A stretch of DNA of 64,000 bases, taken from positions 1 through 64,000 of the forward strand of contig QHUJ01000110.1 of assembly GCA_003221895.1 (NCBI GenBank), read 5' to 3'. Source of the DNA: Gemmatimonadota bacterium. GTDB taxonomy: Bacteria; Gemmatimonadota; Gemmatimonadetes; Gemmatimonadales; GWC2-71-9. This document shows positions 1 to 64,000 of this stretch, piece after piece (within the stretch, counting starts at the first letter, position 1; every line of letters starts with the position of its first letter). A program made the translations under genes and the position numbers. The notes beneath the pieces were generated by a model, which did no database searches, was not told where the DNA came from, and saw nothing but the letters and a program-made list of their open reading frames with translations.

Positions 1-1
1 A

Positions 2-1714
2 TTTGAACGCGTCATCTCGCCGTTTCGCGTCACCGATTCCATGGGGCGGGCGTACGCTCTCCCGTTCCTCGGCGGTTTCGATCATCCGCGCCCCCAGCTG
101 CTGGACATCGACGGCGACGGCAGCCTCGATCTCTTTGTGCAGGAGAATTCTGGACAGCTCGAGCTGTTTCAGAAGAGCGCTACTGGCTGGACGCTGACCA
201 CTGATCGCTTCCAGAACATCGACATCGGCGAGTGGTATCGCTTCGTCGACCTGGACGGCGATGGGCGCTACGACCTGTTTGCCGAGTCGCCGCTCAGCGA
301 CATCCGCTACTATCGGAATGTTGGCACCCGCACGGCGCCGGCATTCGTCGTCGCCGCAGACACGCTGAAAGACGTACAGGGCACCGCCATCTACGCCGAT
401 CGCCAGAACATCGCGCAGTTCGCCGACATCGATTGCAATGGCAAGCTCGACATGCTGCTGGGCCGAGTCGATGGGACCATCACGCGCTACGAAATGGAAG
501 GGCTCGATTCGCTTCGCGCGCCGCGGTTTCGGCTCATCACCGAGCGGTTTGGAGACATTCAGATCATCGGCACGCGCGCGCCCTCACTGCATGGAGCGAA
601 CACGATGGCGGTGTTCGATATCGATCGAGACGGCGACCAGGACATTCTCTGGGGTGATTTCTTCGAGCCGGGGCTACTCTGGCTCCGGAATCAAGGCACG
701 TGCGCGCAGCCCGATTTCCACGGAGACCGCATCGCGTTCCCGCCGAACCAGCCGATAGAAACGAGTGGCTACAATGCGCCCGCCTTTGGCGACCTGAATG
801 GCGACGGCCGAGCTGACCTGGTGGTGGGTGTGTTGGGCGGCGCGTTTAATCCGGTGAAGACCAGCGCGGCAAATCTCTATGAGATCGATCAGACGGCGCC
901 GAATGTTTGGACCGTCGTCACGCCACACCTGCTCGATGGCATCGATCTGGGCACCGAGTCGATTCCGGCATTCGCCGACATCGACGGCGATGGCGATCTC
1001 GACCTCGTCGTGGGCACCAAGATCGAGCCCGACAACCCGCGCACCGGCGGTCTCCACTGGTTCGAGAATGTGGGCTCACGCACCCTGCCGAATTTCCAAT
1101 TGCGCGGGCACCTCACCGTTCTCCCTGTCTTTCACGATGCACCGGCGCTCGGCGATCTCGACGGTGATGGGCTGCCGGACCTCGTGGTGGGACAGTTCCA
1201 GGACGCCGTCGCATGGTATCACAACAGTGGCACCAGCGGCGCGGGACGGTTTGTGCTCGTTGACTCCGCGGTCGTCCGCTTGCCGCGCGGCAGTAACGGC
1301 GTGCCCGAGTTGTATGACATCGACGGCGACGGCGATCTCGATCTGTTTCTGGGCGATGCGTCCGGGCGGATCGCCTTCTTCCGAAACGACGGGAACACCC
1401 GGGCCCCGCATTTCACGCTCGTGAGCGACGACTATCTCGGGGTGCGTGCCGGCCACCGCGCCGTGCCGCGTTTTGTCGATCTGAACGGCGATAGCGTCGC
1501 CGAACTCGTGATCGGCACGGAGCAGGGTGGGGCACCGCCGGTGTTTCGCCGGCTCGTGCGCGACTCCAGTCTCGCGGTCGACCTGCCGTCCTATGCGGCG
1601 CCGGGGTTTGCCGATCTGTTCGGAACCGGAGTGAAAGATTTGTTCGTGGGGAATGAGGGCGGCGGAATCCTGTACTTTCGCAGCCGCGCGCAGCAGATTG
1701 TTCCATCCAAGTAG
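2..1714 (+). CDS. FG-GAP/VCBS repeat protein, 5' truncated by window edge
   Basis: Repeated D-x-D-G-D-x-D-L motifs (DIDGDGSLDLF, DLDGDGRYDLF, DIDGDGDLDLV). The open frame continues upstream of the ATG at 41 to the window edge. Confidence 0.9.
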   Translation, partial: FERVISPFRVTDSMGRAYALPFLGGFDHPRPQLLDIDGDGSLDLFVQENSGQLELFQKSATGWTLTTDRFQNIDIGEWYRFVDLDGDGRYDLFAESPLSDIRYYRNVGTRTAPAFVVAADTLKDVQGTAIYADRQNIAQFADIDCNGKLDMLLGRVDGTITRYEMEGLDSLRAPRFRLITERFGDIQIIGTRAPSLHGANTMAVFDIDRDGDQDILWGDFFEPGLLWLRNQGTCAQPDFHGDRIAFPPNQPIETSGYNAPAFGDLNGDGRADLVVGVLGGAFNPVKTSAANLYEIDQTAPNVWTVVTPHLLDGIDLGTESIPAFADIDGDGDLDLVVGTKIEPDNPRTGGLHWFENVGSRTLPNFQLRGHLTVLPVFHDAPALGDLDGDGLPDLVVGQFQDAVAWYHNSGTSGAGRFVLVDSAVVRLPRGSNGVPELYDIDGDGDLDLFLGDASGRIAFFRNDGNTRAPHFTLVSDDYLGVRAGHRAVPRFVDLNGDSVAELVIGTEQGGAPPVFRRLVRDSSLAVDLPSYAAPGFADLFGTGVKDLFVGNEGGGILYFRSRAQQIVPSK

Positions 1715-1788
1715 TCAGTCCGTCGACTTCGTGAACCTTTTCCTCGAGCCGCCCGTAAGGTGGTCATCCCTTTTCCCGAGCACACTGG

Positions 1789-1986
1789 ATGTTCAGGCCT
1801 ATTCTGACACTCGCCGCGGTCGGTTTCGTCGGCATCGCTCTTTGGAAGATTGCCTCCGCGCTACTCCTGCCGCTCGTGTTTCTCGTCTTCAAGATCGCCC
1901 TCATCGTAGGCGTGGTGATGGCGGTGTTCTGGTGGTTTAAGAATAAGAAGGACCGCAAAGAGGATACTCCCCCGGTGTCCGAGTAA
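1789..1986 (+). CDS. small hydrophobic membrane protein, 65 aa
   Basis: ORF with two hydrophobic stretches and a charged C-terminus; unknown function. Confidence 0.55.
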   Translation: MFRPILTLAAVGFVGIALWKIASALLLPLVFLVFKIALIVGVVMAVFWWFKNKKDRKEDTPPVSE

Positions 1987-1990
1987 ACAC

Positions 1991-2012
1991 ACACCCCCCT
2001 CGCGGGGGGTGT
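1991..2012 (+). repeat. perfect 9-bp hairpin, 4-nt loop (ACACCCCCC-TCGC-GGGGGGTGT)
   Basis: seen directly; just after the stop of the 1789-1986 ORF. Confidence 0.8.
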
Positions 2013-2028
2013 CTGGCCCGACACAATC

Positions 2029-2065
2029 GAGGCGCGCCGAGCAGGGAATTCGCCTGGCGCGCCTC
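2029..2065 (+). repeat. 10-bp inverted repeat GAGGCGCGCC...GGCGCGCCTC
   Basis: seen directly; second of three hairpins before the ATG at 2098. Confidence 0.75.
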
Positions 2066-2097
2066 ATGCTTTTACTCCCCTCAAAAAGGGGGGAGCC

Positions 2098-2562
2098 ATG
2101 TACTGGAAAGGACTGTTGATCGCCATCGCGTTCGACGTCGCCTGCATCATGGGGAACCCGTCATTGGTGACGGGGCCGGAACCCCCTGTACCCGTTCGTC
2201 ACGCGCCCTCTTGGGTGATGAACCAGGAACCGGGAGTGACCATGCAGACGTCGCCCGAAGACGCCGAGCTCGATGCCGCGGGGCGGTTGGAAGACTCGAT
2301 GATGGTGTACCTGCAAAGCAACGATCGCGACGCCGCCGCCATGGTGAGCCTGGCGCGCATGTACGTCGCGCACGGGTGGTACGATGCGGCGATTGGCCCG
2401 TTGGCGCGCGCGGCGCAGCTCGATCCCGAGCGCCGTAGTATCTGGTCGCTGCTCGATCGGGCTCTCAAGATGACCGGGAAGGCGAAGATCACGGACGCAG
2501 AGTTGACCAAGCAGGCGCAGCAGTTCGTCGAGTCGGTGAAGAATTGGGGCCACTCGTGTTAA
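2098..2562 (+). CDS. TPR-type repeat protein, 154 aa
   Basis: C-terminal TPR-like helices (AAAMVSLARMYVAHGWYDAAIGPLARAAQLDPERRSIWSLLDRAL). Confidence 0.7.
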   Translation: MYWKGLLIAIAFDVACIMGNPSLVTGPEPPVPVRHAPSWVMNQEPGVTMQTSPEDAELDAAGRLEDSMMVYLQSNDRDAAAMVSLARMYVAHGWYDAAIGPLARAAQLDPERRSIWSLLDRALKMTGKAKITDAELTKQAQQFVESVKNWGHSC

Positions 2563-2580
2563 ACGGGAAACCTAGAACGG

Positions 2581-2618
2581 GAAACGGGAAACGTGGTTGC
2601 CGTCACGTTTCCCGTTTC
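2581..2618. terminator. bidirectional hairpin GAAACGGGAAACGTG-loop-CACGTTTCCCGTTTC between convergent genes
   Basis: 15-bp perfect inverted repeat between the stops at 2562 (+) and 2641 (-). Confidence 0.65.
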
Positions 2619-2640
2619 TCACTTCCCGTTTTCCGGTTTG

Positions 2641-3249
2641 TTATTGATCTACCCAGGTACTCCGCACGTCATAGGTCACATTGTACACCAGCTGATTGAC
2701 GAGACGCCCGTACGCGTCATTCGGGTCTTTGGCCGAGAACGATGGCATCCCGCCAACGAATGACAGGCCGCCCACGTTCTCAGTTTCCGCCGAGCTCCGC
2801 CGCCACATCACGCCACCCGTCCGCGTATTCACGAGCCACACCGACAGCTCGACCGTCACGGTCGCCTGCATGTAGGGCGAGAAACCCGACGTCAGCGCGG
2901 CGTGCGGTTTCACGTTCGAGATTTTGAGATGGCCGAAGAAAGCGACGGGGCAGCCGTCCGAGTCCGCGGCGCGCTTGAACACGCTGGCCGAGTCGGCCGC
3001 TGTGAATTCGCGCATCTCGATGCCGCTTTGCGCCGCGAGGACGTACTCCTCGAAGCGCTGGGTCGCGAACTCGTGGAGATTGCCCTTCGCGTTCTCCACC
3101 GAGAACACGAACAGACCGATGTTTCTATGCGGGACGAGATTCAGCGTCGGAGGCAGCAGCACGCGTTGGTGCACCGGCCGGTGCGAGCCGCCGCAACCGA
3201 AGATCATCAGGGTGATGATGAAGCAGCTGACGACACGCATGACGCGCAT
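2641..3249 (-). CDS. putative lipoprotein of unknown function, 202 aa
   Basis: MRVMRVVSCFIITLMIFGCGG lipobox; the longer ORF start at 3543 lacks support. Confidence 0.65.
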   Translation of the reverse strand: MRVMRVVSCFIITLMIFGCGGSHRPVHQRVLLPPTLNLVPHRNIGLFVFSVENAKGNLHEFATQRFEEYVLAAQSGIEMREFTAADSASVFKRAADSDGCPVAFFGHLKISNVKPHAALTSGFSPYMQATVTVELSVWLVNTRTGGVMWRRSSAETENVGGLSFVGGMPSFSAKDPNDAYGRLVNQLVYNVTYDVRSTWVDQ

Positions 3250-3349
3250 ACGGTCCTCCGACCGGGGAACTCGGAGCACAACATAATGAACGCCATTTTT
3301 GTGAGGGTGGCCTTGTGTCACACGCGCCAAGGCATTGAGAGATTTCTGG

Positions 3350-3733
3350 TTACGGCCTCTGGGGCGGCTCCCAGCGCTCGGTCGGTACGGTGCTAGGGAC
3401 AGGTTGGGCCCGGATATAGGAGACGACTCTCCAAATCGCGCCTGCCGACATGACGCCACCGTACGCCGGCATGCCGCGCGGGCGACCGTAGAAGATCGAC
3501 TGGAACAGCGATCCGTCTGAGCCGCCGTAGCGCCACCGTCCATCCACGAGGCTCGGCCCCACCCATCCCGTCGCGCCGGCGCCGTGGCAGCCGTCGCAAT
3601 TCATCCGGGTGAAGATCTGCGAGCCGTCTGCAATGGATGCGGAATCCTTGGCGAACGGATTGGTGAGGTCGTCCGCTGGTGGCGCGTTGCCGCCCGCCGA
3701 CACGTGCTCCGGGTACCGCACTGAGGGCGGCAA
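3350..3733 (-). CDS. c-type cytochrome (probable lipoprotein; start probably further upstream, ~3770-3790)
   Basis: CDGCH haem motif; in-frame upstream sequence VVALVVIAACSRG resembles a lipobox; follows the PQQ dehydrogenase on the same strand. Confidence 0.8.
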   Translation of the reverse strand: MPPSVRYPEHVSAGGNAPPADDLTNPFAKDSASIADGSQIFTRMNCDGCHGAGATGWVGPSLVDGRWRYGGSDGSLFQSIFYGRPRGMPAYGGVMSAGAIWRVVSYIRAQPVPSTVPTERWEPPQRP

Positions 3734-3774
3734 CCCTTCGCCGCGGCTGCACGCCGCGATTACGACGAGGGCAA

Positions 3775-5520
3775 CTACAGGCCGAAAATCCAGACCGTCC
3801 CTCCCTGGCTCGTGTGGCGCGCGAGGTCGGGAGCGAAATCGGCGGGCGGGCGCACATCGGCGGGGTCGTCGGAGCGGACGTCGCCTGAGAGCAGGAACCA
3901 GTCGCCGCCGATGCCCGCATACACCGCGATGTACTGCTTGCCGTCGGCGCCTCGGAACGAGATCGGCGCGCCAACGACGCCCGAGCCGACTTTGAACTTC
4001 CAGAGCGGCTTACCGGTGCGCGCATCCGCAGCCTTGAACCAGCCGTCGAGCGTCCCGTAGAAGACCACGCCGCCCGCGGTCACGACACTGCCGCTCCAGA
4101 CCGGATACTTCTCCTTGATGCCCCAGACTTTGCGCCCGCGTGCCGCATCCCACGCGATGAACTCCCCCATGTTTCCGCCGGGACCGGCCATGTAGGGCGT
4201 GCTCGCGCCGATGTACGGCGTTCCGGGGATCCGCGTCACCTGCGACGCTTCGAAGTTCATGCAGAGGTTGTTCGTCGCGGTGTAAAACCAGCCTGTGCGT
4301 GGCGAATACGCCGCCGGCGACGCGGGACTCTTGCCGCCCTCGAGGCTCGGACAGATGCCCTTCACGTTGCCCTTGGAGACGCCGGTCGTCTTCGTGGTAT
4401 CGAGGATCGGCAGGCCGGTTGTCCGGTTGATCCCTTTCGCCCACGTGACATTGGCGAATGGCTCCGCGACCAGCACTTCGCCGGTCGCGCGATCGAGCGT
4501 GTACGCAAAGCCGTTCTTGTCGAAGTGCACGAGCACCTTGCGCATCCGCCCGCCGACCACGAAATCGGCGAGGATCATCTCGGCGTTGGCGTCGTAATCC
4601 CAGCTATCGTGCGGCGTGAACTGATAGGCCCACACGAGCGTGCCGTTCGCTGGGCGGCGCGCCAGCACGCTGTTCGTCCATTTGTTCTCGCCCGGCCGCT
4701 GCTCGGTGTTGTAGGGTCCGGGATTTCCCGTGCCGAAGTAGATGAGGTCGAGCTGCGGGTCGTAGGAGATCCAGCCCCACACGGGAGCGCCGCCGCGCTT
4801 CCACGCGTCGCCGCTCCAGGTCGAGACGCCGATGTTCGCAGCACCGCCAAATGCGCCTCGCCCGGACTGCGCGAGCATCAGCGAATCGGGGCCCATGTTG
4901 TGTGCGGTCCAGAGAATCTTGCCGGTGGCAAGATCGAGTCCCTTCACCCAGCCGTAGATCCCGAACTCGCCGCCCGACGGACCGACGATGACGCGGTTGC
5001 GGGCGACGAACGGGGCCATGGGTGTCGTCTCGCCCTCCCCGATATCGCCGATTTGCGTCTTCCAGATCTCACGTCCCGTCTGCGCATCGACCGCGACGGT
5101 GTGACCGTCGAGCAGGTTATAGATGATCTTGCCGTCGGCGTACACCGCGCCGCGATTGATCGCGTCGCAGCAGGCGACGCCGACGGCGGCGGGATTCACG
5201 TCGGGGCGATACTTCCACCTCAGCGGATAGCCTTGCTGCGTGAGATCGAAGGCGTAGAGGACATTTGGGAACGGGGTTACCACGTACATCGTGCTTCCGA
5301 CAACGAGCGGCTGCCCCTCATGCCCGCCGAGCACGCCGGTCGAGAAATTCCAGACGGGGCGCAGCTTGGCGGCGTTGGTTGGCGTGATCTGCGAGAGGCC
5401 GCTGTAACGGGTGGCGGCGTAATTCTTTGCCGGCATGGTCCACTGGCCGTCGTCCTGCGGCGATGTGCCTTGCAGGGCTGTGACAAAAAGCAGCGTGACG
5501 TAGGCCCGATGCATGGACAA
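3775..5520 (-). CDS. PQQ-dependent dehydrogenase (quinoprotein beta-propeller)
   Basis: YSGLSQITPTNAAKLRPVWNFSTG, GNPGPYN, HDSWDYDAN and repeated W-motif blades. Confidence 0.92.
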   Translation of the reverse strand: MSMHRAYVTLLFVTALQGTSPQDDGQWTMPAKNYAATRYSGLSQITPTNAAKLRPVWNFSTGVLGGHEGQPLVVGSTMYVVTPFPNVLYAFDLTQQGYPLRWKYRPDVNPAAVGVACCDAINRGAVYADGKIIYNLLDGHTVAVDAQTGREIWKTQIGDIGEGETTPMAPFVARNRVIVGPSGGEFGIYGWVKGLDLATGKILWTAHNMGPDSLMLAQSGRGAFGGAANIGVSTWSGDAWKRGGAPVWGWISYDPQLDLIYFGTGNPGPYNTEQRPGENKWTNSVLARRPANGTLVWAYQFTPHDSWDYDANAEMILADFVVGGRMRKVLVHFDKNGFAYTLDRATGEVLVAEPFANVTWAKGINRTTGLPILDTTKTTGVSKGNVKGICPSLEGGKSPASPAAYSPRTGWFYTATNNLCMNFEASQVTRIPGTPYIGASTPYMAGPGGNMGEFIAWDAARGRKVWGIKEKYPVWSGSVVTAGGVVFYGTLDGWFKAADARTGKPLWKFKVGSGVVGAPISFRGADGKQYIAVYAGIGGDWFLLSGDVRSDDPADVRPPADFAPDLARHTSQGGTVWIFGL

Positions 5521-5646
5521 TAATGATAGCGTGACCCTATGAACCTCGCGCGGCGATCTGGGGCGACGACGCAGGACGTGTGAGCGCGTCTGGAGGACCC
5601 TGATTAGAGCGAACGCCGCGCATGGACGTGCGCGTCATGGCAGTAG

Positions 5647-5664
5647 TATGAGAAGTCTCTCATA
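5647..5664. promoter_or_regulatory. operator-like palindrome TATGAGA-AGTC-TCTCATA
   Basis: perfect 7-bp arms in the divergent intergenic region between 5520 (-) and 5756 (+). Confidence 0.4.
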
Positions 5665-5755
5665 AGAAGCAACAGGCCCTCCGCTTTTCAGTTCCTCCAG
5701 GTTCATTCTCCCGAGCAGCAATCACTGTCATTCATTCTCTCGGGAGGTTCACGTC

Positions 5756-6898
5756 ATGACGAAGCAACTCACAACTCTGGCGCTCGCAGCCGTGCTCTTC
5801 GCGGCCTGCGAGCCGAACGGCGGAATTACGGAGCCGCAGGCGTCGATTCAGTCGGCGCTGGCGGGGCAGCAGAACCTGGACGGCGACAATGGTCCGGGCG
5901 CCGTGTACACACTCACCAACCAGGTCGCCGGCAATGCCGTGGCGGTATTCGCGCGCGCGGCCGATGGCACGCTCACGCCGGCCGGCACGTTCGCCACCAG
6001 TGGAGCGGGGACGGGCGCCGGTCTGGGCTCTCAGGGCGCCGTGACGTTGAGCAGCGATGGACGCCTCGTCTTCGCGGTCAACGCCGGCTCGAACGATGTG
6101 TCGGTATTTCGCGTCGGACCGCAGGGGCTTTCGCTGCTGAGTCGCACGCCGTCAGGCGGACTCCTTCCCATCAGCGTAACAGGATCTCGCGATCTCGTGT
6201 ACGTCTTGAATGCCGGAGGCGCGGGCAACATCACGGGATTCAGGATCGATAATGCGGGAACGCTGACGCCGGTTGCTGGTTCGACGAAGGCACTGTCGAG
6301 CGCGGCCGCCGGTCCGGCGGAAATCTCGTTCAGCGCCGATGGACGGCAGCTGATCGTCTCGGAGAAGAATACGAACCTGCTCGATGTCTACCCCGTCGAC
6401 GAGAATGGTGTGGCGGGTGAGCGGACGTCATTCGCCTCCGCCGGCGGTACGCCGTTCGGCTTCGCGGTCGGATCGCACAACCTGGTGTTCGTCTCCGAGG
6501 CCGCGGCTCCCGGCTCCGCGTCTTCGTACACGCTGAGGTCTGGCAGCCTGCAGCTCGTCAGCGGCGTCGTGCTGACGCACCGGGGCGCTCCCTGCTGGGC
6601 GGTCGTGACGAACGACGGGCGTTTCGGCTTCACCGGCAACGGCTCCGGATCGGTTTCGGGCTTCAGGGTCGCACCTGATGGCTCGATCCGGTTGCTCGAC
6701 AGCGACGCCGCGACGACCATCATCGCGGGGGGGGTGAACGACATCGCGTTGAGTGGAAACAGCCGGTATCTGTACGCGCTCGGCACCAGTAGCCAGCAGG
6801 CGATCTACGCATTTCGGATTCAGAACGATGGCAGCCTAAAGTCCTTGGGACCGGTCGGCGGCCTGCCCGCGGGGACCCGTGGACTCGCGGCTTTCTAA
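5756..6898 (+). CDS. lactonase/YncE-type beta-propeller lipoprotein
   Basis: lipoprotein signal MTKQLTTLALAAVLFAACEP; repeated propeller blades (FAVNAGSNDVSVFRV, LSGNSRYLYALG). Confidence 0.8.
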   Translation: MTKQLTTLALAAVLFAACEPNGGITEPQASIQSALAGQQNLDGDNGPGAVYTLTNQVAGNAVAVFARAADGTLTPAGTFATSGAGTGAGLGSQGAVTLSSDGRLVFAVNAGSNDVSVFRVGPQGLSLLSRTPSGGLLPISVTGSRDLVYVLNAGGAGNITGFRIDNAGTLTPVAGSTKALSSAAAGPAEISFSADGRQLIVSEKNTNLLDVYPVDENGVAGERTSFASAGGTPFGFAVGSHNLVFVSEAAAPGSASSYTLRSGSLQLVSGVVLTHRGAPCWAVVTNDGRFGFTGNGSGSVSGFRVAPDGSIRLLDSDAATTIIAGGVNDIALSGNSRYLYALGTSSQQAIYAFRIQNDGSLKSLGPVGGLPAGTRGLAAF

Positions 6899-6919
6899 AT
6901 ACCTAAAGGAGATACGTGC

Positions 6920-7531
6920 ATGACGAAGCGCAGATCCATACTGGTGGGCCTGGCCATCGTGGCGGGTGGTCTGCTCTGGTACCTCTTCCGGCCAGACGCG
7001 CTCATCATCAGCAAGACGGTCAACGAGCCGTTCCCCGACAGCGCGCAGGCCATGTCGTCGATGGCAGCGTCGCCAGCGCTGGCGCACTCCTCGATGGCCA
7101 ATGGCTCAAGCATGATGCAAGACTCGGGGATGGCGCAGCACTCCGGCATGATGCACGACTCGGGGATGGCCCACGAGTCGGAACCGGCGAGGCTCGCGAC
7201 GGGCCAGTTCCATAGCAACGCGCACGAGACCAAAGGGGTGGCGACGATCTACCGCCTCAACGATGGCCGGCGCGCGCTGCGGTTGACGGCGTTCTCGACG
7301 TCGAACGGTCCAGATGTCCGCGTGTACTTGGTCGCGGCGAGCGACGTGCAGAAGGAAGACGCCGCAAAGCGGGCCGGCTTTGTCGATCTTGGGCCGTTGA
7401 AGGGCAATATCGGCGACCAGAACTATGACGTTCCTGCGGGGCTCGACCTGACGAAGTATCGGGCGGTGTCGATCTGGTGCCGGCGGTTTAGCGTGAACTT
7501 CGGAGCTGCTCCGCTTACCGAAGTGATGTAA
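6920..7531 (+). CDS. DM13 domain protein with N-terminal anchor and Met/His-rich linker
   Basis: C-terminus GQFHSNAHETKGVATIYRL...DVRVYLVAAS...YDVPAGLDLTKYRAVSIWCRRFSVNFGAA is DM13-like; SGMAQHSGMMHDSGMAHES linker. Confidence 0.85.
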   Translation: MTKRRSILVGLAIVAGGLLWYLFRPDALIISKTVNEPFPDSAQAMSSMAASPALAHSSMANGSSMMQDSGMAQHSGMMHDSGMAHESEPARLATGQFHSNAHETKGVATIYRLNDGRRALRLTAFSTSNGPDVRVYLVAASDVQKEDAAKRAGFVDLGPLKGNIGDQNYDVPAGLDLTKYRAVSIWCRRFSVNFGAAPLTEVM

Positions 7532-7545
7532 TCGATGAGATGCTG

Positions 7546-7580
7546 AAAAGGGGGCAGGGCCAATGGTCCTGCCCCTTTTG
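7546..7580 (+). terminator. intrinsic terminator-like hairpin AAAAGGGGGCAGGG...TCCTGCCCCTTTT
   Basis: long stem after the stop of the DM13 gene. Confidence 0.75.
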
Positions 7581-7609
7581 CCATTCTGGAGTAGCGTGCG
7601 GCAACGCCG

Positions 7610-9013
7610 CTAGGCGGCAGGCAGCCAGAGCGTGAAATTGCTTCCCTCGCCCACCGTGCTCTGCACGGTCATCCTGCCGCCCTGCAGTTCGGCGAGGAGG
7701 CGCGCAATCGCCAACCCCAGCCCGATCCCCCCCAGCTCGCGGCTGCGCGACTGGTCGATCCGATAGAAGCGGTCGAAGATCTTCTCCACGTGCTCGGGCG
7801 CGATCCCGGGGCCAGTGTCGCGTACCCGGACACCGACCTCGGTGCCGTTGCGGACGAGCGTGAAGGTAATAGTGCCCGCCGGCGTATAGCGCACGGCGTT
7901 GGAGGCGAGATTGAGGAGGATGTGCCGGGTGCGCCCGGCGTCGCCGATCGCGCTCACCGGCGTGGCCGGCTCGACACGCACGGAGAGCTGCTTGTCCATC
8001 GCCATCGCTTCGGTGATCTCGCGCACTTCATTCACCACGGCCGTCAGGTCGAAGGGGGCATGCGCCAACGCGAGCTGGCGGTTTTCCCCGCGCGCGATGA
8101 GCAGCAGCTCTTCGATCAGCTTGGTGGTTCTGTCCAGCTCACGCTCCATCGCCACCAGGGCCTCGCGCGTCTCTGCCTCCGTTCGTCCCTCCTCGGATGC
8201 CCACTGTACCTGCGCGCGGAGGTGGGTGAGCGGCGTGCGGAGCTCGTGACTCGCATCGGCCGTGAACGACTGCAACGCACGATGCGCCCGATCGACGCGC
8301 TCGAGCATGCGATTGATGCTCTCTGCAAGATCCGTCACTTCGGCTTGTCCGGTTGGGCTGGTCAGTCGGGTACCCAATTCCGACGGACCAATCGCCCGGG
8401 TTTCGCTGGTGACGCGTTCCAGGGGTTGCAGCGCCTCGTTCACGGCCTGGCGCGCGCCGCGCGCGGCGGCGAAGGCCGCCAGGGGCAAGAGCAGCGCCGC
8501 GGCGACAACGAGGACCCCAAGGGGCACCAGGTAGGACTGCCTGCTGGCGACGACGTAGAGATCGAACTCTCCCATGGCGCGATGCAGCACGCGGTAACGC
8601 CACCGCGCGCGCTCGGTGATCGCGGCAACGAGGGACGCCCGCATTTGCTCGGCGGACGCTTCGCTCGGCAGGCCCTCGAGGCGCTTCGCCGGCATCCCGG
8701 GAGACAGGTAGTAGACCTGCGGCATGCCGCCCGCATTCGTCGTGGTGCGGGTAATGACGACCTGGCCGCCCATGCCCACGAGCTGGTCGGCGAGCGCGGA
8801 CGGCATCACACCACCGGGCGCGCTCGTGGAGTCGCGATACGCGCCGAGGAGCGATTGAATGACGTCGGCGGAATGCTCCAACGATCGGCGCAACGCCATC
8901 TCGGCTGCGACCGCGAAAATCAGGACGACGACGGCAGCGAAGCCAGCCAGGGCGGTCCAGGAGACGCGGCTGAAGCGGCGCGTCAATACCTGGCTGAGGC
9001 GACGCTCACTCAC
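7610..9013 (-). CDS. sensor histidine kinase (HAMP, HisKA, HATPase)
   Basis: FTADASHELRTPLTHLRAQ H-box, NLASNAVRYTPAG, DTGPGIAPEHVEKIFDRFYR; GTG start overlaps the upstream regulator stop. Confidence 0.93.
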   Translation of the reverse strand: MSERRLSQVLTRRFSRVSWTALAGFAAVVVLIFAVAAEMALRRSLEHSADVIQSLLGAYRDSTSAPGGVMPSALADQLVGMGGQVVITRTTTNAGGMPQVYYLSPGMPAKRLEGLPSEASAEQMRASLVAAITERARWRYRVLHRAMGEFDLYVVASRQSYLVPLGVLVVAAALLLPLAAFAAARGARQAVNEALQPLERVTSETRAIGPSELGTRLTSPTGQAEVTDLAESINRMLERVDRAHRALQSFTADASHELRTPLTHLRAQVQWASEEGRTEAETREALVAMERELDRTTKLIEELLLIARGENRQLALAHAPFDLTAVVNEVREITEAMAMDKQLSVRVEPATPVSAIGDAGRTRHILLNLASNAVRYTPAGTITFTLVRNGTEVGVRVRDTGPGIAPEHVEKIFDRFYRIDQSRSRELGGIGLGLAIARLLAELQGGRMTVQSTVGEGSNFTLWLPAA

Positions 9014-9689
9014 CGCTCCCTGCCTCCAACCGGTATCCCACGCCGCGAACCGTCTTGATCGGAGGAGTCCGCCCGCCAAAGCTCAGCTTCTTGCGCAGGT
9101 AGTTGACGTAGACGTCCACGACATTCGTCTCGGGGTCGAACTTGTAATTCCACACCGCCTCGGCGATGCGCGAGCGCGACACCGTGCGCCCGGTGTTGCG
9201 CATGAGGAACTCGAGCAGCGCGAACTCGCGGGGTGAGAGATCTACAATCCGTTCCTTCTGCGTGACCCGGCGCGCCAGGGGGTCGAGGGTGATGTCGCCA
9301 ACCTGCAACGTGGCATCCTTGTGGCGCAGCTCGGCGCGGCGGATCAGCGCGTGCACGCGAGCGAGCAGCTCGGGCAGATCGAATGGTTTGGTGACGTAAT
9401 CATCGGCGCCGCCTTCGAGCCCGCGCACGCGAGACTCGAGCTCGTCCTTGGCGGTGAGCAGGAGCACCGGCGTGGCGACACCGCGCTTGCGCAGCTCCGC
9501 GACGACACTGAAGCCATCGCGTCCGGGCAGCATCACGTCCAGCACCACGCAGCTGAACGTGGCTTCGAGCGCCCGTTCCAAAGCGCGATCGCCCGAATCG
9601 GTCTCCGTGACGCCGTAGCCCTCTTCGCGGAAGGCCTTGCTCAGGAAGCGACGCAGGTCGCGATCGTCTTCGACGAGAAGTATCTGCAC
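9006..9689 (-). CDS. OmpR-family response regulator
   Basis: receiver (VVLDVMLPGRDGF, LLLTAKDE, GADDYVTKPF) plus winged helix (SRSRIAEAVWN, VRGVGYRLEAG). Confidence 0.95.
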   Translation of the reverse strand: MQILLVEDDRDLRRFLSKAFREEGYGVTETDSGDRALERALEATFSCVVLDVMLPGRDGFSVVAELRKRGVATPVLLLTAKDELESRVRGLEGGADDYVTKPFDLPELLARVHALIRRAELRHKDATLQVGDITLDPLARRVTQKERIVDLSPREFALLEFLMRNTGRTVSRSRIAEAVWNYKFDPETNVVDVYVNYLRKKLSFGGRTPPIKTVRGVGYRLEAGSGE

Positions 9690-9801
9690 GACGCTAACCT
9701 ACGGCAGTCGGAAGCCGGCAGGCAATGTGAAGTCGATGAGAAAGCTCTAAGAAACACGCGATCCACTTCCATGCGGTGAGCGCCTCGGTACATTCCTGTT
9801 C

Positions 9802-10872
9802 ATGAACATCGCTCTCCTCTTAGCGCTGACCACGGCCCTGGCGCCGGCTCCGCGTGACACCGCCACCTTCGCCGGTGGCTGCTTCTGGACGATGGAGCAC
9901 GCCTACGACGACTTGCCTGGCGTGATTTCGGCGACCTCCGGATTCATGGGGGGCACCACCAAGAACCCGAGCTATGAGCAGGTCGTGGAAGGGAACACCG
10001 GCCACCTCGAGTCCGTGCAGGTGATCTACGATCCAGCCAAGATCAGCTTCGAGACATTGCTCTGGGCGTACTGGCACAACATCGACCCGTTCCAGGCGGA
10101 CGGGCAGGCGTGCGACACCGGACCGAATTATCACACGGCCGTCTTCGTTCGAGGACCCGAGCAGCGGCGCGCCGCGAGCGCGACGCGCCAGGAGATCATC
10201 GAGCGGTTCCACAAGGACGTCGCGACGCAGATTCTCACGGCCGGCCCGTTCTATCCAGCCGAGGAGTATCACCAGGATTATGCGAAGAAGAACCCGGAGC
10301 GCTACGGGATGTATCGCGCCGGCTGCGGCCGTGACCGGCGGCTTCAGGCCATCTGGGGTGATGAAGCAGGGAAGGTCAGCATCTCACGGACAACAGGACT
10401 GACAGGGGTCACTCACGCGATGTATACCACGAAGCCGAAACCCAGCGACGCCGAATTGCGGCGCGAGTTGACGCAGCTGCAGTACGAGGTGACGCAGCAC
10501 GAGGGGACCGAGCGCCCCTTCGCAAATGAGTACTGGGACAATCACAACGACGGCATCTACGTAGATGTCGTGTCGGGTGAGCCGCTCTTCAGCTCACGCG
10601 ACAAGTATGATTCGCAGACGGGATGGCCGAGCTTCACACGGCCGCTCGAGCCGAAGAACATCAAGGAAAACACTGACCGCTCGCTGTTCATGGACCGCAC
10701 CGAGGTCCGGTCGGCACACGCGGACTCTCACCTGGGCCACGTGTTCCCCGATGGGCCGAAGCCGACTGGGCTACGCTACTGCATCAACTCGGCGTCGCTG
10801 CGATTTATTCCCGTGGACAGTCTCGAAGCGGAAGGCTACGGCCAGTACCTGGCCGTGTTTCAGAAGAAATAG
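9802..10872 (+). CDS. msrAB: bifunctional peptide-methionine sulfoxide reductase MsrA-MsrB with N-terminal signal
   Basis: Msr[28 protein letters not shown]; Msr[38 protein letters not shown]. Confidence 0.95.
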
Positions 10873-11208
10873 TCAGTTGGCCGACTGCCGGTCCAGGATG
10901 CTGACGGCGCGGTGCAGGCGATCGATGGCCGCGCCGAGGTCTTCGCTCGGTCCGGGCGTGAGCTCGCCGACCAAAGCAACTTCCTTCAACAGTTGAAGCG
11001 CGTTACGCACATGCTCGACCGGCCGTTCGCCGCTCGTGCGCCGGAACGTCCGGCCGCGCCGATCGAGCGTGCTGCGTCGGTCAGCGCCGCGGCGGCGATC
11101 GACCACCTGGCGCCGCTCCTCGGTCACTGTGCTCACCACGTGACGCCGCGCCTCAGCGCGGCGGTCGACGCCGCTGCGACGATCGGACCAAATTCGTGTG
11201 GAGGTCAC
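10873..11208 (-). CDS. small RRxGxDRR-repeat protein, 111 aa
   Basis: ORF with DRRSGVDRR, DRRRGADRRSTLDRR and a helical C-terminus; GTG start overlaps the upstream ORF stop; paralogous to 16330-16575. Confidence 0.6.
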   Translation of the reverse strand: MTSTRIWSDRRSGVDRRAEARRHVVSTVTEERRQVVDRRRGADRRSTLDRRGRTFRRTSGERPVEHVRNALQLLKEVALVGELTPGPSEDLGAAIDRLHRAVSILDRQSAN

Positions 11209-11390
11209 GAGGGTTTGGCGAGGTCGGGGTATGCACCCAAGCTCAGGTCGGTGCGAGCCGCGGCCTGAATTGTCCGGGTACTGTTAAGAACCAACGCCGG
11301 CTGAGATGTTGGCAGCCCCTGTGCAACTACGAAAGCGGGGACGGCTCCGCACGCGAGCGTGAGGAGGGCCAGGTGGATCAGCTTGTACAT
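11205..11390 (-). CDS. small secreted protein, ~61 aa
   Basis: MYKLIHLALLTLACGAVPAFVVAQ signal-like sequence; stop overlaps the start of the next ORF (GTGA). Confidence 0.45.
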   Translation of the reverse strand: MYKLIHLALLTLACGAVPAFVVAQGLPTSQPALVLNSTRTIQAAARTDLSLGAYPDLAKPS

Positions 11391-11520
11391 GGGAAGTCCC
11401 CGTTTTGGGCCCGCCGAAGGTATCGCCCGCACGGGGTTTCAGCTAGGTGCAATGGATGGCAGAAACCAACCATTTCCCGTTTCGTAACATCCAAGTACCT
11501 GAATCCTTCGCCGGGACATC

Positions 11521-14004
11521 ATGATGCCGCTATTGCCGGTCGTCGTCGTCGTGCTTGCGGTACAGACCTCGGTTAATCCCACTCCCGTCACGCCCGCGCT
11601 TGCGACGACGGCCGTGGCGAAGCGAACCGCCACCGCCATTGTGATCGATGGGAAGGACAACGACGAAGTTTGGCACACCGCTCAGCCGATTCGGGGGTTC
11701 CGGCAAATGGTCCCTCGCGAGAATGGCGAGCCGAGCCTCGAGACTGAGGCCAAAGTCGCCTACGACGACCACAACTTCTACGTGTTTGTACGGGCGTTTG
11801 ACCCGCACCCTGACAGCATCAAGTCGCTCCTCGCCCGCCGCGACCAGCGCGTCTGCTGCGATCAAATCAAGATCGTCATCGATTCCTACCACGACCGCCG
11901 TACCGGTTTTGAATTCGCGGTGAATCCGGGTGGCGTGAAGCGCGACTATGCGATCTACGGTGACGGCGATCAGGAGGACGATGCGTGGGATGCCGTGTGG
12001 GATGTTGCGACACTGATCGACTCGCTCGGGTGGACCGCGGAATTCCGCATACCCCTGTCCCAGCTCCGCTATCCCCATGCGCCGAACAACACCTTCGGAT
12101 TTGGGGTCTGGCGCGACATCGATCGGCGCGGCGGAGAACGCGTGAGCTGGCCGCTGTACCGGACCTCGCAGCGGGGGTTTTCCTCACAACTGGGCGAGGT
12201 CGTCGGGTTAGACGGTTTGGCCGCGCCGACCCGGCTGGAGCTGATCCCGTATGCCCTCACCAAGAATGAGCCGGTGGGCTACGCGCATACGCAGTCGGCT
12301 ACGGCTGGCGGCGACATCAAATACGGGTTGACGTCGAACATCACCATCGACGCGACCGTGAATCCCGATTTCGGACAGGTCGAGGCCGATCCATCGGTGG
12401 TGAACCTCACTTCGTTCGAAACATTCTATCAGGAGCGGCGGCCTTTCTTCGTGGAAGGGACGGGCATTTTCAATTTCAACGTCGACTGCAATGTCGTGAA
12501 CTGCAGCGGCGAAAACCTGTTCTACTCCCGCCGGATCGGCCACGATCCGGCCCGCATTGTCGGCGCGGCCAAGATTACCGGCCACCTTCCCGGTGGTCTG
12601 ACGGTAGGTGCCCTGGAGGGCCTCACCAAGCGCGCCGTCGGAGACAGCGGCGATATCACGCTCGAGCCGCTGACGAACTACGCCGCGCTCCGGATGACAC
12701 AGGACTTCCGCGCAGGTCAGAGCGCCGTCGGCTTCATGGCGACCGCCGTCAATCGCAATAACGACACGTGGACGCAGAACGATTTTCACAGCCATGCCTA
12801 CGTCGGGGCTTTCGATTTCCGGCACCGCTTCGCGAAGGGCATGTACGAGCTCACGGGCTCCTTCGATCTCAGCACGGTCGGCGGAACTCCAGCCGTGATT
12901 GCCGCCACGCAGCAGAACTCGACTCATAACTTCCAGCGGCCCGACGACAACGTGCAGTTCGACCCGACCCGAACTTCCCTCGGCGGCAATGCAGAAGAGT
13001 TGTTGTTCACCAAGCAGAACGGGTTCATCAACTTCCAGACCAGTTACCAGCGGCGCTCGCCGGGGTTCGAGATCAACGATCTCGGTTTCCTGTATCAGTC
13101 GGATCAACAGGGCTGGAATAACTGGGCCTCCATGAACTGGAGAAAGCCCGTGCTGGTCTTTCAGCGGGCGTTCTGGAACTTCAACTGGTGGCAATACTGG
13201 ACGGCGCAGGGGCTGGCGACGGAGCGGGCTTTCAACACGAACGTGCACGCGACGTTCAATAACCAGTGGAGCGTACACATGGGCGGCACCATCGCCGGTT
13301 TGGGCGATGTGTTCTGCGACCGCTGCGCGCGCGGCGGCTCGGCCTTCAGGGTCGATCAGGCCGTTTACCCGTGGTTCGGCTTTGTCGGCGACCAACGGCC
13401 GCCCGTCACGCCTGTCATGTTTGTCAACCTGGGCAAATCCGACGGCGGTCGTTCGACGCAGGTCAGCGCGAGCCCTGAGATCGATCTGCGGGCGGGTTCA
13501 CAATTCCGCGGATCGGTGGTTCTCAACCTCTCGCATTACATCGGCGACCGGCAAGACATCAACTCGCAAACCGATGCCACCGGAACGCATTATCTCTTCG
13601 CGCATATCGATCAGCAGACGGTCTCGATGACGTTCCGAGTCGATTACACGGCCACGAATACGCTCACGTTGCAGGTGTATGCCTCTCCGTTCGTGAGCAA
13701 GGGCAAATGGTCGAATCTGCGCGAGCTGTCGGCGACGCCACGGGCTACGTCCTATGGCGATCGGTTCCAACCGTACGCGGGGACCATCCCGGAAGACTTC
13801 AACCAGAAATTCTTCAATTCAAACGTCGTGGTGCGGTGGGAATATCGTCCAGGTTCGACGCTGTATCTGGTCTGGAACCAGGGCCGTCAGAACAACGAGC
13901 CGAACACGGGCAATCAGACGTTCGCCGACGATTTCGGCAAGCTGTTCAACTCGCGCCCGCTCAATACGTTCTTGATCAAGGCGTCGTACTGGATCAGCCG
14001 CTAG
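11521..14004 (+). CDS. DUF5916 (CBM9-like N-terminus) putative outer-membrane protein
   Basis: VIDGKDNDEVWHTAQPIRGFRQMVPRENGEPSLETEAKVAYDDHNFYVFVRAFD; C-terminal beta-barrel-like region FNSRPLNTFLIKASYWISR. Confidence 0.88.
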   Translation: MMPLLPVVVVVLAVQTSVNPTPVTPALATTAVAKRTATAIVIDGKDNDEVWHTAQPIRGFRQMVPRENGEPSLETEAKVAYDDHNFYVFVRAFDPHPDSIKSLLARRDQRVCCDQIKIVIDSYHDRRTGFEFAVNPGGVKRDYAIYGDGDQEDDAWDAVWDVATLIDSLGWTAEFRIPLSQLRYPHAPNNTFGFGVWRDIDRRGGERVSWPLYRTSQRGFSSQLGEVVGLDGLAAPTRLELIPYALTKNEPVGYAHTQSATAGGDIKYGLTSNITIDATVNPDFGQVEADPSVVNLTSFETFYQERRPFFVEGTGIFNFNVDCNVVNCSGENLFYSRRIGHDPARIVGAAKITGHLPGGLTVGALEGLTKRAVGDSGDITLEPLTNYAALRMTQDFRAGQSAVGFMATAVNRNNDTWTQNDFHSHAYVGAFDFRHRFAKGMYELTGSFDLSTVGGTPAVIAATQQNSTHNFQRPDDNVQFDPTRTSLGGNAEELLFTKQNGFINFQTSYQRRSPGFEINDLGFLYQSDQQGWNNWASMNWRKPVLVFQRAFWNFNWWQYWTAQGLATERAFNTNVHATFNNQWSVHMGGTIAGLGDVFCDRCARGGSAFRVDQAVYPWFGFVGDQRPPVTPVMFVNLGKSDGGRSTQVSASPEIDLRAGSQFRGSVVLNLSHYIGDRQDINSQTDATGTHYLFAHIDQQTVSMTFRVDYTATNTLTLQVYASPFVSKGKWSNLRELSATPRATSYGDRFQPYAGTIPEDFNQKFFNSNVVVRWEYRPGSTLYLVWNQGRQNNEPNTGNQTFADDFGKLFNSRPLNTFLIKASYWISR

Positions 14005-14687
14005 CCCGCGCGGATTCCGAGTTCATCGATGTGCAGCAGCAGGTCTGCCGGGTCTTCATAGACCCGGTAGGCCCCCGCGCGCTCCAGCTCCTCCTGTCCA
14101 TACCCGCCCGACAGCACACCCACGCCGAGCGCGCGCGCGCGCCGGGCGGCAAGCAGATCCCACACGCTGTCCCCAACGGCAATCGCCGACTCGGCCGGCA
14201 CGCCCAGCCGCGCCGCCCCGGCGAGCCAGAGGTCGGGGCTCGGTTTCGCGTGCTCGACGTCGTCACGAGTGATGATCGGGACACCGGACGGCACGGCCAC
14301 CAACTTCAAGAGCGGTGCCGCGCTCGCGAGCGCACCGCTCGTGGCGATGGCCCATGGGACCTGCATTTTCGTAAGGTGGTGCATCAAGTCCTTAGCGCCC
14401 GGAAGCGGCCTCACATCGGCCAGCTGCGCCGCAAACAATCGCGCGTGGTCTTGCCTGAGCTTCGCGGCCTCATGCTCGGTCAGCTCGTGCCCCGTCTCGC
14501 GCGCCAGGCTCTCGGCCAGCAATCCGCCACTCATGCCGATACGCCGATGAATGCGCCAAACCGATAACGAGATGCCGGCCAGCTCGAGTGCCTTGCACCA
14601 GGCGATGGCATGCTGGTAGACGCTGTCGGTGAGGGTGCCGTCGAGATCGAGCAGAACGGCGGGGCGGGACGTGATGCCGCTGGGCAC
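14001..14687 (-). CDS. HAD-superfamily hydrolase (phosphatase/phosphomutase-like)
   Basis: LLDLDGTLTDSV, ATSGALAS, KPSPDLWL, AVGDSVWDLLAA. Confidence 0.88.
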   Translation of the reverse strand: MPSGITSRPAVLLDLDGTLTDSVYQHAIAWCKALELAGISLSVWRIHRRIGMSGGLLAESLARETGHELTEHEAAKLRQDHARLFAAQLADVRPLPGAKDLMHHLTKMQVPWAIATSGALASAAPLLKLVAVPSGVPIITRDDVEHAKPSPDLWLAGAARLGVPAESAIAVGDSVWDLLAARRARALGVGVLSGGYGQEELERAGAYRVYEDPADLLLHIDELGIRAG

Positions 14688-14764
14688 GGCGGAAAGCTAC
14701 CGCACGGGTGGAAGTCGGTGGAGGACGGGGGGGGGTCCACCGCCCCCCACCGCCCTCCACAATC

Positions 14765-16207
14765 CTACCGCTTCGCCGCCATCACAGCTGCGTATGCATC
14801 GACAAAGCCCGCGCCGACTTCCCACTGCGCATAGCCGGGCAGCGGCCGGGCGGTCGACGTGAGGATGTTGCTCACTTGCGCGGGCGTGAGCTTGCCTCCC
14901 GCCGCTTCCTGCATCAGTGCCACCACGCCCGCGATGTGGGGTGATGCCATCGAGGTTCCGGACGCACAGGTGTAGAACGTCAGGTTGGTCGCGTTGATCT
15001 GGCAAATCCGCACGTCGTGATTCGCGTCGTCTCCGTTCAACACGGTCCCGGTGGATGCCCGGGTGGAGACGATGTGGACGCCCGGCGCGGTAATGTCGGG
15101 GTGATACAGGGGATCGCCGGGAATGCCGCGCGAGGAGAAGTCCGCGAGGTCGTGAGCGCGGGGCTCGTTGTCGGTCGGCACGAGCGGGTTCGAGCCATCG
15201 TCCAGCATGCAGTGCGATTCGGAGTTGGTGGGATCGGTGACACCGATCTTGCACCCCGCCGCGACGCTGATGACCCAGGGCGCCACGCTGTAGGGATTGA
15301 GGGTGTTCTGAGCCGGCCCGTCGTTGCCCGCTGCGAATACCACGGTGATCCCGCGGCTGCTGAGCTTCTTCGTCGCCTCGTTGATCGGATCCTTCGGATC
15401 GAAGGTCCCCGAGGTGCCCCACGAGTTGTTGACGACTTTGATGTTGTACTGCTGCTGGTGATCGAGGATGTAGTCGAAGCCGGCGAGCGCCCAGAAGATG
15501 AATAGGACGTCGCCCGTGCCGATGCCGATGAGATTGGCGCCCGGCGCGACACCGGTGTAGTAGCCGTTCGACGAGGTACCGCGGGCTCCCACGATCCCCG
15601 CGACGTGCGTGCCGTGACCGACGGACGTCTCGGAGTTCGGGAGATTCTCCACCATCAGTGTCGCGCCTCTGCGAATCGGTTTGGGCGCATCTTTGCCGAA
15701 GGTGAAGAGATCGTCCTGGTTGTAGAGGACTTTGACGTTGGCCACGGTGTACTGCGGGTAGGCGAGGTCGGCGTTGTAGAGTCCATCGATGCCGCTGTCG
15801 AGGATTGCGACGCCGATGCCCTTGCCCGTAATGCCGGCGACATGCACCGCGTCAGCGCGAATGGACGGCACGCTCTCGTGCAGCATGTAATACTCGAGCT
15901 GCTTGTTCGCGTAGATCCCTTCCAGCCCGGGCAGCGCCGAGATCGTGATGAGCTGCGTGGGCGTCGCGAGCGCCGCCACCATCGAGAAGTTGTCGAACTG
16001 CACCACACCCGCACCGGCATTCAGGATGCCATTCGTCACCGCGTCGAGCGTGGTCCTGGTCTCGTCATAGTTGACGATGTAGATCGCCGCGTCGGGCGCT
16101 ACCGTCTGCGCGAGGGGAGGATTCTGCTCGGGTCCTGCGAGTTTGCGGCCTTGGTCGCATGCCGAGAATGCGAGCAACGCGGCAGCCGCGATCAGCCAGC
16201 GGTTCAT
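14765..16207 (-). CDS. S8 subtilisin-like serine peptidase
   Basis: catalytic motifs VAILDSGIDG, GHGTHVAGIVGA, GTSMASPHIAGVVAL; lipoprotein-like N-terminus. Confidence 0.94.
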   Translation of the reverse strand: MNRWLIAAAALLAFSACDQGRKLAGPEQNPPLAQTVAPDAAIYIVNYDETRTTLDAVTNGILNAGAGVVQFDNFSMVAALATPTQLITISALPGLEGIYANKQLEYYMLHESVPSIRADAVHVAGITGKGIGVAILDSGIDGLYNADLAYPQYTVANVKVLYNQDDLFTFGKDAPKPIRRGATLMVENLPNSETSVGHGTHVAGIVGARGTSSNGYYTGVAPGANLIGIGTGDVLFIFWALAGFDYILDHQQQYNIKVVNNSWGTSGTFDPKDPINEATKKLSSRGITVVFAAGNDGPAQNTLNPYSVAPWVISVAAGCKIGVTDPTNSESHCMLDDGSNPLVPTDNEPRAHDLADFSSRGIPGDPLYHPDITAPGVHIVSTRASTGTVLNGDDANHDVRICQINATNLTFYTCASGTSMASPHIAGVVALMQEAAGGKLTPAQVSNILTSTARPLPGYAQWEVGAGFVDAYAAVMAAKR

Positions 16208-16277
16208 GGAGCCTCGGAGTTGGGATTACTCCTCTGGAGAGCAAGTCACATGCCCCGTGGACACTCGCAAACACGAA

Positions 16278-16304
16278 AAACGGGTCGCACGCGGCGACCC
16301 GTTT
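16278..16304 (-). terminator. intrinsic terminator AAACGGGTCGC-loop-GCGACCCGTTTTT
   Basis: 11-bp perfect stem followed on the minus strand by a T-run, downstream of the 16330 stop. Confidence 0.8.
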
Positions 16305-16329
16305 CTGTGGCAGGCCGGCAACAGCTGTC

Positions 16330-16571
16330 TTAGTCCGGCTCCATCTTTTCCAGCGCGTAGCGGAGCCGCAACATCGAGGTATCGAGCAGGCGCCGGCTGT
16401 CGTCACGTAGCGCGCCCATCTCGGCCAGCTGTGTGAGGAGCTCGAGCACGGCGTGGATCTGCGCAGTCGCCGACTCGACGATCATGCGACGATCGAGCCC
16501 GCTGCGCCGCTCCATCTGGACCGGCACAGTCTTGACCCGCCGGTCTGCGCCCCGCCTGCGATTCGCAACGG

Positions 16572-16575
<4 letters not shown>
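16330..16575 (-). CDS. small RRxGxDRR-repeat protein, ~81 aa
   Basis: MTVANRRRGADRR...MERRSGLDRR; ATG overlaps the korB stop (ATGA). Confidence 0.6.
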
Positions 16576-17591
<1,016 letters not shown>

Positions 17592-17592
17592 A

Positions 17593-19464
17593 TCAATTCT
17601 TCTCCCCATCTATTTTCCGGATTGCCTGTGCGATTTCCGTCACCCCGAACGGCTTCCCCGTGACTTTGGTCAGTGGTTCCGCCGGAATCAGATATTCGGC
17701 GCGCAAGAGCTTCACGAGCTGCCCGTTGTTCATCTCCGGCACCAGGACGCGGTCGTAGCGCTTGAGCAGGTCGCCGAGGTTGCGCGGGAACGGATTCAGG
17801 TAGCGCAGGTGAATGTGCGCGACGTCACGTCCTTCGTCACGCGCGATCCTCACCGCCTGATGAATCGAACCGAACGTGGATCCCCAGCCGACGATCGCGA
17901 GCTTGCCGCTCCCCACGCCGAGCGCCACGTCTTGCAGCGGGATGTCCCGTGCGATCCCCGCGATCTTGTCCGCGCGCGCCTTGGTCATGCGCGCATGGTT
18001 GTCGGGATCGTACGAGATGTGCCCGGAGTCGTAGTCCTTCTCGAGCCCGCCGATGCGGTGCTCGAGCTGCGGCGTGCCCGGCTTGACCCAGGGCCGCGCG
18101 AGCGTCTCGGGATCCCGCAAGAACGGATGGAAGCCGCTCGGGTCCGTGCGATACGCGACGGGGAAGCGTGGCAGGTCGGCTTCGCGCGGGATCCGCCACG
18201 GCTCGGCCGCGTGCGCCAGGTAGCCGTCGCTCAGCACGATGACCGGAGTCATGTACTTGGTCGCGACGCGAACGGCCTCGATCGCGATGTCGAAACAGTC
18301 TGCGGTCGTCGCCGGCGCCAGCACGGCGAGCGGCGCGTCGGCGTTGCGGCCGTGCACCGCCTGGAACAGATCCGACTGCTCGGCCTTCGTCGGCATGCCG
18401 GTCGACGGGCCGGCGCGCTGTGAGTCGATCACGACGAGCGGCAGCTCAGTCGCGATGGCGAGACCCAGCATCTCCGTCTTGAGTGCGATGCCCGGTCCCG
18501 AGCTCGACGTGACGCCCAGCGCACCGGCGTACGACGCACCCAGCGCGGCGCCACTCGCGGCAATCTCATCCTCGGCCTGGAAAGTTACGACACCGTAGGC
18601 GCGCAGGTTGGCGAGCGTGTGCAACAATGCCGACGCGGGAGTGATGGGGTACCCCGCGAAGACCAGCTTCCCGATGCCACTCGCGCGCAGCCCGGCGACG
18701 AGTCCCCACGCCAGGCCCTCCGTACCACTGATGGTGCGATAGCGACCCGGCTGTACGTGCGCTTTGGGGACCACATAGCCGACCAGATGCTCAGGCATCT
18801 CGGCGGTCTCGCCGAACGCATGCCCGGCGTTCAGTGCGGCGATATTGGCGGCCGCGATCGTCGGCTTCTTGCCGTATTTCCGTTTGAGCCAGTCGATCGT
18901 CGCCGTGCGCTCGTGGCCATACATCCACAGGAGCAGGCCGAGCGCCCACATGTTGCGGCAGAGGTGGGCTTCGCGGGATGAGATCCCATGCGGTTTCACC
19001 GCGTCGGCGGTGAGTTTGGTGATGTCGAACTTCAAAACCTGGTAACGCGCCAGCGAGTCGTCATCGAGCGGATTCCTGGCGTAGCCCGCCTTGTTGAGAT
19101 TGCGCTCGTTGAAGGCGGCCGTATCGACGATAACCGTCCCGCCCACCTTCAGGTCCTTCACCTCCACGGTGAGCGCGGCGGGGTTCATGGCGACCAGGAC
19201 GTCGACCGCGTCGCCGGGCGTCATCACGTCGGTGCCGCCGAATTGGATCTGGTAGGCGGACACCCCGAACGTCGTGCCGGCGGGTGCCCGGATCTCCGCG
19301 GGAAAATCAGGGAACGTCGCGAAGTCGCTGCCGGCGAGCGCGGTCTCCTGCGTGAACTGGCTGCCGGTGACCTGCATCCCGTCGCCCGAATCTCCCGCGA
19401 AGCGAATCACGACGGAGTCGCGGGTTTCGCGACCGGAGCGGCGGGAAATGGCGGAAGTGACCAT
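17593..19464 (-). CDS. korA: 2-oxoacid:acceptor oxidoreductase subunit alpha (gamma-alpha fusion)
   Basis: RFAGDSGDGMQVTGSQF, GYPITPAS, SSGPGIALKTEMLGLA; C-terminus matches the KorA family. Confidence 0.95.
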   Translation of the reverse strand: MVTSAISRRSGRETRDSVVIRFAGDSGDGMQVTGSQFTQETALAGSDFATFPDFPAEIRAPAGTTFGVSAYQIQFGGTDVMTPGDAVDVLVAMNPAALTVEVKDLKVGGTVIVDTAAFNERNLNKAGYARNPLDDDSLARYQVLKFDITKLTADAVKPHGISSREAHLCRNMWALGLLLWMYGHERTATIDWLKRKYGKKPTIAAANIAALNAGHAFGETAEMPEHLVGYVVPKAHVQPGRYRTISGTEGLAWGLVAGLRASGIGKLVFAGYPITPASALLHTLANLRAYGVVTFQAEDEIAASGAALGASYAGALGVTSSSGPGIALKTEMLGLAIATELPLVVIDSQRAGPSTGMPTKAEQSDLFQAVHGRNADAPLAVLAPATTADCFDIAIEAVRVATKYMTPVIVLSDGYLAHAAEPWRIPREADLPRFPVAYRTDPSGFHPFLRDPETLARPWVKPGTPQLEHRIGGLEKDYDSGHISYDPDNHARMTKARADKIAGIARDIPLQDVALGVGSGKLAIVGWGSTFGSIHQAVRIARDEGRDVAHIHLRYLNPFPRNLGDLLKRYDRVLVPEMNNGQLVKLLRAEYLIPAEPLTKVTGKPFGVTEIAQAIRKIDGEKN

Positions 19465-19473
19465 GCCGGTAAT

Positions 19474-20397
19474 CTACACGAGGTTCCGCACGACGAACCA
19501 CACGTTCGCCGGCCGTTCGGCAAGCCGTCGCATATACCAGGCGAACCAGGCGCTGCCGTAGCTGATCAAGACACGGACCCGGGCCCCCATCGCCGCCAAC
19601 GCACGCTGCTTGTCGGCGCGAATCCCATAAAGCATGTGAAATTCGTATGAACTGGGGTCCACGCGCTCCGCCGCCGCCGACTTGCGAATCGTCTCCACCA
19701 GCCCGAGATCGTGCGTGCCAAACACGGGCTTCGCGCGCTGCCGCCCGGCTTCCGCCAGCAGCTTGCTTGCGAGCTGGCGGTAATTCTCATCGACGTCGCC
19801 CTTTCTGGGGAACGCGATCTCCGCCGGCTCGTTGTAAGCCCCTTTCACTAATCGGATGGCCGGCGACAGCGACAGCAGGCTCTCGAGATCCTTCGCCGTC
19901 CGGCGCAGGTAGGCCTGGAGGCAGACGCCCACGTTGGGCCATTCGGTCTTGGCGCGGCGGTACACCTCGAGGGTTGCATCGACGTAGCGCGATTCCTCCA
20001 TGTCGATCCACAGAAAAGAGCGCGCCTGTTCCGCCCGGGCCGCGAGCTTCAGGACATCCTGGATGCAGCCTTCACGGCTCGCGTCGATACCGAGGTGGGT
20101 GAGCTTGACCGAGACGTGCGCCGGCAGTTTGCGCCGCTGGATCTTCTCGAGCACACCGAGGTAATGATCGCGCACCTCCGCGGCATCGGCGCGATTCGTC
20201 ACCTGTTCGCCAAGCTCCGTGAGCACGGTGCCGAGGTCCTGTTTGGCAAATGCGCCCGCGGCTTCGAGGGCATCATCGAGTGTCTCGCCCGGCATGAAGC
20301 GGCGGACGGCGCGCTGAAAAAACCGGCGCTCGCGCAGTTGCCGCGCAAGCCACTGACTGCGTGACGCCTTAAGGAGGACGCTGCGTGCAAGCCCCAT
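19474..20397 (-). CDS. proline dehydrogenase
   Basis: KLTHLGIDAS, FLWIDMEES, LQAYLRRTAKDLE, RLVKGAYNEP, GTHD, FHMLYGIR: ProDH TIM-barrel motifs. Confidence 0.9.
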   Translation of the reverse strand: MGLARSVLLKASRSQWLARQLRERRFFQRAVRRFMPGETLDDALEAAGAFAKQDLGTVLTELGEQVTNRADAAEVRDHYLGVLEKIQRRKLPAHVSVKLTHLGIDASREGCIQDVLKLAARAEQARSFLWIDMEESRYVDATLEVYRRAKTEWPNVGVCLQAYLRRTAKDLESLLSLSPAIRLVKGAYNEPAEIAFPRKGDVDENYRQLASKLLAEAGRQRAKPVFGTHDLGLVETIRKSAAAERVDPSSYEFHMLYGIRADKQRALAAMGARVRVLISYGSAWFAWYMRRLAERPANVWFVVRNLV

Positions 20398-20426
20398 CCA
20401 GAGATAGTGTAGTGTATCCTTATTTC

Positions 20427-21668
20427 ATGCCAGCACGGCATATCGTACTCGTCAGCGCCATCGCGCTACTTGGGGCCTGCGCGCGCCCGCAGACCGGCGG
20501 TGGGGGCCCAAGCCCCTCGCCGAGCGAGGCCTGCCTGCTGTCGACCGGCGATGTCTCGACCCATAGCTCGACGATCACGATCGGCCTGACCGATGCCGTG
20601 AACCCCCGCCACGCCCCCACACCGCGCTCCGACGGCGAACGTCTCGTGTTCCGCCATCTGTACGAGACGCCGGTGCGCATCGATTGCGACGGACATGTGC
20701 AACCCGAGCTGGCCGAGAAGTGGGTGCGGGACGACGACGGGCGGCGCTGGACGTTTCAGTTGCGCGATGGCGCGCAATTCTGGGATGGTGCGCCGGTGAC
20801 GGCGCGAGACATCGTGTTTGGACGAAGCGGCGCCGGGTACACCCTGGGCGCGCTCGAAGCACGAGCGGTTACGGTGACACTGGCGAAGCCGAGGGACGAA
20901 GTGCCTCCGGTGCTGGGCGACGTCGGGTTGGCGGTGACGAAGGCCGCTCCTGATACGAGCTGGCCGATCGGCACGGGCCGCTATTGGGCGACGAGCGCCA
21001 CAACGACCCCGCAGGAAATACGCGCCCACACGAGCAGCGGCGATACCCTCGTGTTCCGCTTCGCCGCGAGCGGGGATGCTCGAGACTTGCTCGACGCGGG
21101 CGTCGACCTGCTGGTCACACGCGACCGCGCGCTGCGCGACTACGCCGCCTCGCTCAAGAATTTCACGGTCGTCGCGCTGCCCTGGGACCGAACGTATGTG
21201 TTCGTTACGCCAGAGGCGGGCGGAACCCGCTTCGACGGGCTGGAGCAGGCCGTTCGGGCCGAAGCGCGGCGCCCGGAGGGCGGTTCCTGGTGGCAGGACC
21301 TTCGCCCCTGCGGCATGGGAGGCCAGAGCTCTCCGCCGGCATCGACCGGTCAACGGCGGATCCTCTATAACCGCGCCGATCCGACGGCCCGTGAGCTGGC
21401 CGCTCGTCTCGCGGCCTTGAGTCACGCCGTCGCCTCAGCCCGGGGTCCCGACGATCTCGGCGACGCCGTCGCAGCGGGCAAGGATTGGGGATACATCGTC
21501 GCCCTACCGCGGATCGCGGCTGATCCGTGCCGTGCCGCCAAGGATCTGCTGCCGGCCTGGTCGGCCACGATCACGGCGCTGGTGGATACACGCCCGACGG
21601 CGATCGTCCGCCGCGGCGTAGCTCGGTGGACCGTTGATCAGGACGGCGCGGTACACCTCGCCCCATGA
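20427..21668 (+). CDS. SBP_bac_5-type (peptide/nickel) solute-binding lipoprotein
   Basis: lipobox ALLGACAR; DGERLVFRHLYETPVRIDCDGHVQPELAEKWVRDDDGRRWTFQLRDGAQFWDGAPVTARDI. Confidence 0.8.
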   Translation: MPARHIVLVSAIALLGACARPQTGGGGPSPSPSEACLLSTGDVSTHSSTITIGLTDAVNPRHAPTPRSDGERLVFRHLYETPVRIDCDGHVQPELAEKWVRDDDGRRWTFQLRDGAQFWDGAPVTARDIVFGRSGAGYTLGALEARAVTVTLAKPRDEVPPVLGDVGLAVTKAAPDTSWPIGTGRYWATSATTTPQEIRAHTSSGDTLVFRFAASGDARDLLDAGVDLLVTRDRALRDYAASLKNFTVVALPWDRTYVFVTPEAGGTRFDGLEQAVRAEARRPEGGSWWQDLRPCGMGGQSSPPASTGQRRILYNRADPTARELAARLAALSHAVASARGPDDLGDAVAAGKDWGYIVALPRIAADPCRAAKDLLPAWSATITALVDTRPTAIVRRGVARWTVDQDGAVHLAP

Positions 21669-23137
21669 AGGTTCGCACCCGCCTCCTCATTTCGTTCGGG
21701 GTGGTGGTGCTTGTTCCGCTGCTCGTCTTTGGTCTCGGCATCCGCATGGAGATGGCGCGGCGAGTCACGGGGGAATACCAACGCCGCGTCGATGCGCTCG
21801 TCGCAGTGATCAACGCCGATCTGGCCCGCGAGACGGACCGGGTCGCGGCGCGGCTGGCGGCGCTGAGAAGCTCGCTCAGGGACGACAACGCGTTTCGCGC
21901 AGGGGTCCGCGGTGGGGATAGCGGGTACGTCCTCGATTATGCCACGAACGCCATGCGCCTAGCCGGCCTCAATTTTCTCCAGATCCAGGACGACGAAGGT
22001 CGCGTGGTTTCGTCGGGACACTTCCGCAACGAGTTCGGCCGACTCGGTCCAGCGGTCCCATCCGGTGGGCCCGCGCTGGTGCGCGCCGCGACCGCGGAAG
22101 GGCCGTTTTTGGTGCTCGTCACCAGCGACTCGGTGAGTATCCCGCGCAAGCCGTTTCGGCTGGTGGGAGGCGTCGCGATCGATTCGTCGTTTCTCCAACG
22201 CCTTGCTCGTGACCCCGAACTGGGGGTTGCCTTGCGGTTGCCTCACGATTCCGCTGCACCCGATTCGGGAATGCTCGTCGTGGGTGAGTTGACGCTGCCG
22301 TACGTCGATGCCGTCGATGGTCCGGGAACCGTGGAGCAGGCGCACCTCGTCGTCACGCGCTCGTCGGCATTGCTGACGGCGCTGCAGCGCAACGTCAACC
22401 TCTGGTTCGCGGTCGCCGTGCTGGTCGCCGCGCTGGCCGCGCTGCTGCTCGCGAGCTGGCTTTCGACGCGCATCAGCACGCCCATAGAGGCTCGCATCGC
22501 CATCGGCGACCTCGCCCGGCAGGTCAATCACGACCTGAAGAACGGCCTCGCCCCGCTGCGCAATGTGTTCCGCCATCTCACCCAGGTGGCGCGCGACAAA
22601 CCAGACGAATTGCCGCAAGTATTCACGGAGCGACAGGGGACGGTCGAATCCAGCATCGATTACCTGGAGACGCTTGCGGCGAACTATGCGAAGCTGTCTC
22701 CGCAATCGGAACGGAAGGCGACGGATGTGAATGCGGTCGTTCGTGAGACGATTGGAGGGGGGGGGGCCAGCTCGGTGAAAGCCAAGTTGGCGGATGGGCT
22801 TCCCGTGGTGACCATCGACGCGCTTGTCCTGCGACGCGTGATCGAGAACCTGGTCAGCAACGCAGTCGACAGTCTGGAGGGGAAGAACGGGACCGTGATG
22901 ATCACGACCGAACGCGGCCACGGACTGGTGCGGATCGCGGTCAGTGATACGGGACGAGGCATGACGAAGGGCGAGTTGGATCGTGCGTTTGATGATTTCT
23001 ACACGACGAAAGAAGGTGGCACTGGTCTAGGTCTCTCCATAGTTCGCAGGCTGGTGATCGATTCGCATGGCTCTCTGAACGTGGAAACCGAACCGGGGAA
23101 GGGGTCGCGATTCGTCGTGGAGCTTCCAGCACAATGA
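21665..23137 (+). CDS. sensor histidine kinase
   Basis: N-terminal TM, QVNHDLKNGLAPLRN H-box, ENLVSNAVDSL, DTGRGM, GGTGLGLSIVRRLV; ATGA overlap with the upstream gene. Confidence 0.92.
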   Translation: MKVRTRLLISFGVVVLVPLLVFGLGIRMEMARRVTGEYQRRVDALVAVINADLARETDRVAARLAALRSSLRDDNAFRAGVRGGDSGYVLDYATNAMRLAGLNFLQIQDDEGRVVSSGHFRNEFGRLGPAVPSGGPALVRAATAEGPFLVLVTSDSVSIPRKPFRLVGGVAIDSSFLQRLARDPELGVALRLPHDSAAPDSGMLVVGELTLPYVDAVDGPGTVEQAHLVVTRSSALLTALQRNVNLWFAVAVLVAALAALLLASWLSTRISTPIEARIAIGDLARQVNHDLKNGLAPLRNVFRHLTQVARDKPDELPQVFTERQGTVESSIDYLETLAANYAKLSPQSERKATDVNAVVRETIGGGGASSVKAKLADGLPVVTIDALVLRRVIENLVSNAVDSLEGKNGTVMITTERGHGLVRIAVSDTGRGMTKGELDRAFDDFYTTKEGGTGLGLSIVRRLVIDSHGSLNVETEPGKGSRFVVELPAQ

Positions 23138-24504
23138 CCCTTGTCTTGATCGTGGACGATGTCCCTGCCATGGCCGAGCAGTACGCGTATGACCTGAAGC
23201 GCCTGCGCGGCTACGAAACCCTCATCGCGAAAAGCGGCCGGACCGCGCTCGAGAGTCTCACGCGCGACTCCATCGACTGCGTGATACTCGATCTCGAGAT
23301 GCCGGGGATGGACGGTTTCGAGGTGTTGCGTTCGGTCGAGCGCCTTGGCCTTCGCGTTCCGATCATCGTCTATACCGGGACCGGTGACTACGACCGCTGT
23401 GTGCAGGCGATTCGCCTGGGCGCGTACAGCTTCATCGACAAAGCCGAGCCGATGGAGCGCGTGGTGCAGGAAGTGGAGAACGCGATCGAGCGGCGGCGCC
23501 TGACAGAGCAGGTAACACTGCTGCGGCGCGGTTTCGGACTCGAGTCGCCACTCGTGGGGACGAGTCCCGCGCTGGCCAGGCTCAAGGAAGCGATCGTGCG
23601 GATCGCCCCGGTGCCGAGCCCGGCGCTGATCGTGGGAGAAAGTGGCACGGGGAAGGAGCTGGTCGCGCGCGAGCTGCATCGCCTCGGCGCCAATCCCAAG
23701 GGCCCGTTCGTTGCCATCAACAGCGCCGCGCTGCCGCACGAGCTCGTCGAGAGTGAGCTGTTCGGCCATGAGCGGGGGGCCTTCACCGGTGCGAACGCCA
23801 CGCGCAAAGGCGCGTTCGAGGCGGCGAGCGGCGGCACGCTGTTCCTGGATGAGATCGGCGATCTGCCCGCCGCCGCCCAGGCCAAGCTGCTGCGCGTCAT
23901 CGAGGAACGGAAAGTCACGCGGCTTGGCGGAAACAAGACGATCGATGTCAACGCGCGCGTCGTCGCCGCGACGCACCGCGATCTCGAGAAAGAGGTGGCC
24001 GAGGGGCGGTTCCGCGAGGATCTGTTCTATCGGCTCAACGTGCATGTGCTGCGCGTACCGCCCCTGCGCGACCGACTGTCGGACGTGCCCGCGCTCGTAG
24101 AGCATCTCGTCGCATCGACCTGTGAGCGATTCGGCATGCGAACCAAGACGCTCGCTCCCGACGTCGTGGAAGCCCTCATGGCCTACGACTGGCGGCGCAA
24201 CAACATCCGCGAGCTGCGGAACGTCGTCGAACGGATGCTCATCGCAGTGGATGGTGATGAGCTAACCCTCAACGCCATGCCATCGGAGCTCCGCCAACGC
24301 ACCACGCACCACGCACCACGCGCGTTGTCCGACGCACCACGCACGTTTGAGGAACAGAAGCAGGAAGCGGAGCGCCAAATCATCGTCCAGGCGCTCGAGC
24401 GCAACGGGTGGCAAATCACGAAGACCGCGAAGGAGCTGGGACTCGCCGATCACGCGAGTCTGCTCAAGATCATGCGCCGGCTAGGAGTTCAGAAGGACAC
24501 ATGA
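23134..24504 (+). CDS. sigma-54-dependent NtrC-family response regulator
   Basis: receiver plus AAA+ (GESGTGKELVARELH, ERGAFTGAN) plus Fis-type HTH; ATGA overlap with the kinase. Confidence 0.96.
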   Translation: MTLVLIVDDVPAMAEQYAYDLKRLRGYETLIAKSGRTALESLTRDSIDCVILDLEMPGMDGFEVLRSVERLGLRVPIIVYTGTGDYDRCVQAIRLGAYSFIDKAEPMERVVQEVENAIERRRLTEQVTLLRRGFGLESPLVGTSPALARLKEAIVRIAPVPSPALIVGESGTGKELVARELHRLGANPKGPFVAINSAALPHELVESELFGHERGAFTGANATRKGAFEAASGGTLFLDEIGDLPAAAQAKLLRVIEERKVTRLGGNKTIDVNARVVAATHRDLEKEVAEGRFREDLFYRLNVHVLRVPPLRDRLSDVPALVEHLVASTCERFGMRTKTLAPDVVEALMAYDWRRNNIRELRNVVERMLIAVDGDELTLNAMPSELRQRTTHHAPRALSDAPRTFEEQKQEAERQIIVQALERNGWQITKTAKELGLADHASLLKIMRRLGVQKDT

Positions 24505-24579
24505 ACCTCCCCGAGGCGTGTACAACGAAACACAATCGTTGAAATAGGACGTTGAAAAACAACGTGTTACGTCGTGGTG

Positions 24580-24595
24580 TGGCACGTGCCTTTCC
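24580..24595 (+). promoter_or_regulatory. possible sigma-54 -24 element (TGGCACG) with a degenerate -12
   Basis: TGGCACG-TGCC-TTTCC 30 nt upstream of the ATG at 24625; the -12 GC is not conserved. Confidence 0.25.
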
Positions 24596-24624
24596 TCCGG
24601 GCGAACCCCGCTCCCGGAGGAGCC

Positions 24625-25575
24625 ATGTCGTATCAATTCGAGCTGGATCGATCCAACCGTTCGCTCCGATTCCCGGTCATTCTCATGGCCGCGATCGTGT
24701 GCATGGTGACCGCCACGTACGTGTTTGCCGCGTGCGGCGATCGCAACCCCGACCAGGCCCGCGCCAGCGAGCCGGTCACGTCTTCATCCTCGTCAGTCAC
24801 GCCTGTGAGCACCGTGAGCAGCGAAAAGCCGGCACTCGTCATCAGCGGGCCGGTGACCTTCGAGCTGGCGGATTCCGCTTATCGCGACCGCCGCTACGAC
24901 GACGCGACCACCTTGTTCAAGACCTACACCGAGAACCGTCCCAGCAATCCGTGGGGCTTCTACATGCTGGGCCTCTCGGCCTGGAAGTCGGGTGATCGCG
25001 CTCAGGCGGAAAGCGCGTTCGTGCAGGCGCTCAGCCTCGATTCCACGCACGTGAAGAGCCATCTGAACCTGAGCCGCGTCCTGCTCGAGGACGGGCAGCC
25101 GGACAGCGCCCTTACCCACATCGAAGCAGCCATCGCGCTCGATTCCGTCTCGAGCGAGCCGCTGCGCCTGCAGGGCCGTGCGTTCGAAGCGCTGGACAAG
25201 ACCGATGACGCGATCGTCGCGTATCAGCATGCCGTCGTACGGGACAGCGGCGACGTCTGGGCCATGAACAACCTCGGCGCGCTCTACATTCGCCTCGGGC
25301 GGTTCGAGGATGCGATCGGTCCGCTGGCGCGCGCGGTCGAGCTGAACGACAAAGTCGCGACGTTCTCCAACAACCTCGGTATGGCGCTGGAAAACACCGG
25401 CCGGATCGCCGATGCGATCACGCAGTATCGCGCGGCGCTGGCGATCGAGGGGACGTACGGCAAGGCGGTGTCGAACTTGCAGCGCGTGCAGCAGGTCAAG
25501 CAGGACCCGTCAGTCACGCCGATCGATCTGACGGAGCGGTCGAAGCGGTTCCAGGACGAAATTGCGAAATGGTAG
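24625..25575 (+). CDS. TPR-repeat lipoprotein/membrane protein
   Basis: tandem TPRs (AMNNLGALYIRLGRFEDAIGPLARAVELN, FSNNLGMALENTGRIADAITQYRAALAI). Confidence 0.85.
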   Translation: MSYQFELDRSNRSLRFPVILMAAIVCMVTATYVFAACGDRNPDQARASEPVTSSSSSVTPVSTVSSEKPALVISGPVTFELADSAYRDRRYDDATTLFKTYTENRPSNPWGFYMLGLSAWKSGDRAQAESAFVQALSLDSTHVKSHLNLSRVLLEDGQPDSALTHIEAAIALDSVSSEPLRLQGRAFEALDKTDDAIVAYQHAVVRDSGDVWAMNNLGALYIRLGRFEDAIGPLARAVELNDKVATFSNNLGMALENTGRIADAITQYRAALAIEGTYGKAVSNLQRVQQVKQDPSVTPIDLTERSKRFQDEIAKW

Positions 25576-25607
25576 GTCGGTAGGGGCGCAGCATGCTGCG
25601 CCCGTAC

Positions 25608-26324
25608 CTAGTTATCCTGCGCGAGCCGCTTCAAGAACCTGTTGAGGCGGCTTTCGCTGCTGTGCGGATCGTCGCCGATGTAATCGACGCGCGCCTCGGC
25701 GAGCGCGGCATGGAGCTCGGTGCGCGCGTCCGCCGCGCGCCCGCACAGCGCGGCCTCTTCGGGGGCCGATGCCTCGAGCAGATCGGCGGCAAGGGCGAGC
25801 ATGCGGCCGGCGAACGTCACGTACGCGCGGACCATGCCGTGCCCGGCACCGCCGCGCTCGACCCACTCGGGGAAACAGCCTGACCACCACAAGGCCAGCG
25901 CCGCGGCGTCGGCCGCGGCTTCGGCCTGCGCGACGGTGCCCTGCGGCAGCGCGGTGACGAAGCGCCACCACTCCGCCATGCCGTCCTCGCCGCGTGCGAT
26001 CGCCCGCTGCGATTGCGAGGTCGCGAAGACGACGGGGAGCGTCGCGGCGTAGTCGGCCAGCAGGATGTCGGTCACGCCGCGCGTCCGCAGCTGGGCGCGG
26101 ATCGGGACGTACCAGAGCAGCGTGAGGGGGAGCGGGGCAGGCGCGCCGCCACGGCCCAGGACTGCTTCGAGGGCCGCAGGTGAATCGAGCACGCTGTCGA
26201 CAGCGCCCGCCTGCAGCGCCTGATCGGCTTCGCGTCCTTCCGAGACATCCATCCGCGCGATCTCGTCCACCAGACAGGCGAGGTCGCCACGGGTCAGCTG
26301 GCGATGGATGATGGGCCTGATCAT
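25608..26324 (-). CDS. hypothetical alpha-helical protein, 238 aa
   Basis: ORF with coding-like composition; MIRPIIHRQL start preferred over the track's upstream start. Confidence 0.6.
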   Translation of the reverse strand: MIRPIIHRQLTRGDLACLVDEIARMDVSEGREADQALQAGAVDSVLDSPAALEAVLGRGGAPAPLPLTLLWYVPIRAQLRTRGVTDILLADYAATLPVVFATSQSQRAIARGEDGMAEWWRFVTALPQGTVAQAEAAADAAALALWWSGCFPEWVERGGAGHGMVRAYVTFAGRMLALAADLLEASAPEEAALCGRAADARTELHAALAEARVDYIGDDPHSSESRLNRFLKRLAQDN

Positions 26325-26513
26325 GCTTCCCCCCTTACGGCGACTGTAGAGGCAAGCTTGGTGCCGGTCATCTATCTGGCTATTGCGCAATGCCTTAGGC
26401 TGAGAAACCCTCAGCTACGTTGTACAACAGGTGCAGCACAAAGCTGCAATCCGACACGCGCCGCGGGTGTGAGGCTGCTCACGCTAATAAACGGTGGCTT
26501 GTCGGGAAAGTGG

Positions 26514-26540
26514 ATAGCACTCGGGGCCTTGGAGTGCTAA
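26514..26540 (+). promoter_or_regulatory. CIRCE element (HrcA operator): ATAGCACTC-N9-GAGTGCTAA
   Basis: 17/18 match to consensus TTAGCACTC-N9-GAGTGCTAA with exact 9-nt spacer; 26 nt before the efp ATG. Confidence 0.85.
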
Positions 26541-26566
26541 GGCAGCCGGTTTAAGTTCCCGCTCCC

Positions 26567-27124
26567 ATGAAAGCAACCGATATCCGCAAAGGGCATGTTC
26601 TCATGATCGACGGCCAGCCGTGCCGCGTCATGGACTTTACGCACCGGACTCCGGGCAACCTCCGGGCGTTCGTGCAGGTCCGGTTCCGCAATCTCGTCTC
26701 GGGGAACACGTTCGATCAGAGACTGGCCGCTACTGATTTCCTTCAGGAAGCGCGTCTCGATACGAAAGAGATGCAGGTCCTGTATCAGGACCAGGGCGGC
26801 GTGCACGTGATGGATCAGCAGACCTACGAGCAGTTCACACTCGACGAGCGTGCCGTGGGTGAGGACACCCCGTGGCTTCAACCGGAGATGGTCGTCCAGG
26901 TCGAGTGGCTCGAGGGCCGCCCGATCGCGATCGAGCTCCCGCCGGTGATCGAGCTGAAGGTTGTGGAGACCTCGCCGGTGATGAAGACCGCCACCAAGAC
27001 CTCGAGCACCAAGCCGGCGAAGCTGTCGAACGGCGTGACCGTTCAGGTGCCGGAGTTTATCTCGCCGGGTGAGAAGGTGCGCGTCGACCCGCGCTCGGGG
27101 CAGTACCTGGAGCGCGCGAAGTAA
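26567..27124 (+). CDS. efp: elongation factor P
   Basis: full-length EF-P (KGHVLMIDGQPCRVMDF, LPPVIELKVVETSP...FISPGEKVRVDPRSGQYLERAK). Confidence 0.95.
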   Translation: MKATDIRKGHVLMIDGQPCRVMDFTHRTPGNLRAFVQVRFRNLVSGNTFDQRLAATDFLQEARLDTKEMQVLYQDQGGVHVMDQQTYEQFTLDERAVGEDTPWLQPEMVVQVEWLEGRPIAIELPPVIELKVVETSPVMKTATKTSSTKPAKLSNGVTVQVPEFISPGEKVRVDPRSGQYLERAK

Positions 27125-27680
27125 GCTCCGCGTAGCGAAAGCAGGTCACGAGATGGTCGTTGACCATTCCCACGGCCTGCATGAACGCGTAGACGATTGT
27201 CGGTCCTACGAAACGAAAGCCTCGCTGGACCAGCTCCTTACTCATCGCGATCGATTCTTTGGTTTCGGCGGGAAGGCGCTTGAGCGTCTTCCAGGCGTTG
27301 ACCTTCGGGTTCCCGCCCACGTAGTGCCACAAGAACTCGTCGAATGACTCGCCCGCGTCTTTCATCTTGAGGTACGCGCGGGCGTTGCCCACGGCGGACT
27401 TCACCTTCTGCTTGTTACGAACGATGCCCGGGTCGCGCAGGATTTTCGCGATGCGCCTGGCGTCGTAGCGCGCCACTTTATCGGGATCGAAGCGATCGAA
27501 CGCCTTCAGGAACGCGTCGCGTTTGCGCAGGATGATGGCCCACGACAGCCCCGCCTGGAATCCATCGAGGACGAGCTTGCCGAAGAGTTGCTTGTCGTCG
27601 TGGACGGGGACGCCCCATTCGGTGTCGTGATAGGCAATCATTTGCTCACTGGAGGTCGACCAGCCGCAGCGGTTATCCAT
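27057..27680 (-). CDS. tag: DNA-3-methyladenine glycosylase I
   Basis: RCGWSTSSEQMIAYHDTEWGVP, GFQAGLSW, FVGPTIVYAFMQAVGMVNDH; C-terminal tail overlaps efp convergently. Confidence 0.95.
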   Translation of the reverse strand: MDNRCGWSTSSEQMIAYHDTEWGVPVHDDKQLFGKLVLDGFQAGLSWAIILRKRDAFLKAFDRFDPDKVARYDARRIAKILRDPGIVRNKQKVKSAVGNARAYLKMKDAGESFDEFLWHYVGGNPKVNAWKTLKRLPAETKESIAMSKELVQRGFRFVGPTIVYAFMQAVGMVNDHLVTCFRYAELTSRAPGTAPSAGRRAPSHPAR

Positions 27681-27705
27681 AGTCTCAAGCTAGAAGAGCC
27701 AAGAG

Positions 27706-27828
27706 GAGTTGCACAGTTGCACAGACGGCGAAGTGGTCCCAAGCTGCAAGCGAAAGAGGCCAGGAATGCATTCCTGGCCTCTTGGGGTTGGAGCCACTTC
27801 GCCGTCTGCGCAACTCTGCAACTTCTCT
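27706..27828. repeat. long imperfect inverted repeat centred on AATG|CATT
   Basis: inner 15-bp AAGAGGCCAGGAATG/CATTCCTGGCCTCTT and outer 15-bp CAGACGGCGAAGTGG/CCACTTCGCCGTCTG arms, extended by AGTTGCA.AGTTGC. Confidence 0.9.
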
Positions 27829-28726
27829 ACCGACTGGTGACTTGCGACTCCGAGTTCGTCTGACTCTCCCGGTTAGCCACCTGACTCGAAGACCCCTCCT
27901 TGATGATGATGAGGAACTTCGAGTTACGCCAGAAATCGACCGGCGATGTGATCGTCAGAGTCGGCGTGCCGCGGTATTTCCCGTCGTCGCGCTCCTCGGC
28001 GATGTAGTCCAGATCCTGGAGTGACGCGACGCGGTATTCCCCTCTCGCCACGGGCAGCGGGATCTGCGTCACCTGGCGCGTGTCGATCGCCGTGAAGAGA
28101 CTGGGATCGAGGTTGCGCGCCGGCTGCAGCGTCTTCCCCGTGCGCCACAGAACGAACAGCACGCGGCCACCGCCTTGCTCGGTGAGAATGCCCTTCTTTT
28201 TCAGCTCATCGCGCGTGCCGACGATGTAGTAGCCGGTCGACAGGCTGTCACGCAGCGCGACGTTTTCCGCGGTCAGCGTGCTCACCTGATCGGTCAGCAG
28301 GTCGATCGTGGTCTTCTGCGATGCGATGACCGACTGGAGGTTGCCCACGGTCGAGTCGTACGCTGCGCGCAGGCTGTCGGACAGCTGGGTGAGGCCCTTG
28401 ACCCGCTCCCGGCTCTGATTGAGCGCGTTCTCGGTTTCCTGGACCCGCGCCACGACGTAGCGGAGCTTGGCGATCAGGGTGTCGTTCTGCGCGGTGATCG
28501 GGCTCTCGCTCGAGATGCGCAGCCGGTTGTTGCGGACCTTCACCTTCGCGAGCTCGACGTTGACATCAGTGATGAGCCGCGAGCTGATGGCCACTTCCTG
28601 CATCAGGCTATCCTTCTGCGCGTTGACCTGCTCCAGGTCTGCCAGCTTGCGCTCGGTCTCGGCCGACGTGCCGCATGCGGCGACAACAAAGACGAGCGCG
28701 GCGAGTGTGAGCTTCAGCTTCGTCAT
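27827..28726 (-). CDS. coiled-coil lipoprotein of unknown function
   Basis: lipobox LVFVVAACGTS, long heptad region, beta-rich C-terminus. Confidence 0.75.
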   Translation of the reverse strand: MTKLKLTLAALVFVVAACGTSAETERKLADLEQVNAQKDSLMQEVAISSRLITDVNVELAKVKVRNNRLRISSESPITAQNDTLIAKLRYVVARVQETENALNQSRERVKGLTQLSDSLRAAYDSTVGNLQSVIASQKTTIDLLTDQVSTLTAENVALRDSLSTGYYIVGTRDELKKKGILTEQGGGRVLFVLWRTGKTLQPARNLDPSLFTAIDTRQVTQIPLPVARGEYRVASLQDLDYIAEERDDGKYRGTPTLTITSPVDFWRNSKFLIIIKEGSSSQVANRESQTNSESQVTSR

Positions 28727-28770
28727 GCGACGACTCCCCCATCCAGCATGGTGAGACTAGCTTTGCCGCG

Positions 28771-29508
28771 ATGATGCGGCTGCACGTCGGAACGTCTGGT
28801 TACAACTTCCCCGAATGGAGAGGAAGCTTCTATCCGCCCAAGCTCCCGAGCGCCAAGTGGCTCGAGTTCTATGCCCAACAATTGGGCACCGTCGAGATCA
28901 ATTACACGTTTTATCGCATGCCCAACGCCAAAACGGTCGCTGGCTGGGATGCGGCGACGCCGGAGTCATTCACGTTCGTTCTGAAGGCGCCCCAACGAAT
29001 CACACATATCGCGCGCCTGCGGAACGTCGATGAACTCCTCCGCATCTTCCTCGAGACGGTTCGCAAGCTTAATGCCAAGCTTGGTCCCGTGCTGTTCCAA
29101 TTACCCCCCAATTTTAAGAAAGACCTCGCAAGACTCGGTGACGTACTCACACAATTTCCGACGGATGTCCGCGCGGCATGTGAGTTCCGTCACGCATCGT
29201 GGTGGTCAGACGACGTCTATGAGTTGCTGCGGAGCACGAACACCGCATTGTGCATCGCCGATACGGAGGCGGGGACGACGCCGGAGGTCACGACCGCCGA
29301 CTTTGGGTACGTGCGACTACGGGATGAGGGCTATTCGGACGAGGGACTGCGGGAGTGGGCGACAAAAATCCAGGCGCTGGGGAGCGCCTGGACCGATGCG
29401 TACGTCTTCTTCAAGCACGAAGAGAAGGGCGTGGGCCCTAAACTGGCGCGGGATTTCGTGCGGCTGACCCCTGATACTGCGAGTCGCCCCACGCCAGAAT
29501 CGGAATGA
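28771..29508 (+). CDS. DUF72 (YecE-like) protein
   Basis: VGTSGYNFPEWRGSFYPPKLP, LGTVEINYTFYRMP, FKHEEKGVGPKLAR. Confidence 0.92.
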   Translation: MMRLHVGTSGYNFPEWRGSFYPPKLPSAKWLEFYAQQLGTVEINYTFYRMPNAKTVAGWDAATPESFTFVLKAPQRITHIARLRNVDELLRIFLETVRKLNAKLGPVLFQLPPNFKKDLARLGDVLTQFPTDVRAACEFRHASWWSDDVYELLRSTNTALCIADTEAGTTPEVTTADFGYVRLRDEGYSDEGLREWATKIQALGSAWTDAYVFFKHEEKGVGPKLARDFVRLTPDTASRPTPESE

Positions 29509-29530
29509 AGATCCCGCCGAGGAGGATGTC

Positions 29531-30358
29531 TTAGCGCTTGCCCGCGACTTTCCGCCGCTTGGCGGGTTTCTCTTTCTCCTCCGCCGGCGCTGACTCGAGG
29601 CTCTGCCTCAGCGCCTGCATCAGGTCGAGCACCCTGGCTTTCGGCGCCTCTTCCGGCTCTTCGGTAATCTGCTTGCCTTCCACCTTGCGCTCGATCTGCT
29701 CCATCATCCGTTCGCGCACGTTGTCCTTGTACTTCTTCGGCTGAAAATCTTCAGTCGCCGCCTGGTCGATCAACTTGATCGCGAGGTCGAGTTCGGGCTT
29801 CTTGACTTCCACCTTGGGGATCGGAACTTCGGCGATCTCGCGGATCTCGTCGACGTAGCGCAGCTGCTCCATCACCAACCCGCCCTTCATCGGGCGCACC
29901 ATGATCAGGTATTGCTTGCCGCGCGCCGCATACTGACCGATCGCGACGCGCTTGGTCTTCTCGAGCGCTTCCGCCAGGAGCTTGTACGCGCGCTCGCCGC
30001 CCTTGTCGGGTCCGAGATAGTACGTCCGATCGAGCCAGATGCGATCGACTTGCTCGGCGGGCAGGAATTCGACGATGTCGATCGCACCGGTGGCACGCTC
30101 CTCCAACGCCTTCAGCTCGTCCGGCGTGAACGTGACGTACTGCCCCTTCTGGAATTCATAGCCCTTGATCATGTCGCTGCGTTCGACTTTTTCGCCGTCG
30201 GCGGAGCAGACGTACTGCTGCTTGAGGCGGGCTCCGTCCTTCTTATGGAGCCAGTTGAACGAGATCGCGGCCTTCGACTCGCCGGCAGCAAACAGCTGCA
30301 CGGGCACGGACACGAGGCCGAACGAGACCGTGGCGGAACCGATGGAATGGGCAGCCAT
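29531..30358 (-). CDS. ku: Ku protein (non-homologous end joining)
   Basis: GSATVSFGLVSVPVQLFAA, YEFQKGQYVTFTPDEL, YYLGPDKGGERAYKLL. Confidence 0.95.
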   Translation of the reverse strand: MAAHSIGSATVSFGLVSVPVQLFAAGESKAAISFNWLHKKDGARLKQQYVCSADGEKVERSDMIKGYEFQKGQYVTFTPDELKALEERATGAIDIVEFLPAEQVDRIWLDRTYYLGPDKGGERAYKLLAEALEKTKRVAIGQYAARGKQYLIMVRPMKGGLVMEQLRYVDEIREIAEVPIPKVEVKKPELDLAIKLIDQAATEDFQPKKYKDNVRERMMEQIERKVEGKQITEEPEEAPKARVLDLMQALRQSLESAPAEEKEKPAKRRKVAGKR

Positions 30359-30460
30359 GTGTTTATGATACGCCGCCCGTTCCAAGGTTGTCTAGCGCTC
30401 CACGATATCTTGCGGTAACTCAAGCAGCGTCAGGGCTAACCCGCTCTCATTGGTGGATCC

Positions 30461-31738
30461 ATGGCGGCATGCCTGCGTTGCGGCAAGGAAGTCGAAGGTC
30501 CACGGGGGGGGTTACTCTGTCCCACGTGCGCGGCGGACCAGCCGCGCGTGAGTGTCACCCTCGTCCTCATCGCGATCAACGTCCTCGTCTTGATCGTGAT
30601 GGCGGCCGGTGGTGTCTCCATTCTGGAACCGACCGCTGAACAGCTGATCCGCTGGGGCGCGGGCTTCGGCCCCTACTCGCTTGGCACTCAGCCCTGGCGG
30701 TTGGTCTCGGCGATGTTCATCCATATCGGCGTCCTGCACATCCTGCTCAACATGGTGTGTCTCGCGAACCTCGGTCCGATCGCAGAGTTGATCTTCGGAT
30801 GGCGCAGATACTTCGCGATTTATCTCTTGAGCGGCTTGGCGGGCAGCGTGGCAAGTGCCGGCCTACATCCCATGATCGTCGCCGCCGGAGCCTCCGGCGC
30901 CATCTTCGGGGTTGCAGGGGCTCTGGTGGGCGTGGTGTATCTGCGGGACGTTCCAGCGCTTGTCAGCGCGCGCGGCCGGTTGGGCAAGCTGGGGATCGTT
31001 GGGTTCGTCATGTACAATCTGGTCTGGGGATTCGCGCGGACCGGCATCGACAACGCGGCGCACGTCGGTGGCCTGGCGGTTGGATTTCTCATCGCCCTCA
31101 CGATCCCTGTCGCAGGTTCGCAGGAGGGTCACGCGGCCGCCCGGCGCTCCAGTCTGGTTTTGCTCACAGGTCTCGTGTTGATAGCAGGTGCCTATCTCGG
31201 CGCGCGTCGCCTGAACGCGGCGCACGTCGAGTCTGCTACCGTCCAGCACAACACGACCGTGGACCTCGTCGACCGGCTCGCAGGCAGGAGCGTCGCACCC
31301 GTTGCGCAAAAACGGCCTGAGGATGTGGTGCGCGAGGCGCAGACCGCGTTGCGGGGCCATCCGGACGACACGACGGCCCTCGCTGCATTGGGGTCCGCCT
31401 TCTATGAGCTCAAACAATGGCCCCAAGCCGTACATGCCTTCGCCCGGCTCACTCGAATCGACTCAACCAATGCGTCGATGTGGACAAACCTGGGTGATGC
31501 GTATTTGAACTGGGGACACGCCGCCGATGCCGTTCATCCGCTGGTTCGCGCAACGAGTCTTGCCCCCGATGACCCGACCTGTCGGTACCTGCTTGGCAGG
31601 GCCTACCTGGAATCAAAACAGTACGCGCTTGCAGTTGACGCATTCGATGCGGCGCTGAAACTGGCCCCCGGCGACCCATTAGCGCTGGGAAAACGGCGGC
31701 AGGCGGCGCGTCTCCTCGGGGGGGCCCGCGGGCAGTAA
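30461..31738 (+). CDS. rhomboid-family intramembrane protease with N-terminal zinc ribbon and C-terminal TPRs
   Basis: CLRCGKEVEG...LCPTC; FIHIGVLHILLNMVCL; AAGASGAIFGVAG; AAHVGGLAVGFL; C-terminal TPRs. Confidence 0.9.
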   Translation: MAACLRCGKEVEGPRGGLLCPTCAADQPRVSVTLVLIAINVLVLIVMAAGGVSILEPTAEQLIRWGAGFGPYSLGTQPWRLVSAMFIHIGVLHILLNMVCLANLGPIAELIFGWRRYFAIYLLSGLAGSVASAGLHPMIVAAGASGAIFGVAGALVGVVYLRDVPALVSARGRLGKLGIVGFVMYNLVWGFARTGIDNAAHVGGLAVGFLIALTIPVAGSQEGHAAARRSSLVLLTGLVLIAGAYLGARRLNAAHVESATVQHNTTVDLVDRLAGRSVAPVAQKRPEDVVREAQTALRGHPDDTTALAALGSAFYELKQWPQAVHAFARLTRIDSTNASMWTNLGDAYLNWGHAADAVHPLVRATSLAPDDPTCRYLLGRAYLESKQYALAVDAFDAALKLAPGDPLALGKRRQAARLLGGARGQ

Positions 31739-31754
31739 GATTCGTCGAGCCCTG

Positions 31755-34313
31755 ATGGCCAAGTCCAAAGCTCCGTCTTCATCCGATTCGCTGGCGCAGT
31801 ATCGCGCCAAGCGGGCGTTCGCCCAGACACCCGAGCCGGGGGGGCTCGCCCCCAAGCCGGGTCCCACCCAGGGCGGTCTGTTGATCGTGCACATGCACGA
31901 CGCCACGCGACTGCACTGGGATCTGCGCCTCGAGATGGATGGCGTCCTCAGGTCGTGGGCAGTGCCGAAGGGGCCATCCGCCAATCCCTCCGACAAGCGG
32001 CTCGCCGTCAAAGTCGAGGATCACCCGCTCGAGTACGGCGATTTCGAAGGCATCATTCCGGAAGGCAACTACGGCGCCGGTACGGTGGTGGTGTGGGATC
32101 GCGGGACCTGGGAGCCCCTCGAAGATCCCCAGCAGGGGCTCGAAAAGGGGAAGCTGCTCTTCAACCTGAAGGGCTACAAGCTTCACGGCCGCTGGACGCT
32201 CATCAAGCTCAAGAAGACGGAAAAGGAATGGCTGCTCATCAAAGAGCGCGACCAATACGTCTCGACTGAGCCGTACACGAACGAGTCGGTGCTCTCCGGA
32301 CTGACCAATGACGAGCTGCGCAACGCCAAGGCGCGCGCCGAGCCGATCAAGGAGGAACTCGAGAAGCTGGGTGCGCCCAAGCGCGCGCTGCGTGTCGAAG
32401 ACACCGAGCTGATGCTCGCCGAGACTCGCGAGGACCCGTTTACGAAGGAGGGGTGGGTCTTCGAGGTAAAGCTCGACGGCTATCGGATGCGCGCGGCGTG
32501 CCCGGATGGCGAGCCGATTCTTTATTCGCGCAAAGGCCTCGAGTACACCGAGTCGTTTCCGGAGATCGCGCGGGCGGTCAAGGCGATTCCGTTCGACCGC
32601 GTGATCCTCGACGGCGAGCTCGTGGTGCTCAACGAGGCGGGGAAGCCGAGCTTCAACATGCTCCAGATGCGGGCCAAACTCGGCGCGCGCGAGGCGAAGC
32701 GGGCGGCGATCGAATCGCCGGCGACGCTATACGTGTTCGATCTGCTGGCGTTCGGCGGGTACGATCTGCGTAAGCTGCCACTGGTCGCGCGCAAGGCGAT
32801 CTTGCAGAAGGTGCTGCCGCAGACGGGACCGCTCCGCTACTCCGAGCACTTCGAGAAGAACGGCGAGGCGCTGTACGAGCAGGTGGTGCGGCTAGGTCTC
32901 GAGGGCATCATGGCGAAGAAGGCCGACAGCCCCTATCGCAGCGGCCGCTCGGCCGACTGGCTGAAGATCCGCGCCGACCGGATGGACGATTTCGTCGTGG
33001 TCGGCTTCACGAAGCCCAAGGGCGCGCGGGGCGGATTTGGATCACTGCACGTCGGTGCGTACCAAGGCGGCAAGCTGATCTACTGTGGCCGAGCCGGTTC
33101 CGGGTTCACGGGCGATCAACTCGACGAGATCAGTGCGAAGCTCCAGGCGCTCGTTCGCCCGACGCCGCCGTGCGAGCCACCGCCGGGCGGCGCGCTACCG
33201 AAGGGACCCGATCACACCTGGGTCGAGCCGAAACTGATCTGCGATGTGCGGTACAAAGAAATGACGAAGGACGGCCTGCTGCGGCAATCTGTCTTTGTGA
33301 GATTTCGGGACGATAAGCGGCCTGAAGACGTGCTCATGCCGGGAAACGGGAAACGGGAAACGGGAAACGACAGGGAGCCCACAGAGGCGCCCACGTCTCC
33401 CGTTTCCCGTGCGCCGGTGCGCGAGGTCAAGTTCTCCAACCTCGACAAGATTTTTTGGCCGGAGGAGAAGTACACCAAGGGCGATCTGATCGAGTACTAC
33501 CGCGCGATGGCCCCGTGGCTGCTGCCGTATCTCAAGAACCGGCCGGTCGTCCTGACCCGGTATCCCGACGGCATCAACGGCAAATCGTTTTACCAGAAAG
33601 ACGCGCCCGGTTTCGTCCCCGACTGGATCCAGACGATTCCGATCTGGAGCGAGGACACGCAGCGCGACATTCAGTACTTCGTGGCCAACGATGTCGAGTC
33701 GCTGGTCTACCTCGTCAATCTGGGCACGATTCCGCTGCACATCTGGATGAGCCGGATCGATGATCTCACGCGCCCCGACTGGTGCCTGATCGATCTCGAC
33801 CCGAAAGAGGCGCCGTTCGAGCACGTCGTCACACTCGCGAAGACGATGCGGACGGTGTGTGAGGACGTCGAGATGCCGGCCTTCATCAAGACGACGGGGA
33901 AGTCCGGGCTGCACATCATGCTGCCGCTCGGCAAGCAGATGACCTACGACCAGTGTCTCAAGTTCGCGATGCTGTTCGCGCGGCTCGTGACCGATCGGCA
34001 CCCCGACATCGCCACGACCCAGCGCACGATCAGCAAACGCGATGGCAAAGTCTATGTCGACGCGTTCCAGAACCGCGCCGGACAGCTCATGGTAGCGCCG
34101 TATAGCGTGCGGCCGTCGCCCGGCGCTCCCGTATCGATGCCGATCGAATGGGATGAAGTCAACGCGAAGCTCCACAACAGCAATTGGACGATCGCCAACG
34201 CGCTGAAGCGGATGCAGAAGCTCGGTCACGATCCGGTGGTCAAAGTGCTCGATGAGAAGCCCAAGCTGATGAACGTCCTCGAGCGTCTCAACAAGCTGCT
34301 TGGCGAAGACTGA
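31755..34313 (+). CDS. ligD: ATP-dependent DNA ligase LigD (PE-LIG-POL)
   Basis: PE domain DATRLHWDLRLEMDGVLRSWAVPKGPS; ligase FEVKLDGYR; polymerase FSNLDKIFWPEEKYTKGDLIEYY. Confidence 0.97.
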   Translation: MAKSKAPSSSDSLAQYRAKRAFAQTPEPGGLAPKPGPTQGGLLIVHMHDATRLHWDLRLEMDGVLRSWAVPKGPSANPSDKRLAVKVEDHPLEYGDFEGIIPEGNYGAGTVVVWDRGTWEPLEDPQQGLEKGKLLFNLKGYKLHGRWTLIKLKKTEKEWLLIKERDQYVSTEPYTNESVLSGLTNDELRNAKARAEPIKEELEKLGAPKRALRVEDTELMLAETREDPFTKEGWVFEVKLDGYRMRAACPDGEPILYSRKGLEYTESFPEIARAVKAIPFDRVILDGELVVLNEAGKPSFNMLQMRAKLGAREAKRAAIESPATLYVFDLLAFGGYDLRKLPLVARKAILQKVLPQTGPLRYSEHFEKNGEALYEQVVRLGLEGIMAKKADSPYRSGRSADWLKIRADRMDDFVVVGFTKPKGARGGFGSLHVGAYQGGKLIYCGRAGSGFTGDQLDEISAKLQALVRPTPPCEPPPGGALPKGPDHTWVEPKLICDVRYKEMTKDGLLRQSVFVRFRDDKRPEDVLMPGNGKRETGNDREPTEAPTSPVSRAPVREVKFSNLDKIFWPEEKYTKGDLIEYYRAMAPWLLPYLKNRPVVLTRYPDGINGKSFYQKDAPGFVPDWIQTIPIWSEDTQRDIQYFVANDVESLVYLVNLGTIPLHIWMSRIDDLTRPDWCLIDLDPKEAPFEHVVTLAKTMRTVCEDVEMPAFIKTTGKSGLHIMLPLGKQMTYDQCLKFAMLFARLVTDRHPDIATTQRTISKRDGKVYVDAFQNRAGQLMVAPYSVRPSPGAPVSMPIEWDEVNAKLHNSNWTIANALKRMQKLGHDPVVKVLDEKPKLMNVLERLNKLLGED
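33339..33412. repeat. (GGGAAAC)n direct repeat plus inverted copy inside ligD
   Basis: GGGAAACGGGAAACGGGAAACGGGAAACG...CGTCTCCCGTTTCCCGT. Confidence 0.9.
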
Positions 34314-34908
34314 CGCGAGGTTCCTGTACGTCTTTGCACACGGCGCCGGCGCCGGCATGAACCACCCGTTCATGCAGCGCGCGGCAGAGGCACTCGAGGC
34401 TCGGGGGATCGCGACCCACCGGTTCGATTTCCCCTACATGCAGGCGAAGAAAAGTCGCCCAGATCCGCCGGCCATAGCTGAGGACGCTGTGCGGAAGGCG
34501 GTCGCTGAGGCCGCCCGTACAGCGCCAGGTTTACCGATCTTTGCCGGCGGCAAGTCGTTCGGTGGCCGCATGACGTCGCAGGCGCAAGCATCGCAGCCGA
34601 TCCCGGGCGTACGGGGCCTCATCTTTTTCGGCTTTCCCCTGCATCCGCCCGGAAGGCCCAGCACAACTCGCGCCGATCATTTAACATCCGTTGACGTACC
34701 GATGCTATTTCTGCAGGGGACGCGCGATGAGTTTGCGCAGCTCGACTTGCTGCGAGAGGTCGTGGGCAGGCTGGCCGATCGCGCGACGCTGCATCTTATT
34801 GAGGAAGGCAACCACTCGTTCAAGGTCCCCAAGCGCACGGGGAAGAGCGAGTCGGACGTCATGAACGAGCTGGCGGACACAATTCAACAATGGGCGAGCC
34901 ATGCCTAA
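34300..34908 (+). CDS. alpha/beta hydrolase (KANL3/TEX30-like, dienelactone-hydrolase-related)
   Basis: VFAHGAGAGMNHPFM, FAGGKSFGGRMTS, LFLQGTRDEFA; TTG start overlapping ligD. Confidence 0.85.
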   Translation: MAKTDARFLYVFAHGAGAGMNHPFMQRAAEALEARGIATHRFDFPYMQAKKSRPDPPAIAEDAVRKAVAEAARTAPGLPIFAGGKSFGGRMTSQAQASQPIPGVRGLIFFGFPLHPPGRPSTTRADHLTSVDVPMLFLQGTRDEFAQLDLLREVVGRLADRATLHLIEEGNHSFKVPKRTGKSESDVMNELADTIQQWASHA

Positions 34909-35323
34909 CTACTGGTTGGTCAAAACGGAGCCCGGCACGTACAGCTTCGACGATCTCGAGCGCGAGAAGACCGCCGTCTGGGACGGCGTGCAGAATCCGG
35001 TTGCGCTGAGAAATCTTCGCGCGATGCACCCCGGCGATCAGGTGCTCGTCTACCACACCGGGGACGAGAAGGCCGTCGTCGGATGGGCCACGGTCGTTTC
35101 CGCACCGTACGCCGATCCGAAGGAGCACGACCCGAATCTCACGGTTATCGATCTGCAAGCGCACCGCCGCCTGCCGCAATCCGTGACGCTCGCCCAGATC
35201 AAAGCGGATAGGGCGTTCGCCGATCTCCCGATTGTGCGGCAGGGACGGTTATCGGTGAGCCCTGTAACCGCCCCGCAATGGAAGCATCTGCTCAAACTGG
35301 CCGGAGCGGACGCCTCGGCCTAG
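34901..35323 (+). CDS. EVE domain protein
   Basis: NYWLVKTEPGTYSFDDLEREKTAVWDGVQNPVALRNLRAMHPGDQVLVYHTGDEKAVVGWATV. Confidence 0.95.
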   Translation: MPNYWLVKTEPGTYSFDDLEREKTAVWDGVQNPVALRNLRAMHPGDQVLVYHTGDEKAVVGWATVVSAPYADPKEHDPNLTVIDLQAHRRLPQSVTLAQIKADRAFADLPIVRQGRLSVSPVTAPQWKHLLKLAGADASA

Positions 35324-35607
35324 CGGCGGCCCTTCTTGCCCGCCTTAGGCGCGCGACTCTCCGCCCGCGCAGCGGCGATACCGGCCGCGACGCCCGCCAC
35401 GATCGCCGCGCGCCCGACCGCTCTCATCACCTTCCCCGTACGTCGCAGCGCCGCCTTGACCCGCTTCCGGCGTTGTTCTGTCTCGACACGTTTCTGTGCC
35501 TCGACCAGCAGCCGGTCAGCCTGACGAACGGCGGCCACCGCCCACATGCGCGCCTTCTTCGCGGCCTTTACCGCCGCCTTCTTGTAGCGCTCCGCGCGTG
35601 ACGCCAT
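35320..35607 (-). CDS. small highly basic Ala/Arg/Lys-rich protein
   Basis: 95-aa ORF, strongly basic; convergent with the EVE gene. Confidence 0.45.
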   Translation of the reverse strand: MASRAERYKKAAVKAAKKARMWAVAAVRQADRLLVEAQKRVETEQRRKRVKAALRRTGKVMRAVGRAAIVAGVAAGIAAARAESRAPKAGKKGRR

Positions 35608-35646
35608 GACGTAATCCTTCGGTAAGGGTCGCTTATTGATATGCCG

Positions 35647-36057
35647 TCAGACGCCGAGAGTTTCGGCGGCCTTCCGTACGTCCTTGGGCTTAACCCACAA
35701 TAAGGCGCCATACCGCCCGCCACCCGTCCGGACGGCGCTGAGCGCCGTGACATTGATGCCGGCGGCGCCGAGCCGCGACAACGTGGGCGCGACGGCGCCG
35801 ACGCGGTCGTCTCCCTCGATCAGGAACATCGTCTTGGGTTTCGACAGTTTGAGCCCGGCGTTTTTCGCGGCGGAGAGAAACGCGACCGCGTCGGAGGGCA
35901 CCAGGTCGATCTGGGATTTGCGCGCGCTCGGGAAGGCGTGGACCGCCAGCAGGTTCACGCCGGCGTCACGCAGCGCACTGAAGATGCGCGCTCCTTCGCC
36001 AGGCTTGTCCGACGCGGTGAGGTAGTAGTAGTCGAGCTTTCGGATGGTGTCGGGCAT
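35647..36057 (-). CDS. ACT-domain-like protein, 136 aa
   Basis: two ACT-like halves (TASDKPGEGARIFSALRDAGVNLLAVHAFP; GDDRVGAVAPTLSRLGAAGINVTALSAV). Confidence 0.7.
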   Translation of the reverse strand: MPDTIRKLDYYYLTASDKPGEGARIFSALRDAGVNLLAVHAFPSARKSQIDLVPSDAVAFLSAAKNAGLKLSKPKTMFLIEGDDRVGAVAPTLSRLGAAGINVTALSAVRTGGGRYGALLWVKPKDVRKAAETLGV

Positions 36058-36154
36058 GGCTTCCTCCTTGAGGAGGTCTTACTGGTAGGCCGCAAGAACC
36101 CTCTCAAGCCTCGCCAGAATACCGGCCGCTGGCAACCAGCGGCCGACGGGGCAG

Positions 36155-37084
36155 TTAGGCAGCCCGCTGTTTCGCGAGTCGCACGCGTTTTGTCAGCATC
36201 CAGCTCGCGATTGCAACGACCGCTATCGGGAGCACTACACCGAGAGATTGCACGACAAACGCCAAGAGCGCGACGAAATTGCGCCACGCCTGCGTGAACG
36301 CCTCGCCCATGACGCTCTTGCCGGCGGTGCCAACAACCGGGAATGGTTCGTGCACCGTCACACTGAGCGTACTCATGGCGGTGTGGGCCTCCAAGTAACG
36401 GATCCTTCCCTGGTAGCGCTCGATCTCCTCGCGAACGCGGGCCAAGGACTGCTCGACGTCCAACACGTCCTTGAGCTTGCCGGTCCGGGTGGCGAGCAGA
36501 TCAATGAGGCGCCGTTCGAGCCGTCGAGCGTTATCCATCCGGGCGTTGACGTCGACGAACTCCTCGCCCACGTCCTGAGCTTCCACGTTGACGGACTCGA
36601 GTCTGCCGATCGGGCTGAGGCCCGAGACGACTTCTTCAAAGCGCATAGCCGGGACCTTCATCTCGATGTCTCCCTGACGTTGGCGGCTCTTCCCCACTTC
36701 GATCTCCGAGTTCGCGACGTAACCCCCAAGACGGGCAGCCAGCTCCTTCACTTGAGCAACCGCCCGCTCCAACGAGTCGACCTCGACGGTGGCCGTGGCG
36801 GTTCGGATGATCATGCTCGACGCTGCGTCGGCGGGCGCCACGGGAATCCACTCGTTCCCAGTAACGACGATTTCCTCGAGCCGTGCCGGGGCGGGTCTGC
36901 CCGCGGCGTCGTACCCGATTCTCCTGCCTGCTTGGAGCTGCTGTACCACCGTCCCGCTCGAATCGGAGCGCGGATGCGCACCGCTGTCTCCGGCACGCCG
37001 CTCGTTCCGACAACCGACCAGCGTTGTGGCAATGAGTGTGATCGCGAGAGTTCTCACGTCTCGGCTCCATTGGGGGGATGCCAT
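36155..37084 (-). CDS. DUF4349 lipoprotein
   Basis: RTATATVEVDSLERAVAQVKELAARLGGYVANSE, DVNARMDNARRLERRLIDLLA, C-terminal TM. Confidence 0.88.
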   Translation of the reverse strand: MASPQWSRDVRTLAITLIATTLVGCRNERRAGDSGAHPRSDSSGTVVQQLQAGRRIGYDAAGRPAPARLEEIVVTGNEWIPVAPADAASSMIIRTATATVEVDSLERAVAQVKELAARLGGYVANSEIEVGKSRQRQGDIEMKVPAMRFEEVVSGLSPIGRLESVNVEAQDVGEEFVDVNARMDNARRLERRLIDLLATRTGKLKDVLDVEQSLARVREEIERYQGRIRYLEAHTAMSTLSVTVHEPFPVVGTAGKSVMGEAFTQAWRNFVALLAFVVQSLGVVLPIAVVAIASWMLTKRVRLAKQRAA

Positions 37085-37140
37085 GTAGGACGTGATCGGC
37101 GTGACTAATTGCACAGCCAGGGTTCGTAGATTGGACGGTA

Positions 37141-37895
37141 TGGACGCGATCGCCGTAAAGCTCGAACGCTTGAAGCGCGAAGCACAGCGCGAGTGGAAGC
37201 GCAAATGGCGCCAGAAGTTGCGTCAGGCGACGCCGTCGAACGCCGCCGAATGGCGCGCGCTCGCCGGCGTCGCCCTGAGCACGCTGCTCAAGATCGCGCT
37301 GATCATCGCACTGCCGTTTACCGTGCTGGTGCGCGGGTCGGTCTTCATCTATCAGCACGGCGAGACATCGGTATGGCTCGCGTTGCTCGTCGCGGCGTTT
37401 CTCTCCGCCGCCGTCGTCACCGTCTATGCCGTCTGGCTGGCGCGCAAGCTCACAAAGAAGGGAGGGAAGGGCGGGCGAGCCCTGATCATTCCGCTCGCCA
37501 AATGGGTGGCGCTGCCGCTCGTGGTGTTCTACTGCGGCTACTCCTTACTCTACGTGGCGAGTGTGAACGCCAAATCGGGGCCGGTGCGGGCGTACTACCG
37601 CTCGGTCCATCCCCTGCTGCGTCTCGCGCTGTCCACGCTGATTCTGGTCGATCGCGACATGCTGATCACCGATACTGGACGGCAGCCGGAAGACTACACG
37701 CGCATGGGGCTGCCCACGAACAGTCGCACGCGTCACTATCGTCAGGCCGACGGCTGGATTCACGCCGTCGATCTACGGACCACCGGGCGAGGAATGATCA
37801 AGAACCGCGGCGTGCAGTTCTACTTCTGGCTGATGGGATTCGACACTCGACGCCACGTTGGAACTGCGGATCACCTGCACATCGAGTTGAAGTAG
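37141..37895 (+). CDS. membrane protein of unknown function
   Basis: MDAIAVKLERLKREAQREW start; three or more TM segments. Confidence 0.6.
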
Positions 37896-37901
37896 AGTCC
37901 G

Positions 37902-38741
37902 CTACCCAAACAGCTTTTGCAGGTCGGCGAACGGCACGCCGTACGCTTCCAGCGTTGCGTAGGTGCCCTTCTCGTTCCACTCTCGCGCCATTCTCCTGAT
38001 AAGACCGAGCGTCGCCCGCATGGGCGCCGAGCCGAAGGTTATGCGGCGTACGCCGAGCGCGGCCATTTCCTTGAGCGACGGCGCATTCGGCGTGCCGAGG
38101 ATGTTGAGGGGCGCGCGGATCAGTTTGACGAGCTGCTCGATCGTGCCGTGATCGCCGACGAACGGCACGAACACCGAATCGGCTCCGGCTTGGCGGAACG
38201 CGTTGCCGCGCCGCACCGCTTCTGCCAGGCGCTCCTCGGGTCGGAGCTCTTGGGCTTCGAAGGCGTCGGTGCGCGCATTCAGCACGAACGGGACGCCCGC
38301 CGCATCGGCGGCGGCCCGGGCGGCGCCGACGCGTTCGACCGCGAGAGGAAAGTCGATCAAGCGCTTTCCTTCCATTCGATCTTCCAGATTCATTCCAGCG
38401 GCTCCGGCATCGATGACACGACGCACAGTCTCCGCGACCGCGTTGGGCGGCATGCCGTAGCCTGCCTCCATGTCGGCGGTAATGGGCACGTCGATGCGGC
38501 GGGTGATGCGTGAGACGGCGGCCAGCATCTCGTCTCTACTGATCCGCTCGCCGTCCGCGTATCCCAGGCTGAAGGCGATCCCCGCACTCGTCGTGGCGAG
38601 TGCCTTGAAGCCCGCTTCGATGAAGATCCGCGCGCTGCCCGCGTCCCACGCGTTGGGCAGCACGAGCATCGGGCCCTCGACGTGGAGTCGTCGCAAGACC
38701 TCGGCTTTTCCACGCAGTTCTGACGTGCGAGAGTCCGACAT
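37902..38741 (-). CDS. isocitrate lyase/PEP mutase family protein
   Basis: LPNAWDAGSARIFIEAGFKALATTSAGIAFSLGYADGE, ADMEAGYG, GMNLEDR, NARTDAF. Confidence 0.93.
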   Translation of the reverse strand: MSDSRTSELRGKAEVLRRLHVEGPMLVLPNAWDAGSARIFIEAGFKALATTSAGIAFSLGYADGERISRDEMLAAVSRITRRIDVPITADMEAGYGMPPNAVAETVRRVIDAGAAGMNLEDRMEGKRLIDFPLAVERVGAARAAADAAGVPFVLNARTDAFEAQELRPEERLAEAVRRGNAFRQAGADSVFVPFVGDHGTIEQLVKLIRAPLNILGTPNAPSLKEMAALGVRRITFGSAPMRATLGLIRRMAREWNEKGTYATLEAYGVPFADLQKLFG

Positions 38742-38780
38742 GGGCGGGTATCTTATCCGTTCCTCGAACGGAGTCAAAGC

Positions 38781-39869
38781 GTGCTGCCGCTCATCGCTCT
38801 TGTGCAAGCAACCTGTGTTTCCCAGGCGGCCAAGCTGCCCTCCGTCGATCCACGCTGGGCCGCGGTGGCTGCGAGAGCGCGCGCTATCGCATGCGAGAAG
38901 CTCTCCCCCAACATTCCCGGATTCGCTTTGGCGGTGGCGGTCGACGGGAAGATCGTGTGGTCGGAGGCCTTTGGATATGCGGATCTCGAAGCGAAGCGTC
39001 CCGCGACACCGGAGACGCAGTTTCGCATCGGCAGCGTCTCGAAGCCGCTGACCGCGGACGCCGTCGCGCAGCTCTACGAAGCGGGGAAGCTCGACCTCGA
39101 TGCGCCGGTGCAACGCTACGTGCCCACATTCCCCCAGAAAGGTGCGCCGATCACAACCCGGCTGCTGGGCGGCCATCTGGCCGGGATTCGTCACTACAAG
39201 GGCGCTGAGTTCACGCTCAATCAGCATTTCGCGAGCGTCACGGCAGGATTGGCCATCTTCAAGGACGACTCACTGGTCGCACCGCCCGGCACGCGGTTCT
39301 CATACTCGAGCTACGGCTTCAATCTCATCGGCGCGGTCGTCGAGGGCGCAGCCCGCGAACAATTCCTGACGTACATGAGCCGGCATGTTTTCAAACCGCT
39401 GGGCATGACGCACACGGCGCCGGACAAGAACGACAGCCTGATCCCCGACCGCACGCGCTTTTACGACCGCACCGACTCCGGCCAGTTCGTGCTTTCCCCG
39501 ACGGTCGATAACAGTTACAAATGGGCCGGTGGAGGCTTCCTCTCCACTGCCGAGGATCTGGTGAAATTCGGCTCGGCGCATCTCTCGCCCGGGTATCTCA
39601 AGGCCGCCACGCTCGAGCTGCTGTTCACGCCGCAGCATACCACTTCTGGCGAAGCCACCCCCTACGGCATTGGCTGGTTCATCGCGACGGACACGCTGGG
39701 GCACCGCTACGCGTACCACGGCGGTGGCTCAGTCGGAGGAACAACCGCATTCGGGGTCGACCGCGATTCGCGCGTGGTGATCGCGCTCGTCACCAACCTG
39801 ACCGACGCGCGCCTAGCGCCGCTGCAGGAGATCCGGCTGGCGTTCGACTCCGCTGCGACGCGGCATTAG
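38781..39869 (+). CDS. beta-lactamase-family serine hydrolase
   Basis: FRIGSVSKPLTADAVAQL (SxxK), FSYSSYGFNLIG (YxN), HGGGSVGG. Confidence 0.92.
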   Translation: MLPLIALVQATCVSQAAKLPSVDPRWAAVAARARAIACEKLSPNIPGFALAVAVDGKIVWSEAFGYADLEAKRPATPETQFRIGSVSKPLTADAVAQLYEAGKLDLDAPVQRYVPTFPQKGAPITTRLLGGHLAGIRHYKGAEFTLNQHFASVTAGLAIFKDDSLVAPPGTRFSYSSYGFNLIGAVVEGAAREQFLTYMSRHVFKPLGMTHTAPDKNDSLIPDRTRFYDRTDSGQFVLSPTVDNSYKWAGGGFLSTAEDLVKFGSAHLSPGYLKAATLELLFTPQHTTSGEATPYGIGWFIATDTLGHRYAYHGGGSVGGTTAFGVDRDSRVVIALVTNLTDARLAPLQEIRLAFDSAATRH

Positions 39870-40592
39870 CTACCGCGCGAGGCGGTAGCCCGTCTTCCGG
39901 ACCGTCAGGATGTGCTTGGGATTCGCCGGGTCGCGCTCCAGCTTGCGCCGGAGCTCCGCGACGTGGGTGTCGACGGTGCGGCTCATGACCTCGGCACTGT
40001 AGCCCCACACTTCCATCAGCAATTCGGAACGCGTGATCACGGCGCCATCGCGCAGCAACAGCGCGATGAGCAAATCGTACTCCTTGGGCGTGAGCAAGAC
40101 GGGTGAGCCGTCGCGCAGCACGGTGCGCGAAGGCGCCAGCACTTCGATCGCGCCGAACTTGTCGAACGCGGGAGTCGGCGGACCGCCGTTCTTGCGCGGT
40201 GCACTTACCCGCCGCAGCAGCGCTTCGATTCGCGCCAGCAGCTCCAGCACACCGAACGGCTTCGTGACGTAATCGTCGGCGCCCAGCCGCAGGCCGCGGA
40301 CCTTGTCGGCCTCCTCGCCGCGCGCCGTCAGGATCAGCACCGGCATGGCGATGCCGTCGTCACGCAGCGCCCGCAGCACCCGGAAGCCGTCCATGCCGGG
40401 GAGCATCAGATCGAGAACGACGAGGTCGGGTCGGGCCGCGCGAGCGCGCGACAGGCCCTTCGTCCCATCCTTCGCAACCTCGACCTCGTAGCCCTCGATT
40501 TCCAGGTTGTTGCGCAAGCCATACGCGAGATCGGGGTTGTCCTCGATCACGAGGATCCGCTTGGTACTCGTGACGCTGGGTCCGGTGCTCAT
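39870..40592 (-). CDS. OmpR/PhoB-family response regulator
   Basis: LVVLDLMLPGMDGFRVLRAL, GADDYVTKPFG, winged-helix C-terminus. Confidence 0.95.
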   Translation of the reverse strand: MSTGPSVTSTKRILVIEDNPDLAYGLRNNLEIEGYEVEVAKDGTKGLSRARAARPDLVVLDLMLPGMDGFRVLRALRDDGIAMPVLILTARGEEADKVRGLRLGADDYVTKPFGVLELLARIEALLRRVSAPRKNGGPPTPAFDKFGAIEVLAPSRTVLRDGSPVLLTPKEYDLLIALLLRDGAVITRSELLMEVWGYSAEVMSRTVDTHVAELRRKLERDPANPKHILTVRKTGYRLAR

Positions 40593-42250
40593 GCCGGCAG
40601 CTCGATGACGACGCGCGTGCCAGTGTCGGTGGCCGCGTCGTCAATCCAGGCGCGGCCGTGATGGAGCACCGCGAGCTCACGGACCACGGCGAGCCCGATG
40701 CCGCTCCCGGCGACCGCCGAGCCGCGGTCGCGCTCGAGCCGCCAGAAGCGATCCCACACGTGCTCCCGGTCCGCGCGGGGGATGCCCGGCCCAGCGTCTT
40801 CCACCCACAGCCGCGCCGCGCCGCCCCCGCTCGCCCCGCCCCCCCCGCCCCCCCCGCCCCCCCCGTTGTCGAGCGTCGCGCCGATGCGGATCTCCTGACC
40901 CGCGGGGCCATACTTCACCGCGTTGTCGAGCAGGTTGAGCAGCATTTGCCGCACCGCGCCCGGATCGGCCGGGACGACGAGATCCTCCGGAACGGCGGTG
41001 GACAATCTCGCGCCCCGCGCCGCCGCCAGCGGGGCGAAGCCGTCGATCACTTCGCGCACGAGCGGCGCGAGCGCCGTGGGCTCCGGCGTGATGTGCGCCG
41101 TTTGCCGCTCCGAGCGCGAGAAGTGCAGCAGGTTCTCGACCAGGTGCGTGAGGCGACGCGCCTCCTGATCGATGATCGCGAGCGAACGCAACCGCTCCTC
41201 GTCGGTGCGCACGCGCCCAAGCACGAGGGTCTCGGAGAACATGCGGATCTGCGCGAGCGGCGTCCGCAATTCGTGCGACACGCCGGAGATGAAATCAGTG
41301 CGCAGGCGCGCGAGCTGCGATTCGCGGCGCAACTGGACCAGGGCAGTCCCGATCAACGCGGCGGTCAACCCCAGCAGCCCGAGGATCAGCGGCAGGCGGG
41401 ATTTGGGAAGACCACCGATGATCAGCTGATCGGCGACCGACGCCCGCAGGGTCGCCTGCGCGTAGAGATCTCCCATGTCGGTGCCCACGGTATCGCGCGC
41501 GGTGAATGGCGACGTGTACTGCACCGCGGACCGGTAGATCTCCACGCCGTAGCGATCGGTGATGATGATCGACCCCATCGAATCGTACTGGACACCACCG
41601 GTGAGCGGGCGGGGCAGCAGCGGGAATTTTTCCGTCGCTTGAATCACCAGCGGTCGGAGCGCTTCCGGCTTTGCTTCGAACCCGAGCGCGGTGCGCAGCA
41701 TGCCCTTCGAGTCGCGCAACACCGTGTAGGCGACGTAGCGCCGCTCGCCGCCCGGCTGACCCAGCACCGTCCCCATGTGCCACGAGGTGTCGTAGACGGC
41801 GCGCGTGTGGACGGGCAACGTGTCGGTCATCCAGGAACGGACGGCGTCAGGCAGCAGCTCGCCGGCCGTCTCGAGTCGTCCGTCCTTCAAGTCCATCTGG
41901 AATGTGAAGCGGATGTACGGAGTCAGTGAGACTCCGCGCTCCATCGCGTCGACGTGGAGCTCGCTCGGGGCCGGCAATTTACGGGGCGACATTTCGTGCG
42001 CGTGCTGGATGGCTTTGAGCCGCGGCATGACTGCATCGTAGATCTCAATCGCACTGCGCTGCGCCACGCGCGCCGCGGCGAGCTTCGCGTAATCGCGCAG
42101 CACGCGATCTGCTTGCGCGCGGTGATACCGCGCTACGCCGTACGCTTGAACCGCGAGTACCGCCGCGACGCCGAAGGCGAGCACCAGCAGCACCGCCACG
42201 ACAGCGGCGCGTCGCACCCGGAAACGGGGCAGTCGAGAGAGGAAACCCAT
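40589..42250 (-). CDS. sensor histidine kinase with poly-Gly insertion
   Basis: FISGVSHELRTPLAQIRMFSETL, NLLDNAVKYGP, DAGPGIPRADREHVWDRFWRL; GGGGGGGGGGASGGG insert. Confidence 0.93.
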   Translation of the reverse strand: MGFLSRLPRFRVRRAAVVAVLLVLAFGVAAVLAVQAYGVARYHRAQADRVLRDYAKLAAARVAQRSAIEIYDAVMPRLKAIQHAHEMSPRKLPAPSELHVDAMERGVSLTPYIRFTFQMDLKDGRLETAGELLPDAVRSWMTDTLPVHTRAVYDTSWHMGTVLGQPGGERRYVAYTVLRDSKGMLRTALGFEAKPEALRPLVIQATEKFPLLPRPLTGGVQYDSMGSIIITDRYGVEIYRSAVQYTSPFTARDTVGTDMGDLYAQATLRASVADQLIIGGLPKSRLPLILGLLGLTAALIGTALVQLRRESQLARLRTDFISGVSHELRTPLAQIRMFSETLVLGRVRTDEERLRSLAIIDQEARRLTHLVENLLHFSRSERQTAHITPEPTALAPLVREVIDGFAPLAAARGARLSTAVPEDLVVPADPGAVRQMLLNLLDNAVKYGPAGQEIRIGATLDNGGGGGGGGGGASGGGAARLWVEDAGPGIPRADREHVWDRFWRLERDRGSAVAGSGIGLAVVRELAVLHHGRAWIDDAATDTGTRVVIELPA

Positions 42251-42355
42251 CGTCTAAAGAATCCCTCTTCCGTTGCGACCCGGCAACACGTGACGGACTT
42301 GGCTGGACGTATCTCTGACAAAGGCGGCGCGCAAACTCGGGTACATTCGAAAAGA

Positions 42356-42386
42356 AGAGGGTCAACGTAACGAACGTTGACCCTCT
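42356..42386 (-). terminator. hairpin AGAGGGTCAACGT-AACGA-ACGTTGACCCTCT
   Basis: 13-bp perfect stem, 5-nt loop; minus-strand tail TCTTTTCG downstream of the 42482 stop. Confidence 0.6.
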
Positions 42387-42434
42387 GAACTGTAGGTCGC
42401 GGTCAAGTGTCGACGGCCACTTGGCCCGGCCTCG

Positions 42435-42476
42435 CCAACCCGGAGTGCAGCGCGTGGCTCCGGGTTTGGTTTTTTG
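42435..42476 (+). terminator. plus-strand terminator-like hairpin AACCCGGAG...CTCCGGGTT-TGG-TTTTTT
   Basis: stem plus T6 run; no plus-strand CDS upstream. Confidence 0.6.
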
Positions 42477-42481
42477 TTGGC

Positions 42482-42982
42482 CTAGTGACGCGCCGACATC
42501 GACGGGACCACCCGCATCCGGCCCAGCATCTCCGCGATGCGCTCGGAGGCGATCCCGAGGGCACAGCCGATCGCCAACGCGATCACCACCCGGACACTAC
42601 CGTTGACGTTGACTGTCCGGGCCCCGAGTGCGCCGATGGCGGTAGCCGCACCAAGGAACGCACCGGCCGTATAGGACAGCAGGGGAACCTGCGCCTGGAA
42701 CACCATGCCGAAAATCGCAGCGCCCATTGCCAGCGCATCGAGCAGATCATTGCCGCCCAGCGCCCGGGCCACAGCGACGTATAACAGCGCCCAGACAACG
42801 CCGGACGCCGAACCGAGTGCCGACTTCTGCAGTCCCATCATCCCGCCACCGGCGCCAACGAAACAGGCGAGTCCGACGATCACGGGCCACAGCTGTAAGG
42901 GGAGCTTGCCGAAGTGTGATACGACGGCCCAGAGGGCCACGACGATCCCCAAGCTGAGTGCTTTGGTAGTCGACGCGTTCAT
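42482..42982 (-). CDS. DUF1097-like membrane protein
   Basis: multi-TM, MNASTTKALSLGIVVALWAVVSH...GLQKSALG. Confidence 0.7.
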   Translation of the reverse strand: MNASTTKALSLGIVVALWAVVSHFGKLPLQLWPVIVGLACFVGAGGGMMGLQKSALGSASGVVWALLYVAVARALGGNDLLDALAMGAAIFGMVFQAQVPLLSYTAGAFLGAATAIGALGARTVNVNGSVRVVIALAIGCALGIASERIAEMLGRMRVVPSMSARH

Positions 42983-43019
42983 ATGTTAGGCCTCCTCCAG
43001 AAAGGGGGAATCCGGCGCC

Positions 43020-43049
43020 AACATAATGAACGGGTGCTGCGCGGTGCAA
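43020..43049 (-). promoter_or_regulatory. sigma70-like promoter TTGCAC-N18-TATGTT
   Basis: minus strand, ~38 nt upstream of the 42982 start; SD GGAGGAGG present. Confidence 0.45.
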
Positions 43050-43059
43050 CGATGCAGGG

Positions 43060-44955
43060 CTAAAGTCGTTGAATTACATAGGCTTCCATCGCGTAATACT
43101 CGGGCAGTCCCAGCCTGTCGGCCCGGGCGGCGGTCTCCAGGTTCCGGGCCTCGACGCGCTGCCAAAACTCGCGTTCGTCGTAGCCGGGGAACGGCGCCGT
43201 GTCCTTTTGCGACTGATGCCGGAAGATCGCGAGGATTTTCGCGTGCAGCTCGTCCTGTGAAAGGGGCACGAGGACGTCCGCCTCCGTGAGCGACCACTCC
43301 TGCCAGGCGCCGCGATAGAGCCAAAGCTCCGGCCGTTGCGCCGCCTTGTAGGCCGCGAGTGCCTGCTCGATTGCCGCCTTGCACGTGCGGTGGGTGCCGT
43401 GCGGATCGGAGAGATCTCCGGCGACGAACACCAGATCGGGCCGCACGTCCTCGAACAGCCGCAGCACGATCGCGACATCGCCGTCGGACAGCGGGCGCTT
43501 GCGCACCTCCCCCGTCTGATAGAACGGCAGATCGAGGAACCGCGCGGCGTTGGGGGGAATCCCCACGGCCGCGAGCGCGGCGATCGCTTCGGATTCGCGA
43601 ATGAATTTCTTGAGATTCTGCACCACGGGGATGTCGACGTCGCCCGGCGCCTTCTGCTCCATACCGGTATTCACCGTCGAGCGCGCGCGCTGGACCGTGG
43701 CAGCGTCGAGTCCGAGCGACGCGGCGGCCCGCTCGACGAAATCGAGGTGGCGCGTGACGTCGTGGTCGAACACGGCAATGTTGCCGCTCGTCATGTACGC
43801 CACGACGATCTGATTCTCGTTTTCCCAGAGTTTGCGAAGAATGCCGCCCATCGAGATGACATCGTCGTCGGGATGGGGCGAGAAGACGAGGATGCGCTCG
43901 TGAGCCGGCAGCTTGGCGCGGCCGCGAATCTTCTCACGCAGCCGGTTGAACACCTGGCCGTTGATCGGTCCCGCCGACCCGGCGCGCGCGAGCAGCGGGC
44001 TGAGATGGTTCTCCGCGTAATCACGCGCCGACAGCTTGAGCACGGCCTTGCCGACCCGCTCAGCGAGCCAAACGACGGAGCGTTCGACCACCGGGGGACT
44101 CCACTCGACGCCTCCGCCCTCCAGCACCCACGGGGTCTTGATCCGCGTGAGGTCGGCGCCCGCCGCCAGGTCCAGATAGACGCTCACGCTGCCGTGGCGT
44201 TGCAGGAAGGTCGCGGCGACGTCGGGCGAGATGTCGCCCTCGACGGCGCGCGCCACGATACCGGCCTTATGCTCACCCGTCGCCATCAACGCGATTTCCT
44301 TCGCGTCGAGAATCGTCGCGACACCCATGGTGATCGCTTCGCGCGGCACATTCTCCACGCCGAAGAAATCGGCGCCGGCATCCCTGCGCGTAAGGGTGTC
44401 GAGTGTGACGATGCGGGTCCGCGACGCCGCATCCGATCCCGGCTCGTTGAATCCGATGTGTCCCGTCTTGCCGATGCCGAGCAGCTGAAAATCGATCCCC
44501 CCGGCGATGCGAATCGCTTCTTCGTACGCCGCGCACGCTTCGCCCACGCGCTCGCGCGGCGTCGTACCGTCGGGGATATGGACGTTCTGTTTGGCGATGT
44601 TGACGTGCGCGAAGAAGTTCTCCCACATATAGCGGTGATAGCTGTGACTGCTATCGGGCGCCATCGGGTAGTACTCGTCCAGATTGAACGTGACGACGCG
44701 GGAGAAATCGACATCGCCGGCCTGGTGCCGGCGGATCAGCTCTTCGTACACGCCGAGCGGCGTGCTGCCGGTGGCGAGGCCGAGGACGGCGCGGCCCTTG
44801 GCGCTGGTCTCGCGCTGGATGATCTCGACGATGCGGTCGGCGACCGCGACCGCGAGATCGTTGTGCTCGGGCAGGACGACGGTGCGAAGTCGCTCGAGCT
44901 CCCGGGAGCTCTCGATCGTCGGCGGCAGGACGCGGCGCGCGGCGGCCTTCGCCAT
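43060..44955 (-). CDS. glucosamine-6-phosphate deaminase fused to PIG-L/LmbE-type deacetylase domain
   Basis: NagB motifs GLATGSTPLGVYEELI, FNLDEYYPM, GIGKTGHIGFNEPGS; PIG-L ILVFSPHPDDDVISMGGIL. Confidence 0.93.
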   Translation of the reverse strand: MAKAAARRVLPPTIESSRELERLRTVVLPEHNDLAVAVADRIVEIIQRETSAKGRAVLGLATGSTPLGVYEELIRRHQAGDVDFSRVVTFNLDEYYPMAPDSSHSYHRYMWENFFAHVNIAKQNVHIPDGTTPRERVGEACAAYEEAIRIAGGIDFQLLGIGKTGHIGFNEPGSDAASRTRIVTLDTLTRRDAGADFFGVENVPREAITMGVATILDAKEIALMATGEHKAGIVARAVEGDISPDVAATFLQRHGSVSVYLDLAAGADLTRIKTPWVLEGGGVEWSPPVVERSVVWLAERVGKAVLKLSARDYAENHLSPLLARAGSAGPINGQVFNRLREKIRGRAKLPAHERILVFSPHPDDDVISMGGILRKLWENENQIVVAYMTSGNIAVFDHDVTRHLDFVERAAASLGLDAATVQRARSTVNTGMEQKAPGDVDIPVVQNLKKFIRESEAIAALAAVGIPPNAARFLDLPFYQTGEVRKRPLSDGDVAIVLRLFEDVRPDLVFVAGDLSDPHGTHRTCKAAIEQALAAYKAAQRPELWLYRGAWQEWSLTEADVLVPLSQDELHAKILAIFRHQSQKDTAPFPGYDEREFWQRVEARNLETAARADRLGLPEYYAMEAYVIQRL

Positions 44956-45600
44956 CTACACCTTCACTTCGATGGTTGCCCCGCGTTTATAGCGCACATA
45001 CAGCCACGCCATCGGCACGATCAACATGCCGGCGGCGATAATCGTGAGCGCGAGCAGGACCGCCGAGAGGAGCACTGCCTGCTGGGAAACCTTGGCGGCA
45101 TGAAAGAGGGCGGAGTCCTGCTTGGCGAGCAGCACGATCATCGCTTCGCGCGCTTCCTGGGCTTCCCGCCCACCCGTCGTGCTCGTGCTGGTCAGCCCGA
45201 GCAGGACGTTCTGTACGAGATCGCGCTCGCGCGAATCGTTCATGCTGTTGGCGAGCCCCGACAACTCCACGCGCAGCTCGCGGCCGATGCTGTCACGCTG
45301 GGCGATGGCCTCGGGCCGCTTGTACCCGGCGTCGGTCCCCGTCGCCATCTGACGCCACACCTCAAAGCCGGCGTTGTACTTGTGCAGGGCCTGGACGGTG
45401 TTCGCGCCGTGACTGGCGGTTGCCGCGGCTTCCCTGAGCGATACGATAAGCCACAGCCCGATGAGGAGCGCGAGGGCCAACGTGACCGCGCTGATGGTCA
45501 CGGCGATGCCCGGCCGAATGAAGGTGTAGTCCTTCATCGCGATGGCGAAAGACGAGCGCCCGACTGAAGGGCGAGAGGGAGTGGGTGGTGGGGTCGTCAT
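44956..45600 (-). CDS. two-TM four-helix-bundle-like protein
   Basis: Pro-rich N-terminus, TM, helical periplasmic segment, TM, short basic tail. Confidence 0.6.
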   Translation of the reverse strand: MTTPPPTPSRPSVGRSSFAIAMKDYTFIRPGIAVTISAVTLALALLIGLWLIVSLREAAATASHGANTVQALHKYNAGFEVWRQMATGTDAGYKRPEAIAQRDSIGRELRVELSGLANSMNDSRERDLVQNVLLGLTSTSTTGGREAQEAREAMIVLLAKQDSALFHAAKVSQQAVLLSAVLLALTIIAAGMLIVPMAWLYVRYKRGATIEVKV

Positions 45601-45698
45601 GGGCCGTAGGCTACCGCTTGACGGCGCGCACGGCAACCCGCATCTCTAACGTGCGCCCCCGCCCATACTTGATCTTCCGAAGAGCTCTTGGGCACTTG

Positions 45699-46769
45699 AT
45701 GGAGGAGAAGTTGGACGCAGGGGAAGTTCTGCGACAAGCGAGTGCAGTCATCGGCCGGCCGGTTACCCTGTGGGAGGTGACCGGTCCTCGTGAGGCCGTC
45801 CCCCGCGCGACGTCCACCGCCGGCGTACCTCCGCCATTCGATCTCGAGACCACGCTGCGACGCTGGCATGTGCCGATCCCCGTGGGCTCGCTCTGGATTG
45901 CGGCGCATGGCGCGGGGGAGGCTTGGGTGGTGGCGCCCGTGCGGTTACGTCCGCCGGCGCCGCCACCCGGCGGGCGCGAGCGCCGCAGCAGGGATCGACT
46001 GGCGCTCGAGCTCGCGGGTCTGGCGCTGGCGCACGTCGACGCTCCGAGCCCCGGCGCAACCGCTCCAGGTGTCATCGTGCACCAGGCGAGCAATCCCCTG
46101 ACGGCCGCGCGAGCCGGCCTGCAGCTCGCCATGGAGTCGATCGGCCGGTGGGTCGACCTCGCGGCGGATCGCCGTCTGACGCTGCTCGACGACCTCGGCG
46201 AAGTCCTCGAGGACATCGACCGCACGGCCGAGTATCTGCGCGTGATGAAGGACAGCGCGCGCACTGGTACCATGACCGCGCGCGCCGAGCGCGGCGGGCG
46301 GTTCGATGCCGTGCGAGTCATCCGATCCTGCCTCACTCTGGAGCGCCGGTTACTGCGCGATCGCGGCATCGACCTCGACTTCACCACGAGCCTCGAGGTG
46401 GTGTACCTGAAAGGCGATCCCAACGCGCTGTTCGATGTACTCGTGAATGTCGTACGCAACGCCGCTGACCCCGCGGGCGAGAAGCCCACCGCTGTGCAGC
46501 TGCAGCTCGAGCACAAGGGAAACGACCTCGTCCTCATCGTGCGCGGTCGTGGGAAGCTCGCCGACGTCGCCAAAGTGCGTGGTGTTGCCGAAGACGTGTT
46601 CGGCGGGACCGTGACGATCGAATCGCCACGGAGCGGGGCAACGACATTGACGATCACGCTGCCGTTGCCGTCGCAGCGCGAGCGAGATACGCGGAGCGGA
46701 GGGAGCGGAGGGAGCGGAGGGAGCGGAGGGAGCGGAGGGAGCGGGGGGGGCGGGGGGGGCAGGGGCTAG
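45699..46769 (+). CDS. histidine-kinase-like protein with Gly/Ser-repeat tail
   Basis: IVHQASNPLTAARAGLQLAMESI H-box-like, ALFDVLVNVVRNAADP N-box; (GGS)n C-terminus. Confidence 0.75.
   Translation: MEEKLDAGEVLRQASAVIGRPVTLWEVTGPREAVPRATSTAGVPPPFDLETTLRRWHVPIPVGSLWIAAHGAGEAWVVAPVRLRPPAPPPGGRERRSRDRLALELAGLALAHVDAPSPGATAPGVIVHQASNPLTAARAGLQLAMESIGRWVDLAADRRLTLLDDLGEVLEDIDRTAEYLRVMKDSARTGTMTARAERGGRFDAVRVIRSCLTLERRLLRDRGIDLDFTTSLEVVYLKGDPNALFDVLVNVVRNAADPAGEKPTAVQLQLEHKGNDLVLIVRGRGKLADVAKVRGVAEDVFGGTVTIESPRSGATTLTITLPLPSQRERDTRSGGSGGSGGSGGSGGSGGGGGGRG
46693..46759 (+). repeat. 9-bp tandem repeat (GAGCGGAGG)5 followed by (GGGGGGGGC)2
   Basis: seen directly at the 3' end of the kinase-like ORF. 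Confidence 0.92.
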
Positions 46770-47242
46770 TCGCCCGCGAGCAGTCCCGCGAGATCGAGTG
46801 GCCGCGTGTGCATCTGGATGCCTCCATCCGTGCCGCGCGGCCATTCGTCTTCCGGGCGATCGCGGTACAACTCGACGCCGTTGCCGTCCGGATCCCGCAG
46901 GTAGATCGCCTCGCTCACGCCATGATCGGACGCGCCTTCGAGCTCGACGCCATGCTCGAGGACTCGACGCACCGTGGCGGCGAGGGCTCCACGGTCAGGC
47001 AAGAGGATCGCGAAGTGGTAGAGACCTGTCGTCCCCTGGGGTGGGCGCGGGGCGCCAGGGCCCGCCCAGGTATTCAGGCCGATGTGATGGTGATAGCCGC
47101 CAGCCGACAGAAAGACCGCTTCGCTCCCGTAGTGCGCGGTCACCTCGAAGCCGAGGATGTCGCGATAGAAGGCGAGGGAGCGGTCGAGATTGCTGACCGT
47201 GAGGTGGACGTGGCCGATGCGAGTGCGTGGATCAATAGCCAT
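46766..47242 (-). CDS. VOC-family (glyoxalase/extradiol dioxygenase-like) protein
   Basis: IGHVHLTVSNLDRSLAFYRDILGFEVT, YHHHIGLNTW, LRDPDGNGVELY. Confidence 0.93.
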   Translation of the reverse strand: MAIDPRTRIGHVHLTVSNLDRSLAFYRDILGFEVTAHYGSEAVFLSAGGYHHHIGLNTWAGPGAPRPPQGTTGLYHFAILLPDRGALAATVRRVLEHGVELEGASDHGVSEAIYLRDPDGNGVELYRDRPEDEWPRGTDGGIQMHTRPLDLAGLLAGD

Positions 47243-47287
47243 CTGAACTCCAAAACACGCTGAGGTTCCCCGGTTAGATTTCCCGGC

Positions 47288-48913
47288 ATGAAATCAGCCA
47301 GGATTCCTACCCCGGTAAATGAACCCGTCTTCTCTTACGCACCGGGCACCAAAGAGCGCAACGAGCTCAAGCTGGCCCTCAAAGACCTCAGTAGCCGGCA
47401 AGTCGACATTCCGATTGTCATCGGCGGCAAGGAGATACGCACCGGAAAGACCGTCGACGCGGTGATGCCGCACTGCCACCGCCACGTGCTCGCGAAGGTG
47501 CATCAGGCCGGAGCGGACGAGGTCCATGCGGCAGTAGCCGCAGCGCGGGAGGCGTGGCGGGATTGGTCACAGTGGAGTCTCGCCGATCGAGCTGCGGTCT
47601 TCCTGAAGGCGGCCGACCTGCTCGCCACGCGCTGGCGCGCCATGGTCAACGCCGCCACGATGCTGGGGCAGAGCAAGACGGCGTTCCAGGCCGAGATCGA
47701 CGCCGCCTGCGAGTTGATCGACTTTTGGCGCTTCAACGTCCACTTCGCCGACCGCATTGCCGCTGAACAGCCGCTCTCGTCTTCCGGCACCTGGAACGCG
47801 CTGGATTACCGCGGGCTCGAGGGGTTCGTCTACGCGATCACGCCGTTCAACTTCACATCGATCGGTGGAAACCTGCCGACGGCGCCGGCCATCATGGGGT
47901 GCACCGTCGTCTGGAAGCCGGCGGCGACGGCGGTATACTCGAACTACCTCATCTTCCGGCTGCTGCAAGAGGCGGGACTCCCTCCGGGAGTCGTGAACTT
48001 CGTCCCCGGCCCGGCGGCGGTGATCAGCCAGCGGCTGCTCTCCGATCGTCACCTCGGCGGCATTCACTTCACCGGATCGACCGAGGTGTTCCAGACACTG
48101 TGGAAGCAGGTCGCCGACAATCTGACGAGCTACGCGGACTACCCCCGGCTCGTGGGTGAAACCGGGGGGAAGGATTTCATTCTCGCGCACGCGAGCGCCG
48201 ACGTGGACGCCCTCTCGACCGGTATCGTGCGCGGCGCGTTCGAGTACCAGGGCCAGAAATGCAGCGCTGCCTCCCGCGCCTACGTGCCGGAATCGCTCTG
48301 GCCGAAAGTCCGCGAGCGCGTGCTCTCCAAGCTTGGCGATATCCGAGTAGGCGATCCGGCGGACTTCCGTAACTTCATGGCTGCGGTGATCGACAAGAAG
48401 TCGTTCGACAAGATCAAGCAGTACATACACCGGGCGAAGAGCGATCCTGCAGCCAAGATCCTGTTCGGCGGTGACTGCGACGACAGTGACGGCTATTTCG
48501 TGCAGCCGACGCTGATCCAGGTCGAGGACCCGAAGTATCAGACCATGTGTGAGGAGATCTTCGGGCCCGTGCTTTCCTTATACGTGTATCCGGACCGGCG
48601 GTGGAAGGAAACGCTCGAGCTGGTCGACCAGACCTCGCCGTATGCCCTCACGGGCGGGGTGTTCGCCCAGGATCGGGCAGCCCTCGTGGAGGCGGATGCG
48701 GCGCTGCGCTACGCGGCGGGCAACTTCTACCTGAACGACAAACCGACGGGCGCCGTCGTGGGGCAGCAGCCGTTCGGCGGGGCGCGCGCCAGCGGCACGA
48801 ACGACAAGGCCGGCAGCCTGCTCAATCTCATCCGCTGGACCAGCGCGCGGGCTGTGAAGGAGAACTTCCTGCCACCGAGGGATCCGTGGTACCCGTTCAT
48901 GGCGGAGGCTTGA
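47288..48913 (+). CDS. pruA: L-glutamate gamma-semialdehyde (P5C) dehydrogenase
   Basis: ITPFNFTSIGGNLPTAPAIMG, GETGGKDF, FEYQGQKCSAASRAYVP, GPVLSLYVYPD, GARASGTNDKAG. Confidence 0.96.
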   Translation: MKSARIPTPVNEPVFSYAPGTKERNELKLALKDLSSRQVDIPIVIGGKEIRTGKTVDAVMPHCHRHVLAKVHQAGADEVHAAVAAAREAWRDWSQWSLADRAAVFLKAADLLATRWRAMVNAATMLGQSKTAFQAEIDAACELIDFWRFNVHFADRIAAEQPLSSSGTWNALDYRGLEGFVYAITPFNFTSIGGNLPTAPAIMGCTVVWKPAATAVYSNYLIFRLLQEAGLPPGVVNFVPGPAAVISQRLLSDRHLGGIHFTGSTEVFQTLWKQVADNLTSYADYPRLVGETGGKDFILAHASADVDALSTGIVRGAFEYQGQKCSAASRAYVPESLWPKVRERVLSKLGDIRVGDPADFRNFMAAVIDKKSFDKIKQYIHRAKSDPAAKILFGGDCDDSDGYFVQPTLIQVEDPKYQTMCEEIFGPVLSLYVYPDRRWKETLELVDQTSPYALTGGVFAQDRAALVEADAALRYAAGNFYLNDKPTGAVVGQQPFGGARASGTNDKAGSLLNLIRWTSARAVKENFLPPRDPWYPFMAEA

Positions 48914-49458
48914 GAGCACCCATCCTCGTGTGGGTGCTCGCGGCTGCCTTCCTTCTTCTGGTCGCCTCACTCCTCATCGGCGCATTCACGAGACCGGAGT
49001 TCCCACCCTATCAGCTGAGCACGAGACCCGCCACGACCGGCATCTACACGCTGGACGCCTCACGTGGCGATCGCTGGCAGCTGTTCCGCTTCACGCAGAA
49101 CAGCGTCGTCGAGTCCGGGGTGGCTCCCTGGGACCTTGCCTTCCGGCGCAACCACGTGATCACGGCGCCGGGCGCCGGAGCGCTGGACCTCGGAGCCGTG
49201 AGCTTGGACTCCCTCACGACAGTCCCGCTGGAGGGCTACACAACCACCACGTTTGCGGCGGACACGGTCAATGCAGCGATCGGCAAGTGGTACGCCTACA
49301 GCATGCTCTCACACCTGCTCACGTCCAAGCGTCACGTCTACGCCGTCCGCACCGCCGAGGGGAACTTCGTTGCGTTCGAGGTCCTGGCGTACTACTGCCG
49401 AGAGGTAGGGGCGGCCTGCTACACGGTGCGCTATAAAACAGCACGCCCCCGGGGTTGA
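48910..49458 (+). CDS. membrane-anchored HmuY-like protein
   Basis: TTG start overlapping the pruA stop; TM; WDLAFRRNHVITAPGAGALDLGAVSLDSLTTVP. Confidence 0.6.
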   Translation: MRAPILVWVLAAAFLLLVASLLIGAFTRPEFPPYQLSTRPATTGIYTLDASRGDRWQLFRFTQNSVVESGVAPWDLAFRRNHVITAPGAGALDLGAVSLDSLTTVPLEGYTTTTFAADTVNAAIGKWYAYSMLSHLLTSKRHVYAVRTAEGNFVAFEVLAYYCREVGAACYTVRYKTARPRG

Positions 49459-49474
49459 GGTCCCAGGGGCGTGC
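49441..49474 (-). terminator. hairpin GCACGCCCC...GGGGCGTGC with minus-strand T-rich tail
   Basis: 9-bp stem followed on the minus strand by TGTTTTAT. Confidence 0.6.
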
Positions 49475-49499
49475 AAAGTGAATTAGAAGGACAGCGAGA

Positions 49500-49676
49500 T
49501 TACTTGTTGGGTGGCAGAATCTTGAACATCCCGGTCCCGCACACAGGACAGACACCCTTAAGCGCGGGGCGGCCATTGGCCATCTTCACCTGCTGGGCGT
49601 TCGAGATCGTCCGCTTCGCCTTACACTTCACACAGTAACCTTCGTCCGCGGCCATCGGGGCCTTTCCCTTCGCCAT
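49500..49676 (-). CDS. DUF5679-like zinc-ribbon small protein
   Basis: CVKCKAKRTISNAQQVKMANGRPALKGVCPVCGTGMFKI. Confidence 0.88.
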   Translation of the reverse strand: MAKGKAPMAADEGYCVKCKAKRTISNAQQVKMANGRPALKGVCPVCGTGMFKILPPNK

Positions 49677-49759
49677 TGTCGGTCGCTCCTCCCTCGGGGG
49701 GCACGGGCTCGTTGGGGAACGGGGAAGCTGCAAGCGCCAGACAACATAATATGGTCGCG

Positions 49760-49987
49760 CTAGGGGGTGGTAACCGGGCCGTCTTGAAAACCATTTCTTT
49801 TGTGCGTTCCGTCACAGAACGGTTTGGTCGCTGACCCCCCACATCTGCACAGGACAACGACTTCCGACGGTTTCCCGTCCTTGCGGAGTGGGGGCGTCAA
49901 TTCCCGCCCGTCGGGCGTCACAATGCGTACCGGCCCCTCCACGATTAGCGGGCCGTTGGACTTCGGGGTAATGGTGACTAGGGTCAT
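49760..49987 (-). CDS. CDGSH iron-sulfur domain protein
   Basis: CRCGGSATKPFCDGTHKRNGF. Confidence 0.93.
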   Translation of the reverse strand: MTLVTITPKSNGPLIVEGPVRIVTPDGRELTPPLRKDGKPSEVVVLCRCGGSATKPFCDGTHKRNGFQDGPVTTP

Positions 49988-50020
49988 TCGGGCAATATAG
50001 CGCCGGAATTGGGGTAGCCG

Positions 50021-50494
50021 ATGCGGTTCATGACTCTCGTGGTTGCGCTGACGTGCGGGACAGCGAGCCTCGCGGCGGCGCGCGCCCAGAGCAAGATGGC
50101 GGCCGGAGTCGAAGGGGGCGCGCTGCACCTTTCCGACGAATCGCTTTTCCAGCTCGGCCTGCGCGTCACGCCGTCGCGCGGTGGCTACGGATCAGTGGAG
50201 TTCGCCTTCGCAACGTTCCCCGACGAGCTGGCGAACGGGGTGTTCGTGTTTCTCATGGACCTTGGCATCACCTCCGGTGCGCCGAGTGACAGCTCACCGG
50301 TCTATGTCTTTCCGCACGGAGGCGTGAGTCTGTTGGCTGGTAGCGGTGCGGTCTTTGGATACAACGTCGGTGCCGGATTGCTCCTGCGAGCGTCACCCAG
50401 TCTCGGATTCAGTTTCGACTACACCTACCGCCGTTTCACGTCCGACCAGGTGCCGATGTCCAGCATCACTGTAGGGCTGATGTTCCTGCATTAG
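50021..50494 (+). CDS. secreted/outer-membrane-like hypothetical protein
   Basis: signal peptide MRFMTLVVALTCGTASLAAARAQ; beta-rich. Confidence 0.6.
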   Translation: MRFMTLVVALTCGTASLAAARAQSKMAAGVEGGALHLSDESLFQLGLRVTPSRGGYGSVEFAFATFPDELANGVFVFLMDLGITSGAPSDSSPVYVFPHGGVSLLAGSGAVFGYNVGAGLLLRASPSLGFSFDYTYRRFTSDQVPMSSITVGLMFLH

Positions 50495-50539
50495 CGGAAC
50501 GCGCTCGCTCAGGAGCGGGTACTTCTCCTGTGAATCCCG

Positions 50540-52102
50540 ATGTATAGTCGCACCTTCCTGCTGCTCTGCGCCGCATCCACGGCGTGCATCGCCGAGCGTG
50601 GGCCGTTTACCAATCGCATGGCTCACTCCTCGACGAGCTACCTCGCCCGCGCCGCTCGACAGCCGGTCAACTGGCAGCCGTGGGGCCGAGAGGCGTTTGC
50701 GCTCGCGGCCAAGCTCGACCGGCCGGTGCTGCTGTATGTCGGCAGCGACGTCTGCCGCTGGTGTGCTGAAACCGACCGCGCGATCTACACCGATCCGGAG
50801 ATTGGCGCGCTCATCAACGCGCTGTTCGTTCCCATCCGTGTCGATCGCGACGAGCGGCCCGACGTCGCGCAGCGCTATCAGGCTGCCGTCGAGCGCCTCG
50901 CCGGTCTGCGTGGCTGGCCGTTGACCGTATTCCTCACCGCGGACGGCGCGCCGTTTTTCGGCGGCACCTACTTTCCGGCGGACGACCCGGTCACCGGCCG
51001 CGGCCTCAAGCAGATACTGCCCGAGGTCGCCCGATCCTACCGCGATCAGCGCTCCTTCATCGTGCAGCAGGCCGCGATCGTCCGGCAGCTCGTGCTCACC
51101 GGCAGCGAATCCCGTGGTGTGCTCTACCCGACGCTCGTGCGTCAGGAGATCGGCGGGTTGCGCCACGCGCTCGACGACGCCGTGCGCAGCCACGCGGTGA
51201 CCGGCAGCGTGATGCACGCCGAGGCAGTGACGCTGCTCCTCGCCGTGTCCGCGCGGGAGCGTGATACGGTGTCGCTCGGCGTGGCCCGCCGGGCGCTCGA
51301 CCTGATGTTGGACACCGCGGTGGGAGGCGCAGGCGAGGATCCGCCGCGCCTGGTGCGTGCCGCGCTCGCCAGTACCCTGGCGAAGGCGTGGGTGGTCACG
51401 GGCGACGACCGATACGACGATCTCGGACGCGGGTTGGTGCGGGCGCTGTCGCGCGATCTGTCCGAGTCGTCGCCCGATCGCGTACTGTTCGCCGACCAGG
51501 AGGCGTACGTCATCGAGGCGGTCATGTTGGCGGCGGCGACCTTCGGCGAGATTCCGGCCGGCAAGCGCGCGCGGTCCGCGCTCGACGATCTGCTACAGCG
51601 AACGTACGCGCGGGGCTCGGGAGTGCGGCACGGGATTTCCGGCGCGAGTAGCACGCTGGGCGGCGCGCTGTTGCAGGACCAGGTCCAGGTCGCGTCCGCG
51701 TGCCTCGTCGCGCACCAGCTCACCGACGACTCGCGCTATCTCGACGTCGCGGTCGATCTCGCGGCGATTCTCGAGCGCTCCTTTGCCGATCCGATCGGCG
51801 GCTATTACGATTCGGCCCAGCCGGCATCCACCGTCTCCGCGCCGCCGTTCCCGCCCCCGCCCCCGCCTCCCCTGCCACCCGCGCTCGCGGATCGTACCAA
51901 ACACGTGCTCGATGACATGCTGCCCGGCCCGAATGCGGCAGCCGCGCGGTTTTTGTTGCACCTGAGTGAAATCACCGGCGATGCCGCGTACCGGCGCCGC
52001 GGCCATACGACGTTGGAGGCCTTCGCGGGCAGCGTGCCGGGCACCGGAATTCGTGCGGCAACGTTCCTGAGCGCAGCATGGGAAAGCATGGGAAACCCGT
52101 GA
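50540..52102 (+). CDS. DUF255 thioredoxin-fold protein (YyaL/SPATA20-like)
   Basis: NWQPWGREAFALAAKLDRPVLLYVGSDVCRWCAETDR, GWPLTVFLTADGAPFFGGTYFP. Confidence 0.88.
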   Translation: MYSRTFLLLCAASTACIAERGPFTNRMAHSSTSYLARAARQPVNWQPWGREAFALAAKLDRPVLLYVGSDVCRWCAETDRAIYTDPEIGALINALFVPIRVDRDERPDVAQRYQAAVERLAGLRGWPLTVFLTADGAPFFGGTYFPADDPVTGRGLKQILPEVARSYRDQRSFIVQQAAIVRQLVLTGSESRGVLYPTLVRQEIGGLRHALDDAVRSHAVTGSVMHAEAVTLLLAVSARERDTVSLGVARRALDLMLDTAVGGAGEDPPRLVRAALASTLAKAWVVTGDDRYDDLGRGLVRALSRDLSESSPDRVLFADQEAYVIEAVMLAAATFGEIPAGKRARSALDDLLQRTYARGSGVRHGISGASSTLGGALLQDQVQVASACLVAHQLTDDSRYLDVAVDLAAILERSFADPIGGYYDSAQPASTVSAPPFPPPPPPPLPPALADRTKHVLDDMLPGPNAAAARFLLHLSEITGDAAYRRRGHTTLEAFAGSVPGTGIRAATFLSAAWESMGNP

Positions 52103-52130
52103 CCAAGCCCCCCACTGGTGGGTCACTGTG

Positions 52131-52676
52131 ATGGTGAACGACAGCGTCCCCGATGCCGAGGTAGTCGCCAGGGTTCTAGGCGGCGATGGGGAAGCGTTTG
52201 GGATTCTCATCCGGCGGTACGAGCCGGGGCTACTTCGCTTCGCGACGCGCATGCTGGGGAATCCCGATGCGGCGGCTGACGCAGTGGCTGAGAGTCTCGT
52301 GCGCGCCTATCGGCATTTGGCGCAGTGCCGGGATCCAGGGCGGTTGCGCAGCTGGCTGTACCGGATCACCGGCAACCGCTGCCGCAGTCACCTCGCCAGG
52401 CGACGCACCAGTGACATCTCGCTGAGCGAGGCACCGCCCCTGGCGGATCCGTCCGATGCGTGGGCGGTGGTGGAGCGGGGAGAGCAGGTGGCACTGGTCG
52501 AGCGCGCCCTGTCGGCGCTACCGGAAGAGAAACGCGAAGCATTCGTCTTGAAGCACGTGGAAGGGATGAGCTACGAAGAGATGGCGCAGGTGACGGGGGC
52601 GAGGATTCCGACACTGAAGATGCGCGTGCATCGCGCGCGCGAAGCGTTGCTCGCCGCCCTGCAGGAGCTCGTATGA
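52131..52676 (+). CDS. ECF-type RNA polymerase sigma factor
   Basis: sigma2 (RYEPGLLRFATRMLGNPDAAADAVAESLVRAYRHL) and sigma4 (LPEEKREAFVLKHVEGMSYEEMAQVTG). Confidence 0.95.
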   Translation: MVNDSVPDAEVVARVLGGDGEAFGILIRRYEPGLLRFATRMLGNPDAAADAVAESLVRAYRHLAQCRDPGRLRSWLYRITGNRCRSHLARRRTSDISLSEAPPLADPSDAWAVVERGEQVALVERALSALPEEKREAFVLKHVEGMSYEEMAQVTGARIPTLKMRVHRAREALLAALQELV

Positions 52677-53347
52677 TGCTGGACGCGGGAGGTGGTATGA
52701 GCCCAATTGATCCGCGGTTGCAGGAGGCGCTCGACAACGAGCGCGATCCGGGCGATTTGCCAGCGGATCAGCAGGACGCGTACGCCCGGCTCATGACTGC
52801 GGCGACACTGCTCTCGGCCAAGCCGGCCGTCAGCGTGGCCGACCGCGTGATGGCCGAAATCCGCGCCATGCCGCAACAGCTGCATACGGGTAACCGCTGG
52901 CGCCGGGCAGCGCGCTGGCTCACCCGGCCGCTCGCCGTGACACTGCGGCTCCGGCCGGCATGGACATTGGGGCTGGCTGCTGCCGGCCTGGCCGCGATCC
53001 TGCTGCTGCCGGGTGACGAGAACGGACCCGAGCTGCCGCGTGCCAGCGAAGGCGTCGCGCAGTTCGTCGGCCATTTCCCCGGCGCCCAATCGGTCGAGGT
53101 CGTGGGCTCCTTCAACAACTGGAGCCGCGGCAAACTGCATCTCCGCGATGAGAATCACGACGGCATCTGGCACGGCGATGCGGTGCTCCCCGCCGGCCAG
53201 CATGAGTACATGTTCGTGGTCGATGGCGAGCGCTGGGTGGCCGACCCCCTCGCCGGCCGCTACGTAGACGATGGATTCGGTGTCGGCCGGCAGAACGCCG
53301 TGCTGATTGTGCGGCAGGCGAGCTCCGAGGATACGCCGCAGCAGTGA
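52673..53347 (+). CDS. putative anti-sigma-like TM protein with C-terminal CBM48/AMPK-CBM-like domain
   Basis: ATGA overlap with sigma gene; TM WTLGLAAAGLAAILLL; VEVVGSFNNWSRGKLHLRDENHDGIWHGDAVLPAGQHEYMFVVDGERWVADP. Confidence 0.85.
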   Translation: MMLDAGGGMSPIDPRLQEALDNERDPGDLPADQQDAYARLMTAATLLSAKPAVSVADRVMAEIRAMPQQLHTGNRWRRAARWLTRPLAVTLRLRPAWTLGLAAAGLAAILLLPGDENGPELPRASEGVAQFVGHFPGAQSVEVVGSFNNWSRGKLHLRDENHDGIWHGDAVLPAGQHEYMFVVDGERWVADPLAGRYVDDGFGVGRQNAVLIVRQASSEDTPQQ

Positions 53348-53997
53348 GGCTCACCCTTTCGCTGGTGCTGTCGTGCGTCGCGGCGAGCTCTCCGCTGACC
53401 GCGCAGTCGCCGACTCGTCTGGCCCGGGTGCCCGACGCCGCGCGTCCCGCGATCGATTCGCTCATCGCCATTGCAGTCGCTGAGAGCCTCCCGACCGAGC
53501 CCCTCGTGCAAAAGGCGCTCGAGGGCACCGCGAAGGGCGTCCCGCCCGACCGGCTGGTGAGCGGAGTGCGACGGGGACTGCTACAATTGCGCGAAGCGCG
53601 CACCATCGTGGCGCGCGCCATGCCGGCCGGGCAGTCGGTGCCCGAAGGTCACGTCGCGGCCGTTGCCGCGGCGCTGGCGCGCGGTTTGAACCCCACGGTT
53701 GTCGAGCGCCTGGTCGCCGTGGCGCCCAGCGAACCCCCGGCGCCGGCACTACACGCCACGGCCGACCTCATGGCCCACGGCTTCAATGCCGATTCGGCGG
53801 CCGATCTGCTGGTTGAGGCGCACGACAAAGGATTGCGAGGCGACCGCCTGCTCGACGTGGCCACTGCAGCCAATCACGAGCTCCAGCGGGCCGGCGGGCG
53901 GACCCAGGCGGATGCGCTGGCCAAGGTGCGGGCGATGCTCCCCAACGTGCCTGCGCCGGTCACCCCGGTGACGCACCATGCCCCGAAAGGGTCGTAG
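53344..53997 (+). CDS. secreted hypothetical protein
   Basis: signal peptide; overlaps the preceding gene; Ala-rich helices. Confidence 0.6.
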   Translation: MRLTLSLVLSCVAASSPLTAQSPTRLARVPDAARPAIDSLIAIAVAESLPTEPLVQKALEGTAKGVPPDRLVSGVRRGLLQLREARTIVARAMPAGQSVPEGHVAAVAAALARGLNPTVVERLVAVAPSEPPAPALHATADLMAHGFNADSAADLLVEAHDKGLRGDRLLDVATAANHELQRAGGRTQADALAKVRAMLPNVPAPVTPVTHHAPKGS

Positions 53998-54022
53998 GGG
54001 CGACCCCAACCTGAGGCACTAC

Positions 54023-54241
54023 ATGCTTCGTAAGACCCTGCTGATGCTGGCCCTGGCCGCGGCACCTACGCTTGCGGCGCAGCAGCCCACGCAGCAGCCA
54101 GCGGCGTCGAAGTCGAACGCCAGCCAGACGGCGGATACGTCGAAGGCCAAGCATAAGTCGAAGAGCTCGAAGAAGTCGCACACGGCGAAGCCCGCCGCGG
54201 CCGCGCCGGCTGCAAAGGACACCGGGAAGGCTAAGCCGTAA
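54023..54241 (+). CDS. small secreted Lys/Ala/Ser-rich protein
   Basis: MLRKTLLMLALAAAPTLAAQQ signal; low-complexity remainder. Confidence 0.5.
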   Translation: MLRKTLLMLALAAAPTLAAQQPTQQPAASKSNASQTADTSKAKHKSKSSKKSHTAKPAAAAPAAKDTGKAKP

Positions 54242-55495
54242 CTAGGACGTGTAGTCGGCGTTGATTTTGATGTAGTCCGGCGACAAATCGCAGGTCCAAA
54301 CTACCGCCTCCGCTCGACCCACACCAAGGTCGAGCCGGAGGCGGATGGTTTTCTGCTGGAAGATCTTTCGCGCTCGCGCCAAGTCGGCGAGCGCCGTTGC
54401 GCCCCCCGTCGCGAGTGTCAGCCACTCGCCCTCCCCATCCGGCGTCGTCGCGGCGACGAGGCTGATCCGGTCGGCGACCAGCGGCACGCCGGCGGCGCCG
54501 GCGGCAGCGAGGACGCGGCCCCAGTTGGGATCGCCGCCGTAGATCGCCGTTTTTACGAGCGACGATCGCGCGATCGCGCGTCCCACTTCCCGGGCGTGCG
54601 TTTCGGTCTGCGCGCCCACCACGTGGATCTGTAGCTGCTTGGTGGCGCCCTCCCCGTCCGCGACGATCGCCAGCGCCAGCGTGCGCGCGACGTGCGTGAC
54701 GGCCTCCTCGAACAGTTTCCACATCGTGCCGTCGCGCGAGGGATCGATGCCTGCCGTGCCGTTCGCGAGCAGCAGCAGCGTATCGTTGGTGCTGGTGTCG
54801 CCGTCCACGGAGATCGCGTTGAAGGTGTGGTCGGCCACGCGCCGCAGAAACGGCCCGAGCACACCCGGCTCTGAGATCGCATCGGTGGTGATGACGCTGA
54901 GCAGCGTCGCCATGTCCGGGTGGATCATCCCCGCGCCCTTGGCAATGCCGCCGATCGTGATGGCTCCGTTGCCCACCCCCGGCGTTTCCAGCCGCACGGC
55001 GCAGTACTTGGGATGGGTATCGGTCGTCATGATTGCGCGCGCCGCGTCGGCGCCGCCGGCCGGCGACAGCTGCTTCGCGGCCTGGCGCAGCCCATTCTCG
55101 ACTTTGTCGACCGGCAGGGCCACGCCGATGACACCGGTCGAGAGCACGAGCGCCGTGCGCGGTGGCAGGCCGGCTGCCTCTTCCGCACAACGCGCCATGG
55201 CGCGGGCGGCGTCGAGCCCCGGCGCTCCCGTGCACGCGTTCGCAACGCGCGCGTTCATCGCGACGGCGCGGACTCTCCCGGGCCGCTCGCTCAAGAGATC
55301 GGCATCGTAGATCACCGGTGCAGCGCGCAACGTGTTTCGCGTGAACACTCCGGCTGTCGCGCAGCTCGTCGCGCTGACGAGCAGCGCGACGTCGAGCGCG
55401 CCGTCGGATTTCAAGCCGGCATGCGCGGCCGCCGCGGTGAACCCGCCGGGCGAGGTGACCGAGCCGTCTGGAATGGGGGCAAACGCGGAAGGCAT
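54242..55495 (-). CDS. argJ: bifunctional glutamate N-acetyltransferase/amino-acid N-acetyltransferase
   Basis: AIAMNARVANACTG equivalent (AVAMNARVANACTG), GGIAKGAGMIHPDMATLLSVITTDA, NAISVDGDTSTNDT, NWGRVLAA. Confidence 0.97.
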   Translation of the reverse strand: MPSAFAPIPDGSVTSPGGFTAAAAHAGLKSDGALDVALLVSATSCATAGVFTRNTLRAAPVIYDADLLSERPGRVRAVAMNARVANACTGAPGLDAARAMARCAEEAAGLPPRTALVLSTGVIGVALPVDKVENGLRQAAKQLSPAGGADAARAIMTTDTHPKYCAVRLETPGVGNGAITIGGIAKGAGMIHPDMATLLSVITTDAISEPGVLGPFLRRVADHTFNAISVDGDTSTNDTLLLLANGTAGIDPSRDGTMWKLFEEAVTHVARTLALAIVADGEGATKQLQIHVVGAQTETHAREVGRAIARSSLVKTAIYGGDPNWGRVLAAAGAAGVPLVADRISLVAATTPDGEGEWLTLATGGATALADLARARKIFQQKTIRLRLDLGVGRAEAVVWTCDLSPDYIKINADYTS

Positions 55496-55582
55496 GGAAG
55501 GTGAAAATAGCCGCCGAGGGTCGCTTGTGTAACCGTGTTCCGTTCCTTATCATAGCGCAACCATCCCGGGGGGTCCCGTTCG

Positions 55583-56719
55583 ATGTCGGATCCGTTCCTC
55601 AGTTCCGACGAATACGACGAACGTGCACATCAGCTTTACAACGAAGGGCATTACGACGACGCCATAGACACGCTCCGCGAGGGTCTGGCGCTGTACCCGC
55701 ACGCCGTCGAGCTGCACGTCGGCATGGGGTACGCGCGGCTCGCGCGTGAAGAGTTTGCCTGGGCGCGTCGCTCCTTCGAGGAAGCGCGCGGTCTCGATCC
55801 CGACCATGAAGACACGCTCGCGGGGCTGGGCGAGGTGCTGCTCAAGTTCGGCGAGCGCGCGGGATCGCTGGCGTGCTTCGAGCGGGTCCTGTCACTCGGC
55901 TTCCAGGACGATCACGATCTGATGCTGCAGATCGGGCGCGCGCTCTTCCGCGAAAGCGCGCTCGATCAGGCCCGGCGGTTCTTCGAGGGCGCGCTGCGCG
56001 CGCACCCCGATTCGGCCGAGGCCGCGGCGTGCGTCGGCTACGCCGCCCACCGCCTGGCAGACGAGGGCGGCAGCCTGCATTGGCTGCGGCGCGCGCTGGA
56101 GCTCGATCCCAGCCTCGGCGAAGCGCGCATCTATCTCGCGAATCTGCTGTATGACCGCGGGGAATACGAAGCCGCGCTGTTCCATCTCGAGCGGACCGGC
56201 CCGGAGGAGCACTACGACGCGCTGGCGATCTGGCGTCTCGTCGAGCTGAAGAAGAGTGTGTATCGCCTGCCGGATGAGGACCCTGAGCTCGTTCCCTGGC
56301 ACGAGCGTCTCAACGACCTCGCCGGCGACGCGGCTCCCGAAGACCTCCTGCTCGCGGAGATCGAAGCCATGGGGCCTGACGGGCAAATCCGCGACCCCCG
56401 CCAGATCGAGCTGTTCGGCACGCTGCTCACCGAGCTGCAGGGGATGAAAAATAAAGGCGCCAATGGCGGCACGGGCGGCACGGTTGAGCTGCATCGCGTC
56501 AGCACGGTCTCCGGTGCCACCTACGTCGGGACCTGGGAAGAAATCGTGCGGCAGATGAAGGACGACGCTGCCGAATGGGCTGCCGGCTCGGTCGAGGAGT
56601 ACATGGAGGCGAGCGCCAAGCGTTGGCGCAAGCAGACCGGGATCGCGATTCCCGCGACCGATCCGGAGAGTTTCCTACGCGCCGGCGCTGACGCCGGCGT
56701 GCTGCGAATCCTGCATTAA
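55583..56719 (+). CDS. TPR-repeat protein
   Basis: HQLYNEGHYDDAIDTLREGLALYPHAVELHVGMGYARLA and further TPRs. Confidence 0.88.
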   Translation: MSDPFLSSDEYDERAHQLYNEGHYDDAIDTLREGLALYPHAVELHVGMGYARLAREEFAWARRSFEEARGLDPDHEDTLAGLGEVLLKFGERAGSLACFERVLSLGFQDDHDLMLQIGRALFRESALDQARRFFEGALRAHPDSAEAAACVGYAAHRLADEGGSLHWLRRALELDPSLGEARIYLANLLYDRGEYEAALFHLERTGPEEHYDALAIWRLVELKKSVYRLPDEDPELVPWHERLNDLAGDAAPEDLLLAEIEAMGPDGQIRDPRQIELFGTLLTELQGMKNKGANGGTGGTVELHRVSTVSGATYVGTWEEIVRQMKDDAAEWAAGSVEEYMEASAKRWRKQTGIAIPATDPESFLRAGADAGVLRILH

Positions 56720-57105
56720 GTCGGGCTGTGCTTGAAGCGCACGGCGAGGGACAGCGGTCCGTCGCCGAGCGCGACGAGCGTCACCGCACCCGCGAGCAGC
56801 AAGGCTTCGAGCTCGACGTTGCCGCCGGCGGGAAGCTTCACTGCGAGAATCGCGACCACCATTTCCACGGCCATCACCGCCGCCCATGCCCGCGTCAGGA
56901 TGCCGAGCAGGACACACACCGCGCCGACGGTCTCAATGGTGATCAGAATGACAGCGAAAATCGTCGCAAAGGGAAAGCCGATGCCGGCCAGCATGTGGGC
57001 CGTGGCACCGATGCCGTGCTCGAACTTGGAGATGCCGTGGAGCAGGAACACCCCGCCTACAGCCAGGCGCATGAAGAACGCGGCATACGGCGTCAGCGCA
57101 TTCAT
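56716..57105 (-). CDS. DoxX-family membrane protein
   Basis: FFMRLAVGGVFLLHGISKFEHGIGATAHMLAGIGFPFATIFAVILITIETVGAVCVLLGILTR. Confidence 0.9.
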   Translation of the reverse strand: MNALTPYAAFFMRLAVGGVFLLHGISKFEHGIGATAHMLAGIGFPFATIFAVILITIETVGAVCVLLGILTRAWAAVMAVEMVVAILAVKLPAGGNVELEALLLAGAVTLVALGDGPLSLAVRFKHSPT

Positions 57106-57116
57106 GATGGCTCCGG

Positions 57117-57572
57117 TTAGAACATGGACATGGCGAGGAACGACCGCAGATTGTCGTTCGTCACGCGCAGCCGCGCGGACAGGAGCCGCACGACCGACCA
57201 CAGGACCTTGTAAGCGATATCGCGGTTGAAGTCGAGGAGCAGCTCGAAGTCGGAGCGGGAGATCGTAATGAGCGTGCACGCGGTATTGGCGATGGCGTCG
57301 GTCGAGCGCTCGGAGCGGTCGAAGATGGACATCTCCCCGAAGCACGCCCCCGGCTTGAGCACCGCGAGCGCCTCCTCGCCCGAGCCGGGGATGGTCCGCG
57401 AAATCCGGACCTCCCCTGACGAGATGAGGAACAGGCGGTTGCCAGGCTCGCCTTCCTTGAACACGTATTGACCGACCGTGAACTTCTGTTCGCGGCAGAC
57501 TTCGGCGACCCGGGCGAGCTCGCCGTCGTCGAGATCCTGAAAAATGGCCGCTTGTTTCAGCAGTTTGACGTC
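57117..57572 (-). CDS. cyclic-nucleotide-binding-domain protein without HTH
   Basis: VKLLKQAAIFQDLDDGELARVAEVCREQKFTVGQYVFKEGEPGNRLFLISSGEVRIS; ends after the C-helix. Confidence 0.85.
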   Translation of the reverse strand, partial: DVKLLKQAAIFQDLDDGELARVAEVCREQKFTVGQYVFKEGEPGNRLFLISSGEVRISRTIPGSGEEALAVLKPGACFGEMSIFDRSERSTDAIANTACTLITISRSDFELLLDFNRDIAYKVLWSVVRLLSARLRVTNDNLRSFLAMSMF

Positions 57573-57610
57573 CACGGGGTGAAAGTACGACGCGCGTAAG
57601 TGAGGAGCAA

Positions 57611-58132
57611 GTGAAACCGGCGCTGACCGTCGCGGACATCGTGACGGCGCTGCGCTTTCCGCTCGCCGCGCTCTTCCCGCTGGTGCGCACGCCAGCTTGG
57701 CAGCTTGCCATCGTCGCGGTCGCAGCGGCGACCGATATGGCCGACGGCGTGCTCGCGCGCCGTTTCGGCTCGTCACGCGCGGGTGCCATTCTCGATCCGA
57801 TCGCCGACAAAGCGTTCATGGTTGTGGCGTTCGTCACCATCGCGCGCCGTGGGCTGCTAGAATGGTACGAGCTGATCGGCGTGCTGCTGCGCGACGTGGT
57901 GGCCATCCTCGGTTTTCTCGCCACGGCGGTGTTGCGCCGGCCGGTCGCAGTGCCGGCGCGCGCCGGCGGGAAGGCGGTGACGATTGCGCAGCTCCTCACG
58001 CTCGTGGCCGCCATCGCCGAGTCGCCACGGGTGCGCGAGCTGGCATGGGCCACCGCGGCCATTGCAGTGTACGCTATCTGGGATTACGGACGTACGGCAA
58101 CGCGTCGAGCATCACCCGGAGCCTCACACTGA
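57611..58132 (+). CDS. CDP-alcohol phosphatidyltransferase family protein
   Basis: DMADGVLARRFGSSRAGAILDPIADK catalytic signature. Confidence 0.92.
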   Translation: MKPALTVADIVTALRFPLAALFPLVRTPAWQLAIVAVAAATDMADGVLARRFGSSRAGAILDPIADKAFMVVAFVTIARRGLLEWYELIGVLLRDVVAILGFLATAVLRRPVAVPARAGGKAVTIAQLLTLVAAIAESPRVRELAWATAAIAVYAIWDYGRTATRRASPGASH

Positions 58133-58149
58133 AGGCTGGAGGGGAAGGC

Positions 58150-58668
58150 ATGCGGATTGCCGCGATAGCACTGCTGGGATTGCTCGCGTCGGGTGTCGTG
58201 ACGGCGCAGGAATTTGTGCCGCCCAAGAACGCGCGCAGCGGCGGTACGCGAGTCGGCCTTCTCGGGTTCGGCGTGCGCGGCGGCGTAGATCTCAAGAGCT
58301 CCGGCCAGCTGGTCCTCGGCGGCACGTTGGACATGGGCAATCTGTTTTCCAATCGCGTGCGGATGCGCCCCTCGGCGGAGATCGGCCTGTTCAACGGGCC
58401 CGATACCTACCTCGGCAGCTTCGATGCGTTGTGGCGGTTCACGGAGGATGAAGAGACCGCGACGCCGTACATCGGCGCCGGTCTCTCGGTCGCGGGCAAG
58501 ACGGGCTGCGGTACTGATCCGCAGTGTCCCGATCTGTGGTTCAACCTCACGTTCGGGTTCGAGCTGCATTACCGCTCGACGTTCAACTGGCTCATGGAAT
58601 ACCGCGCTATGGATGCGCTGCACCGGCACCGGCTCTTCATCGGTCTGACGACGCGTCGGGGAAACTGA
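58150..58668 (+). CDS. secreted outer-membrane-like hypothetical protein
   Basis: signal MRIAAIALLGLLASGVVTAQ; beta-rich. Confidence 0.6.
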   Translation: MRIAAIALLGLLASGVVTAQEFVPPKNARSGGTRVGLLGFGVRGGVDLKSSGQLVLGGTLDMGNLFSNRVRMRPSAEIGLFNGPDTYLGSFDALWRFTEDEETATPYIGAGLSVAGKTGCGTDPQCPDLWFNLTFGFELHYRSTFNWLMEYRAMDALHRHRLFIGLTTRRGN

Positions 58669-58669
58669 G

Positions 58670-59083
58670 GTGGCCCGCACCGCCGCAGTGACGATGCGTT
58701 GGGTGCAGCAGCTGCAGTTTGAAGGCCGTGGCAATGGCGCCGATGGCCCCACCATTCTCGTCGATGGCGATACCAAGGTCGCAACATCACCGGTCGAGCT
58801 GCTGCTGCTCGCGGCGGCCACATGCACCGCGTCGGACATCGTCATCATTCTCGAAAAGCAGCGCGTCACGCTCGAGTCGCTGGACATCGAGGTGGAGGGG
58901 ACCCGCCGGGAAGAGCAGCCCCGCCGGTTCACCGCCATCGTGTTTCACGTCACGGTGCGCGGCGAGGGCGCCGACGACCTCAAGGTGCGCCGCGCGGTCG
59001 GCTTGTCCATCGAGAAGTACTGCTCGGTCGTAGCGTCGCTCGCGCCCGACATCCCGGTCACGTACGACGTCGCCATTGCCTAG
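58670..59083 (+). CDS. OsmC/Ohr-family protein
   Basis: SPVELLLLAAATCTASDIVIILEKQR, GLSIEKYCSVVASLA. Confidence 0.92.
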   Translation: MARTAAVTMRWVQQLQFEGRGNGADGPTILVDGDTKVATSPVELLLLAAATCTASDIVIILEKQRVTLESLDIEVEGTRREEQPRRFTAIVFHVTVRGEGADDLKVRRAVGLSIEKYCSVVASLAPDIPVTYDVAIA

Positions 59084-59543
59084 CCTGTTGTTCCTGCTGC
59101 CGGTTCTCGCACTGCAGTCCCAGCAGCTCACTGCCAGCGAGCTGAGCCTTGGTGTTGCCTCATCGCTCGCGCGACAGACGTTCATCGGCGGTGAGATCGG
59201 GCTGGCCCGGCGCACGAGTACTCAGAGCAGGATCGCGTTGGCGGTGGCGGCGGGGAGCGCCGCGGATCAGCCGGCAGCGCGCGGTGAGCTGACGCTCCAG
59301 CTGCTCACGAATCCCGCGGCTCGCGCCGGCCTGGCACCATACGTGGGCTTCGGGGCTGCGTTCAGCGCACGCAGCGGGTCGCCGAGCCAGGGGTTTGTCG
59401 CGGTGCTGATCGGTCTCGAAGGCGCGCCCGGACGCCCGCACGACTGGTACGCGGAGCTGGGGCTGTCAGGAGGTGTGCGGGTCGCCGCCGGGTGGCGGCT
59501 GCGCTGGTTCCCCGAGTGGTGGCAAGCGAGAGGTGGCGGCTAG
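59076..59543 (+). CDS. secreted hypothetical (outer-membrane-like) protein
   Basis: signal-like N-terminus; overlaps the osmC-like gene. Confidence 0.55.
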   Translation: MPSLLFLLPVLALQSQQLTASELSLGVASSLARQTFIGGEIGLARRTSTQSRIALAVAAGSAADQPAARGELTLQLLTNPAARAGLAPYVGFGAAFSARSGSPSQGFVAVLIGLEGAPGRPHDWYAELGLSGGVRVAAGWRLRWFPEWWQARGGG

Positions 59544-59552
59544 AAACACAAA

Positions 59553-59575
59553 GGGCGCCCCAGAGCAGGGCGCCC
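59553..59575 (-). terminator. GGGCGCCC-loop-GGGCGCCC hairpin with minus-strand TTTGTGTTT tail
   Basis: 8-bp stem downstream of the 59596 stop on the minus strand. Confidence 0.55.
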
Positions 59576-59595
59576 GCCTCGTGGAGACGGAACCG

Positions 59596-59865
59596 TCAGG
59601 CGCTGGCGCCGACGGGAGCGGTGCGCGCGACTACCGGGCGGCAGTAGCGCTCGCCCAGGACGCGCAACTCATTCAGCTCGGTCTCGGTCAGGTCAGCGAA
59701 GCGATCCACGAGATACAACAGCGTGTCGTCGAACCATTCCTTCTGGTGCTCTGGTGTGGCTTCCAGCACTCCGCAGCGGAGAATGTGAGAGAACAGCTCG
59801 TCGCGTGCCTGCTCGAAGCTCGTCGGGGTCGCGTACTTCCGGGGCTCACCACGCTTTTTGGCCAT
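59596..59865 (-). CDS. small hypothetical protein, 89 aa
   Basis: MAKKRGEPRKYATPTSFEQARDELFSHILRCGVLEATPEHQKEWFDDTLLYLVDRF. Confidence 0.6.
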   Translation of the reverse strand: MAKKRGEPRKYATPTSFEQARDELFSHILRCGVLEATPEHQKEWFDDTLLYLVDRFADLTETELNELRVLGERYCRPVVARTAPVGASA

Positions 59866-59927
59866 GCAGGGGCTTTCCTTTGGGGTTAGAACCTCGTGGA
59901 AACGGCGCCGCAAGATAATTGGTTGTG

Positions 59928-59936
59928 TGGTATAAT
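59928..59936 (+). promoter_or_regulatory. extended -10 promoter TGGTATAAT
   Basis: TGnTATAAT consensus 42 nt before the ATG at 59978; no clear -35. Confidence 0.6.
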
Positions 59937-59977
59937 GCCACATCAGGAGCGCGGGTTCCCGTGTTCCGGGAGGAACC

Positions 59978-60289
59978 ATGAGCGAGGAAGTTTATGGGCC
60001 CGAGCGCGCGCAGCGGCTGGTCGCGCTGCTCAGAGTTCTAGCCGAGCGGATACGGGAGCTGGATCGGACGGGCCGATTACTCGATGCGGCTCCCGAACTG
60101 CAGAAGCTGCTGGGCAACGCGCGCAGCGAGTTGTTTCACTACGAGGTCCGCAGCACATACGACACTCCCGAGGTCGCCGAGAGTCGCCGCATCGTCGAGG
60201 AAGCGATGGGCGCCGGCGGTGGCGATCTCACGATCGACGATCCGGAAGACGATGAGCCGTGGCGCCCCCGGGGAGACCAGGACGCATGA
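59978..60289 (+). CDS. small hypothetical protein, 103 aa
   Basis: SD CGGGAGGAACC; overlaps the next gene (ATGA). Confidence 0.65.
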   Translation: MSEEVYGPERAQRLVALLRVLAERIRELDRTGRLLDAAPELQKLLGNARSELFHYEVRSTYDTPEVAESRRIVEEAMGAGGGDLTIDDPEDDEPWRPRGDQDA

Positions 60290-60975
60290 ACCGCTTTTAC
60301 GTCATGTTGGCCGTTGTCGCTGTCGTATTGGGTGCCTCGCTGTTCGTCGTGCTGCGGCAGAGCGGCGGCGCGGCGGCGGCTGCGGCGTCCGCCCCGGCGG
60401 TGGCCGTCACCGATGACGGGTTCCGGGGGTACACGCTGGGCAGCGGCGACGCGGTCGTCGAGGTCACCGAATACTCCGATTTCGAGTGCCCCTTCTGCGC
60501 CAACTTCGCGACGGTTCAGATGCCCACCATCAAGGAGCAACTGATCAACACCGGCAAGGTGCGCTGGCGCTATCGCGACTTCCCGCTGCCCAGCCACCAG
60601 TACAGCCGCTACGCCGCCCACGCGGCGCAATGCGCCGGCGAGCAGGGAAAATTCTGGGACATGCACGATCAGCTGTTCTCTCACCACCAGTGGGCGCAAA
60701 CGGGGAAGGACCCCTCCGGTCTCTTCCGTGACTTCGCAAAGACCCTCGGACTCGACGTGCAGCGCTACGACCAGTGCATGACGGCGGGGCGCTTCGCGGC
60801 GCGGATCGAATTCAGCCGGCAGGAAGGCGACAAGCTGTTGGTGAACGGCACGCCGACATTCTTCGTCAACGGCAAGATGTACAGCGAACGCGCCAACTCC
60901 GATGCCTTCAAGGCGATCGCGGATAGCATCATCGCGCACACGCCGCCCAAGCAGCGGGCTCCCGCACATCATTGA
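60286..60975 (+). CDS. DsbA-family thioredoxin-like protein
   Basis: EYSDFECPFCANFATVQMP, RYRDFPLPSHQYSRYAAHAAQCAGEQGKFWDMHDQLF, GTPTFFVNGKMY. Confidence 0.95.
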   Translation: MNRFYVMLAVVAVVLGASLFVVLRQSGGAAAAAASAPAVAVTDDGFRGYTLGSGDAVVEVTEYSDFECPFCANFATVQMPTIKEQLINTGKVRWRYRDFPLPSHQYSRYAAHAAQCAGEQGKFWDMHDQLFSHHQWAQTGKDPSGLFRDFAKTLGLDVQRYDQCMTAGRFAARIEFSRQEGDKLLVNGTPTFFVNGKMYSERANSDAFKAIADSIIAHTPPKQRAPAHH

Positions 60976-61415
60976 TGCGTAGTCGCCAGGCGATCGCGCT
61001 GCTCGCGCTCGTCGGCTTCTTCGTCGCGCTCTATCTCTGGCTCCATGCCCTCGGCGTGGGCGGGGCGCTGAAGTGCGGGACGGGCGCGTGCGAGACCGTT
61101 CAGACGAGCGCCTGGGCTGTGCTGCTCGGCCTGCCGGTCGCGTTTTTCGGCGTCGTGGGCTATTGCGTGGTGTTCGTCGTCGCGCTGCTCGCGCTGCGAC
61201 CCGCGGCGCTGCTGCAACGCAGCTGGAGTGTCGTGCTCGCGAGCCTGGCGACGATCGGCTTCGCGTTCACGCTGTATCTGACGTACGTCGAGCTGGTCCT
61301 CATCCACGCGGTCTGCCGCTGGTGCCTCGGCAGCGCCGTGATCATCACTGCCATCTGGATCGTCTCGCTCCTCGCGCTCAGATCTCCTCAGCCTCGTATT
61401 GATCCCGTAGCTTAG
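60972..61415 (+). CDS. vitamin K epoxide reductase (VKOR) family protein
   Basis: four-TM; CGTGACETVQTSAWAVLLGLPVAFFGVVGY, HAVCRWCLGSAVI (CxxC). Confidence 0.93.
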   Translation: MMRSRQAIALLALVGFFVALYLWLHALGVGGALKCGTGACETVQTSAWAVLLGLPVAFFGVVGYCVVFVVALLALRPAALLQRSWSVVLASLATIGFAFTLYLTYVELVLIHAVCRWCLGSAVIITAIWIVSLLALRSPQPRIDPVA

Positions 61416-61632
61416 CGGCGACCGCCTGAGCCTCGAAGCCGCTGGGCGGAGGGAAGCGGCAGCTGTTCGTCGAGGCGAGTTTCAATCCGTTCAGACGCCA
61501 TAATTCGGGATATTAAGGAAGAGGGGCAGTCTAGCAAGTTGCGCTGCGCCGTTCGGTCTGCGGCAGCAGCGTTGCGTGAGCAGGCTCACGCTGTTTTGGA
61601 CAACTGCTTGATGCGACGCCTGTTAGCAGAAT

Positions 61633-61648
61633 TGGCATTGGAGTGGCA
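61633..61648 (+). promoter_or_regulatory. possible sigma-54 promoter TGGCATTGGAGTGGCA (GG-N10-GC)
   Basis: 3 mismatches to TGGCACGN4TTGCW; upstream of the STAS gene. Confidence 0.3.
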
Positions 61649-61671
61649 ATACACGGGCCCCGAGAGGACCT

Positions 61672-62013
61672 ATGTCACCAATGCCCGTGGAGAACTCGCT
61701 GATGTCTACGCGCCTGATGGAGAAGACTCTGGCGGCGCCGGAGCGACTCGATCTCGAGTCGCGCACCGTGTTCCGCCGCGCAGCAGGGGAAGTGCTCGAC
61801 CTGCTGGCGGAGGGGACCGGCTGCCTGGTCATCGATCTGTCGGGTACGCGTTCCGTGGACAGCGCCGGCCTGGGCGCGCTGATGCTGATTCAGCGCAAAG
61901 CCGCGGAGCGCCGGCAGGTGGTGCGCCTGCGCGGCGCGAATGAAGAGCTCCGGTTCCTTCTGGTGCTCACCAAACTCGACGATCTGTTCGAATTGGAGAC
62001 TGGCGTTTCCTGA
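61672..62013 (+). CDS. STAS-domain anti-sigma-factor-antagonist-like protein (start may be 61702)
   Basis: LVIDLSGTRSVDSAGLGALMLIQRKAAERRQVVRLRGANEELRFLLVLTKLDDLFEL. Confidence 0.88.
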   Translation: MSPMPVENSLMSTRLMEKTLAAPERLDLESRTVFRRAAGEVLDLLAEGTGCLVIDLSGTRSVDSAGLGALMLIQRKAAERRQVVRLRGANEELRFLLVLTKLDDLFELETGVS

Positions 62014-62019
62014 GGTAGA

Positions 62020-62388
62020 TTGGGCGCGATGGCGCCGACCCGAAAGGTTCTGTTCGTCGAAGACGAAACCGCCCTCCAATACTCCTACGAGCGCTTTTTC
62101 AAAGGGAAGTATGCCATGGCCCACGCGCCGACGGGTGCGGAAGCCATCCGCCAGCTCGAAACCTTCGAGCCCGACGTGCTCGTGCTCGATATGCGGCTCC
62201 CCGACACCGACGGGATCGCGTTGTTGCAGCGCATTCGCGAGAAGCGGCCGACCCTGCCGGTGGTCGTCACGACCGCCTACGTGAGCATGGAACCCCTGAT
62301 GAACGTCCTCGATCTGGGGCACAGCCGCTACCTCGTGAAGCCGTATGAGCTGAGCGAGCTCGCGGCCGCGATCGATGCTGCGGGCTGA
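62020..62388 (+). CDS. single-domain response regulator (CheY-like)
   Basis: VLFVEDETALQYSYERFFKGKY, DVLVLDMRLPDTDG, RYLVKPYELSEL (start may be 62029). Confidence 0.93.
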   Translation: MGAMAPTRKVLFVEDETALQYSYERFFKGKYAMAHAPTGAEAIRQLETFEPDVLVLDMRLPDTDGIALLQRIREKRPTLPVVVTTAYVSMEPLMNVLDLGHSRYLVKPYELSELAAAIDAAG

Positions 62389-63031
62389 GGGGCTACACCA
62401 CTCGTTCGGCTCCGTTCGAGCCCTTGACGACGTCTCCTTCATGGTCAATCCGGGCCAGACCCTCGCGGTGTTCGGACCGAACGGCTCCGGCAAGACGACG
62501 CTCCTCAAGGTGCTGGCCGGTCTGATCCAGCCACAGCGCGGGCGCGCGTATGTCGAGGGCGGCCGTCGCGCGATCGGCTGGATCGGCCATCAGCCGCAGC
62601 TCTACGGCCAGCTCACCGTGAACGAGAACCTCCGCTTCTGGGGGCTGCTCTACGACGCACAGCCGGGTCCCGATTTGCTCGCGCGTCTGGGGCTCGAGGA
62701 ACACGCCAACCGGCAGGTACGCACATTGTCGCGCGGACTGGTACAACGCGTGGCGATCGCCCGCGCCCTCGTGCACGACCCGCGCGTGTTGCTGCTCGAC
62801 GAGCCGTTCACAGGGCTGGATAGAATCGCGGCGGAAGCGCTCAGCCGGCTCCTCGGGCAACATGCGGCGGCCGGACGCGCCACTGTGCTGGTGACGCACA
62901 ACGTGGAAGAGGGGACGGAGCTTGCGACCGACGTGGCGTTCATGCGCAACGGCCGCTTCGTCCACTGTGCGCCGCGTTCGGGTCGCGGCGCGCAGCAGGT
63001 GGGTGAAGAGTATCGCCATGCGATTGCCTGA
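62375..63031 (+). CDS. ccmA: haem exporter ABC ATPase CcmA
   Basis: Walker A FGPNGSGKTTLLKVL, signature LSRGLVQRVAIARAL, Walker B VLLLDEPFTGLD; followed by ccmB. Confidence 0.92.
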   Translation: MLRAEGLHHSFGSVRALDDVSFMVNPGQTLAVFGPNGSGKTTLLKVLAGLIQPQRGRAYVEGGRRAIGWIGHQPQLYGQLTVNENLRFWGLLYDAQPGPDLLARLGLEEHANRQVRTLSRGLVQRVAIARALVHDPRVLLLDEPFTGLDRIAAEALSRLLGQHAAAGRATVLVTHNVEEGTELATDVAFMRNGRFVHCAPRSGRGAQQVGEEYRHAIA

Positions 63032-63704
63032 CGTGCTCCGCCATTCCTGGGTCCTGGCCGCAAAGGACCTGCGTGTCGAGTTCCGATCGCGCACCGCGAT
63101 TCTCTCCGCGGTGGTGTTCGTCATACTCGCGTTCGTCGTTTTCAATTTTGGACGTGACCCCACGGCTGTTCCCAACGTTGCGCTGGCGCCGAGCATCCTC
63201 TGGGTGACCTTCACCCTCGCGGCGATCCTGGCCTTGAATCGCGCATTTCACCTCGAGCTCGAGAATCACGCCCTCGATGGCCTGCTGCTCGCGCCCATCG
63301 ATCGCAGCAGCATCTATCTGGGCAAGTTGATCGCCAATCTCGTGTTCGTGGCGACGTTCGAGCTGATCGGGGTGCCGTTGTTGATGCTCTTCTTCAACGT
63401 GCGCCTGCTCCCCTATCTCGCGCCGCTCGTCCTGCTCATCGCTCTCGCGACCATAGGGTTCGTGGCGGTCGGAACGCTTTTCAGCGCGATGACGGTGCGG
63501 ACGCGTTTTGCGGAGTTGTTGCTCCCCGTACTGTTGCTGCCGTTCATGATTCTGCCGCTCAGCTGGGGGGTGCAGGCAACGGTGCGCCTGCTGGCCGGCC
63601 GTCCCTTGAGCGAGATCGCGGGCTGGCTTAACATGCTGGCCGTTTATGACATCGTGTTCGTCGCACTCGCACTGCTCCTCTTCCCGGCGACGGTGAGCGA
63701 ATGA
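63018..63704 (+). CDS. ccmB: haem exporter permease CcmB
   Basis: AAKDLRVEFRSRTAILSAVVFVILAFVVFNF, LENHALDGLLLAPIDRSSIYLGK. Confidence 0.94.
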   Translation: MRLPDVLRHSWVLAAKDLRVEFRSRTAILSAVVFVILAFVVFNFGRDPTAVPNVALAPSILWVTFTLAAILALNRAFHLELENHALDGLLLAPIDRSSIYLGKLIANLVFVATFELIGVPLLMLFFNVRLLPYLAPLVLLIALATIGFVAVGTLFSAMTVRTRFAELLLPVLLLPFMILPLSWGVQATVRLLAGRPLSEIAGWLNMLAVYDIVFVALALLLFPATVSE

Positions 63705-64000
63705 GAATGCTGCGTACCGGCCGTTGGATTACGGCGATCGCCCTTGTGCTGCTTGCGGGAGTCTACGTGCGGGCACTGCTGTACACGCCCGTCGAGGCGT
63801 CACAAGGGCTGGCCCAGAAGATTTTCTATCTGCATGTGCCCGCCGCCATCTGGGCCGAAACGGCGATGATCCTGGTCGGCCTGGCAAGTGTCGTCTATCT
63901 GTTCACGAAGGATCCCCGCCTCGATCGGTTCGCTGCGTCCTCGGCGGAAGTGGGCACCGTCTTCTGTGCGATCGTGCTCACCTCAGGTCCCATCTGGGGG
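63701..64000 (+). CDS. ccmC: CcmC-like cytochrome c maturation protein, 3' truncated by window edge
   Basis: translation of the + frame MRMLRTGRWITAIALV...QGLAQKIFYLHVPAAIWAETAMILVGLASVVYLFTKDPRLDRFAASSAEVGTVFCAIVLTSGPIWG; not in the ORF track. Confidence 0.9.
   Translation, partial: MRMLRTGRWITAIALVLLAGVYVRALLYTPVEASQGLAQKIFYLHVPAAIWAETAMILVGLASVVYLFTKDPRLDRFAASSAEVGTVFCAIVLTSGPIWG

Follow-up and report, generated by a model that had tools for sequence, protein, structure and literature searches.

HrcA regulons of bacteria are normally composed of chaperone operons. In other bacteria, HrcA has been found to repress transcription from the CIRCE operator in a GroE-dependent manner, with repression lost on heating (PMC3842655, PMC8533110), and in a delta-proteobacterial survey groESL was the one constant member of the HrcA regulon (PMC545781). 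Members outside this set have been described as well: a CIRCE upstream of rpoH in Geobacter sulfurreducens was predicted by comparative genomics (PMC545781), and an accessory HrcA regulon that includes phoH was identified in Waddlia chondrophila by ChIP-seq and EMSA (PMC4989314). Here, we describe a CIRCE operator that precedes efp, the gene for elongation factor P (EF-P), in a genus of soil Gemmatimonadota. The window, that is the whole stretch of DNA that was analysed (64,000 nucleotides), contains the following features of the locus:

About 25608-26324, minus strand: divergent gene, function not assigned; no Pfam family, with a distant, sub-threshold likeness to TIGR03843 (SCO1664 family)
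26514-26540, plus strand: CIRCE operator, a predicted HrcA site, ATAGCACTC-N9-GAGTGCTAA, 17/18, in 8/8 genus members, 26 nt from the ATG
26529-26534, plus strand: putative -35 hexamer TTGGAG, running from the CIRCE spacer into its right arm; invariant in 8/8, 3/6 consensus positions
26552-26557, plus strand: putative -10 hexamer TAAGTT, its 3' end 9 nt from the ATG, within an aligned TAnnTT block
26567-27124, plus strand: efp, elongation factor P, 185 amino acids; above the TIGR00038 cut-off, with Pfam EFP_N, EFP and Elong-fact-P_C, loop tip TPGNLRA

The 27 bases of the operator read ATAGCACTC-GGGGCCTTG-GAGTGCTAA on the plus strand and differ by one mismatch from the consensus TTAGCACTC-N9-GAGTGCTAA, with 17 of 18 arm positions matched and a spacer of exactly 9 nt. 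It is the sole CIRCE match with up to three mismatches in the window, where 0.01 would be expected, and given the local base composition, chance would produce 0.0008 matches of 17/18 or better in the 3.714-Mb genome. The ATG of efp lies 26 nt beyond its 3' edge. The preliminary description of this DNA had recognized a CIRCE with these arms and this spacer, placed 26 nt ahead of efp and without a chaperone gene downstream, and both statements hold, since the window contains this single match and the genes that follow encode EF-P and then a glycosylase. A search for a terminator revealed none. An RNA hairpin or thermometer was also considered and rejected, as the palindrome lies upstream of the presumed transcription start and folding of the region is no better than that of shuffled sequences (z -0.49). 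Judged by its sequence, the palindrome is an ordinary CIRCE, and the novelty resides in its predicted target, efp.

A regulator that could act at this site is encoded in the same genome. The hrcA gene, in the order hemW-hrcA-dnaJ, scores 270.7 bits with TIGR00331 (cut-off 197.2), and PF01628 as well as PF03444, a winged-helix domain, likewise exceed their cut-offs. The exact motif GCACTC-N9-GAGTGC occurs at two places in the 3.7-Mb assembly, before groES-groEL and before efp, and the two sites share the 12-bp core and the 9-nt spacing. The presence of hrcA and a genome-wide inventory of CIRCE sites were checks proposed in the preliminary description, and both have come out in its favour. The groES site (on contig C149) matches at 18/18 and begins 66 nt ahead of the groES ATG, with the groEL frame next, while near dnaK or hrcA of this genome no CIRCE was found, the best score there being 10/18. 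With exact cores only at groES and efp and none near dnaK or hrcA, the predicted HrcA regulon of the source organism is groESL plus efp.

The efp product is a full-length EF-P, which scores 212.7 bits against the TIGR00038 equivalog cut-off of 185.8 and contains all three Pfam EF-P domains, and a single match shows the gene to be single-copy in the genome. In these respects it resembles the EF-P family at large, but unlike the forms with Lys or Arg at the loop tip it carries Asn (PGN, within THRTPGNLRA), a feature common to many Gemmatimonadota; in one survey, 2.23% of EF-Ps had N34 (PMC6544042). Other genera contain EF-P of the PGKGGAF type, and in G022 and G027 efp occurs in two copies, one of which is divergent. 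All 15 genomes checked contain a deoxyhypusine-synthase-like gene, regardless of the EF-P loop type. Downstream, efp is met by a convergent gene for DNA-3-methyladenine glycosylase I (27057-27680), and hence efp constitutes a one-gene unit. On the other side, the divergent gene keeps its place beside efp across the genus. Between the two lies a second palindrome, GTGAG-RCTG-CTCAC at 26469-26482, with 13/14 columns invariant in 8 species and no other copy in the genome. It is located 31 nt ahead of CIRCE and abuts it in three species, in which about three helical turns are removed, and may represent an operator of the divergent gene or the site of a second regulator of efp.

The most plausible efp promoter would overlap the operator. 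The hexamer TTGGAG straddles the junction of the CIRCE spacer and right arm, with three bases in each, and stands 17 nt before the conserved TAAGTT, and the 18 nt preceding the ATG (26549-26566) are invariant in 17/18 columns among 8 species. At the matching place in three sister genera (G024, G028 and G034), efp is preceded by TTGACC-N16-TATCTT, and the TAnnTT block recurs there in numerous genera of the family and order. By consensus, the proposed promoter is weak (6/12) and was not reported by an automatic promoter scan at a threshold of 9/12. An alternative farther upstream, TTGTC...TAGCAC, is unlikely to represent the conserved promoter, since it lies largely within 31 nt absent from three species that retain CIRCE. 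Only 9 nt separate the putative -10 hexamer from the ATG, and a Shine-Dalgarno sequence is not visible before efp, so that the transcript probably has no leader or almost none. The efp -35 would sit inside CIRCE, with the operator outside the transcribed leader, and such an overlap would explain why the spacer ends with CTTG in every species.

Conservation of the site was followed in 10 genomes of the genus, whose named records are all metagenome-assembled genomes (MAGs). A strict CIRCE search returned one or two places in each, all of them upstream of groES in 9 genomes or of efp in 8. In all 8 species with an assembled efp upstream region, CIRCE is kept with its spacer of exactly 9 nt and at an unchanged distance of 26 nt from the ATG, and the alignment of efp upstream regions suggested in the preliminary description hence reveals the palindrome as conserved. 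Both 6-bp cores are invariant (12/12 positions, 0% pairwise difference), and the outermost bases of the arms vary (16-17/18 in the seven sister species). The noncoding DNA on the divergent side shows 25% pairwise difference, with 54/126 columns invariant in the alignment of eight genomes. A 31-nt deletion in three species ends exactly at CIRCE, and the operator is still kept. The two genomes that do not show the efp site miss this very stretch: no efp match was obtained in G004, and in G006 (L025/L148) the promoter and codons 1-6 of efp are absent, the upstream region abutting codon 7, a truncation that is probably an assembly join. Four drafts of the genus (75-82% complete) have hrcA missing or partial, while the others give a full-length domain match, and in G002 (99% complete) a search for an exact groES CIRCE revealed none. 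With EF-P 96-98% identical across the species, conservation of the operator is strong against its background, but it is phylogenetically shallow, being that of one genus of close species.

Beyond the genus, the arrangement disappears. The best CIRCE scores upstream of efp are 9-11/18, which equals background, both in the nearest other genera, where EF-P is 77-79% identical, and in the remaining members of the family and order. Among 400 genomes from 140 genera of the phylum, a pattern search returned a CIRCE at efp in no other genus. A CIRCE at efp throughout the phylum can thus be rejected. A scan of 85,488 species, confined to exact cores that lie 20-50 nt from the ATG and are followed by a common EF-P start motif, yielded 27 stretches. 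Seven of these are located before efp, in each case in soil Gemmatimonadetes MAGs of this genus. The remaining stretches show no EF-P reading frame, and the identifiable ones belong to groES, hrcA or rpoH-like genes. The rpoH-like (sigma-32) cases come from Sedimenticola and Chromatiales MAGs (L084, L089) and echo the rpoH site of Geobacter sulfurreducens. Sister genera keep hrcA, with groES downstream of most of their exact CIRCE sites, which suggests that the ancestral HrcA regulon was probably groESL alone and that efp was added in this genus. The earlier proposal that EF-P may belong to the HrcA regulon "in this lineage" is hence upheld at the level of sequence for one genus and fails for the phylum.

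Taken together, we hold it highly probable that HrcA covers the -35 region and represses efp, that heat or an overload of GroEL releases this repression, and that efp is a new target restricted to this genus. In unstressed cells, GroESL would keep HrcA active, and HrcA bound at 26514-26540 would bar RNA polymerase from the overlapping -35 hexamer of the near-leaderless promoter, which would hold EF-P at a basal level. Heat or misfolded proteins would inactivate HrcA or divert GroEL, such that groESL and efp are derepressed together and GroESL and EF-P rise in parallel under folding stress. The dependence on heat or GroEL is transferred by analogy from HrcA of other bacteria. A point against this model is that efp usually has a housekeeping role and that complete shut-off of its single copy would be odd; one may conjecture that an efp operator of 17/18, as compared to the 18/18 operator of groES, leaves a basal level of EF-P. 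On this basis, EF-P supply is probably tied to protein-folding stress in this genus. A bolder version, to which we give even chances, is that chaperonin load determines how well the cell can translate polyproline stretches: free GroESL, acting via HrcA, would tune the sole EF-P with its unusual Asn tip, so that folding stress and the stalling of ribosomes at prolines share one feedback loop, the operator having arisen over the efp -35.

Other readings of the palindrome need to be weighed against repression of efp by HrcA. A chance match is scarcely credible, since only 0.0008 are expected per genome and conservation in 8/8 species refutes it. A regulator other than HrcA could read the palindrome, its likeness to CIRCE being convergent, and the greater variability of the outer arm bases as compared to the core would fit such a case; yet the 12-bp core and the 9-nt spacing are the same as at the groES site of the same genome, the exact core occurs nowhere else and hrcA is present. 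As we know of no reader of CIRCE other than HrcA, a convergent origin appears very improbable.

If HrcA is accepted as the ligand, its target might still be mainly the divergent gene, or both genes. The retained position of that gene in the genus and the noncoding DNA between it and CIRCE speak for such a role, but its likely start is about 190 nt from CIRCE, as against exactly 26 nt to efp in every species, the 31-nt deletion shifts its distance to CIRCE with that to efp unchanged, and its side carries the other conserved palindrome (26469-26482); we therefore give this assignment very little weight. Binding of HrcA without repression, either as a decoy that buffers HrcA or with no effect on efp output, would agree with the slightly degenerate outer arms (16-17/18) and the low consensus score of the promoter. 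The fixed spacing to efp and the presumed overlap with the -35, however, suit the operator of a repressor and are needless for a decoy, which makes silent binding very improbable. Repression of efp by HrcA from this site hence stays the preferred interpretation.

The locus is best read as a new HrcA target, efp, confined to a single genus; specialists would hardly anticipate such wiring at the genus level. Within the open literature, to which the search was confined (subscription papers lying outside its scope), no paper joining CIRCE, HrcA, elongation factor P and regulon was found; if true, this would connect the HrcA circuit directly to ribosome stall rescue for the first time, as far as that literature shows. 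Under the model, EF-P should increase in concert with GroEL. The sister genera without the site provide a natural before/after pair for a repressor that gains a target.

Compared with the CIRCE of groESL, in its own genome and in bacteria more widely, the efp site has the same 9-9-9 palindrome in an organism that encodes HrcA. In the groES regions of the genus, as read by eye, CIRCE follows a promoter of the TTGACA/GAGATT type and precedes the Shine-Dalgarno sequence, whereas at efp, whose product is a translation factor, it overlaps the putative -35 of a near-leaderless promoter, so that each operator would act at a different position relative to its promoter. With the rpoH site of Geobacter sulfurreducens it has in common that a lineage-specific HrcA target outside chaperone operons is predicted by comparative genomics; however, rpoH itself encodes a heat-shock regulator, while EF-P is a general translation factor. 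A further parallel is offered by Waddlia chondrophila, which belongs to a different phylum and for which the main text of the study does not contain the term "elongation factor" (PMC4989314), but where the HrcA regulon has likewise gained lineage-specific non-chaperone members, bound there in vitro.
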